Assembly: GCF_006539865.1 (NCBI RefSeq)
Contig: NZ_BJNV01000043.1
Coordinates: 1-44,562 of the forward strand
Direction of reading: 5' to 3'
Length of the DNA stretch: 44,562 bases
Source: Zoogloea ramigera
GTDB taxonomy: Bacteria; Pseudomonadota; Gammaproteobacteria; Burkholderiales; Rhodocyclaceae
Shown: positions 1 to 44,562 of the stretch, piece after piece
How positions within the stretch are numbered: the first letter of the stretch is position 1
Layout of the letters: the number at the start of each line of letters is the position of its first letter
Notes under the pieces: generated by a model
What the model was told of the DNA's origin: nothing
Databases searched by the model: none
The model's input: only the letters and a program-made list of their open reading frames with translations
Translations under genes and position numbers: made by a program

Positions 1-1673
1 ATCAGGTGAAAGGTCAGCTGGCGCATGTTGGGGTCGTTGTAGCTTCCCTGGTGGTCATAGCCGGTGGTGCAGAACAGCCGTTTGATGTTTAGGCCGGGTG
101 CCTCGCCGGACTGCCAGTTGACCGTGCCGTCGCCTGGCGCGTCCTGGGGCTGGATGTGAAACTCGATGCTGGAGTTGGCGATCGGCCGTGGCCGGGTACC
201 GTTTGTCGGTTGGAGGGCGGGGTGGTCGGCCGTGGCCGTGCCCAAGCCGAAATCGGCAATCACCCTGCCGGGCGTGTTGGATGACGCAGGCTTGCCCTGG
301 CGTAGTCTGGCTTCATGCATGGCGTCCTGCCCGTGCCAGGTGCCGGCCCAGCGGACAGTTCCGTAGCTTAGTTGGTCGGCATCCCGTCCGTAGAAGGCGT
401 AGGTGTTCGGGTGGTAATAGTTGCCGATGATTTCTTTGTGGAAGTGCTCGGCTTGTCCGATCGCCTCAATGCATTTCGCCATCGCTCCGTTGGTCTCGCC
501 TTGGCCGAAATCGGTGGCGTATTTCTTTCCCGGATCGAGCAGCGCCGGATCAATCAATCTGTACCAGCTTTTCATGTCCCGATAGATCTCGTCGTAGGGG
601 TCGGATTGAGGCAGCGAGAGCATTTCCCTCGCCGTCGTGCCCTTGCGGTCCTTTACGAAGGCCTTCAGCCAGCCGGGCGGATGCAGATGGTTGGGCAGCA
701 GTTCGAGTGGGCCGGGAGAGACGCCCATCACGGGGATGGTGTCGGCGGGGGTCTTGCCGGCGATTGTCGCGAATCCTTTGGTTTTCAGGTTTTCTCCTTT
801 GGCATCTCCTGTTTCGGTGCCGCAGGCCATGCGCCGATAGGCGAGCGGCGCTCCCACGGCGGGCTGGACGCCATGGATGATGCCCAGCACCTTGTCCGGA
901 TGCCGCTTGGCGTAGGCGCGACATACCAGTCCGCCCATGGAATGGGAGATGAGGATCACCTTGTCGCACTGGTAGCCGGGGCGGGCCTTCCATTCCGCGA
1001 TCCAGGTGTCGATTCGTCGGGCGAGGCGCGCTGCGGCCTCCGAATTGCAGCGCAACCAGTTGTAACCCACGGCATAAACGGGGTAGTGGTATTGGGCGGA
1101 CTTTTCGAGCTCGGCTTCACTCAGTGCTGCCAGATCCCTGGCGTCCCAGCTCCCACGGTCGGCTCGTATGACGGACTGCCAGTGCGCCGCGATCACGCGG
1201 TTACCGTCAGCCTTGCGCACGAAAGTTCGATTCAAGCTCTCTTCCAGGGTCTGCAACCATTCGCCGTAGCTGTCCCAGTGAATCTCACCCCAGCCGCGTT
1301 CCCGGTACTGGGCCTCGCTGGCAAACCAGCCGACCTGGAGATCGCCGCGATCGTCAACTTCGGTGTCGTCGGGGTCGAGCAGGCGCTGACGGTCGCTCGG
1401 GCTGCGACCCTTCCAGATCCGAAATGCCTGATTTGCCGCATCCATGGTGCCATTCGGCGGTCGCCAGGCGATCTCGGACGGCTTGCCCTTGCTGGCCTTG
1501 GTTTTCAGGTTGCTGCCCATGATCCCGGGCACGAAAACGATCGGGATGATCTTGGAGGGTGGTACGCCGACCCCGGCGCGAACCCCGAAACGGATCGGGC
1601 TGGTCACGCTCTGTGCCTTGACTTGACCTTGCGCGTCGATTTCAACGGGGACACGGCGGATGGGTTCGCTCAT
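1..1673 (-). CDS. T6SS-linked lipase/esterase effector, LCAT/PGAP1-like alpha/beta hydrolase (partial, cut by left edge)
   Basis: About 557 codons are visible; the 3' end lies beyond position 1. Translation starts MSEPIRRVPVEI. Residues about 43-55 read IPIVFVPGIMGSNL, the N-terminal strand and oxyanion region seen in lecithin:cholesterol acyltransferase-like and PGAP1-like lipases. A GxSxG-type elbow, SHSMGG, places the nucleophile at about Ser245. Near the left edge, GYDHQGSYND offers a candidate catalytic His. No signal peptide is seen. The gene begins 25 bases after the VgrG stop, in the same direction, so it is very likely the cargo of that spike, acting on lipids of a target cell. An immunity gene would be expected just outside the window. 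Family call rests on motifs; the effector role is inferred from position. Confidence 0.8.
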   Translation of the reverse strand, partial: MSEPIRRVPVEIDAQGQVKAQSVTSPIRFGVRAGVGVPPSKIIPIVFVPGIMGSNLKTKASKGKPSEIAWRPPNGTMDAANQAFRIWKGRSPSDRQRLLDPDDTEVDDRGDLQVGWFASEAQYRERGWGEIHWDSYGEWLQTLEESLNRTFVRKADGNRVIAAHWQSVIRADRGSWDARDLAALSEAELEKSAQYHYPVYAVGYNWLRCNSEAAARLARRIDTWIAEWKARPGYQCDKVILISHSMGGLVCRAYAKRHPDKVLGIIHGVQPAVGAPLAYRRMACGTETGDAKGENLKTKGFATIAGKTPADTIPVMGVSPGPLELLPNHLHPPGWLKAFVKDRKGTTAREMLSLPQSDPYDEIYRDMKSWYRLIDPALLDPGKKYATDFGQGETNGAMAKCIEAIGQAEHFHKEIIGNYYHPNTYAFYGRDADQLSYGTVRWAGTWHGQDAMHEARLRQGKPASSNTPGRVIADFGLGTATADHPALQPTNGTRPRPIANSSIEFHIQPQDAPGDGTVNWQSGEAPGLNIKRLFCTTGYDHQGSYNDPNMRQLTFHL

Positions 1674-1698
1674 GATGAGTGCCTGGTTAGCTTTGGAA

Positions 1699-4245
1699 TC
1701 AGGGAAGGACGAGACGGACGAGTTGGATGGCTTGCGCGGGGGACAACGCCGTCCGCCCTTGCGCATCGGTAAGGCCCTCGATGACTTGTCCATCGTCGAG
1801 CGTCGCCCGATAGGCCCGGCCGGCGATCGGCGCGCCGGTCTGCTCGTTGTGGATCACGAAGCGTTCATCCGTTGCGAGGCTCGACTGTGGCAGGTCGGGC
1901 AGGTCGGCCTTGCCACCACCGCCCTGGTTGAAGTTGAAGCCGGGTGCCTTGATCTCGACGCCGTTGGCCGCGGACAGGGTGATCTTGCCGTCGGCGAGGG
2001 TGATCTGCGCGCCGCCGCTGCGCAGCGTGATGCCCTTGCCAGATTCAAGCAGGATCGATTCGAGGGACGCCAGCCGCAGGAGCTTGGCGGCGATCAGCTC
2101 CATTTCGTCCGACTGGGCCTGCAGGCTCAGTTTGCCGGCGGCGGCGATGAGCTTGATGCCGGCCTTGTGGGCGAAGGCGGCCAGGCCTTGCCCGGCGTGC
2201 AGGAGGAGTTTGCGTCCGGTGCTGAGGTGGGCGTCCTGGGTGGCAGTCAGGTTGAGCGCGCTGCCGCTGGCGGCGGTGATGGCCCCAGCGCTACTCATGG
2301 CGAGGCCTGCGGGAGCGCTGATGGCGATGGCCGGTGAGCCGCCACCGGCTTGCCAGCGCTTGATGTCGTCGGTGAGCCTGGCAGCTGGCTGGAGATCGGC
2401 CGTGCCGGCCTGGTGGGTGTCGGCCAGCTCGGCGAGCTGCCGGGCGATGGCGAGCGCGGTGTCGAGCTGGCCGGCGAGCTCCTGTCGGGCGAGCGCCTCG
2501 CCCTGGGCTCTGGCTTGTGCGTCGGTGGTGATGAGCAACCCCTGCGCGGCACGGATCGCGCCGGCGAGATCGCTGCGCAGCTCGAAGCCTTCGCCGCGCG
2601 GTTCGGCTTTGCCGTCGTGGCGTGGGTGGCCGAGCCAGCCTTGGTTGAGGGCGGTATGGCCGTGCTCGCTGGCAAGCTGGGCGCCGATCTGGCCTGGGCT
2701 GTCGTCGAAGCGCAGTTGCTGCAGGCGTGTGCCGTGCAGTTCGCGGGTGCTCCAGCCGCTCACGGCATGGTTGGCGGGCAGGCTGCCGGCGTTGTTGAAA
2801 TGGGGCGGGCGGTTGTCGGCGTTGTAGACGCGGCCGGTGATGAGGGGCCGGTCGGGGTTGCCGTCGAGGAACTGGACGATCACCTCCTGGCCGACGCGGG
2901 GCAGGGCGAGCTGGCCGTAGTGTTGGCCGGCCAGGTCGGTGGCGACGCGCACCCAGGCCGAGCTGAGGTCATCGTGCCGGCCGATGCGGTCCCAGTGGAA
3001 CTGCACGCGCACCCGGCCGTATTCGTCGGTGTGGATCTCGTGGCCAGGCGGGCCGACGACGAGGGCGGTCTGCAGGCCGTGGATGCGGGGTGTGTGGCTG
3101 CTGTGGCCTGGCGTCGGGCGCCACGGGATGCGCTTGCGCAGGCAGGTGAAGCGGGCACGGTACTCGGCGGTCTGATCCTGCCCGGTTTCGTAGTTGTTGT
3201 TGACGAGGTGATGGGCATCGATGATGAGGAATTCGTTGTCACCCGCTCCGCTGCCGATGGCCTGGATGTCGTAGGGGCCGGCCAGGGTGAAGCTGCGGCC
3301 GGGCTGGACGGTGTCGGCGTCGCCTTCGGCCGAGAAGTGCTTGGCGCCGGCCTCGTAGGCTTCCATGCGCCGTCGGGCGAGCGCATCCCCGTCGGCGGTG
3401 TTCCGGAAGCCGTAAGCGCCGGCATAGTCGTAGACTTCCAGCGGCGGCAGCTGGCCCTGGTCATTGAGGGATGGCACGTAGGCCGTCCGGGGGTGGGGAG
3501 TCTTGAAGTCGAAGCTCGCCGCGCTGTAGTGGTTCGGGATCATCCGGCGGCTGGCGGTTAACGCCCAGACGCCGCAGGGGGTTACGCCACTCCGGCCTTC
3601 CCAGGTGAGATGCCCGCCGCCATCGGCCGGGTCGGCCTCCCGGCTGTCGCCGCACAGCACCAGGGTGTGGCCATCCTGGCGATGTTCGTACCAGTAGGTC
3701 CACCCCTGGGCCTCCCACCGCCGGTGCAGGTAGTTGTGGTCGTCCTCGGCGAACTGGACGGCATCGCTCATCGGCGCATCGGGGCCGAGCTGGCGGGTCT
3801 GCCAGTCGTGCATCGGGTAGGCGTCGAGGATGTGGTGGGTCTGCTCTTCGAGAGTCTTGCCGTGAAAGATGCAGTTGTTGCGACGTTGCCGAAGGAAGGC
3901 CAGCCAGGGTCGCAGGGTCATCTGGTAGTGGGCAAACCCGGCGTCGTGCTTGAGGAAGCTGAAGGCGAACACGTGGCCGTTGAAGTAGCGGACCGAGCCG
4001 TCTTCGCGCTGGAGCTCGACGGTGACCATCTTGCCCATGACTTCTTTCAGGGGAATGGCCGGGTTGAGCGAGAGGACGTCGACGGTGTACTCGAAATCGC
4101 GGGAGAGCCCCTCGTCGGCCTCCAGGCGATTGGCCACGAGCTGGCTGCCTGCGGGGGCGTCGTCGTGGGGAAAGGCGAGCTTGAGCAGGCGTCCGTGCTG
4201 GCGCTGTGCGTGGAGCAGGGTGTCGAGCGTATTCGATGGAGCCAT
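1699..4245 (-). CDS. vgrG: Type VI secretion spike protein VgrG with C-terminal DUF2345 and TTR-like tail
   Basis: 848 residues. The N-terminal half has the gp27/gp44-like base-plate domain; the segment around GPPGHEIHTDEYGRVRVQFHW is the hallmark gp5 OB-fold junction of VgrG proteins. After the beta-helix region (GQEVIVQFLDGNPDRPL) there is a DUF2345-type repeat region, roughly residues 640-790, rich in Ala, Gly, Leu and Thr. The last 55 residues (TGAPIAGRAYRATL, then GLTDAQGRT) look like the small transthyretin-like adaptor domain that binds effectors. VgrG trimers form the puncturing tip of the T6SS tube. No other T6SS structural gene is in the window, so this looks like an orphan vgrG-effector island. 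It is the first gene of the pair with the lipase at 1-1673. Confidence 0.95.
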   Translation of the reverse strand: MAPSNTLDTLLHAQRQHGRLLKLAFPHDDAPAGSQLVANRLEADEGLSRDFEYTVDVLSLNPAIPLKEVMGKMVTVELQREDGSVRYFNGHVFAFSFLKHDAGFAHYQMTLRPWLAFLRQRRNNCIFHGKTLEEQTHHILDAYPMHDWQTRQLGPDAPMSDAVQFAEDDHNYLHRRWEAQGWTYWYEHRQDGHTLVLCGDSREADPADGGGHLTWEGRSGVTPCGVWALTASRRMIPNHYSAASFDFKTPHPRTAYVPSLNDQGQLPPLEVYDYAGAYGFRNTADGDALARRRMEAYEAGAKHFSAEGDADTVQPGRSFTLAGPYDIQAIGSGAGDNEFLIIDAHHLVNNNYETGQDQTAEYRARFTCLRKRIPWRPTPGHSSHTPRIHGLQTALVVGPPGHEIHTDEYGRVRVQFHWDRIGRHDDLSSAWVRVATDLAGQHYGQLALPRVGQEVIVQFLDGNPDRPLITGRVYNADNRPPHFNNAGSLPANHAVSGWSTRELHGTRLQQLRFDDSPGQIGAQLASEHGHTALNQGWLGHPRHDGKAEPRGEGFELRSDLAGAIRAAQGLLITTDAQARAQGEALARQELAGQLDTALAIARQLAELADTHQAGTADLQPAARLTDDIKRWQAGGGSPAIAISAPAGLAMSSAGAITAASGSALNLTATQDAHLSTGRKLLLHAGQGLAAFAHKAGIKLIAAAGKLSLQAQSDEMELIAAKLLRLASLESILLESGKGITLRSGGAQITLADGKITLSAANGVEIKAPGFNFNQGGGGKADLPDLPQSSLATDERFVIHNEQTGAPIAGRAYRATLDDGQVIEGLTDAQGRTALSPAQAIQLVRLVLP

Positions 4246-4343
4246 GCCTTGTCCTTTCTGCCCGTTTCACATTGCGCGAGGCATTTCGTGTGTGTGTGTC
4301 GGCACTGGAGCACTGCATTGTAGAGGGTCGTATATATGAATGG

Positions 4344-4372
4344 AATTAAACTAAAGTCATACGTTTTGGCAA
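4344..4372 (-). promoter_or_regulatory. Candidate sigma-70 promoter for vgrG
   Basis: On the minus strand TTGCCA (4367-4372) and TTAATT (4344-4349) are separated by 17 bases, about 100 bases upstream of the VgrG start. The surrounding 4330-4372 stretch is clearly AT-richer than the flanking genes. Match to consensus is moderate and no start site is known. Confidence 0.3.
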
Positions 4373-4532
4373 GTTTCGGCGAGATCTTAACCCGCACTAC
4401 CGTTTTCCGGTCGCTGCGCCCACCTTTGCAGAAGCCCGGAGTTCGGTGCGCGGCCCGCTAGAATGTGGCCCCGTGCGGGCTGGATGCGACGGGACCTCCG
4501 ACAAGATGGCAAACCCTTTTGGCTGATTGATC

Positions 4533-5435
4533 ATGCAACTCCGTATCGGAATCGACCTCGGCGGCACCAAGATCGAGGTGATCGCCCTCGGCGCGGCGGG
4601 GCAGGAGCTCGCCCGGCACCGGGTGCCGACGCCCCAGGGCGACTACGCGGCCACGCTGGCGGCGGTGGTGGGGCTGGTCGAGCGGGTCGAGCGCGAGACC
4701 GGCCGGCGGGGCACGGTGGGGGTCGGCACGCCGGGGGCGTTGTCGCGGGTGAGCGGCCTCATCAAGAACGCGAATTCCACCTGCCTGATCGGCGAGCCGC
4801 TGAAGGACGACCTGCAGGCCCTGCTGGGCCGCGAGGTGCGCGTCGCCAACGACGCCAACTGCTTTGCCCTGTCCGAGGCGGTGGATGGGGCCGGGCGGGG
4901 GGCGCAGGTGGTGTTCGGGGTGATCCTCGGCACCGGGGTCGGCGCCGGCATCGTGGTGAACGGGCGGGCCCTGGATGGCGCCAACGGGATCGCCGGCGAG
5001 TGGGGCCACAACCCGCTCCCGCTTCCGGCGGGTGACGACCTGCCCTTGCCGGCGTGTTATTGCGGCCGCGCGGGCTGCATCGAAACCTATCTGTCGGGGC
5101 CGGGCCTGGCGATGGATCATGCCCGCTGCAGCGGTGAGCTGGCGCGGCCGGAGGGCATCGTGGCGGGCGCCGCCGAGGGCGACCCGGCCTGCGAGGCCAG
5201 CCTGGCGCGCTACGAGCAACGCCTGGCGCGGGCCCTGGCGGGGGTGATCAACATCCTCGACCCGGACGTGATCGTGCTGGGGGGCGGGCTGTCGAACATC
5301 GAGCGCCTCTACCAGCGGGTGCCCAGCCTGTGGTGCCCCCATGTGTTCTCCGACCACGTGGCGACGCGGCTGGTGCAGGCCCGGCACGGGGATTCGTCGG
5401 GGGTGTGGGGTGCGGCCTGGTTGTGGCCCGATTGA
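4533..5435 (+). CDS. ROK-family sugar kinase, fructokinase/mannokinase (Mak)-like
   Basis: 300 residues from ATG 4533; a TTG two codons earlier is less likely. The N-terminus [16 protein letters not shown] has the ATP-phosphate loop DLGGT (residues 8-12). VANDANCF carries the catalytic Asp, and [15 protein letters not shown] (Cys175, Cys177, Cys182) is the ROK zinc-binding motif. The start and overall length resemble E. coli Mak, which phosphorylates fructose or mannose, but ROK glucokinases and N-acetylglucosamine kinases share these motifs, so the substrate is uncertain. The protein is cytosolic. It stands alone between the T6SS pair on the opposite strand and a small unknown gene, with no transporter or sugar regulator beside it. 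Confidence 0.85.
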
Positions 5436-5622
5436 CCGTTTTGCCCCGGGATGGCGCAAAATGGGGGACGTTGCATTTATGGGGCGCAAAGGGGCGGAAA
5501 CGCCCGGCCCTGATGGGTTGCGGCCGTGAAGCAATGTTCGGCAGCCTGTACCCGGGGCCGGGCCTCGTTTCGCCCGGCCTTGACTCGTGCGGCCCGCCGA
5601 CTAGATTTCAGAATTCCCCGCG

Positions 5623-6066
5623 ATGATTTCCAACGAGAGTTCAACCATGCCTGTCCTCCGCCACCCCGCGCTGCTGGGTCTGCATTACACCGAACTGCTG
5701 GGGCGCCTCAGCCTCTCCCAGGCGGATGTCACCCAGCGCCTCCAGTATCTGGCGTGCCGTCTGTCGATGGGGGTGATGGAGAACAGCCTGCGTCAGTTCA
5801 TCCTGCGGCGCGACGAGGCTTACTATGCCGCCGACTGCGTGGAGCTCGAGGAGCGGCTCGGGGTGCTCTTCGATGCGGGGGCCGAGGGCTGCGTGACGAT
5901 CCTGCGCAGCTACATCGAGGAGTTCACCAACGCCCACATCCGCTGCCTCGAGGCGGCCTTCGAGACCGGCGGTGAAGCGCTGCCCCTGCGCCTGCTGCCC
6001 TTTGTGCCGCAGCGCGCCCTGCCCGCGCCGGGCCTGCCCGGGCTGAAGCGCGGCGCCCTCCGCTGA
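5623..6066 (+). CDS. Hypothetical protein, helical, unrecognised
   Basis: 147 residues from ATG 5623; ATG 5647 (MPVLRHPALLG) is an equally possible start, giving 139 residues. I do not recognise a family. The protein is soluble, mostly helical by composition, with no signal peptide or membrane segment. The middle is acidic (CVELEERLGVLFDAG) and the tail is rich in Pro, Leu and Ala. It is chosen over an overlapping frame starting at 5526 because its amino-acid mix looks like a real protein (few Arg/Pro runs). It converges with the sensor kinase gene that ends at 6082. Confidence 0.65.
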   Translation: MISNESSTMPVLRHPALLGLHYTELLGRLSLSQADVTQRLQYLACRLSMGVMENSLRQFILRRDEAYYAADCVELEERLGVLFDAGAEGCVTILRSYIEEFTNAHIRCLEAAFETGGEALPLRLLPFVPQRALPAPGLPGLKRGALR

Positions 6067-6069
6067 GGC

Positions 6070-6095
6070 GGTGCCGGGCGTTCAGGCCCGGCGCC
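6070..6095. terminator. GC-rich hairpin between converging genes
   Basis: A perfect 7-bp stem, GCCGGGC (6073-6079) with GCCCGGC (6086-6092), extends to about 10 bp through a G-T pair. It sits at the meeting point of the plus gene ending at 6066 and the minus gene ending at 6082, reaching into the latter's last codons. No U tract follows on either strand, so factor-independent termination is doubtful. Confidence 0.35.
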
Positions 6096-8028
6096 GGTCT
6101 TCGGGCGCTTGCGGCGCGATGTCTTCGGCGTCGGCCGGGCGAGCGTTGGCCACCATCAAGGTTTCACGCCAGCGCTCGATGGCCGCCGCGAGGGCGAGCC
6201 GGTCGACCGGCTTGGGCAGGTAGTCGTTCATGCCGGCGGCGAGGGCGGCCTGGCGTTCCTCGCTCATCGCGTCGGCGCTGACGCCGATGATGTAGGCGGG
6301 CGTGTTGGCCTTGCGCAGCGCGACGGTGGCGGTGAGGCCGTCCATCCGTGGCATGCGGGCGTCCATGAAGATCAGCTCGAAGTCGGTTTCGGCGCAGCGG
6401 GCGAGGGCATCCTCGCCATCGCGGGCGAAGACGATGTCCTGGGCGCCGATGCTCTCGAGCATGCGCGCCAGCACGGTGCTGTTGATCGGGTTGTCCTCGA
6501 CCACCAGGATGCGCGTGGCGCGGCGCAGGATCATGCGCGGCGCCTGGTGGGCGATGGCCGCGCCCTCGAGCAGGCCGGTCTCGAGTTTCACCGCAAACCA
6601 GAACTCCGAGCCGACGCCCTCTTCGCTCTCGACGCCGATGCTGCCCTCCATCAGCTCGCAGAGCATGCGGCAGATCGCCAGCCCCAGGCCGGTGCCGCCG
6701 TAGCGGCGGGTGGTGGACATGTCGGCCTGCTCGAAGGGGGTGAAGATGTGGCGGCGCTTGTCGGGGGCGATGCCGATGCCGGTGTCGTGCACGCTGCAGT
6801 GCAGGCCGACCTTGCCGCCGGCCTGCTCGCCGGCCCGCAGATGCACCCGGATCGCGCCCTGGGTGGTGAACTTGAAGGCGTTGCCGACGAGGTTGAGGAG
6901 GATCTGGCGCAGCCGGGTCGGGTCGCCGACGAGGGCGTGGGGGACATCCGGGGCCACGCTGCAGTTGAAGCGGATGCCGCGCTCGGCGGCGTTGGGCTGG
7001 AACAGGGCGCCCACCTCGCTGACCAGCTGGTGCGGGTCGAAGCCGATTTTTTCGAGCTTGAGCTTGCGCGCCTCGATCTTGGAGTAGTCGAGGATGTCGT
7101 TGAGGATGCCCAGCAGGGCCTGGCTGCTGTGCCGGATGGTGGCGATGTATTCGCGCTGCTCGGGGCTCTGGGGCGTCATTTCGAGCAGCTGGGCCATGCC
7201 GATGATGCCGTTCATCGGGGTGCGGATCTCGTGGGACATCATCGCCAGGAAGTCGCTCTTGGCGCGGCTGGCGGCGGTGGCGGCGTCGCGGGCGTCGATC
7301 ATGGCCTGCTCGGCGCGCCGGCGCTCGGTGACGTCGACGATGCAGTACACCCGCCCGATCACCTCGTCGTCGTGGCGGGCCGGCCGCGAGCTGACCTCGA
7401 AGATGCGCCCGTCGGTGGCGTGCAGGATGTCGAAGGTCTCGGCCTGGCTGCTGGTGGCGACGAGGGCCTGGAAGGCGGCCGGGTTGGTGAGGCTGGCGGC
7501 CATGTGGGCGAGGATGGCGGCGTCGTCGCGGCGGGCCAGCAGCGCCTCGGGCAGCGGCCACTGGTCGGCCAGGCGGCGGTTCATGTTGACGATGCGGCCT
7601 TCGCCGTCGAGCACCAGGATGCCTTCGGTGGTGGCTTCGAGGGTTGCCCGCAGGTGTGACGCCATCTGCGCCAGCTCGTCCTCGGCGCGCTTCTGGGCGC
7701 CGATGTCGGTGGCGCGCACCAGCACGCCTTCGGGGATCCGCCGCACCGTCTTGCGGGCGGTGAGCAGGCTGCCGTCGGCGCGGCGGTAGAGGCCCTCCAT
7801 GACCTGCTCGTCCACCCGGCCGCCGCTGCGCACGTCTTCCCAGAAGAAGACGTCGGTGAGGGCGCACTCGATCTCGGTGACGGCCTGCCCGACGAGCTGC
7901 TCTTCGGGGTAGCCGAGCAGGCGCGTGGTGGCGGGGTTGACGGCCAGGATGAGCAGGCTGGCCGGGTCGACCAGCAGCAGGATCTCCTCGGCGGCGGCCA
8001 GCAGGGCGCGTTGATAGGTGCGGATCAT
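6082..8028 (-). CDS. Hybrid sensor histidine kinase with two PAS domains and a receiver
   Basis: 648 residues. Two PAS domains cover about 5-110 and 125-235. A HisKA domain has the phospho-acceptor His266 in [12 protein letters not shown]. The ATPase domain has the N box around Asn383 (LVGNAFKFT), DTGIGI (415-420) and GTGLGLAI (445-452). A C-terminal receiver, about 506-622, has the acidic pair in VVEDN, phospho-acceptor Asp556 (FMDARMP) and Lys606 (LPKPVD). There are no membrane segments, so sensing is cytosolic through PAS. ATG 8028 is chosen because it overlaps the HD-GYP stop by 4 bases (ATGA); a longer open frame reaching 8901 is only the shadow of that neighbour. No Hpt domain is visible, so a separate phosphotransfer partner or output may exist. 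Confidence 0.92.
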
Positions 8029-9314
8029 GCTGTGCGCCCCTGGCGAGCGTCGGCGTCGAAGTAGTAGGTCACCCGCTTGCGCGGGCTGAGGTACTCGTAC
8101 ACTTCGGGCGGCAGGTGGATGGGGCGCAGGGCCTTGGTGATGTTGATGTCGGGCTCTTCGTCGAGGTCGAGCATGATGGCTTCGTCCCGCGGCACCTGGG
8201 GGTCGAAGACGGTGACCCACGGCCGCAGGGGCCGTTGCGGGTTGACCGACGAGACCAGGGCGAGGGCGTCGTTGGAGAGGCGCACCACCGAGCCGGGCGG
8301 GTAGACGCCGAGGCAGCGGATCATCACCTGCAGCGCGCGGGCGTCGAACTTGGCGCGGCGCTGGGCGAACATCAGCGACAGGGCCTCGTGGGGCGTCATG
8401 GCCTTGGCCAGGTCGGCCGGGTTGCACAGGTTGTCGTAGTAATTGACGAGGGACACGATGCGCGCGAGGGGGTCGATCTGCTCGCCCTTGAGGCCCTTCG
8501 GGTAGCCACTGCCGTCGGCCAGCTCGTGGTGCTGGGCGATGATGCGCAGCACCGGCTCGGGCAGGCCGATCTGCCGCCCGATGCGCACGCCGTAGTCGCA
8601 GTGCAGCTCGCGCAGGTGGCGTTCGGGGGCGGTGAGCTCGTGGCGGGGGCGGGCGACGCGGTCGGGGATGTCGGCGAGGCCGATGTCGTGGAGCAGCGCG
8701 CCGACGCCGAGGGCCTGGCTGCTGGCCCGCTCGAAGCCGAGCTCCTTGGCGAGCATCATCGCCAGGATCGAGGTGTTGAGGCCGTGGAAGTAGGTTTCCT
8801 CGCCGCCCGGGTGCTCGCCCATCACGTGCAGGGCCACTTCGGGCTGGTCGAGAAAGGCCGTGACCATCTGATTGACCAGTTCGCCAACTTCCTCGAGGCA
8901 CTCCTTGGGCCGGGCGAAGAGGTTCTTGCTGATGTTGCGCATCACCCCGGCGGCCTTCACGAAGGCCTTTTCCACCTCGACCACCTTGCGCTTGCGCTCG
9001 GCCAGGCGGGCGATGCGTTCGCGCTTGCTGGCCAGGCTGGCGCTGGTGGCGGGGTCTGCGGGCGGTGGTGGCGGGGGCGGCGCGACGACGGGCTGCAGCG
9101 TGTTGCTACGGGGCTGGGTGTCGGAGCGTTCCGGGTCGTAGCGGAAATGCCGCACGCCCAGCTCGCGCAGGGTCTTGATCTGCTCCGGCGTGCGGATCTT
9201 GAAGCTGTTGAAGCTGAACGGATGGCTGAACCAGGGCAGGTCGAGGTGCACGAACAGCCCGACGCACAGTTGGTCGGGCGTGACGACGAAGTCCTGGGGC
9301 GGAGGCGCGGGCAT
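8025..9314 (-). CDS. HD-GYP c-di-GMP phosphodiesterase with N-terminal DUF3391
   Basis: 429 residues. The N-terminus (FVVTPDQLCVGLFVHLDLPW) is a DUF3391-type domain, followed by a Pro/Ala linker (about 78-92), a basic coiled stretch, then the HD-GYP domain. LLHDIG holds the HD pair (His209-Asp210), and HHELADGSGYPKG (262-274) is the full HHExxDGxGYP signature, so catalytic metal-binding residues look intact. Known members hydrolyse cyclic di-GMP. It is the upstream gene of a two-gene operon with the hybrid kinase, with a 4-base overlap implying coupled translation. A functional link between kinase and phosphodiesterase is inferred from that coupling. Confidence 0.92.
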   Translation of the reverse strand: MPAPPPQDFVVTPDQLCVGLFVHLDLPWFSHPFSFNSFKIRTPEQIKTLRELGVRHFRYDPERSDTQPRSNTLQPVVAPPPPPPPADPATSASLASKRERIARLAERKRKVVEVEKAFVKAAGVMRNISKNLFARPKECLEEVGELVNQMVTAFLDQPEVALHVMGEHPGGEETYFHGLNTSILAMMLAKELGFERASSQALGVGALLHDIGLADIPDRVARPRHELTAPERHLRELHCDYGVRIGRQIGLPEPVLRIIAQHHELADGSGYPKGLKGEQIDPLARIVSLVNYYDNLCNPADLAKAMTPHEALSLMFAQRRAKFDARALQVMIRCLGVYPPGSVVRLSNDALALVSSVNPQRPLRPWVTVFDPQVPRDEAIMLDLDEEPDINITKALRPIHLPPEVYEYLSPRKRVTYYFDADARQGRTA

Positions 9315-9408
9315 GGTGGCAAAAAGGGCGATCAGTAAGGCTATTTCGGCCTGGCTGCGGTGAAGTTGAGGCTTTCCGGCCCCGCCCGGCCTCGCGTCGT
9401 GATAGGGG

Positions 9409-10050
9409 TCACATGGGTGCGTCCACCAGGATCACATGCACGCTGCGGGGGCCGTGGGCGCCGAGCTGCAGGGTGAGCTCGACGTCGCCGGTGCGCGACG
9501 GGCCAGCGACGATGTTCACGGTGCGCGGCATGCCGCCGGGCAGCGCCCGCACCAGCGGCCAGACGTCTTCGAAGTGGCGCAGGATCTGGCTGCAGTGCAG
9601 TACGACGAGGTGGTGGTCGGGCACGAAGTTGAGGCTGGTCGGGCTGTCGGGGCCGGAGGGCAGGACGACGCTGCCCACCTCGGCGATGCCGGCCAGGCAG
9701 GTGGTGACCGAGAGGATCTCGCTCTGGCCGGCCGGGCCCGGGTGGTGGCTGAAACCAGCCGGCCAGGCCAGCCCGGCCAGCGGGCGGGCGACGGCGGCGC
9801 GGGCCGGCAGGCCGAGGCGGGCCTGGTAGGCGGCCACCGCCTCGGGCACCTGGCCCCGGGTGGCGACCCGCGCCACGCTGCCGGAGCGGTTCTCGAACCT
9901 GGCGATGAAGCGCTCGACGAGCTCATCGCCCACGGCGATGCGGGTGTGGGCGGGCCGGCGGGCCTCGAGGGCGGCGACGGCCTCGGGCGTCAGCGGGCCG
10001 CGGCCGAGCTGGCGGCGGATCTGGTCGAGGATGGCGGAGCGGGAGAACAT
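9409..10050 (-). CDS. lutC: Lactate utilization protein C (LutC/YkgG family)
   Basis: 213 residues, usual length for LutC. The end part SVTTCLAGIAEVGSVVLPSG and the SLNFVPDHHLVVL segment are typical of the LutC/YkgG family (related to the LUD domain of LutB). It is the third gene of lutABC, starting about 30 bases after lutB. In Bacillus subtilis, LutABC is needed for oxidation of L-lactate to pyruvate. No membrane segment or signal peptide is seen. Nothing looks broken. Confidence 0.92.
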   Translation of the reverse strand: MFSRSAILDQIRRQLGRGPLTPEAVAALEARRPAHTRIAVGDELVERFIARFENRSGSVARVATRGQVPEAVAAYQARLGLPARAAVARPLAGLAWPAGFSHHPGPAGQSEILSVTTCLAGIAEVGSVVLPSGPDSPTSLNFVPDHHLVVLHCSQILRHFEDVWPLVRALPGGMPRTVNIVAGPSRTGDVELTLQLGAHGPRSVHVILVDAPM

Positions 10051-10081
10051 GGGCGGGATGTTTGAGGTTAGGGCGGCCGTG

Positions 10082-11488
10082 TCAGCGGCGTTTTTGGGCG
10101 TGCCACATTTCGATGAAGGTCTGCCCCTCGGGCGCGGGCAGGTCGCGCAGGCCGCTCCAGGCCTCGCCGAAGGGCAGGCGGGCGAGGCGGCCCTGGCTGC
10201 CGCCGGCGGCCTTCAGGGCCCGGGCGGCGAGGCGGTTGGCGGCGCGGTAGAGGCGCGGCCGCTCGGCCACGAAGCGCCAGGCCTGCAGGGCCCGGGTTTC
10301 GGCGCGCGGGCGCAGGCCGGCCTGGCTCTGGCGGTGGCGGAGTTCGCGCAGCAGCTCGGGCAGCGGGATGCGCACCGGGCACACCGTCTGGCAGCGGCCG
10401 TTGAGGGTGCACGCGTTGGGCAGGTCGTAGGTGCTGTCGAGGCCGACGAAGAGCGGCGTGAGCACCGAGCCCATCGGCCCCGGATAGACCCAGCCGTAGG
10501 CGTGCCCGCCCACCGCGCCATACACCGGGCAGTGGTTCATGCAGGCGCCACAGCGGATGCAGCGCAGCATGTCCTGGAACTTGCCGCCCAGCATCTTGCT
10601 GCGGCCGTTGTCCACCAGCACCACGTGGTATTCGTCGGGGCCGTCGGGGTCGCCGGGGCGGCGCGGGCCGGTGGAGAAGGTGGTGTAGGTCTCGGTCTCC
10701 TGGCCGGTGCCGCTGCGGGCCAGCAGGCGCTGGAACAGCGAGACATCCTCGAGGCTGGGCACGATGCGCTCGATGCCGCTGGTGACCACATGCACCCGGG
10801 CGAGGGTCTGGGTGAGGTCGCCGTTGCCTTCGTTGGTGACGATCACCGACGAGCCGGTCTCGGCCACCAGGTAGTTGCCGCCGGTGATGCCCACGTCGGC
10901 CTTGAAGTACTTGTCGCGCAGCACCAGCCGGGCTTCGGTGACGAGCTCGCCGACGGTGGTCTTGCGCGGCCCGCCGTGGGCCGCCTCGAAGAGCTCGGCC
11001 ACCTGGGCGCGGGTCTTGTGGATGGCCGGGGCGATGATGTGGGACGGCGGCTCGTCGGCGAGCTGGATGATGTACTCGCCCAGGTCGGTCTCGATCACCT
11101 GGTAGCCCTCGGCCTCCAGGGCTTCATTGAGGCCGACTTCCTCGGAGACCATCGACTTGCCCTTGGTGATCGTCCGGGCGCCGACCCGCTGGCAGATGCC
11201 GAGGATGATCTGGCGGGCGTCCTCGGCGTCGGCGGCCCAGTGCACCTGGCCGCCGGCGGCGGTGACCTGGGCCTCGAAGCGTTCGAGGTAGTAGTCGAGG
11301 TGGGCCAGCACGTGGTTCTTGACGTCGCGGGCCTGGTCGCGGAGCTGCTCGAACTCGGGCAGCCCGGCCACCAGCGCGCCGCGGCCATTGACGAAGCCCT
11401 TGCGCGACTGGCCGAGAGCATCGCGCAGGTGGGGGTCGGCGAGGGCGGTGACGACCTTGGCCTTGAACTGGGGGCTGCTGACTTTCAT
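10082..11488 (-). CDS. lutB: Lactate utilization iron-sulfur protein B (LutB)
   Basis: 468 residues. The N-terminal two-thirds is the LUD domain (KGKSMVSEEVGLNE; TGSSVIVTNEGNGDL). Two ferredoxin-type cysteine clusters follow: Cys310, 313, 316, 320 (CIRCGACMNHCP) and Cys360, 366, 370 (CTLNGRCQTVCP). This fits the electron-carrying subunit of the LutABC L-lactate oxidation complex. ATG 11488 overlaps the lutA stop by 4 bases, which fixes the start; an open frame running further upstream is a shadow of lutA. Confidence 0.95.
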   Translation of the reverse strand: MKVSSPQFKAKVVTALADPHLRDALGQSRKGFVNGRGALVAGLPEFEQLRDQARDVKNHVLAHLDYYLERFEAQVTAAGGQVHWAADAEDARQIILGICQRVGARTITKGKSMVSEEVGLNEALEAEGYQVIETDLGEYIIQLADEPPSHIIAPAIHKTRAQVAELFEAAHGGPRKTTVGELVTEARLVLRDKYFKADVGITGGNYLVAETGSSVIVTNEGNGDLTQTLARVHVVTSGIERIVPSLEDVSLFQRLLARSGTGQETETYTTFSTGPRRPGDPDGPDEYHVVLVDNGRSKMLGGKFQDMLRCIRCGACMNHCPVYGAVGGHAYGWVYPGPMGSVLTPLFVGLDSTYDLPNACTLNGRCQTVCPVRIPLPELLRELRHRQSQAGLRPRAETRALQAWRFVAERPRLYRAANRLAARALKAAGGSQGRLARLPFGEAWSGLRDLPAPEGQTFIEMWHAQKRR

Positions 11489-12255
11489 TGTGAGGCGCCC
11501 CCAGCCGCGCCGCCGATGCCGTCGCCGTCGGCGAGGCCGGCCAGGACTTCGGCGGTGTGGAAGACCTTGACCTTTGACCCGCAGCGCTTCAGGCGCCCGG
11601 CCAGGTGCAGCAGGCAGCCCAGGTCGCCACCCAGGAGGGTGTCGGCGCCGGTCTCGGCAAGGCGGGCGAGCTTGTCGTCGGCGAGGCGGCCGGAGATCTC
11701 GGGGTATTTGACGCAGAAGCTGCCGCCGAAGCCGCAGCACACCTCGGTGTCGGCCATCTCGGCGAGCTGCAGCCCGCCCACGCTGCCGAGCAGCAGGCGC
11801 GGCTGGGCCTTGATGCCGAGCTCGCGCAGGCCCGAGCAGGAGTCGAGGTAGCTGGCGCTGCCGGCGTAGGCCGCGTCTGTGGTGGTGATGCCGCGCACGT
11901 CGGTGAGGAAGGAGATCAGCTCGAAGCTCTTGGCGGCCAGCGCTTCGGCCCGCGCGCGCCAGGGCGGGTCGTCGGCGAAGAGGCGCGGGTAATCCTTGCG
12001 GATCGTCGCCATGCACGAGCCGGAGGGGCCGACCACGTAGTCGAAACCTTCGAAGGCCTCGATGAGCTGTTTCGCGAGCGCCCGGGTGGCGTCGAAGTCG
12101 CCGCTGTTATAGGCCGGCTGGCCGCAACAGGTCTGATCAAGGGGCACTTCGACGGTGCATCCGGCCGCTTCCAGCAGTTTTACCGCGGAAAAACCCACAT
12201 TGGGGCGAAACAGGTTCATCAGGCAGGTGGCGAAGAGGCCTACGCGGGGAGGCAT
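11485..12255 (-). CDS. lutA: Lactate utilization protein A (LutA), CCG-domain protein
   Basis: 256 residues with two cysteine-rich CCG domains: CCGQPAYN (Cys43-Cys44) and CCGFGGSFCVKYPE (Cys173-Cys174), plus YLDSCSGLREL between them. These motifs bind iron-sulfur clusters in LutA, GlpC and HdrB-like proteins. It is the first gene of the lutABC operon and overlaps lutB by 4 bases. The start MPPRVGLFATC matches the usual LutA N-terminus. The upstream 250 bases to the divergent permease are very GC-rich with no clear operator visible. Confidence 0.93.
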   Translation of the reverse strand: MPPRVGLFATCLMNLFRPNVGFSAVKLLEAAGCTVEVPLDQTCCGQPAYNSGDFDATRALAKQLIEAFEGFDYVVGPSGSCMATIRKDYPRLFADDPPWRARAEALAAKSFELISFLTDVRGITTTDAAYAGSASYLDSCSGLRELGIKAQPRLLLGSVGGLQLAEMADTEVCCGFGGSFCVKYPEISGRLADDKLARLAETGADTLLGGDLGCLLHLAGRLKRCGSKVKVFHTAEVLAGLADGDGIGGAAGGASQ

Positions 12256-12470
12256 GGATGATTCCTTGAAGACGGGGCGGGCGTCGGGCGGCGGTTTGCC
12301 CGTTACGGGGGTGGCGGGCGTGGCGGCGGTGCCACTGCCCATTTTAGCCGCTACGTCCGGGCGCGGGGCGTGAGCAAGTTGGCCGCCAGCCTTGGCCCGC
12401 CGGGCCATTGCGGCCAGCGGCTGCTCCGCCGCGGGGCCCCGGTGGGGGGGCGGGGGCTGCGTCGGGGTGG

Positions 12471-12476
12471 TATAAA
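12471..12476 (+). promoter_or_regulatory. Possible -10 box (TATAAA) upstream of the TauE/SafE gene
   Basis: TATAAA stands out in very GC-rich sequence, 31 bases before the ATG at 12508. No good -35 box is seen at the right distance, so an activator may be needed if this is a promoter. Confidence 0.3.
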
Positions 12477-12507
12477 GATCGCCCCTTTTCGTGCAGGTGT
12501 TCGAGCA

Positions 12508-13260
12508 ATGGAGATGGATCTGGCCGGCTGGCTGGTGACGGGGTTTGCGATCCTGATCACCGGCATTTCGAAATCCGGCCTCGGCGGCGCGTTGGGCGGG
12601 CTGGCGGTGCCCTTCATGAGCATGTGGATGTCGCCGCGGGATGCGGTGGCGGTGATGCTGCCGGTGCTCATCACGATGGACATGGTGGGTATCCGGGCCT
12701 GGCGGGGCAAGGCCGACTGGCAGGATCTGCGCACGCTGATCCCCGGCGCGCTGGTCGGGATCGCCCTCGGCACGCTGGCCTTCGGGGTGATGTCGGACCG
12801 CGTGGTGAAGGGCTCGATCGGGCTGATCGCGGTGGGCTTCGCCGTGCAGCGCTTGCTCGGGAAGGGCCGCCCGCCGGCCAGCGAGGCGCGGCCGCCGCGG
12901 GCGGTCGGCTGGCTGTGGGGGGCGGGGTCGGGCTTCACCAGCACCCTGGCCCACGCCGGCGCGCCGCCGGTGATGATCTACCTGCTGTCCCGCCGCCAGC
13001 CCCGCGAGACCTTCGTGGCCACCTCGGTGTTCTTCTTTGCGGTGATCAACCTGGCCAAGCTGCCGTTCTACATCGGGCTGGACCTGTTCACCCGCGAGAC
13101 GCTGGTGATGTCGGCGCTGTTCATTCCGCTGGTGCCGGTTGGCGTGTGGAGTGGCATGCGCATCCTGAAGCACATCCCGGAGCGCCCGTTTTACCTCTTC
13201 GCCACGGCGGCGCTGGGCCTGTCGGGCGTGAAGCTGCTGTGGGACGGGGTGGTGGGCTGA
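12508..13260 (+). CDS. TauE/SafE family permease
   Basis: 250 residues, with about 8 hydrophobic segments and the family features GISKSGLGGALGGLAVP (about 20-36) and AHAGAPPVMIYLL (about 150-162), the two half-repeats of TauE/SafE transporters. Members export sulfite or sulfoacetate or carry other organic anions; the substrate is not readable here. It is divergent from lutABC, so a role in lactate or other organic-acid movement is possible but unproven. The open frame is complete, starting MEMDLAGWLV. Confidence 0.88.
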   Translation: MEMDLAGWLVTGFAILITGISKSGLGGALGGLAVPFMSMWMSPRDAVAVMLPVLITMDMVGIRAWRGKADWQDLRTLIPGALVGIALGTLAFGVMSDRVVKGSIGLIAVGFAVQRLLGKGRPPASEARPPRAVGWLWGAGSGFTSTLAHAGAPPVMIYLLSRRQPRETFVATSVFFFAVINLAKLPFYIGLDLFTRETLVMSALFIPLVPVGVWSGMRILKHIPERPFYLFATAALGLSGVKLLWDGVVG

Positions 13261-13345
13261 CGTCCTGCCAAGACGGCAGCCCGCGCCCGCGGGCGGCGCG
13301 CAGGAGAGCGCTTTCAAGGAGGCGCAGGCCCGCCCCTGGCGGCGT

Positions 13346-14056
13346 TCAGTTGTAGGTGAACACCATCGAGCCGTCGCTGTCGGTGACGGTTTCGGAGAGC
13401 GGCGTCACCGCTCCGGCCGGGGTGATCCGGTAGCGCAGCGTGCGGGTGTAGGTGGTGGCGCCCAGGCCGTCCTTTTCGATACCGACGATCTGCGCGATGG
13501 CGGTGCTCGCCGTGTCGGCCTGCAGCGCGTAGGTGTAGGTGTTGGTGCCCAGGAAGCTCGTCTTGCTGGAGTTCGTGTAGCGGTTGTCGGAATAGGCCGT
13601 GCCCGTGTCGCCGACGCGCGCTGTCTGGGGGATGGTGGCGCTGCCATTGACGACGGTGTATTCGTCGGCGGTCTGGGTGCCGAGGGGCAGGTAGTTGCTG
13701 TCGTAGAAGTCGCTGCCCGACTCCGTATCGGTGACCGTCTGCCCGCCGCCGGTGATCGTGGCGCTGACGGTGGTGAGCTTCTGCTGGGCGGCGACGCCCT
13801 CGAAGACGGCTCCTACGAGCCCGCCCTGGGTGATGCTGCCGGAGCCCCTGAGGGCCAGCCCTGCGTAGGTGCCGGACACGGTGAAGCTGCGCGTGCCGGT
13901 GTCGCGGACGATGTTGTCCCAGGCGGTCTTCAGCTGGAACACCTCGGTCGAGGCGATCGGTGTCCAGGCGTTGCCGCCTCCGCCGCCCCCGCCACAACCG
14001 GCCAGAAAGCCCGTCAGAAAAAGACTGGCCCAGTAAAAGTTGCCGATGCGTGCCAT
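13346..14056 (-). CDS. Putative lipoprotein, unknown function
   Basis: 236 residues. A short signal peptide ends in a lipobox, FLAGC, followed by a seven-Gly run, so it is predicted to be lipid-anchored. The mature part is rich in Thr, Ser, Gly and Asp and looks like beta-sheet (repeated short strands such as TYAGLALRGSGSITQGG and DSDGSMVFTYN). No family recognised. ATG 14056 is chosen because GGGAGG lies about 6 bases upstream; an earlier in-frame ATG at 14080 has no such site. Composition is somewhat less GC-biased than its neighbours. Confidence 0.8.
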   Translation of the reverse strand: MARIGNFYWASLFLTGFLAGCGGGGGGGNAWTPIASTEVFQLKTAWDNIVRDTGTRSFTVSGTYAGLALRGSGSITQGGLVGAVFEGVAAQQKLTTVSATITGGGQTVTDTESGSDFYDSNYLPLGTQTADEYTVVNGSATIPQTARVGDTGTAYSDNRYTNSSKTSFLGTNTYTYALQADTASTAIAQIVGIEKDGLGATTYTRTLRYRITPAGAVTPLSETVTDSDGSMVFTYN

Positions 14057-14079
14057 GGTTTTCCTCCCGTGTATGCTCA

Positions 14080-14106
14080 CTTATATTGTTAGCATCATTT
14101 CGGCAA
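14080..14106 (-). promoter_or_regulatory. Candidate promoter for the lipoprotein gene
   Basis: On the minus strand TTGCCG (14101-14106) and TATAAG (14080-14085) are separated by 15 bases, a little short of ideal, 24 bases upstream of the lipoprotein ATG. The gap to ruvC is locally AT-rich. The -35 half overlaps a small palindrome (CGGCA/TGCCG). Confidence 0.35.
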
Positions 14107-14115
14107 AACTGCCGG

Positions 14116-14670
14116 CTACAGCCGCAGCCGCCCGCCCCGCTTGCGCGTGCCGACCCCGGCCATGGCGGCCAGCCCGCTGCTGCCGTGGGCGTGGCAGATG
14201 GCGCAGGCCAGCGCGTCGGCCGCGTCGCTGGACGGGCTGCCGTCCAGGCTGAGCAGGCGCTGCACCATGTGGCTGACCTGTTCCTTGGCGGCCTTGCCGT
14301 GGCCCACCACCGCCTGCTTGACCTGCAGCGCGGTGTATTCGGCCACCGGCAGGTCGCACGACACCGCCCCGCAGATCGCCGCGCCACGGGCCTGGCCGAG
14401 GAGCAGCGTGGATTGCGGGTTGACGTTGACGAAGACGATCTCGATCGCCACCTGGTCGGGCTGGTAGGTGGTGATCACCTGGCGCACGCCGTCGAGGATC
14501 ACCTTGAGTCGCTCGGGCAGGCTGCCCTCGCCGCTGCGGATCATCCCGCTCGCCACGTAGCGCAGCTGGCTGCCGAGGGTGTCGATGACGCCGAAGCCGG
14601 TGTTGCGCAGGCCCGGGTCGATGCCCAGGATGCGCGTGGCGACGGTGCTGGACGCGGCCGGCGTGCTCAT
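14116..14670 (-). CDS. ruvC: Crossover junction endodeoxyribonuclease RuvC
   Basis: 184 residues, slightly longer than E. coli RuvC (173) through an N-terminal extension ([12 protein letters not shown]). Catalytic acidic residues are present in [25 protein letters not shown] and [24 protein letters not shown] is a family hallmark. RuvC cuts Holliday junctions with RuvAB. Here it is not beside ruvA or ruvB; it follows a DMT transporter with a 4-base overlap (ATGA), which also fixes the start. The tail (RKRGGRLRL) is basic, fitting DNA binding. Confidence 0.95.
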
Positions 14671-15524
14671 TTGCGGGCCAGCCACACGCCGAATACCGTG
14701 ACGCCCATGCCCACCAGGGCCAGACCGGTGAGCGTTTCGCCGAACACCGCCCAGGCGATCAGCGCGGTGGTGGGCGGCGTGAGGTAGAACAGGCTCGCCA
14801 CATTCACCGCGCTGCCGCTGCGGATCAGCAGGTTGAGCAGGCTGATGGCGCCCACCGACAGCACCAGCACCAGCCACAGCAGCGCAAACACGAAGTGGCC
14901 GCTCCAGGTAACCACCATCGCCTCGGTCTGGCTGGCCACCAGACTGGTGGCGAGGAGGGTCGGCACGAACTGGATCACCGAGCCGGTGCGCAGGTCGAAG
15001 GCCGGGCAGAAGCGCTTCTGGTACAGCGTGCCGGCGGTGATGCCGACCAGCGCCAGCAGCACCGGGCCGAGCATGGCGGCCAGCTGCGGCGTGCCGGCGG
15101 CGCCGACCACCTTGTGCGACACCACCAGCGCCACCCCGGCGAGGCCCAGCACCAGCCCGCCCCACTGGCGCGGCCGCACCTTCTCGCCCAGCAGCAGGCC
15201 GGCGCCCAACGCGGTGAGCAGCGGCTGCAGCCCCACCACCAGCGCGGCGATGCCGGCCGGCAGACCGTGGCTGATCGCCGTAAATACACCGCCCAGATAC
15301 ACCCCGTGCACCAGCAGCCCGGTGAGGCCGATGTGCAGCCACTGTCGGGGTGTTTGCGGCCAGGGGGCGCGGGTGGCCAGGGCGACGGCGCCCATCAGCA
15401 CGATCACCAGCCCGTAGCGCAGGCTCAGGAAGCTGAGCGGCTCGGCGTAGGGCAGGCCGTAGCGGGCGCCGATGAAGCCGGTGCTCCACAGCAACACGAA
15501 GAGAAGGGGGTAGAAGCGCGTCAC
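14667..15524 (-). CDS. DMT-superfamily (EamA) transporter
   Basis: 285 residues with about 10 hydrophobic helices in two EamA repeats: first about 4-130 ([33 protein letters not shown]), second about 145-285 ([20 protein letters not shown]). Inner membrane. Members move amino acids, drugs or metabolites; the substrate cannot be read. It precedes ruvC with overlapping stop and start. Start [13 protein letters not shown] fits the family. Confidence 0.9.
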
Positions 15525-15639
15525 GGGTGGGTAAGGGCCGTTGGGGCTTGGCTGCAGCCAGCCGTGGCCTGGAAAAGATGGAAAAAATGGAAAAGGGCCG
15601 ACGGGGCGGGGGCAATGGCCGGAAGCCTTGCCGCGGCGC

Positions 15640-15876
15640 CTACTGCCCGGCCGGGTGCCGGCTGCGGTAGATGCGGGTGGCGGCGGTGACGATGGCCTGC
15701 ACGTCGGCCGGTGGCAGCTGGGGCAGGTTCTCGCGGATGAGCCGGTAGGCCAGGTGCTCCAGCTGTTGGCCGTTCCAGGCGTTGGCAGGGTCGAAGAAGG
15801 GCTCGATGAGGCGGTAGGCCTGGTCCACCGCCTCGCGCAGGGCGAGGTTCTTGCGGCGTTCGGGGGTCGGGTTCAT
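15640..15876 (-). CDS. Small hypothetical protein
   Basis: 78 residues from ATG 15876 (a TTG two codons earlier is possible). Charged N-terminus (MNPTPERRKNLALREAVD), then helical sequence (AYRLIEPFFDPANAWNGQQLEHLAYRLIREN), ending RSRHPAGQ. No membrane segment. I do not recognise a family. It lies 45 bases downstream of the MscS gene and probably shares its transcript. The natural residue mix argues for a real gene. Confidence 0.6.
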   Translation of the reverse strand: MNPTPERRKNLALREAVDQAYRLIEPFFDPANAWNGQQLEHLAYRLIRENLPQLPPADVQAIVTAATRIYRSRHPAGQ

Positions 15877-15921
15877 GGGCAACGGTCCGGGAAGGGCGCG
15901 GGCGGGATGATAACCCGGCGC

Positions 15922-17616
15922 TCAGCCTGCATCCGGTTTGCGCGCTGGTGGGGCGTACCAATTTTCGGGGGGTACGCGCTTTTCCTGGGCCGGGTCGGCC
16001 ATGTAGTGGGGCGACATGATCTGCACGCCGTGCTCGTTGAAGACGTCCTGGATGCTGGCGTGGAGGTTGCTGAGCACCCGCGCCCGCGGCGCGTCGCCGG
16101 TGGGGGCGGCCTGGGCGACCAGGCAGTATTCGGGGTAGAAGTCGGACAGGGCGGTCTGGAACACCCGCGGCGCCGGGTCGGCGAGCACGCCGGCGGTGCG
16201 CCGGGCGGCCTCGAGGAGCATCGCCTCGACCTGGCGCCAGGGGGTGTCGTAGCCGATCGTTACCGTGATGTCGATCATGAAGCCCAGCCCGTCGGTGGTG
16301 CGCGAGTAGTTGCGGGTGGCGCTGCCGACGATCAGCGCGTTGGGGATGGTGACCTCGGCGCCGCGCCCGGTGCGCAGCCGGGTGTTGAAGAGGGTGATCG
16401 CTGCGACGGTGCCCTCGTGCTCGCCGATGCGCACGTATTCGCCGGTGCGCAGGGTGCGCGAGTACATCAGGATCAGGCCGCTGGCGCCCTGGCCGACCAC
16501 GCTCGAGGCGCCCAGCGACACCATCAGGCCGATCAGCACCGACATGCCCTTGAAGGCCTCGGTGTGAGCGCCGGGCAGGTAGGGGTAGGCCATCACCAGC
16601 GCGAAGATCCAGATCAGGATGTTGGTGATCTTGCGGGTCGGTTCGACGGTGTCCTTGTCGAGCCAGCCAACGCCGTTGCCGCTGCTGGCGGCGTGGTCGA
16701 AGACGGGCTTGAGCAGGCCCACCACCGCCCGGGCGACGAGGAACATCAGCGCCGCCACCAGCAGGTTGGGCAGGGTCTCGAGGATGCCCAGCCCGAGCCG
16801 GGCCAGCACGCCGAGCAGGTAGTCGTCGAGCTGCTCGCCCCAGGCCCGGGTGTAGGGGAACAGCGCCAGCACCCGGGCCAGCCAGGCGTAGGCGAGCAGG
16901 GCGGCGAGCAGCCAGAACGCGGCGCCGGTGAGCCAGCCCACCGCGGCCAGCACGCGCTCGCCGCGGATCAGCTCGGCGCCGCCCGGCCGCAGCCGGCGGG
17001 TTTGCGCGTCGATGGCAGCGGCGAGGCGGCCGGCGATCCAGCCGCGCAGGCGCCCGAGCCCGGAGAGCAGGATGGCGAACACCAGCGTGAGCCCGGCTGA
17101 CACCGCCAGGCCTTCGACGAGGGTCTTGCTGTCGCGGCTCTCGCGGGATTCGGCGAGGGCCGTGCGGAGGGCCGCCAGGGTGGTGTCGGTGAGGGCGTCG
17201 AGGGTCTCGCCGGCGAGCTTGTCGGTGTCCTCGGGGGTGAGCACGAAGGCCAGCTGGCCACCGACCAGAACGATGTTGCCGACCGGGTTGGGCTGCACGC
17301 TGACGGTGTCGCTGCCGCCCCGCTCGAGCTGCGCGACGATCGCCAGCCGCCCGCGCTCGGCCCGCTGGCGGGGCGGGGCACCCAGGAAGGCCGCCCGGAA
17401 GCGCACGATCTGGCGGTTCATCAGCACCAGCTCGGCCTCTTCTCCGGCCGGCACGGCGACAGCCGCCGGCGGCGCGGGCTCGGCCGCGGCCACCGGCGCG
17501 TGGCGTGTGTGGCCGGAGGCGGCGCTGCAGCCGGCTGCCGCCAGCCACAGGGCCCAGGCCACGAACAACAGGCGGACGATGCTGCCGCGGGGCAGGCACA
17601 GAAAATCGGGGCGCAT
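15922..17616 (-). CDS. MscS-family mechanosensitive channel with N-terminal signal/lipobox-like segment
   Basis: 564 residues. A hydrophobic leader (residues 13-29) ends AAAGC (Cys30), resembling a lipobox. A periplasmic-looking Ala/Pro stretch follows, then several membrane segments between about 165 and 390. The MscS pore helix and beta-domain are clear: MVSLGASSVVGQGASGLILMYSRTL, then GEYVRIGEHEGTVAAITLFNTRLRT and VTIPNALIVGS. The cytosolic C-terminal domain runs to about 540. Such channels release solutes on osmotic downshock. ATG 17616 is chosen over an upstream frame extension because it gives a normal export signal. The channel body is confident, lipid attachment is not. Confidence 0.88.
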   Translation of the reverse strand: MRPDFLCLPRGSIVRLLFVAWALWLAAAGCSAASGHTRHAPVAAAEPAPPAAVAVPAGEEAELVLMNRQIVRFRAAFLGAPPRQRAERGRLAIVAQLERGGSDTVSVQPNPVGNIVLVGGQLAFVLTPEDTDKLAGETLDALTDTTLAALRTALAESRESRDSKTLVEGLAVSAGLTLVFAILLSGLGRLRGWIAGRLAAAIDAQTRRLRPGGAELIRGERVLAAVGWLTGAAFWLLAALLAYAWLARVLALFPYTRAWGEQLDDYLLGVLARLGLGILETLPNLLVAALMFLVARAVVGLLKPVFDHAASSGNGVGWLDKDTVEPTRKITNILIWIFALVMAYPYLPGAHTEAFKGMSVLIGLMVSLGASSVVGQGASGLILMYSRTLRTGEYVRIGEHEGTVAAITLFNTRLRTGRGAEVTIPNALIVGSATRNYSRTTDGLGFMIDITVTIGYDTPWRQVEAMLLEAARRTAGVLADPAPRVFQTALSDFYPEYCLVAQAAPTGDAPRARVLSNLHASIQDVFNEHGVQIMSPHYMADPAQEKRVPPENWYAPPARKPDAG

Positions 17617-17810
17617 GGCGGTGGACTCGCGGTTGAGGTATGCCGGCCGGGCATCCGGACCGGGCGGGAGATGCCGTGATGATAGCGGTTCGCAGGGGCG
17701 GGAGGCGCTTTTGCGGGCCCGCCGGCTTGTGCTCGGCGGCGTTTTGCGCGACAACCGCGGCTTCGGCGCGCGCCTCCGCTCGCGCGTCCAACCCGCAACG
17801 AGGTGCCGCC

Positions 17811-18296
17811 ATGCGCTGCTGGCTGATGAAATCCGAACCCGACGACGTCTCCATCGACAGCCTGGCCGCCCGGCCCGGCCAGACGGTGCCCTGGTATGGG
17901 GTGCGCAACTACCAGGCCCGCAACTTCATGCGCGACGCCATGCGGGTGGGCGACGGGGTGCTGTTCTACCACTCCGGCTGCGCCGAGCCGGGGATTGCCG
18001 GCATCGCCCGGGTGGCGAGCGAGCCTTACCCGGACGCCACCCAGTTCGATCCGGCGAGCAAGTACTTCGACCCAAAGTCCACCCCCGAGGCACCACGCTG
18101 GCTGCATGTGGACGTGGGTTTCGTGCGCAAGACCCGGCTGGTGGGTTTGCCCGAATTGCGCGGCTGCCCCGAACTCGAGAACATGCGCGTCCTCGCCCGC
18201 GGCAACCGGCTGTCGATCACCCCGGTCGAGCCGGCCGAGTGGCGTTTCATCGTCGGGCAACTGCTCGGCGCAACCGACCTGCAGGACTGGACATGA
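17811..18296 (+). CDS. EVE domain-containing protein
   Basis: 161 residues, a single full-length EVE (PUA-like) domain. The pattern WLMKSEPDDVSI, WYGVRNYQARNFMRDAM (28-44) and GVLFYHSGC are the family's standard motifs. EVE proteins are thought to bind modified bases in nucleic acids; in some settings they sit with restriction or RNA-modification genes, but here the neighbour is a permease. It overlaps the next gene by 4 bases (ATGA). ATG 17811 is preceded by a GAGG; a longer in-frame extension upstream has low-complexity Ala/Arg sequence and is rejected. Confidence 0.9.
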   Translation: MRCWLMKSEPDDVSIDSLAARPGQTVPWYGVRNYQARNFMRDAMRVGDGVLFYHSGCAEPGIAGIARVASEPYPDATQFDPASKYFDPKSTPEAPRWLHVDVGFVRKTRLVGLPELRGCPELENMRVLARGNRLSITPVEPAEWRFIVGQLLGATDLQDWT

Positions 18297-19105
18297 ACAT
18301 CGGTATCGAATGGCTGGCCGCCTACCTGGCGCTCGGCGCCTTCGTGGGCTTTTTTGCCGGGCTGCTCGGCGTGGGCGGCGGTGCGCTGATGGTGCCCATG
18401 CTCACCACCTTCTTCGCGGCCCAGGGCTTCCCGCGGGAGCACCTGGTGCATCTGGCGCTGGGCACCTCGATGGCCGGCATCGTGATCACCTCGATCTCCA
18501 GCCTGCGCGCCCACCACGCCCACGGCGCGGTGCGCTGGGACATCGTGCGCGGCATCGCCCCGGGCGTGCTGGCGGGCACCTTCGCCGGCACCTTCGTGGC
18601 GTCGCGGGCGCCCACCCAGCCGCTGGCGATCTTCTTTGCCTGCTTCACTGCCTACGTGGCGGTGCAGATGATCCTCAACGTCAAGCCCAAGCCCAGCCGC
18701 GAGCTGCCGGGCTCCGTCGGGCTGATGGGCGTGGGCGGCGTGATCGGCGGCATCTCGTCGCTGGTGGCGATCGGCGGTGGTTCGCTGTCGGTGCCCTTCA
18801 TGACCTGGTGCAACGTGAAGGTGCACAACGCCATCGGCACCTCGGCGGCCATCGGCCTGCCCATCGCCGTCGCCGGCGCGCTGGGCTACCTGATCAACGG
18901 CTGGAGCGTGGCCGGGCTGCCCGAGTGGAGCTTCGGTTATGTGTACCTGCCGGCGCTGGTGCTGCTCAGCCTGCTCTCCAGCCTGACCGCGCCGATCGGC
19001 GCCAGGCTCGCCCACAAGCTGCCGGTGGCGACGCTGAAGAAGGTCTTCGCCGGGCTGCTGATCGCCTTGTCGGCGAAGATGCTGCATACGGTGCTGGGGG
19101 GCTAG
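18293..19105 (+). CDS. TauE/SafE family permease (second copy type)
   Basis: 270 residues, about 8 membrane segments. Motifs GFFAGLLGVGGGALMVPML (about 19-37) and ISSLVAIGGGSLSVPFM (about 153-169) mark the two TauE/SafE repeats. It is more typical of the family than the permease at 12508 and is not a close copy. Start overlaps the EVE stop, so the two are co-translated. A rho-independent terminator follows at 19129. Likely an anion exporter; substrate unknown. Confidence 0.9.
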   Translation: MNIGIEWLAAYLALGAFVGFFAGLLGVGGGALMVPMLTTFFAAQGFPREHLVHLALGTSMAGIVITSISSLRAHHAHGAVRWDIVRGIAPGVLAGTFAGTFVASRAPTQPLAIFFACFTAYVAVQMILNVKPKPSRELPGSVGLMGVGGVIGGISSLVAIGGGSLSVPFMTWCNVKVHNAIGTSAAIGLPIAVAGALGYLINGWSVAGLPEWSFGYVYLPALVLLSLLSSLTAPIGARLAHKLPVATLKKVFAGLLIALSAKMLHTVLGG

Positions 19106-19128
19106 CCGCCAGCACGGCCTTTGTTTCG

Positions 19129-19157
19129 AGAGCCCCGGCGAGCCCGGGGCTCTTTGC
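19129..19157 (+). terminator. Rho-independent terminator after the TauE/SafE gene
   Basis: Perfect 10-bp stem AGAGCCCCGG (19129-19138) with CCGGGGCTCT (19144-19153), 5-base loop, followed by a weak T-rich tail (TTGCTTT). It lies between converging genes; on the minus strand no U tract follows. Confidence 0.75.
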
Positions 19158-19159
19158 TT

Positions 19160-19942
19160 TCAGCGCCCCTTGAACACCGGCGTGCGCTTGGCGAAGAAGG
19201 CGTCGAGGCCTTCCTTGTAGTCTTCGGTGGCCAGAAAGTCGAAGGCGGCGCGTTTTTCGTCGGCCGACAGCGGGGTGCCCTTCATCAGGCGGTGCACCCA
19301 CTGCTTGTGCCAGCGGGCCACCAGCGGCGCGCCCTTGAGGATGCGGGCGGCGGTGGCGAGGGCTTCGCGCTCCACCTCCTCGTCGTCCACCACGCGGGTC
19401 AGCAGGCCCTTGGCGAGGGCTTCGTGGGCGCCGAGGATGCGCCCTTCGAGGAGAATCTCCAGCAGCACGGCCGGGCCGACGAGCTCGAGCAGGCCGGCCA
19501 TCTCGCCCGGGTACATCGAAAAACCGAGCTTGTTGATCGGCGCACCGAAGCGGCTCGATTCGCCGGCGATGCGGATGTCGCAGCAGCCGGCGATCTCGAG
19601 CCCGCCGCCGATGCAGGCGCCCTGGATCATCGCCACGGTGGGCACCGGGCAGGCGCGGATGGCGTCGAGGGCGGCGGCGACGAGCTCTTCGTGGTAATGC
19701 AGGGCGTCGTCGACGGTGGCCCGCACGACGAGGAACTCCTCGATGTCGCCGCCGGCTGCAAAGGCCTTGTCACCTGCGCCGCGCAGGATGACGCAGCGCA
19801 CCTCCGGATCGGCGTTGAGGGCGCTCATGCGGGCCTGCAGGGCGCGCCACATGTCGGCGTCCACGGCGTTGAGCTTGTCGGGGTTGGAGAGGCTGAGGGT
19901 CGCGATGCCCGAGGCCTGGCTGAAGTGGATTTCTCCGGACAT
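19160..19942 (-). CDS. Enoyl-CoA hydratase/isomerase (crotonase) family protein
   Basis: 260 residues. Crotonase fold motifs are clear: oxyanion-hole segments KAFAAGGDIEEF (59-70) and GACIGGGLEIAGCCDIRIA (108-126). Compared with rat mitochondrial hydratase, the second catalytic Glu is kept (LLEILLEG, about Glu162), but the first, in the FGQPE position, is Ile136 (FGAPINKLG). Classical hydration is therefore doubtful; isomerase, hydrolase or decarboxylase activity are options in this superfamily. Monocistronic, with a hairpin-like palindrome just upstream and divergent from the acetate symporter genes. Confidence 0.85.
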   Translation of the reverse strand: MSGEIHFSQASGIATLSLSNPDKLNAVDADMWRALQARMSALNADPEVRCVILRGAGDKAFAAGGDIEEFLVVRATVDDALHYHEELVAAALDAIRACPVPTVAMIQGACIGGGLEIAGCCDIRIAGESSRFGAPINKLGFSMYPGEMAGLLELVGPAVLLEILLEGRILGAHEALAKGLLTRVVDDEEVEREALATAARILKGAPLVARWHKQWVHRLMKGTPLSADEKRAAFDFLATEDYKEGLDAFFAKRTPVFKGR

Positions 19943-19986
19943 GGGGGCTTCCGTGTGGGTTGAAGGTGTTGCGCTGCAAAAAAATC

Positions 19987-20004
19987 CCATACGCTGTGGT
20001 ATGG
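19987..20004. promoter_or_regulatory. Palindrome CCATAC-N6-GTATGG, possible operator
   Basis: Perfect 6-bp arms (19987-19992 and 19999-20004) lie 45 bases upstream of the crotonase start, in the AT-rich gap shared with the DUF485-actP operon. The CCATA/TATGG half-site is also present in the palindrome before the propionate operon, but with different spacing. It could equally act as an mRNA hairpin. Confidence 0.35.
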
Positions 20005-20162
20005 AGTCTTGTATATGTTATATCATCCGTCTGGGCGTTGTTGCGGCGCGGCTTCGCCTTGGGTAATTTACATATAACAACAACAAAGCAGTCTGCGGGT
20101 CGCCACAAGAAAGAACCAACAGGCAGTTCGCGCCACATCCACTCAGTTCTTAGGGAGGAAAC

Positions 20163-20498
20163 ATGTCGAGTACTTCAAACCAAAGTGCGGTCTACGCACG
20201 CATCCGCAAAAACCCGCGCTTCACCGAGCTCGTCTCGAAGCGCCAGGGCTTTGCCACCCTGCTGTCGGTGATCGTTTTGACGATCTTCTACGGCTTTTTC
20301 ATGGTCGTGGCCTTCAACCCGAACCTGATCGGCCAGCGCCTCTCCGAGGGCTCCTACGTCACGGTCGGGATCGCCGCCGAACTGTTCATGTTCATCTTCT
20401 TCTGGGTGCTGACCGCGGTGTACGTGAAGCGCGCCAACGGCGAGTTTGACGCCATCACCGAAGAAGTCGTCCGCGATGCCGCGAAAGGGGTGAAGTAA
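20163..20498 (+). CDS. DUF485 membrane protein (YjcH-like), partner of ActP
   Basis: 111 residues with two membrane helices (about 35-53 and 65-85) and the DUF485 motif [18 protein letters not shown] near the N-terminus. In many proteobacteria this small protein precedes the acetate symporter actP, as it does here with the stop and start sharing one base. Its exact role is not settled. The start is supported by AGGAGG just upstream. Confidence 0.92.
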
Positions 20499-22162
20499 TG
20501 CTGGCCCGTCTCAATATTGCACTGCTGGGCCTCCTGGCGCCGGCCCTGTCCTTCGCCGGTGACGCGATCTCCGCCACCGAGAAGCAGCCCCTCAACCTCC
20601 ACGCCATCGGGATGTTCGTGCTGTTCGTCTCGATGACCCTGGGGATCACCTACTGGGCGGCCGGCCGCACCAAGTCGGCGTCCGACTTCTACACCGCCGG
20701 CGGCGGCATCACCGGCTTCCAGAACGGCCTGGCGATCGCCGGCGACTACATGTCGGCGGCCACCCTGCTCGGTCTTACCGCGCTGGTGTACACCAAGGGC
20801 GTCGATGGCTACATCTACATGATCGCCTTCTTCGCCGGCTGGCCCATCATTTTGTTCCTGATGGCCGAGCGCCTGCGCAACCTGGGCAAGTTCACCTTTG
20901 CCGACATCACCTCCTACCGGCTCAACCAGAGCAAGGTGCGCACGATGGCGGCGGTGTCTTCGCTCACCGTGGTGTGCTTCTACCTGGTGGCCCAGATGGT
21001 CGGTGCTGGCCAGCTCATCAAGCTGCTGTTCGGCCTCGACTACAACATCGCCCTGTTCGTCGTCGGCGCGCTGATGATGGTTTACGTCACCTTCGGCGGC
21101 ATGGTTGCCACCACCTGGGTGCAGATCATCAAGGCCTGCATGCTGCTGGCCGGCGGCACGCTGGTGGCGGTGCTGGCAATGTCCCAGTTCGGCTTCAGCT
21201 TCGAGAAGATGATGGGTCAGGCCGTCTCGCTGCATTCGCTGGGTGAGAAGCTGCTGTTCCCGGGCTCCCTGCTGCCGGATCCGATCACCGCGCTGTCGCT
21301 GGGCCTCGGCCTGATGTTCGGCACCGCTGGCCTGCCGCACATCCTGATGCGCTTCTTCACGGTGACCAACGCCAAGGAAGCCCGCAAGTCGGTGCTCTAC
21401 GCGTCCGGTTTCGTGGCCTACTTCTTCAACGTGATCCTGCTGATGGGCTTCGCTGCCATCATCATCGTCGGCCAGAACCCCGAGTTCTTCGAGGGCGGCC
21501 AGATCGGCGGCAAGATCGTCGGCGGCGGCAACATGATCGCGATGCACCTGGCCAAGGCCGTGGGTGGCAACCTGCTGCTGGGCTTCCTGTCGGCGGTGGC
21601 CTTCGCGACCATCCTGGCGGTGGTGTCCGGGCTGGCGCTGGCCGGTGCGGCTGCCATCTCTCACGACATCTACGCCCGCGTGATCCGCAAGGGTTCCGCG
21701 ACCGAGACCGAAGAGCTCCGCGTGTCCCGCTTCGCTTCCGTGGGCCTGGGCCTGGTGGCGATCGTCCTCGGCATCGCCTTCGAGAAGATGAACGTGGCGT
21801 TCATGGTGGCCCTGGCCTTCGGTATCGCCGCTTCCGCCAACTTCCCGGTGCTCATCCTGTCCATGTACTGGCGGGGCCTGACCACCCGCGGCGCGATCGC
21901 TGGTGGTTACGCCGGCCTGGTGGCTGCGGTGCTGCTGGTGGTGCTCTCGAAGTCCGTGTGGGTGACCGTGCTGGGTAACGCCCAGGCGCTGTTCCCGTAC
22001 GACCAGCCGGCCCTGTTCTCCATGCCGCTGGCTTTCCTGATCACGTTCATCGTGTCCAAGCTCGACAACAGCGCCGAGGCCCAGGCCGAGCGCGCTGCCT
22101 TCGAAGACCAGTACGTGCGTGCCCAGACCGGCTTCGGCGCTGCCGACGCCAGCTCGCACTGA
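20498..22162 (+). CDS. actP: Cation/acetate symporter ActP
   Basis: 554 residues, a sodium:solute symporter with an N-terminal signal-like helix and about 13 membrane segments. Diagnostic stretches include [33 protein letters not shown] (given by position about residues 59-90) and [15 protein letters not shown]. ActP takes up acetate, glycolate and sometimes propionate. It forms a two-gene operon with the DUF485 gene and ends at a strong terminator. The neighbouring propionyl-CoA operon fits a short-chain acid diet. Confidence 0.95.
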
Positions 22163-22202
22163 TTCATTCGAAGGGCGCCCGCGAGGGCGCTGTCGGATGC
22201 AA

Positions 22203-22238
22203 AAAACCCCCGCTCGAGCCTGGCTCGGCGGGGGTTTT
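22203..22238. terminator. Bidirectional rho-independent terminator
   Basis: AAAACCCCCGC (22203-22213) pairs with GCGGGGGTTTT (22228-22238), with further pairing inside (CGAG/CTCG). T tract on the plus strand serves actP; the A tract at 22201-22206 gives a U tract for the gntR transcript on the minus strand. Confidence 0.85.
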
Positions 22239-22284
22239 GTGTTGTGGGGCCGGCTGTGGTGTTGGCGCTCGGAGGGGGGGCGGC

Positions 22285-22956
22285 TCAGGCGGCGCTGTCG
22301 CGGCGGGCGGCCACCTTGGCGAGGGCCTGGCGGCCGCTGGAGATGTGTTCGCGCATCAGCCGCTCGCTGCGGGCCACGTCGCGGTGGGCGAGGGCGTCGA
22401 GGATGGCCCGGTGTTCGGCAAGCGATTGCTTGAGGCGGCCATCGCTGAACAGCGAATGGTGGCGCGACAGCTTGATGACCTTGCGCAGGTCGGTGATGGC
22501 CTGGGTCAGCCAGCGGTTGTCGGCGATGTGCTGGACTTCCTGGTGGAAGGCCTGGTTGGCCTCGAAGAAGCCGTCGATGTCGTTGCTGCCGGCGGCGCGT
22601 TCGAGCTCGTCGTGCACCGAGCGCAGATGAATGAGGTCGGTCTCGCTGGCCTTGCGCGCGGTGTCGGCGGCACACTGGCCTTCGAGCAGGGCCATGACGG
22701 TGAAGATTTCGTCGAGGTCGCGCTCGGAGATCTCGGTGACGTAGCAGCCGCGCCGGGGTTTGAGCGTGACGAGCCCCTCGGAGGCGAGCACCTTGAGGGC
22801 CTCCCGCAGCGGGGTGCGCGAGATTCCGTAATCGGCGGCCAGGGCTTGTTCGTCCACCCAGGTGCCGGGGGGGAGTTCGTGGGCAAAAATGCGCTGGCGC
22901 AGGCGTTCCGCGACTTCCTGGTACAGGGCGAGAGGGGCTATCCGGCCAGCGTTCAT
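22285..22956 (-). CDS. GntR-family (FadR/FCD subfamily) transcriptional regulator
   Basis: 223 residues from ATG 22956; ATG 23007 would add 17 residues. The winged-helix domain (LYQEVAERLRQRIFAHELPPG to GCYVTEIS) includes the recognition helix SRTPLREALKVLASEGLV. The C-terminal FCD domain has the metal-binding His pattern (FHQEVQHIADN, EHRAILDAL, EHISSGR), suggesting a carboxylate ligand. It is divergent from mcm, and a perfect palindrome lies between. The ATG at 23007 would sit only a few bases from the predicted start site, so 22956 is preferred. Likely represses the propionate operon and itself, but this is inference from position. Confidence 0.9.
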   Translation of the reverse strand: MNAGRIAPLALYQEVAERLRQRIFAHELPPGTWVDEQALAADYGISRTPLREALKVLASEGLVTLKPRRGCYVTEISERDLDEIFTVMALLEGQCAADTARKASETDLIHLRSVHDELERAAGSNDIDGFFEANQAFHQEVQHIADNRWLTQAITDLRKVIKLSRHHSLFSDGRLKQSLAEHRAILDALAHRDVARSERLMREHISSGRQALAKVAARRDSAA

Positions 22957-22997
22957 GGATTGGCGTGATGTGTTTTGTTGATGAGGGGCTTCAGCTA

Positions 22998-23027
22998 TTG
23001 CATCCATAATTATGGATAAAGTATTAT
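22998..23027 (+). promoter_or_regulatory. Candidate sigma-70 promoter for the mcm operon
   Basis: TTGCAT (22998-23003), 18 bases, TATTAT (23022-23027). The 16-bp palindrome fills the spacer, as for a repressor site. The leader before the mcm ATG would be about 205 bases. Confidence 0.45.
23002..23017. promoter_or_regulatory. Operator-like perfect palindrome (ATCCATAA/TTATGGAT)
   Basis: ATCCATAATTATGGAT is a perfect 16-bp inverted repeat. It lies in the spacer of the plus-strand promoter and over the expected transcription start of the minus-strand gntR promoter, the classic place for an autoregulated GntR repressor. Confidence 0.65.
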
Positions 23028-23046
23028 TTACAAGATATCAAGTCAA
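23018..23046 (-). promoter_or_regulatory. Candidate sigma-70 promoter for the gntR gene
   Basis: On the minus strand TTGACT (23041-23046), 17 bases, TACTTT (23018-23023). Predicted start is around 23010, inside the palindrome, giving a short leader to ATG 22956. Confidence 0.5.
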
Positions 23047-23238
23047 GTTCCTGCGCAGCATCTATACCCAGATCTGTCCGGTGGCCTCGCCGCCGGGCCG
23101 AACAAAACATAGAGGGAGGGAGAATGCCCTGCGCAGGGCACGACAGCCGGCCGTGGCCAGGGGTCACGGCCGGTCCTGCCGTACATGATCGAACTGACAC
23201 GGGCCGTCCGGTGGCCCCGTAACCAGAGGGAATAAAGC

Positions 23239-25401
23239 ATGGCGAACAACAACGAACCGACCTTCCCCCAACCCGATCTGGCTGCCTGGAACAAGGCTGC
23301 CGCCAAGTCGGCGCCTGAAGGCGACGTCGCCAAGCTGAACTGGGTGACGCCGGAAGGTATCAGCGTCAAGCCACTGTACACCGCGGCCGACCTCGAAGGC
23401 CTCAAGTACACCAACACCCTGCCGGGCTTCGAGCCCTTCCTGCGTGGCCCGCAGGCCACCATGTACGCCGCCCGGCCGTGGACTATCCGCCAGTACGCCG
23501 GCTTCTCCACCGCCGAGGCTTCCAACGCCTTCTACCGCAAGGCGCTCGCTGCCGGCGGCCAGGGCGTGTCGGTGGCCTTCGATCTCGCCACCCACCGCGG
23601 CTACGACTCCGACAACCCCCGCGTGGTCGGTGACGTCGGCAAGGCCGGCGTGGCCATCGACTCCGTCGAGGACATGAAGATCCTGTTCAACGAGATCCCC
23701 CTCGACAAGGTCTCGGTGTCCATGACCATGAACGGCGCCGTGCTGCCGATCCTGGCCGGCTACATCGTGGCTGCAGAAGAGCAGGGCGTTTCGCAGGACA
23801 AACTGTCCGGGACCATCCAGAACGACATCCTCAAGGAGTTCATGGTCCGCAACACCTACATCTACCCGCCGACGCCGTCGATGAAGATCATCGCTGATAT
23901 CTTCAATTACACGTCGACCCACATGCCCAAGTTCAACAGCATCTCGATCTCGGGCTATCACATCCAGGAAGCGGGCGCCAACCAGGCCATCGAGCTGGCC
24001 TTCACGCTGGCCGACGGCGTCGAGTATGTGCGCACCGGCATCAAGTCGGGCATGGACGTCGACACCTTCGCTGGCCGCCTGTCCTTCTTCTGGGCGGTGG
24101 GCATGAACTTCTACCTCGAGATCGCCAAGATGCGCGCCGCGCGCATGTTGTGGTGGCGCCTCATGAAGCAGTTCGAGCCGAAGAGCCAGAAGTCGATGAT
24201 GCTGCGCACCCACAGCCAGACCTCCGGCTGGTCGCTCACCGAGCAGGACCCGTACAACAACGTCGTGCGCACCACCATCGAGGCGATGGCGGCGGTGTTC
24301 GGCGGCACCCAGTCGCTGCACACCAACGCCCTCGACGAGGCCATCGCGTTGCCCACCGAGTTCTCGGCACGCATCGCCCGCAACACCCAGATCATCATCC
24401 AGGAAGAAACCCACATCACCAGCGTCGTTGATCCGTGGGCCGGCTCCTACATGATGGAGAAGCTCACCCAGGACATGGCCGACACGGCCTGGGCGCTGAT
24501 CGAAGAGATCGAAGCCATGGGCGGCATGACCAAGGCCGTCGAATCCGGCTGGGCCAAGATGAAGGTCGAGGAGTGCGCCGCCGACAAGCAGGCCCGCATC
24601 GACTCCGGCAAGGACGTCATCGTCGGCGTCAACAAGTACAAGCTGGCCAAGGAAGACCCGATCGAGATCCTCGACATCGACAACCACGCCGTGCGCGAGG
24701 CCCAGATCGAGCGCCTCGCCCGTATCCGCGCGATGCGTGACCAGGCCGCCGTCGACGCCGCCCTGGCCGCCCTCACCGAGTGCGCCAAAACCGGCGAAGG
24801 CAATCTGCTCGATCTCGCCGTGAAGGCCGTGCGCCTGCGCGCCACCGTCGGCGAGATCTCCGACGCGCTCGAGGTCGTCTTCGGCCGCTACCGCGCCAAC
24901 CCGCAGGCCGTCACCGGCATCTACAACGCGGTGGTCGAGGGCAACGACGACTGGCAGGCCCTCAAGGCCGACATCGAGGCCTTCGTCGCCGAAGAGGGCC
25001 GCCGCCCGCGCATCATGATCGCCAAACTGGGCCAGGACGGCCACGACCGCGGCGCCAAGGTGGTGGCCTCGGCCTTCGCCGACCTCGGCTTCGACATCGA
25101 CATCGGCCCGCTCTTCCAGACCCCCGAAGAAGCCGCCCGCCACGCGGTCGAGAACGATGTGCACGCGGTGGGCTGCTCCAGCCTCGCCGCCGGCCACAAG
25201 ACCCTCGTGCCGGCCATCATCAAGGCGCTCAAGGATCAGGGCGCCGACGACATCATCACCTTCGTCGGTGGTGTGATCCCGGCCCAGGACTACGAAGCCC
25301 TCTACCAGGCCGGTGCCGCCGGCATCTTCGGGCCCGGCACGCCGATCCAGACCTCGGCCCGCGAGGTGCTCAAGCAGATCCGCGCGGCGAGGAAAGTTTA
25401 A
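23239..25401 (+). CDS. mcm: Methylmalonyl-CoA mutase
   Basis: 720 residues, the full-length large form. The N-terminal TIM barrel carries the substrate-binding stretches [16 protein letters not shown] and [14 protein letters not shown]; the C-terminal domain has the cobalamin-binding motif [11 protein letters not shown] with the lower-ligand His602. It interconverts (R)-methylmalonyl-CoA and succinyl-CoA using adenosylcobalamin, the last step of propionyl-CoA use. It is the first gene of the operon that carries meaB, pccB and pccA. AGAGGGA precedes the ATG. Symbols scpA or mutB are also used for this gene. Confidence 0.97.
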
Positions 25402-25425
25402 ATTTTCAGATCGGAATGTAATTAA

Positions 25426-26031
25426 ATGCCTGCCGACACTCCGCCGGACTTTACCAGCCAATTGGTGAGATTTTTAGTTGATCAATATTACGGCGGTGAG
25501 TTGGCTACATTGGCCGAAAGCACTGGATACAGCAAGCAGCAGATTAAAAGTTGGATGGCTGGAGAGAGAAGGCCGAGAGCCGCCACCCTGCGCTACTTGA
25601 TGTCAAAGACACTTGCGCCAGAGTTTACGGTGGTTTGTGAATATGAACCGATAAGAGTAGATAGTTCCGGGGAGATTGGGCCTGAGTTGTCCAGGGTTCT
25701 TGGAGGGAATCATAATAAGGCAGGTATTTATGCCTTTTATGACTCCATGTGCAATCTTTTTTATGTAGGAAAGGCGAGTACAGGTTTAAAGAAAGAGATA
25801 TATCAACAACTACGCAATCCTTTGGGTGTTAGTTTCTCAAAATCTGTAGCTAATCCGCCTGAAAAAAGATGGCAAGTTGTTTCTTTCATCTCTGCGTATG
25901 AGATTCCCTATGTTGAACATCTGGATTATCCAAAACATGTGGAGGCGTTGATATTGCGCTTGTCTAAACCGATAGGTAATAAGGTTCTGGGGACTCTCAA
26001 CTTTTGTAAACCACCTGCTGATGTTACCTAG
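25426..26031 (+). CDS. HTH plus GIY-YIG domain protein inserted in the mcm operon
   Basis: 201 residues. Residues about 10-60 resemble a small helix-turn-helix (LATLAESTGYSKQQIKSWMAGERRPRAATL by position 26-55). Residues about 98-187 have GIY-YIG nuclease features: AGIYAFYD (Gly100-Ile101-Tyr102), LFYVGKAS (Tyr113, Gly115, Lys116), Glu173 in HVEALIL and Asn185 in KPIGN. The usual catalytic Arg after the YIG element is Glu124 (LKKEIYQQL), so nuclease activity is uncertain. Base composition is far more AT-rich than mcm or meaB, and codon use is different, pointing to transfer. It sits 24 bases after mcm and ends at the doorstep of meaB. Function unknown. Confidence 0.75.
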   Translation: MPADTPPDFTSQLVRFLVDQYYGGELATLAESTGYSKQQIKSWMAGERRPRAATLRYLMSKTLAPEFTVVCEYEPIRVDSSGEIGPELSRVLGGNHNKAGIYAFYDSMCNLFYVGKASTGLKKEIYQQLRNPLGVSFSKSVANPPEKRWQVVSFISAYEIPYVEHLDYPKHVEALILRLSKPIGNKVLGTLNFCKPPADVT

Positions 26032-26056
26032 TATGGGGACGACGCTATTGCCCCAG

Positions 26057-27022
26057 ATGTCCGACCAGGCCCTCGTCGACGGCGTGCTCGCCGAACAGCG
26101 GCGCCCCCTCGCCAAGACGATCACCCTGATCGAGTCCCAGCGGCCCGACCACAAGCAGCGCGCCCGCAGCGTGCTCGAAGGTCTCCTGCCCCACACCGGC
26201 AGGTCGATGCGGGTGGGCATCTCCGGCGTGCCGGGGGTGGGCAAGTCCACCTTCATCGAAGCGCTGGGGCTTTATCTCATCGAGCAGGGTCACAAGGTGG
26301 CGGTGCTGGCCGTCGACCCGTCGTCGAGCGTCACCGGTGGCTCGATCTTGGGTGACAAGACGCGCATGGAGCTGCTCTCCCAGCGCATCGAGGCCTTCAT
26401 CCGGCCGAGCCCGTCGGCGGGCAGCCTGGGCGGCGTCGCCGAAAAAACCCGCGAGGCCATGCTGGTCTGCGAGGCGGCCGGCTTCGACGTGATCATCATC
26501 GAGACGGTGGGCGTCGGCCAGTCGGAGACCGCGGTGGCGGGGATGACCGACATCTTCTGCCTGCTCCAGCTGCCCAACGCCGGTGACGACCTGCAGGCGA
26601 TCAAGAAGGGCATCATGGAGATCGCCGACCTTATCGTCATCAACAAGGCCGACATCAACCCCCAGGCGGCCACGGTGGCCCGCTCCCAGATCAAGAGCGC
26701 GCTGGGCATGTTGCGCCATGCCTCGCCCAACTGGACGCCGCCGGTGCTGATGCTTTCTGCGTTACAAATGCAGGGGATCGCCGAATTCTGGAATACCATT
26801 GAAAATTATCGTTCCACGATGCAGCGGAGCGGTGAGTTCGAGGCCCGACGCCGTCACCAGGCGCGGGCATGGATGTGGGAACTGATCGATCAGGGCCTGC
26901 GGGCCCGGTTCGCGAGTCACGCCCGGGTGCAGCACGATCTGCCCGGTTTGCAGGCGGCCGTAGAGGCCGGCCAGACCACCCCGTCGGCCGCAGCGATGCG
27001 GCTGCTGGGTTATCTGGGCTGA
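26057..27022 (+). CDS. meaB: Methylmalonyl-CoA mutase-associated GTPase MeaB (ArgK family)
   Basis: 321 residues from ATG 26057; in-frame ATG 26033, right after the GIY-YIG stop, would add 8 residues. The Walker A loop is GVPGVGKST (Lys63). ETVGVGQSE holds the G3 region and NKAD the G4 base-recognition motif. MeaB protects and reloads methylmalonyl-CoA mutase with cobalamin, using GTP. A normal ribosome-binding site is not evident before either start, perhaps because the insertion at 25402-26032 replaced the native junction. Confidence 0.93.
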   Translation: MSDQALVDGVLAEQRRPLAKTITLIESQRPDHKQRARSVLEGLLPHTGRSMRVGISGVPGVGKSTFIEALGLYLIEQGHKVAVLAVDPSSSVTGGSILGDKTRMELLSQRIEAFIRPSPSAGSLGGVAEKTREAMLVCEAAGFDVIIIETVGVGQSETAVAGMTDIFCLLQLPNAGDDLQAIKKGIMEIADLIVINKADINPQAATVARSQIKSALGMLRHASPNWTPPVLMLSALQMQGIAEFWNTIENYRSTMQRSGEFEARRRHQARAWMWELIDQGLRARFASHARVQHDLPGLQAAVEAGQTTPSAAAMRLLGYLG

Positions 27023-27056
27023 AGAACAAAATTCGGATTTTTACTGGAGGCTGTAA

Positions 27057-28592
<1,536 letters not shown>

Positions 28593-28611
28593 TCGCCGAG
28601 GACGCCAAGAC

Positions 28612-30615
28612 ATGTTTACCAAGATCCTGATTGCAAACCGCGGCGAAATCGCTTGCCGTGTCATCAAGACCGCCCGCAAGATGGGCATCGCCACCGTCGC
28701 CGTGTACTCCGAGGCCGACAAGGACGCCCTGTTCGTGGACCTCGCCGACGAAGCCGTGTGCATCGGCCCGGCGGCCTCCAAAGAGTCCTACCTGGTCGCC
28801 GACAAGATCATCGCCGCCTGCAAGCAGACCGGCGCCCAGGCGGTTCACCCGGGCTACGGCTTCCTGTCCGAGAACGCCGAGTTCTCCCGCCGCCTCGAAG
28901 AAGAGGGTATCAAGTTCATCGGTCCGAAGCACTACTCCATCGCCAAGATGGGTGACAAGATCGAGTCCAAGAAGCTCGCCATCGAAGCTGGCGTGAACAC
29001 CATCCCCGGCTACAACGATGCCATCGACGGTCCCGATGCAGCCGTCGAGATCGCCAAGAAGATCGGCTATCCGGTGATGATCAAGGCCTCCGCCGGCGGC
29101 GGCGGCAAGGGCCTGCGGGTTGCCTACAACGACGCCGAGGCCCACGAAGGCTTCTCGTCCTGCGTCAACGAAGCCCGCAACTCCTTCGGCGACGACCGCG
29201 TCTTCATCGAAAAGTACGTGCTCGAGCCGCGCCACATCGAGATCCAGGTGCTGGGCGACTCCCACGGCAACTACGTGTATCTCAACGAGCGTGATTGCTC
29301 CATCCAGCGCCGCCACCAGAAGGTCATCGAGGAGGCGCCGAGCCCCTTCGTCGACCCCGAGATGCGCAAGGCGATGGGCGAGCAGGCCGTGGCCCTGGCC
29401 CGTGCGGTCAATTACGAATCGGCGGGCACCGTCGAGTTCGTCGTCTCCGGCGCCACCAAGGAGTTCTACTTCCTCGAGATGAACACCCGTCTCCAGGTGG
29501 AACACCCGGTCACCGAGCTCATCACCGGCCTCGACCTCGTCGAGCAGATGATCCGTGTCGCCTACGGCGAGAAGCTGCCGCTGGCCCAGGCCGACGTGCA
29601 GATCAACGGCTGGGCGATGGAGTGCCGGATCAACGCCGAAGACCCGTTCCGCGGCTTCCTGCCCTCCACCGGTCGTCTGGTCAAGTTCCAGCCGCCGGCC
29701 GAGATTCCGGGCCAAGTGCGCGTCGATACCGGCGTTTACGACGGTGGCGAGATCTCGATGTTCTACGACTCGATGATCGCCAAGCTGATCGTCCACGGCG
29801 CCACCCGCGAGCAGGCGATCGCCCGCATGCGCGACGCGCTCAATGCCTTCGTGATCCGCGGCATTTCGTCGAACATTCCGTTCCAGGCCGCGCTGATGCA
29901 GCACCCGGTCTTCCATTCCGGCATCTTCGACACCGGCTTCATCCCCAAGCACTACCCGACGGGTTTCGATGCCTCGATGGTGCCCCACGATGATCCGGCG
30001 CTGCTGGTTTCGGTGGCCGCCTACGTTTACCGCGCCTTCACCGACCGTTCCGCCTCGATCTCCGGCCAGCTCCAGGGCCACGAGCGTCTGGTCGGCGACC
30101 ACTGGATGGTCATCCGCCTGAACAAGGAAGGCAACGAGAACCACCCGGTGACGGCCAAGCCGATCCCCGGCGGCTACCACGTCGAGTACAAGGGCGAGCA
30201 ATACGAGCTCAAGTCCGACTGGAAGCTCGGCGAATCGCTCTTCAACGGCACCTGCAACGGCGAGCCCTTCACCCTGCAGGTCGAGCGTCACAAGACCAAG
30301 TACAGCCTGTTCCACTGGGGCACGCGTGCCGACTTCATGGTGATGAGCGCCCGCGCTGCCGAGCTGCTGGCCCTGATGCCCGAGAAGCTGCCGCCCGACC
30401 TCTCCAAGTTCCTGCTGTCGCCGATGCCGGGCCTGCTGCGTGAGGTCTCCGTCCAGGTCGGCCAGGAAGTGAAGGCTGGCGAGAAGCTGGCGGTCATCGA
30501 GGCGATGAAGATGGAGAACATCCTCAAGGCCGAGCAGGACTGCAAGGTCAAGAAGATTGTGGCCTCCGCCGGTGGCAGCCTGGCCGTCGACGAAGTCATC
30601 ATCGAGTTCGAATAA
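28612..30615 (+). CDS. pccA: Propionyl-CoA carboxylase alpha subunit (biotin carboxylase plus biotin carrier)
   Basis: 667 residues. Biotin carboxylase spans about 1-450 (KILIANRGEIACRV; ATP-grasp glycine loop KASAGGGGKGL; EMNTRLQVEHPVTE). A BT linker domain lies at about 480-590. The C-terminal biotin carrier has EAMKMEN with biotinyl Lys633. ATP-dependent carboxylation of biotin feeds PccB. Last gene of the mcm-meaB-pccB-pccA operon, followed by a strong hairpin and a textbook terminator. Biotin ligase is not in the window. Confidence 0.96.
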   Translation: MFTKILIANRGEIACRVIKTARKMGIATVAVYSEADKDALFVDLADEAVCIGPAASKESYLVADKIIAACKQTGAQAVHPGYGFLSENAEFSRRLEEEGIKFIGPKHYSIAKMGDKIESKKLAIEAGVNTIPGYNDAIDGPDAAVEIAKKIGYPVMIKASAGGGGKGLRVAYNDAEAHEGFSSCVNEARNSFGDDRVFIEKYVLEPRHIEIQVLGDSHGNYVYLNERDCSIQRRHQKVIEEAPSPFVDPEMRKAMGEQAVALARAVNYESAGTVEFVVSGATKEFYFLEMNTRLQVEHPVTELITGLDLVEQMIRVAYGEKLPLAQADVQINGWAMECRINAEDPFRGFLPSTGRLVKFQPPAEIPGQVRVDTGVYDGGEISMFYDSMIAKLIVHGATREQAIARMRDALNAFVIRGISSNIPFQAALMQHPVFHSGIFDTGFIPKHYPTGFDASMVPHDDPALLVSVAAYVYRAFTDRSASISGQLQGHERLVGDHWMVIRLNKEGNENHPVTAKPIPGGYHVEYKGEQYELKSDWKLGESLFNGTCNGEPFTLQVERHKTKYSLFHWGTRADFMVMSARAAELLALMPEKLPPDLSKFLLSPMPGLLREVSVQVGQEVKAGEKLAVIEAMKMENILKAEQDCKVKKIVASAGGSLAVDEVIIEFE

Positions 30616-30626
30616 GCACCACCAAC

Positions 30627-30660
30627 GACCCCCCCGGGCGTTCTTCCCGCCCGGTGGGTC
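30627..30660 (+). terminator. Strong hairpin just after pccA
   Basis: GACCC (30627-30631) pairs with GGGTC (30656-30660) and CCGGGCG (30634-30640) with CGCCCGG (30648-30654). No U tract follows, so it may stabilise the 3' end or assist the terminator about 65 bases downstream. Confidence 0.45.
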
Positions 30661-30723
30661 TGCAAGGTTTCGTTCGATGGGGAGGGAGACCCGTCCTGTG
30701 GGCGGGTTCCTGTCGAGGGAGTT

Positions 30724-30752
30724 GGGGTCGTCGAAGGACGACCCCTTTTTTT
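30724..30752 (+). terminator. Rho-independent terminator of the propionate operon
   Basis: GGGGTCGTC (30724-30732), GAAG loop, GACGACCCC (30737-30745), then seven T residues. A stable tetraloop hairpin with U tract. Confidence 0.92.
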
Positions 30753-30770
30753 ATCTTGCCCCCTTGTTGT

Positions 30771-30786
30771 TGGCACATGATCTGCT
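30771..30786 (+). promoter_or_regulatory. Candidate sigma-54 promoter (GG-N10-GC)
   Basis: TGGCAC-N5-CTGCT matches the sigma-54 -24/-12 pattern except C for T at one -12 position; GG (30772-30773) and GC (30784-30785) have the required 10-base gap. It is about 112 bases before the glutamine amidotransferase start. No enhancer site identified. Confidence 0.45.
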
Positions 30787-30898
30787 TGGTCAGGAAGACG
30801 CAGGCCGCGGCCGTTTCTGGGCGCATCCGTTCAACATTTAACGGTGAGCCGGGCCGCACCCGCTGCAGAATGGCCTGAACCACCCGGAGACGCCGAAA

Positions 30899-31630
30899 GT
30901 GTTACCCCTGCTCATCGTCAAGCTTGGCGACACCATTCCTGACCTCGCCGCCCGCAGGGGAGGCTTCGAAACCTGGATCGCCGCAGCGCTGGGCGATGCA
31001 CCGGTGCGGGTCGTCGATCCCCGTTTTGATGCACATGGCCTGCCCGATCCCGGTGAGATCTCTGCCGCCGTCGTCACCGGCTCCCGCGCCATGGTGACCG
31101 ACCGGGCCGCCTGGAGCGAGACCACCGCGCGCTGGCTGGCCCGGGTGGTGGCTGCCGGCAAGCCGGTGCTCGGCATCTGCTACGGCCATCAATTGCTGGC
31201 CCACGCCCTGGGCGGCGAGGCCGACTGGCACCCGGAAGGCATCGAGATCGGCACGGTGGCCGTCCGCAAGACGCCGGCGGCCATCGCCGACCCGCTGTTT
31301 GCCGAGCTCCCGGAAGTCTTCCATGCCCAGGCCGTCCATCGCCAGAGCGCCGTGCGCCTGCCCCCGGGGGCCGAATGCCTGGCCCGCAACGACTTCGAAC
31401 CTCACCACGCCTTCCGCGTCGGCGAGGCCGCGTGGGGCGTGCAGTTTCACCCGGAGTTCGACGCCTCCGCGATGCGTGGCTATATCCGGCATCTGGCCGA
31501 TGCCCTGCGCAGCGACGGGGCCGACCCCGAGGCCCTCGCCCGGACGGTCATCGATACCCCGGCCGCAGCGGCCATCCTGGCCCGCTTCGGGCGCTTCGTC
31601 ATGGAGCGAGCCGTGGGCGTGCGTGCCTGA
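30899..31630 (+). CDS. Class I glutamine amidotransferase-like protein
   Basis: 243 residues from a GTG start, with GGAG about 10 bases upstream. The catalytic Cys is in GICYGHQLLAHALGG and the His/Glu pair in GVQFHPEFD, so the triad is intact. The protein resembles stand-alone GMP-synthase-type amidotransferases (YfeJ-like) with no synthase domain. Such proteins hydrolyse glutamine or gamma-glutamyl compounds; the partner is unknown. Cytosolic. A sigma-54-like site upstream would fit nitrogen control. Confidence 0.85.
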   Translation: MLPLLIVKLGDTIPDLAARRGGFETWIAAALGDAPVRVVDPRFDAHGLPDPGEISAAVVTGSRAMVTDRAAWSETTARWLARVVAAGKPVLGICYGHQLLAHALGGEADWHPEGIEIGTVAVRKTPAAIADPLFAELPEVFHAQAVHRQSAVRLPPGAECLARNDFEPHHAFRVGEAAWGVQFHPEFDASAMRGYIRHLADALRSDGADPEALARTVIDTPAAAAILARFGRFVMERAVGVRA

Positions 31631-31734
31631 ATGCAACGAAACTGAGCGCCTCCGGGGCCGTGTCGCTGGCGCCGGGCGCTGCTGATGGCGTTTGCATGTA
31701 GAATCCACCCGTGAGTGCCGCAGGGAGCCAAGGG

Positions 31735-32472
31735 GTGGCGAAAACGATCTTCCGGTGCTGGTCCGTCTTTCTCTTGCTGGCGGTCGTCGGCCTGGCCCAC
31801 GGGGCCGAGCGCGTGCTGAAGGTCGGGGTGATCCACCATTCACCGCCCATGTCATACGTCGACGCCTCTGGCGGGTTGACCGGTTTCAATGTCGAAGTCA
31901 TGCGTGAGCTGTGCAAGGAGCTGGCCGCCCGCTGTGAGACGGTCGTGCTCACTCTCGACCGGGTGGTCGACGCCGTGGCTGCAGGCGAGGTCGACTTCGC
32001 CGCCGTGAGCCTGCTGGTCACCCCCGAACGCCGCGCCCGGCTGCTGCTCACCAAGCCCTATTACCGCTCGATCAGCGTCTGGTTTGCCCGGCCCGGCGTC
32101 AAGCCTGGCGAGGCGCGGGTCGCTGTCGTGAAGGGCGGCATCCAGGCCCGCTACGCCCAGGCCCGCGGCTGGGCGCAGCTGCCCTTCGACAACCACGAGG
32201 CCATCTTTGGAGCGCTTGCCACCGGGCAGGCCCAGGCCACCCTGCTGCCGATGGCGAACGCCGTCGCGCTGCAGCAGGACCCCCGCATGTCTGCCCAGGG
32301 TCTGGCCAGCACCGTGGTCCAGGACCCGGAACTCGCCGGCGATGCCGCGCTGGGGGTCAATCCGCGTGACCGAGCGCTGCTCGACAAGCTCAACGATGCC
32401 ATCGACGAGATCAAGCGCGATGGTCGTTTCGATCGCATCAACACGCGCTTCATCCCTTTCCGCCTCCAGTGA
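31735..32472 (+). CDS. Periplasmic solute-binding protein, family 3
   Basis: 245 residues from GTG 31735, chosen because AGGGAG lies 7 bases upstream and it gives a clean signal peptide (MAKTIFRCWSVFLLLAVVGLAHG); an in-frame GTG at 31711 is weaker. The mature part has the family 3 fold signs: KVGVIHHSPPMSYVD, GLTGFNVEVMRELCKEL, DFAAVSLLVTPERRARLLLTKPYY. No ABC permease or ATPase is nearby. It overlaps the diguanylate cyclase by 4 bases, so it may serve as a sensor for that enzyme instead of a transporter. Confidence 0.88.
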   Translation: MAKTIFRCWSVFLLLAVVGLAHGAERVLKVGVIHHSPPMSYVDASGGLTGFNVEVMRELCKELAARCETVVLTLDRVVDAVAAGEVDFAAVSLLVTPERRARLLLTKPYYRSISVWFARPGVKPGEARVAVVKGGIQARYAQARGWAQLPFDNHEAIFGALATGQAQATLLPMANAVALQQDPRMSAQGLASTVVQDPELAGDAALGVNPRDRALLDKLNDAIDEIKRDGRFDRINTRFIPFRLQ

Positions 32473-33743
32473 CGACCCCCGCCAAGCCCGCTGATGTGCA
32501 TCGAACCTGGCGGGCCGGGCGTGTGCTGCTGGCGCTCACCAGCGTCTTTGCGGCGATCGCGGTGTGCGGGGTCGTCTGGCTGGCGGTGGATCTCTACGCG
32601 GTCGGCGTGGCGGCGGGGCGGCTGCAGGGCGAGACGGTGCCGTGGACCATCGAGCGCCAGCGCCTCGGGCGCAATCTCGAACAGTTGCGCCTCGAGGGCC
32701 AGCGCGTATTGACGGCATCCAGCCCGGCCGGTCGCCAGGACGCGCTGTTCCTGGTGCATGTGCTGTCGGCCCAGCCGGGCATGGCGGACGACCCGCGCAC
32801 GGCCAGCCTGGCCGCCGAGGTCGAGCGTTTCCTGCAGCAGGTCGAGGCCCCGGCGACGCCGGCTGACATGCAGGTCTGGGAGGCGCTCTCCAGCCGCCTG
32901 CGCCTGATGGCCGACGACCTGTCGGTGGAAGGTGGCAAGCGGATGGGCCGCGAGCTGGGCCGCATGTCTGGCGAGATGGCGCAGGCGAGCTACAAGCTGC
33001 TCTTCAACCTGGCCCTGATGGCCGGCTTCATGGCGGCCTTCCTGCTGGTCGTGCGGCGTTATCTGATCCGCCCTCTGCAGCGGATCCGCCGGGTGCTGTC
33101 AGCCCTCGACCCCCGCGGGCCGGTGCCGGCCTTCCCGCCCGGGCCGATGGCCGAGATCCGGGCCGTCGAGGACGCCATCGTCCGCTTCCACGCCACCCTG
33201 CTCGAGAACGACGAGGTGCGCCTGCGTCTCGAGCGCCTGGCCACCACCGACGGGCTCACCGGGCTGTTCAACCGGCACCATTTCATGGCGCTGGCCGCCG
33301 ACGAGATGGCGCGGGCGGCCCGCTACGGCCGGCCGATCACCGTCGGCATCGCCGACCTCGACCACTTCAAGCAGGTCAACGACACCCTCGGCCACGCCGC
33401 GGGCGACCATGTGCTGAAGACCTTCGCCATGCTCCTCGGCGACACCCTGCGCCAGACCGACCGGGTGTGCCGCTACGGCGGCGAGGAGTTCGCCTTCGTG
33501 CTCCCCGAGACCACGCCCGAAGAGGCGCAGCTGCTCGGCGAGCGCCTGCGCACCCGCCTGCTCGAGAGCCCCCCCGTGCTGCCCGACGGGCGCCACCTGA
33601 GCGTGACCTTCAGCCTGGGCCTGGCCGATGCCTCTGGCTGCGGCCTCGAAGAGAGCCTCGCCCGGGCCGATCTGGGCCTCTACGAAGCCAAGCGCGCCGG
33701 CCGCAACCGCACGGTCGTCACCCGCCGGCCGGACGGGCTGTGA
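32469..33743 (+). CDS. Membrane diguanylate cyclase (GGDEF)
   Basis: 424 residues from a GTG that overlaps the binding-protein stop (GTGA). Two membrane helices, about 19-44 and 177-197, bracket a periplasmic domain of about 130 helical residues. A short HAMP-like stretch follows, then GGDEF (about 250-420) with an active site GGEEF (337-341) and an RxxD inhibitory site (Arg328-Asp331) five residues earlier. It should make c-di-GMP and be feedback-inhibited. Partnered by position with a periplasmic binding protein that could pass a ligand signal to its outer domain. Confidence 0.93.
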   Translation: MTTPAKPADVHRTWRAGRVLLALTSVFAAIAVCGVVWLAVDLYAVGVAAGRLQGETVPWTIERQRLGRNLEQLRLEGQRVLTASSPAGRQDALFLVHVLSAQPGMADDPRTASLAAEVERFLQQVEAPATPADMQVWEALSSRLRLMADDLSVEGGKRMGRELGRMSGEMAQASYKLLFNLALMAGFMAAFLLVVRRYLIRPLQRIRRVLSALDPRGPVPAFPPGPMAEIRAVEDAIVRFHATLLENDEVRLRLERLATTDGLTGLFNRHHFMALAADEMARAARYGRPITVGIADLDHFKQVNDTLGHAAGDHVLKTFAMLLGDTLRQTDRVCRYGGEEFAFVLPETTPEEAQLLGERLRTRLLESPPVLPDGRHLSVTFSLGLADASGCGLEESLARADLGLYEAKRAGRNRTVVTRRPDGL

Positions 33744-33765
33744 TCACCCCGGGATCACCCCAGGT

Positions 33766-35028
33766 TCACCCGTAACGCCGCGCCGCCTCCACCGCGAGGC
33801 CGGCGCCGATGCTGCCGAACAGGTCGCCCTCCACGCAGCGCGCCCGGGGCAGCTCGGCGGCGATGCGCGCCCGCAGCTGGGGCACGCCGCTGGCGCCCCC
33901 GGTGAAATACAGGCTGTCGACGTGCTCCCGGGCCACGCCGGCCTGGGTCAGCAGCTCATCCACGGTTCTGGCGACCCGCTCCACCAGGCTGTGGGTGGCC
34001 TGGGCGAAATCCTCGCGGCTGATGTCGTGCTCCAGCCCCGGCTCCAGGCGGTCCAGCTGCAGCCGGGTGCTCGCCCCGGCTGACAGCTCGATCTTGGCCT
34101 GCTCCACCTGCAGCGCCAGCCAGTGGCCTTCGCGCTGGCCGATCAGGCGGGCCAGGCGGTCGAGCTCGCGCTTGGCGGTGGCGTCCCGGTAGATGTGCTG
34201 GAAGTCGGCGAAGGCCTGGCGGGTGTAGGCGAAGTTGATGGTGTGCCAGGTGGCGAGCTGGAAGAACAGCCCCGACGGGATCGCGGCGCCGCTCTTCATC
34301 AGGCCCTTGTGGCCCAGCAGCGGCATCACGCACTCCAGCGACAGGGCCCGGTCGAAATCGGTGCCGCCCACATGCAGGCCGGCGTTGCCGAGCAGGTCGC
34401 TGTGGCGGTCGATGTGGCGGGCCCGCTCGGGCGACAGGCGCACCAGCGAGAAGTCGGCCGTGCCGCCGCCGATGTCGGCGATCAGCACCAGCTCTTCGCG
34501 GGCCAGCGAGGCCTCGTAGTGCAGCGCCGCGCCGATCGGCTCGAACTGGAAGCTCACCTCGCGGAAGCCCACCTGGCGGGCGATGTGCTCCAGGGTGTCC
34601 TGGGCGCGGCGGTCGGCGGCGGGGTTGTCGTCCACAAAGAACACCGGGCGGCCGAACACCGCCTGCTCGAAGGGCCGCCCGGCCTCGCGCTCGGCCCGCC
34701 GCTTGAGCTCGCCGATGAAGCTCGCCAGCAGGTCGCTGTAGCGCAGCGCCCGCCCACCCACCTCGGTGCTGCCTTCCATCAGGTTGCTGCCGAGCAGGCT
34801 CTTCAGGGCGCGCATCAGCCGGCCTTCGTAGCCCTCCAGGTATTCCTGCAGTGCGTCGCGCCCGTAGTGGGTGCTCTCCTCGTCGGCATTGAAGAACACC
34901 GCCGACGGCAGCGTCGGCTTGCCATCCTCCAGCGGCAGCAGCGCCGGCACCCCGGGCCGCAGCCAGCCGACGGTGGAGTTGGAGGTTCCGAAGTCGATTC
35001 CGCAGGCGCGGGCAGGGGCGGGGCTCAT
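33766..35028 (-). CDS. Hsp70-family chaperone-like protein (YegD type)
   Basis: 420 residues, only the nucleotide-binding domain of Hsp70 plus a short tail, as in E. coli YegD. Phosphate-1 loop is GIDFGTSNSTVG (10-21); phosphate-2 IADIGGGTADFSLV; the adenosine motif LYFTGGASGVPQLR is near the end. There is no substrate-binding domain. Role in this family is poorly known. ATG 35028 follows the family start. It is transcribed from the AT-rich repeat region upstream, and converges with the diguanylate cyclase gene. Confidence 0.88.
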   Translation of the reverse strand: MSPAPARACGIDFGTSNSTVGWLRPGVPALLPLEDGKPTLPSAVFFNADEESTHYGRDALQEYLEGYEGRLMRALKSLLGSNLMEGSTEVGGRALRYSDLLASFIGELKRRAEREAGRPFEQAVFGRPVFFVDDNPAADRRAQDTLEHIARQVGFREVSFQFEPIGAALHYEASLAREELVLIADIGGGTADFSLVRLSPERARHIDRHSDLLGNAGLHVGGTDFDRALSLECVMPLLGHKGLMKSGAAIPSGLFFQLATWHTINFAYTRQAFADFQHIYRDATAKRELDRLARLIGQREGHWLALQVEQAKIELSAGASTRLQLDRLEPGLEHDISREDFAQATHSLVERVARTVDELLTQAGVAREHVDSLYFTGGASGVPQLRARIAAELPRARCVEGDLFGSIGAGLAVEAARRYG

Positions 35029-35139
35029 GGGCGGGCGTGGAGAGAGCGGGGGGCGGATGTTACGCCCCTTGGCGTTGGCGAGGAAGAGGGGGGCTGCCCG
35101 CCTTCGGCGGCGGGGTGATGGCCGGCCCGATCTGCCGAG

Positions 35140-35410
35140 TTTGATCCCGGAAACGTCCAAATTAATTCCCGCGGGCGATTAATTAATTGCTCGACGGCAA
35201 AATGAAATCCCTGCTGCCTTATTTATCTGCAGAAAAACGGGATTAAAAGATCCCTCGGAGCTTATTTTTTGGACCGGCGAGGGATTTTTTAGGAGCGAAT
35301 CGGGATTAAGTAAAGCCGTTTTGGGATTTTTAAATCCCGACCTCGTGAAGGGGCACGAGGAATTCGTATTTGTTGGGAGCCCGGAGGAATCAAAAAATCC
35401 CCCTGAGGTA
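35140..35410. repeat. AT-rich noncoding block with GGGAT/ATCCC repeats and hairpins
   Basis: The only gene-free stretch over 300 bases (35029-35491). It holds about nine copies of GGGAT or its complement, at 35144, 35207, 35239, 35250, 35281, 35302, 35323, 35334 and 35399 (approximate starts). Several pair: 35239-35243 with 35250-35254; ATCCCTCG (35250-35257) with CGAGGGAT (35278-35285) followed by a T tract; the 16-bp palindrome 35323-35338; and CCTCGTG/CACGAGG (35341-35360). A further inverted repeat built on CCCGCGGG with AATTAAT arms is at 35160-35184. The flanks are ordinary GC-rich sequence. No open frame is convincing here. Origin and role unknown. Confidence 0.7.
35250..35290 (+). terminator. 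Terminator-like hairpin inside the repeat block
   Basis: ATCCCTCG (35250-35257) pairs with CGAGGGAT (35278-35285), about 20-base loop, and six T residues run from 35285 to 35290. There is no known plus-strand gene immediately upstream, so what it would terminate is unclear. Confidence 0.4.
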
Positions 35411-35491
35411 TCTTTTACCTTGCGCCGGGTATGCGCTGGCAGCGCGGGGCGGTAGAGCGGAGCGCGCGAGATGTCTTCCAGCCCGGATGCC

Positions 35492-35842
35492 TCACTCCTT
35501 CTTGATCAACCCCGCCAGCGCTGCAAACGGATTGTGCGTCGCAGCCTTGCCGGGTTGCTTGGCGGTGACGTTGCCCTGGGTGGCTTCGAGCTGGCGCTGG
35601 TGCTCGTTGTCGTGGCAGTAGAGGCACAGCAGCTCCCAGTTGCTGCCGTCGGGCGGGTTGTTGTCGTGGTTGTGGTCGCGGTGGTGCACGGTGAGTTCGC
35701 GCAGGTTGGCGTGGGTGAATTCGCGGGTGCAGCGGCCGCAGATCCAGGGGTAGATCTTGAGGGCTTTTTCGCGGTAGCCCTCGGCGCGCTTGTCGGCGGC
35801 GCGGCGGGCTTCGAGGACGAGGCGGTCGAGTTTTTCGCTCAT
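35492..35842 (-). CDS. yajD: HNH endonuclease-domain protein YajD
   Basis: 116 residues, very close in pattern to E. coli YajD: GYREKALKIYPWICGRC, LRELTVHHRDHNHDNNPPDG, SNWELLCLYCHDNEH. The HNH core (HHRDHNH) and zinc cysteines (CGRC, CLYC) are intact, and the tail NPFAALAGLIKKE also matches. DNA-cutting activity is expected from the fold, but the biological role of YajD is not known. ATG 35842 overlaps the stop of the arginase-aminotransferase gene by 4 bases, so the two are co-translated. Confidence 0.9.
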   Translation of the reverse strand: MSEKLDRLVLEARRAADKRAEGYREKALKIYPWICGRCTREFTHANLRELTVHHRDHNHDNNPPDGSNWELLCLYCHDNEHQRQLEATQGNVTAKQPGKAATHNPFAALAGLIKKE

Positions 35843-37968
35843 GCTTGGGCTCCAGGGAAGCGGGTGGCCAGGTCGGCCAGGGCGTCTTCGATGACTTCGG
35901 CGGCCCATTCGAGCTCGGGCTCGCCGACGATCAGCGGCGGGGCGAAGCGCAGCACGCTGTCGTGGGTGTCCTTGGTCATCAGGCCGCGGGCGAGCAGCCA
36001 TTCGGCGGCGGTGCGGGCGTTCACGCGGCGGGTGTCGAGCTCCATGCCGATCAGCAGCCCTCGGCCGCGCACTTCGCGGATCAGCGGGCTCTCGATGGCC
36101 TGCAGCCGGGCCAGGAAGGTGGCGCCGAGGCGGGCTGCGCGCTCGGCCAGGCGCTCGTCGGCGAGGAGGCGCAGGGCCTCGTCGGCGACCGCGGCGGCGA
36201 GCGGGTTGCCGCCGAAGGTGGAGCCGTGGTCGCCCGGGCGGAAGACCTGCATCAGCGCGTCGTTGGCCAGGAAGGCCGACACCGGCAGCAGCCCGCCGCC
36301 GAGGGCCTTGCCGAGGATCACCCCGTCGGGGCGCACGCCCTCGTGTTCGCAGGCGAGCAGGCGGCCGGTGCGGCCGAGGCCGGTCTGCACCTCGTCGGCG
36401 ATCAAGAGCACGTTGTGCTGGCGGCAGACTTCGGCGCAGCGGGCGAGCCAGCCGGCGGGCGGGATCACGATGCCGCCTTCGCCCTGGATGGGTTCAAACA
36501 GGAAGGCCGTGGTGTTGGGGGTGATGGCTGCCTCGAGGGCCGCTGCGTCGCCGTAGGGGATGCTGCAGAAGCCCGGCGCGAAGGGGCCGAAGCCGTCGCG
36601 GTACTGGGCCTCGGACGAGAAGCCGACGATGGTGGTTGAGCGGCCGTGGAAGTTGTTGGCGCAGACGATGATCTCGGCCTGGCCGTCGGCCACGCCCTTG
36701 AGCTTGTAGGCCCACTTGCGGGCGGCCTTGATGGCGGTCTCGACGGCTTCGAGGCCGGTGTTTACCGGCAGCGCGCGGTCGTAGCCGAGCAGGGCCGACA
36801 GGCGCTCGAGCATCAGCGGCAGGCGGTCGTTGGAGTAGGCCCGCGAGGTGAGTGCGAGCCGGCTGGCCTGCTCGGTGAGGGCGCGCACCAGGCGCGGGTG
36901 GCTGTGGCCGAAGCTGACCGCCGAGTAGGCGCTCATCATGTCGAGGTAGCGCCGGCCCTCGACGTCCCACAGCCAGACGCCCTCGCCGCGGGTGAACACC
37001 ACCGGCAGCGGGGCGTAGTTGCGGGCGCCGAAGGTGTCTTCGCGTTGGCGCAGCTGGGCGGTGGTGGGGCCGAGGGCGGCGGCGGCGATGTCGCGCACCC
37101 AGCCGGCGCCGCTGCCGTCGCGGTCGCGCTCGGGCACGTATTCGACGATCTCGAGGGCCATCAGGTCGGCGCAGCTGCGCAGGCCGTGGAGGGCGTCGAC
37201 GAGCTCCTGCGGGTCGAGGCCGTCGGGCACCAGGCAGGTGGTGGCGGGCAGTGCGGCGCAGTCGATGGAGTCGAGGTCCACCGACACGCCGAAGCCGGCG
37301 GTGCCCTCGCGGGCGATGGTCATGGCCTCGCACAGCACGGCGGGCAGGCCGCGGGCCTGGACTTCGGGCATGAAGAAGATCTTCACGCCGAGCTTCTGGA
37401 GCAGCTCCAGCTCTTCGGGCTCCCACGAGCGGGCGCCGACGATGGCCACGTGGGCCGGGTCGAGGTGCGGGCCGGGCAGGCCGGTGAGAGCCTCGTGGCC
37501 GACCCCCAGCAGCGCCGACAGGGGCATGCCGTGGATGTTGCCGGTGTGGGTGGTTCGCTCGGTGTGGGCGTCGAGGTGGGCGTCGATCCAGATCAGGCCG
37601 AGCTTGCCGCGGGGGGCCAGGCTGCGCGCGACGCCGCGCCAGGTGCCGGCGCCGATGGCGTGGTCGCCGCCCAGCACGAGGGGGATCGCGCCTTCGTCGC
37701 AGATGCCGGCGACGCTGTCGGCCAGGTCGTGCAGCAGGTTGCTGACCAGGGCCAGGCGCTCGGGCATCGGCGGGTGGGGCGGCTTGGGGGCCGAGGGTTC
37801 GAACAGGGCCTCCCAGCGGGCGCGCACGCCGCGCTGGCGGAGCTGGGCGTCGAGGCCGAGGGCGCGCAGGGCGCGGGGCCCGGCGGCGGGGCCGAAGATG
37901 GGGGCGCCGAGGCAGGAGCCGACGCCGACGATGTGGACCGGGCGGGAGGGCACGAACGGGGCTGGCAT
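35839..37968 (-). CDS. Arginase-ornithine aminotransferase fusion protein
   Basis: 709 residues in one frame. Residues 1-300 are an arginase: GGDHAIG (His103), DAHLDAH (Asp129, His131, Asp133), GNIHGMPL (His146), VDLDSID (Asp231, Asp233) and EIVEYVP (Glu276), so both manganese sites and the catalytic residues look present; the usual DP after the last Asp is DC. Residues about 305-705 are a class III aminotransferase of the ornithine type: YLDMMSAYSAVSFGHSHP, NTGLEAVETAIKAARKW, DEVQTGLGRTG (Asp525) and PLP Lys554 in GKALGGG. Arginine would become urea and ornithine, then glutamate semialdehyde, in one chain. The two parts join with almost no linker. No stop or frameshift is seen between them. 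Confidence 0.9.
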   Translation of the reverse strand: MPAPFVPSRPVHIVGVGSCLGAPIFGPAAGPRALRALGLDAQLRQRGVRARWEALFEPSAPKPPHPPMPERLALVSNLLHDLADSVAGICDEGAIPLVLGGDHAIGAGTWRGVARSLAPRGKLGLIWIDAHLDAHTERTTHTGNIHGMPLSALLGVGHEALTGLPGPHLDPAHVAIVGARSWEPEELELLQKLGVKIFFMPEVQARGLPAVLCEAMTIAREGTAGFGVSVDLDSIDCAALPATTCLVPDGLDPQELVDALHGLRSCADLMALEIVEYVPERDRDGSGAGWVRDIAAAALGPTTAQLRQREDTFGARNYAPLPVVFTRGEGVWLWDVEGRRYLDMMSAYSAVSFGHSHPRLVRALTEQASRLALTSRAYSNDRLPLMLERLSALLGYDRALPVNTGLEAVETAIKAARKWAYKLKGVADGQAEIIVCANNFHGRSTTIVGFSSEAQYRDGFGPFAPGFCSIPYGDAAALEAAITPNTTAFLFEPIQGEGGIVIPPAGWLARCAEVCRQHNVLLIADEVQTGLGRTGRLLACEHEGVRPDGVILGKALGGGLLPVSAFLANDALMQVFRPGDHGSTFGGNPLAAAVADEALRLLADERLAERAARLGATFLARLQAIESPLIREVRGRGLLIGMELDTRRVNARTAAEWLLARGLMTKDTHDSVLRFAPPLIVGEPELEWAAEVIEDALADLATRFPGAQA

Positions 37969-38064
37969 GATGGTCCTTCGCGGGTGGGCGGAAGTCTTGC
38001 CTGTTGGAGCGGGCGGGCGGCCGATTCGTTCAGGCCGCCGGCGGGGTGTGGGCGAGGCTGGGCC

Positions 38065-39591
38065 TCAGTGCAGCCAGCGCCAGGCTTCGAGGCCGATCAG
38101 CACTGCCAGCAGGCCGGCCATGGCGGCGATCCAGCGGTTCTGGCGGCGGGTTTCGTCGGCCAGCCGGGCGACCTGGGCGGGCAGGGCGTCGCTGTGGGGG
38201 GCGGTGAGGTGCTGGTGGATCAGGCGCGGCAGCTGGGGCAGGGTGCCGGCCCAGTCGGGGGCTTCGTTCTTGAGCTGGTTGACCAGCGCGCGCCAGCCGA
38301 TCTGGTCGTTCATCCAGCGTTCGAGGAAGGGCTTGGCGGTTTTCCAGAGGTCGAGGTCGGGGTCGAGCTGGCGGCCAAGGCCCTCGATGTTGAGCAGGGT
38401 TTTTTGCAGCAGCACCAGCTGGGGCTGCACCTCCATCTCGAAGCGGCGGGCGGTCTGGAACAGGCGCAGCAAGGTCTTGCCGAAGGAGATGTCTTTTAGC
38501 GGGCGGTCGAAGATCGGTTCGCAGACAGCGCGGATGGCGCCTTCGAACTCGTCCACCCGGGTGTGGGCGGGCACCCAGCCGGCCTCGATGTGGGCCAGCG
38601 CCACGCGGCGGTAGTCGCGCTGGAAGAAGGCCAGGAAGTTGGTGGCGAGGTATTTTTTGTCGGAGTCGTTGAGGGTGCCGATGATGCCGAAGTCGAGCGC
38701 GATGTAGCGCCCGCGGGCGGGGCCCTCGGTGGCGACGAAGATGTTGCCCGGGTGCATGTCGGCGTGGAAGAAGCCGTCGCGGAAGACCTGGGTGAAGAAG
38801 ATCTCGACGCCGGCCCGGGACAGGGCCTTGAGGTCGATGCCGTCGGCGCGCAGCTTGTCGAGCTGGGAGATGGGGATGCCCTTCATGCGCTCCATCACCA
38901 TCACGTTGGTGGCGCACCAGTCCCAGTGCACTTCGGGCACCACCAGCAGCTCGGAATCCTTGAAGTTGCGCCGCAGCTGCGAGCAGTTGGCGGCCTCGCG
39001 CATCAGGTCGAGCTCGTCGCGCAGATACTTGGAGAACTCGGCCACGACCTCCCGCGGCTTGAGGCGGCGGCCCTCGGGCCACACCTTCTCGAGCACCGTG
39101 GCGGCCGCGTCGAGCAGGGCCAGGTCGTGGGTGATGACCGGGGCGATGCCCGGGCGCAGGATCTTGACCGCCACCTCGGTGCCGTCGGGCAGCTGGGCGA
39201 AATGCACCTGGGCGATCGAGGCCGAGGCCACCGGCTGCCGGTCGAAGCGGGCGAAGACCTCGTCCACCGGCTTGCCGTAGGCGGCGTGCAGCTGGGCCAG
39301 CGCCTCTTCGGTGGGGAAGGGCGGCACGCGGTCCTGGAGACGGGCGAGCTCTTCGGCGATGGCCGGCGGCAGCAGGTCGCGGCGGGTGGACAGCATCTGG
39401 CCGAACTTGACGAAGATCGGGCCGAGGGATTCGAGGGCCTGGCGCAGGCGGGCGCCGGCGGGCTCGTCGAAGCGGCGGCGGTAGCGGCTGAGCCAAGCGA
39501 GCCGGCCGGTCGGCTCGTTGGAGAGGATCATCTGGTCGAGCCCGTATTTCAGGCTGACGGAGATGATCTTGACGAGGCGAAAGAGGCGCAC
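38065..39591 (-). CDS. ubiB: Ubiquinone biosynthesis protein UbiB (ADCK-like atypical kinase)
   Basis: 508 residues. The ABC1/ADCK hallmark KxGQ element is in [20 protein letters not shown]; the Ala-rich loop is [22 protein letters not shown] holds the ATP Lys; [11 protein letters not shown] and ALDFGIIG are the catalytic and metal loops. A C-terminal membrane helix (about 485-507) anchors it. UbiB supports coenzyme Q synthesis. Slightly shorter than E. coli UbiB (546). No ubiE or ubiJ gene lies next to it in the window. Confidence 0.94.
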
Positions 39592-39660
39592 GGCGGCAGG
39601 CAGAAGGGAAAACGCGGATTGTGCCCGGAAAGCCCGGGCGGTGAAAGCGGCGGGCCGGCC

Positions 39661-40365
39661 TCAGCGCCGACGGCGCGGGCGCTCGGGCGGCGGCGGCTGG
39701 ACGCCCGGATGGACCTGCTCGACGAGCCAGCGCACGGTGTTGCGGATGTCGCGCCTGAGGGCTTCGTCGGCGGCGGGCGTGCCGAAGTCGAGGCGGGCCA
39801 GGCCGTCGCTATCGACGCCGAAGGGGGGCAGGCGCCATTCCCGCTCGACCACGAAGAGGTGGTCGCCGTCGCGGATGGCCTTCTGGGCCAGCACGTAGCC
39901 GTAGTTGCGCTCGCCGAAGCGCCCGCAGTAGGCGGTGCGGGTGGCGTGGGGCAGGCCGTCGCGCTCGCCGCTGGTGAGGCCGCTGGTGGTGAAGGGGCTG
40001 CAGTGGGAGGCGAGGCCGCTGGCGATGTGGCCGAGGTAGGCGTCGGGGCTCATGCCCTGGTCGGCGAAGCGCTGCACCAGGAGGCGGTCGCGGTAGTCCT
40101 CGATGCCCTGGTCGCGGGGGATGTATTCCTCGTGGCGGACGCCCTGGCCCGCGCGCCACTCGACGACACGCCAGCCCACGCCGGCCGGCAGCGGCAGGCG
40201 CCAGTCGAGGGTGGGCGGCTCGGCCAGCGCGCTGCCGGCGGCCAGCAAGCCTAAGGCCCCCAGCAGGGTGGCGGTGCCACGGCGGAGGGAGGGCCAGGGG
40301 CGGCAATTGGTACGGCGGCGAAGATCCACGGCGTGACTCGCTGGGCTGCGTGATCCCTCAAACAT
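39661..40365 (-). CDS. Secreted hypothetical protein
   Basis: 234 residues from ATG 40365; a GTG at 40328 would give a tighter signal peptide (VDLRRRTNCRPWPSLRRG, then TATLLGALGLLAAGSALAE). Either way it is exported, cut after Ala-Leu-Ala. The mature part has two Cys (SHCSPF and AYCGRF), which may form a disulfide, and the tail is Pro/Arg rich (PPPPERPRRRR). I do not recognise the family. It lies upstream of ubiB, 69 bases apart, and is divergent from argS. Confidence 0.7.
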   Translation of the reverse strand: MFEGSRSPASHAVDLRRRTNCRPWPSLRRGTATLLGALGLLAAGSALAEPPTLDWRLPLPAGVGWRVVEWRAGQGVRHEEYIPRDQGIEDYRDRLLVQRFADQGMSPDAYLGHIASGLASHCSPFTTSGLTSGERDGLPHATRTAYCGRFGERNYGYVLAQKAIRDGDHLFVVEREWRLPPFGVDSDGLARLDFGTPAADEALRRDIRNTVRWLVEQVHPGVQPPPPERPRRRR

Positions 40366-40451
40366 ACGCCATCGGGCGGGTCTTCGTCACCTCCGCCGCA
40401 CTTTGTTGGCGCCCGGCGTGAGCGCAGCCGCCGGGATGCCCCCCGCTTCGA

Positions 40452-40457
40452 TATAAT
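40452..40457 (+). promoter_or_regulatory. Perfect -10 box (TATAAT) before argS
   Basis: TATAAT 28 bases upstream of the argS ATG in otherwise GC-rich sequence. The -35 position (around 40429) is a poor match, so the promoter may be weakly recognised or activator-dependent. Confidence 0.45.
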
Positions 40458-40485
40458 CCGGGACTTTTAGCCGCAGCTTTTTGCC

Positions 40486-42219
40486 ATGAGCGCCGATTCC
40501 AAGACCCAGCTTGCCGACCTCCTGCGTGCCGCGCTCCTCAGCGTGGCCCCCGAACAGGCCGATACCCCCATCAACCTGGAGCGTCCGAAGCAGGCCGGTC
40601 ACGGGGATTTTGCGAGCAACCTGGCCCTGCAGCTCGCCAAGCCCCTCAAGCGCAACCCGCGCGACCTGGCCAACCTGCTGCTGGCCGAGCTGCCGGCCTC
40701 CAGCCTGGTCGCCAAGGCCGAGGTGGCCGGCGCCGGCTTCATCAACTTCACGCTGGCCTCCGACGCCAAGACGGCGGTCGTGCAGCGCGTGCTCGAGCAG
40801 GGCGAGGCCTTCGGCCGCGGCCAGAAGAGCGGCGTCAAGGTGCAGGTCGAGTTCGTCTCCGCCAACCCCACCGGCCCGCTCCACGTCGGCCACGGCCGCG
40901 GCGCGGCCTACGGCGCGTCGCTCTCCGACGTGCTCGATTTTGCCGGCTTCGACGTGACCCGCGAGTACTACATCAACGACGCCGGCCGGCAGATGGACAT
41001 CCTCGCGCTGTCCACCTGGCTGCGTTATCTCGATCTCTTCGGCATCGCCATCGCCTTCCCGCCCAACGCCTACCAGGGCGACTACGTGAAGGACATGGCC
41101 GCCCAGATCAAGGAAGCCCACGCCGACCGCTTCGCCAAGGTGAGCGCCGCCGAGGTGCTGCAGGACGCGCCGTCCGTCGAGGCCGACAAGGAAGGCCACC
41201 TGGACGCGCTGATCGCCAACGCCAAGAACCTGCTCGGCGCCGACTACGCCTGGGTGCACGGCTTTGCGCTCACCGAGCAGCTCGGCGACGGCCGCGAGGA
41301 CCTTGAAGAGTTCGGCGTCACCTTCGACAAGTGGTTCTCCGAGCGCTCGCTGTTCGACACCGGCCTGGTCGAGAAGGCCGTCACCGAGCTCGAGGCCCGC
41401 GGCCACCTGTATGTGCAGGACGGCGCCAAGTGGTTCCGCTCCACCGCCTTCGGCGACGAGAAGGACCGCGTGGTGCAGCGCGAGAACGGCCTGTTCACCT
41501 ACTTCGCATCCGACATCGCCTACCACGCCAACAAGTACGAGCGCGGCTTCGACCGCATCATCGATATCTGGGGCGCCGACCACCACGGCTACATCCCGCG
41601 CGTGAAGGGCGCGCTGCAGGCGCTGGGCCTGCCGCCCGAGAAGCTCGACGTGGCGCTGGTGCAGTTTGCGGTGCTCTACCGCGACGGCCAGAAGGCCGCG
41701 ATGTCCACCCGCTCGGGCGAGTTCGTCACCCTGCGCGAGCTGCGCCGCGAGGTTGGCAACGACGCCTGCCGCTTCTTCTACGTGCTGCGCAAGGCCGACC
41801 AGCACCTCGATTTCGACCTCGACCTCGCCAAGAGCCAGAGCAACGAGAACCCGGTGTATTACATCCAGTACGCCCACGCCCGCCTGTGCTCGGTGCTGGG
41901 CCAGTGGAACGGCGTGCTGGCCGACCTGCCCGGCGCCGACCTCGCCCGCCTCGACAACGAGCGCGAGCTGGCCCTGTGCGCCCGCCTCACGGCCTTCCCC
42001 GAAGTCGTGCAGGGCGCCGCGGCCGACTACGCGCCGCACCAGATCGCCTTCTATCTCAAGGATCTGGCCGGCGAGTTCCACAGCTACTACAACGCCGAGC
42101 GCATGCTGGTGGACGACGAAGGCCTCAAGCTGGCCCGCCTGGCGCTGGCCGCGGCGGTGCGTCAGGTGATCCGCAGCGGCCTCGCGCTGCTGGGTGTGTC
42201 CGCTCCCGATTCCATGTAA
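40486..42219 (+). CDS. argS: Arginyl-tRNA synthetase
   Basis: 577 residues, the normal length. The N-terminal tRNA-binding domain is followed by the class I HIGH element NPTGPLHVGHGRG (HVGH at 133-136). The KMSKS-like element is MSTRSGEF (from about Met406), as usual for ArgS. The C-terminal anticodon-binding domain runs from about 460 (HARLCSVLGQW). It charges tRNA-Arg in the cytosol. First gene of an argS-SPOR-dsbA-SDR run with small gaps. Confidence 0.97.
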   Translation: MSADSKTQLADLLRAALLSVAPEQADTPINLERPKQAGHGDFASNLALQLAKPLKRNPRDLANLLLAELPASSLVAKAEVAGAGFINFTLASDAKTAVVQRVLEQGEAFGRGQKSGVKVQVEFVSANPTGPLHVGHGRGAAYGASLSDVLDFAGFDVTREYYINDAGRQMDILALSTWLRYLDLFGIAIAFPPNAYQGDYVKDMAAQIKEAHADRFAKVSAAEVLQDAPSVEADKEGHLDALIANAKNLLGADYAWVHGFALTEQLGDGREDLEEFGVTFDKWFSERSLFDTGLVEKAVTELEARGHLYVQDGAKWFRSTAFGDEKDRVVQRENGLFTYFASDIAYHANKYERGFDRIIDIWGADHHGYIPRVKGALQALGLPPEKLDVALVQFAVLYRDGQKAAMSTRSGEFVTLRELRREVGNDACRFFYVLRKADQHLDFDLDLAKSQSNENPVYYIQYAHARLCSVLGQWNGVLADLPGADLARLDNERELALCARLTAFPEVVQGAAADYAPHQIAFYLKDLAGEFHSYYNAERMLVDDEGLKLARLALAAAVRQVIRSGLALLGVSAPDSM

Positions 42220-42236
42220 TTTCAGACGGCCTGTTC

Positions 42237-43028
42237 ATGACCCGCGATCAAAAGCCTCGCCTGCAGACCAAGACACCCAAGTCAGCCAGCCGGGGCAGCA
42301 CCCTGGTGGGGATTTTCGTCGGCCTGATCCTCGGTGCGCTGGTCGCGGCGGGCATTGCGCTGTACTTCACCTCGTCGTCGCCCTTCCCCAAAGCCAGGCA
42401 GGACGACAGGCCCGCGCCGGCGCCGCAGCCGCCCAAGCCCGCCAGCGAGCCCATCGCCCTGCCCGGCAAGCCGGGTGACAAGCCGGTCGAGAAGCCGCGT
42501 TTCGATTTCTACAACGTGCTGCCCAAGGGTTCCGACGCGCTGCCCGCACCGGAGAAGCCCGAGGAGACCACCGAGATCGTCAAGCCCGAGAAAGCCGACA
42601 AGGTCGACAAGACGGACAAGGCCGACAAGCCCAAGCCCGCCAAGCCCGACGAGGCGGCAAAACCTGCCAAGGAAGACAAGGCCGACAAGGTGGACAAGTC
42701 GAAGGACGACGCCGAGCGTGCCAAGGCCGAGGCGGCCCTCCTCGACAAGCCGCTGGTGCCCGAGAAGTTCTACCTGCAGGCCGGCGCCTTCGAAGATCCC
42801 TCCGAGGCGGACAACCTGAAGGCGCGTCTTGCGTTGATGGGGGTGGAGGCCAGCGTGCAAAAGGTCGACGTGCCCGAGAAAGGCACGATGCACCGGGTGC
42901 GCGTCGGCCCCTACATGGGCCAGGAGGCGATGAGCAAGGCGCGTGAGCAGCTCACCGCCAGCGGCATCGGCACCGCCGTCGTCAAGATCAAGCCGAAGGA
43001 ACCAAAACCCGCCCCGGCCCCTCAATGA
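42237..43028 (+). CDS. SPOR domain protein, FtsN-like
   Basis: 263 residues. An N-terminal cytosolic stub (basic, RDQKPRLQTKTPKS) leads into one membrane helix (about 22-44, GSTLVGIFVGLILGALVAAG). The periplasmic linker is strongly Lys/Asp/Pro-rich with repeated KADK and KVDK units (about 118-160). The C-terminal SPOR domain (about 180-250) has FYLQAGAFEDPSEADNLKARL and VRVGPYMGQEAMSKAREQL. SPOR domains bind glycan strands lacking stem peptides at the division site. Just downstream of argS and upstream of dsbA, overlapping the latter's possible upstream start. Confidence 0.88.
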   Translation: MTRDQKPRLQTKTPKSASRGSTLVGIFVGLILGALVAAGIALYFTSSSPFPKARQDDRPAPAPQPPKPASEPIALPGKPGDKPVEKPRFDFYNVLPKGSDALPAPEKPEETTEIVKPEKADKVDKTDKADKPKPAKPDEAAKPAKEDKADKVDKSKDDAERAKAEAALLDKPLVPEKFYLQAGAFEDPSEADNLKARLALMGVEASVQKVDVPEKGTMHRVRVGPYMGQEAMSKAREQLTASGIGTAVVKIKPKEPKPAPAPQ

Positions 43029-43057
43029 GTGCTTTGAAGAACCTAGGAGTAAGCGTA

Positions 43058-43696
43058 ATGCAGCGTCGTGACGTCCTCAAACAGCTTTCCGCGCTGGCGG
43101 TTCTCGGTGGCGTGGGCCTGCCGGCCCTGGCCCAGCCCGTGGGCTACGAGCTGGTGGCGCCGCCCCAGCCCACCGAGGCCAAGGGCAAGGTCGAGATCCT
43201 GGAGTTCTTCCATTACGGCTGCCCCCACTGCAAGAGCTTCGATCCGCTGCTCGAGCTGTGGGTCAAGAAGCTGCCCTCCGACGTGGTCTTCACCCGCGTG
43301 CCGGTGACCTGGGGCAACCCGCAGCTCGCCGGCCTGGCCAAGCTCTTCCTGACCCTCGAGACCACCGGCGACCACGCCCGCCTGCATGGGCAGATCTTCG
43401 ACGCGGTGCAGTCCGAGAAGCTGCCGCTGCACACCGAGGCGGGTGCCCAGGAGTGGGCGGTCAAGAAGGGTGTCGACGCCAAGAAGTTCGCCGAGGCCTA
43501 TCGCTCCTTCAACGTCGGTGTGCGCCTCAAGCGCATCGAAGATCTGGGCCGCAACTACAAGGTTCAGGGCGTGCCGCTGCTGGCCGTCGATGGCAAGTAC
43601 TTCACGTCGGCCTCGATCGCCGGCAGCCATGAAGCCGCGCTCAAGTCGGCGGACCAGCTGATCGTCCGCGCCCGCGGCGAGCAGGGCCGCAAGTAA
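43058..43696 (+). CDS. dsbA: Thiol:disulfide interchange protein DsbA
   Basis: 212 residues from ATG 43058, chosen because AGGAG (43045-43049) lies 8 bases upstream; ATG 43025 overlaps the SPOR gene and lacks a site. The signal peptide MQRRDVLKQLSALAVLGGVG to ALAQ starts with a twin-Arg pattern. The active site is CPHC (Cys55-Cys58) in EFFHYGCPHCKSF, with the cis-Pro in VQGVPLLAVDG. DsbA makes disulfides in periplasmic proteins. The co-located SPOR gene and SDR gene are its neighbours. Confidence 0.95.
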   Translation: MQRRDVLKQLSALAVLGGVGLPALAQPVGYELVAPPQPTEAKGKVEILEFFHYGCPHCKSFDPLLELWVKKLPSDVVFTRVPVTWGNPQLAGLAKLFLTLETTGDHARLHGQIFDAVQSEKLPLHTEAGAQEWAVKKGVDAKKFAEAYRSFNVGVRLKRIEDLGRNYKVQGVPLLAVDGKYFTSASIAGSHEAALKSADQLIVRARGEQGRK

Positions 43697-43751
43697 GCTG
43701 GCGGTGCGGCCCGCCCGGGCGGCACCTGCCGATCTCCCGATTCGTCCCCCC

Positions 43752-44522
43752 ATGCCATTGCGGGTCTTCATCACCGGCGCATCCAGCGGCATCGGCGCGG
43801 CGCTTGCCCGCCACTATGCCGCCCGCGGGGCCACGCTCGGGCTGGTCGGGCGTCGCAGGGACGCCCTCGACGCGCTCGCCCGAAGCCTGCCCGGTGAGCA
43901 CGCGGTGTATCGCCTCGACGTGGCTGCACCGGCCGCGCTGGCCGAGGCAGCGGCCGATTTCAATGGGCGTTTCGGGCTGCCCGACGTGGTGATCGCCAAC
44001 GCTGGCGTGTCGGTGGGAACCCTCACCGAGGAGGCCGGCGATCTGGCCGCCTTCGAGCGGGTGCTGCGCACCAACGTGCTCGGCATGGTCGCCACCTTCC
44101 AGCCCTTCGTCGCGCCGATGCGTGAGCGCGGGGCGGGCCGGCTGGTGGGCATCGCGTCGGTGGCGGGTATCCGTGGCCTGCCGGGGGCGGGTGCCTACAG
44201 TGCCTCGAAGGCGGCGGTGATCGCCTACCTCGAGAGCCTGCGCGTCGAGCTGCACGGCAGCGGCGTGAAGGTCGTCACCATCGCGCCGGGCTACATCGAG
44301 ACGCCGATGACGGTCGTCAACGATTACCCGATGCCCTTCATGCTGCCGGCCGACGAGGCCGCGCGGCGCTTTGCGCGGGCCATCGACGCCGGCACCGGCT
44401 ACACGGTGATCCCCTGGCAGATGGGCGTGGTGGCCAAGCTGCTGCGCCTGTTGCCGAACCCGCTCTTCGACCGGATTTTTGCGCGCGCGGGGCGTAAGCC
44501 CCGTGGTCTGCTCGACACCTGA
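43752..44522 (+). CDS. Short-chain dehydrogenase/reductase
   Basis: 256 residues. The NAD(P)-binding motif is TGASSGIG (8-15), with NAG at 83-85. The catalytic set is Ser136 (GIASVAG), Tyr149 and Lys153 (YSASK). Arg residues after the second strand (GRRRDAL) suggest NADPH preference. Substrate cannot be read. Cytosolic. It follows dsbA by 55 bases and ends 40 bases before the window edge. Confidence 0.9.
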   Translation: MPLRVFITGASSGIGAALARHYAARGATLGLVGRRRDALDALARSLPGEHAVYRLDVAAPAALAEAAADFNGRFGLPDVVIANAGVSVGTLTEEAGDLAAFERVLRTNVLGMVATFQPFVAPMRERGAGRLVGIASVAGIRGLPGAGAYSASKAAVIAYLESLRVELHGSGVKVVTIAPGYIETPMTVVNDYPMPFMLPADEAARRFARAIDAGTGYTVIPWQMGVVAKLLRLLPNPLFDRIFARAGRKPRGLLDT

Positions 44523-44562
44523 GCGCCCCCAGGGCCGGGCTTCGCCCCGCCCCCCGTGGGGA

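Follow-up and report, generated by a model that had tools for sequence, protein, structure and literature searches.

This analysis focused on a single reading frame of Zoogloea ramigera, and on the question of whether two consecutive enzymes of arginine breakdown, arginase and ornithine aminotransferase (OAT), are genuinely specified there as one polypeptide, how such a gene may have come about, and what has become of its halves in related bacteria. The two reactions proposed for it are the same as those carried out in Bacillus, for example, by the products of separate genes, rocF (arginase) and rocD (ornithine aminotransferase); the domain families are shared, but here they are joined in one protein. 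The window is the whole stretch of DNA analysed, 44,562 nucleotides in length, and the features discussed are as follows.

35492..35842 (-), HNH (YajD-like) gene, downstream of the fusion; Pfam HNH; start codon ATG overlapping the fusion gene's TGA (ATGA)
35839..37968 (-), fused arginase-ornithine aminotransferase gene; 709 aa, ATG start, TGA stop, no internal stop
35878..37056 (-), ornithine aminotransferase half; TIGR01885 above cut-off
37030..37074 (-), junction, residues 299-313; end of the arginase C-terminal helix (299) and the next helix (303-313)
37105..37938 (-), arginase half, residues 11-288; Pfam PF00491 and alignment to the 1cev arginase
37225..37263 (-), altered active-site loop, residues 236-248; DCAALPATTCLVP, with 1cev counterpart DPSDAPGVGTPVI
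38065..39591 (-), ABC1/UbiB-like kinase gene, upstream of the fusion

Architecture and family assignment

Pfam placed two domains on the 709 aa protein, Arginase at residues 11-288 (E 2.8e-47) and Aminotran_3 at residues 314-697 (E 5.7e-120), in agreement with the initial annotation, which had described the two enzymes as joined in a single intact frame. The two-domain structure was predicted with confidence (pLDDT 91.5, pTM 0.86). In the model, the C-terminal helix of the arginase spans residues 286-299 and the following helix starts at residue 303, while the alignment of human OAT onto the fusion begins at residue 299-301. The very short linker that had been proposed is borne out by this geometry, and the segment from residue 289 to 312 is of identical length in 56 of 63 aligned fusions.

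The arginase half passed Pfam PF00491 (162 bits, against a gathering score of 22). Its best NCBIfam family was TIGR01229, the rocF equivalog, yet it fell below the cut-off (162.4 versus 227.6 bits), and an unfused relative with canonical arginase motifs (L077) was also under it, at 186.8 bits. The nearest solved structures were bacterial arginases (1cev, 142 bits), the best agmatinase reaching 58.4 bits. Agmatinase and formimidoylglutamase were considered as other identities for this half, and the scores appear to rule out both. The OAT half scored 516 bits against TIGR01885 (ornithine transaminase; cut-off 378) and would on its own pass NCBI's model, while remaining below the narrower NF003145 (526 versus 656 bits). 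It has the OAT fold, and its closest solved structures were the ornithine aminotransferase 3ruy (479 bits), then 5viu, which carries the name acetylornithine aminotransferase (466 bits), and human OAT (416 bits). When the whole model was used in a fold search, the best 50 rows were aminotransferases and the like, with no arginase, one domain having filled them.

The fusion gene is flanked downstream by a YajD-like HNH gene and upstream by an ABC1/UbiB-like kinase gene. The latter lies beside the fusion gene in 14 of the 33 loci read (in Zoogloea, Azoarcus, Aromatoleum, Thauera, and two members of the dead-arginase clade described below) and is absent there in the other 19. Neighbours were read in four Zoogloea-group loci, and the HNH gene comes after the fusion in L034, L048, and L037 (the locus of the isolate Zoogloea oleivorans) but not in L050. 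All four of these loci also carry, upstream of the UbiB-like gene, a 234 aa frame with no Pfam family, which in the window occupies 39661-40365 on the minus strand.

Active sites and pathway context

By alignment to 1cev, the metal ligands of the arginase half are H103, D129, H131, D133, D231, and D233, with H146 as the catalytic histidine and E276 as the glutamate, roles that we presume for these positions. All eight residues were retained in 119 of the 128 rows covering them (132 rows, four of them cut short, with the same contig occurring under two ids), in every Zoogloea row that covers them, and invariantly in a 63-row alignment (A1) from which the dead-arginase clade was omitted. In the OAT half, the PLP lysine K554, together with D525, Q528, Y318, Y348, and R443, was found in 132 of 132 rows, and R674 in all 130 rows that reach it; the roles of these residues are assumed after human OAT. 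The earlier statement that key residues of both enzymes are in place thus holds for the six ligands, the catalytic His, the Glu, and the PLP lysine alike.

It had also been noted that a DP motif following the metal-binding aspartates is altered to DC. This was read correctly (residues 236-237), although the change is not confined to one residue: the whole loop is altered across the lineage, with all ligands untouched. At column 237, C occurs in 29 and P in 81 of the 132 rows, duplicate ids included. The loop reads mostly DCxxLPATTCLxP in Zoogloea, mostly PAVTCPE in Azoarcus, Thauera, and Aromatoleum, and DPxxAPGVSTP in Dechloromonas. The NP motif of the arginase half is also changed, its N being replaced by V.

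The best explanation, and a likely one, is that the fusion acts in arginine breakdown as a bifunctional enzyme that would convert arginine to glutamate semialdehyde, its gene being derived from a compact rocF-rocD operon. Arginine would be split into urea and ornithine by the N-terminal half, at a site with two metals, and the C-terminal PLP half would transfer the delta-amino group of ornithine to 2-oxoglutarate, yielding glutamate semialdehyde (P5C) and glutamate. P5C could then be taken to glutamate by a PutA-type dehydrogenase, and the urea would go to urease. Both enzyme activities are predictions, and the benefit of joining them may be a fixed 1:1 supply and the co-location of the two steps. 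Mean pairwise dN/dS over 12 rows (Zoogloea and near MAGs), 0.30 for the arginase half and 0.23 for the OAT half, is in favour of this reading. Counting against it are the rocF score under the cut-off, the unusual loop together with the change of NP to VP, the lack of a urease match in some genomes with an intact fusion, and the relatives whose arginase half is dead.

In the genome of the window, the fusion was the one match in a search for arginase-family genes, and likewise the one match for ornithine aminotransferase at E 1e-100. Urease and a PutA-type P5C dehydrogenase are both present there, and the succinyltransferase-route gene astA gave no match in any of the 20 genomes searched, that of the window included. 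From this gene content, arginine would be expected to pass through the fusion to glutamate, and urea to ammonia. A urease search of 20 genomes was positive in 14, and the six in which it was not found include carriers of an intact fusion (G137, G048, and G003), so urea use is no fixed part of the system.

Fates of the two halves in relatives

Five MAG contigs titled Rhodocyclaceae (L093, L100, L104, L107, and L109) carry a fusion with an intact OAT half and an arginase half that has lost ligands. All five have H103 changed to Q, H131 to R, D233 to S or A, and E276 to R, while D133 is changed to E in three and H146 to D in one. In trees that hold three of the five rows, the stem branch of this clade is 1.44 for the arginase half versus 0.25 for the OAT half. 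Inside the clade (five rows), dN/dS is 0.29 for the arginase half and 0.13 for the OAT half; relative to L109, L093 is 84% identical and L100 77%. Assembly error was considered as the source of the clade and was rejected, given the losses shared by five contigs in intact frames and the dN/dS of the arginase half. The arginase fold is still predicted, though less confidently, and the alignment behind the prediction contained many intact relatives. In all four of the genomes searched (G104, G140, G170, and G194, which correspond to L107, L104, L109, and L100), a second gene shows canonical arginase motifs, as judged by eye. The existence of such relatives means that arginase activity is not guaranteed by the fusion.

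An arginase-like protein of Trypanosoma brucei, to our knowledge not fused, offers a parallel. It is without a metal cluster, as cited in PMC8503589, and the dead clade resembles it in having a non-catalytic arginase fold.

The opposite fate is seen in G108, which carries the arginase half alone (L191:1653-2708), the frame stopping soon after the arginase domain. In this genome, no OAT match was found at E 1e-100, and no urease was found. G108 is a single case, the other four sampled genomes of its genus all being fused. The loop of its lone arginase half reads PAVLCPE, and the gene is preceded by what by eye looks like a UbiB-like gene.

These two fates bear on the suggestion, made in the initial annotation, that ornithine may be channelled between the domains. 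A true channel within the protein, taking ornithine straight from one active site to the next, would suit two consecutive reactions separated by hardly any linker, at a junction mostly of one length. However, each half is found persisting in relatives in which the other has been lost or inactivated. This speaks against any strict reliance on channelling, and a channel of this kind is rather unlikely.

A further reading is that the arginase half of Zoogloea is itself already impaired, or altered in substrate, and that the protein is mainly an ornithine aminotransferase with an arginase-shaped scaffold. The altered loop and the change of NP to VP are in keeping with this, as is the related clade with its clearly dead arginase half. 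Selection estimates point the same way, dN/dS being higher for the arginase half in four of four groups tested. In addition, the arginase domain of the ornithine decarboxylase (ODC)-arginase of Fusobacterium nucleatum is described as non-functional (PMC12826042) and as unlikely to be active (PMC8503589). Set against this are the retention of the six ligands, the catalytic His, and the Glu throughout Zoogloea, the lack of any other arginase-family match in the genome of the window, and the lone arginase half of G108, which has a similar loop and is kept without an OAT. An impaired arginase in Zoogloea thus seems quite improbable, somewhat more so than a channel, and a bifunctional enzyme is preferred.

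Distribution, origin, and related fusions

The fusion was found in six of the six genomes sampled from the genus and in 60 of the 199 from the family, a hand count of match rows covering both halves that includes three genomes in which the gene is cut by contig ends (G104, G163, and G077, the last of which was left out of the ORF check of fused loci). The 60 genomes are spread over 25 of 68 genera. The best named relative is a Zoogloea MAG, with a protein 97% identical. Independent assemblies of Zoogloea and near MAGs (77-97% identical) show the same uninterrupted frame, as do Azoarcus, Aromatoleum, Thauera, and Dechloromonas, and the many assemblies with an open frame include isolates. A read error or hidden stop at 37050-37080, the weak point that had been flagged in the original reading, is therefore excluded, and the junction is authentic. 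An assembly or sequencing error that joined two adjacent genes is scarcely conceivable, and is ruled out for the window, since the frame is open across so many independent assemblies and genera and the junction is nearly constant in length, even though unfused relatives have the genes adjacent, sometimes in frame, and one apparent fusion (L116) has an ambiguous junction base.

The 191 loci examined comprised 130 fusions (a figure that includes L116, some contigs that appear under two ids, and others truncated within the gene, such as L076, L108, L110, and L192), 36 loci with the two genes adjacent, and 25 with an OAT gene only. Outside the family, a class sample of 369 genomes gave 55 listed matches, 30 of which were fetched; besides the window's own, the sole apparent fusion was L116, and the 25 unfetched matches cover the OAT half only. 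The apparent fusion of L116 is unsafe, as its junction holds an ambiguous base. In a phylum sample of 398 genomes, the window's own was the only fusion among the 22 matches listed. One alphaproteobacterial MAG (L098) is fused. As a separate observation, L202:560-2734 (minus strand) encodes an amidohydrolase domain followed by an Arginase-family domain in one frame of 724 aa; by eye these are imidazolonepropionase-like and formimidoylglutamase-like, perhaps a histidine-pathway fusion.

Of the 36 side-by-side, unfused rocF-rocD loci, a count in which some contigs appear under two ids, 17 have both genes in the same frame, and in 12 of these the open frames are separated by a single stop codon. 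The in-frame proportion is not an unbiased estimate, because loci were selected for their resemblance to a fused query, a choice that works in favour of fusions and of neighbours in frame. On Azospirillum and Skermanella plasmids, both halves match in one place, where the Skermanella annotation gives distinct rocF and rocD genes. A compact rocF-rocD operon of this type, still present in many relatives, is the probable ancestor of the fusion, which would have formed through loss of the stop codon and the short gap, so that the direction of change would have been from operon to fusion.

In the tree of each half, 64 fused rows fell together in a single group (support 99 for OAT and 87 for arginase). 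The fused or unfused label required a minimum of five changes on the trees, the starred branches forcing two (OAT) or three (arginase), with L116 still treated as fused and the odd rows named after the tree was seen. A single origin was rejected (p 0.002) when L098 and L116 were both counted as fused, the junction base of L116 being ambiguous. With L116 counted as unfused it was not rejected, either with L098 retained (p 0.274 for the arginase half and 0.276 for the OAT half; 30 fused rows) or with L098 excluded (p 0.485 and 0.723; 29 representative betaproteobacterial fusions). Neither several origins nor a single one is claimed here.

The initial annotation had held that its finding would be refuted if the fusion proved widespread and already described. 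It is widespread, as the family counts attest, but no paper on an arginase-OAT fusion was found in the open-access literature with the terms used, and the accessible parts of PMC3846528, PMC4653902, and PMC9309667 contain nothing on it. As far as that literature shows, the fusion is undescribed, although it has kin in ODC-arginase and AgrE. Like the Fusobacterium protein (Oda), it joins an arginase-family domain to an ornithine-consuming PLP enzyme. Oda differs in having a decarboxylase partner and a C-terminal arginase, whereas here Pfam places the arginase first and then Aminotran_3, and the arginase ligands are retained except in one clade. Cyanobacterial AgrE, according to PMC8262935, is likewise a single protein that processes arginine via ornithine to a proline-pathway product. 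It combines arginine dihydrolase with ornithine cyclodeaminase, however, giving proline and releasing nitrogen as ammonium, not urea, and its domains are absent from the Zoogloea fusion, in which Pfam finds only Arginase and Aminotran_3.

The enzyme chemistry is expected rather than surprising; it is the coexistence of unfused, fused, half-dead, and half-lost forms that raises the interest of this family. Tentatively, and with more doubt than confidence, they could be viewed as a natural series in the evolution of a fused metabolic enzyme. It would begin with neighbouring genes one stop codon apart and lead to a bifunctional enzyme whose junction hardly varies, from which two contrary outcomes would follow. 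In one, purifying selection would maintain a pseudo-arginase that serves the aminotransferase in a structural or regulatory capacity, possibly by sensing arginine or ornithine; in the other, the OAT partner is lost and the arginase is left free. Intact forms may pass ornithine within the oligomer. For Zoogloea, Thauera, Azoarcus, and their relatives, the fusion is a simple and widely distributed candidate for a bifunctional enzyme that would carry out the opening two steps of the arginase pathway. Because unfused, fused, half-dead, and half-lost forms occur in related species, both the advantage of fusing consecutive enzymes and what becomes of a fused domain once it is redundant are directly testable.
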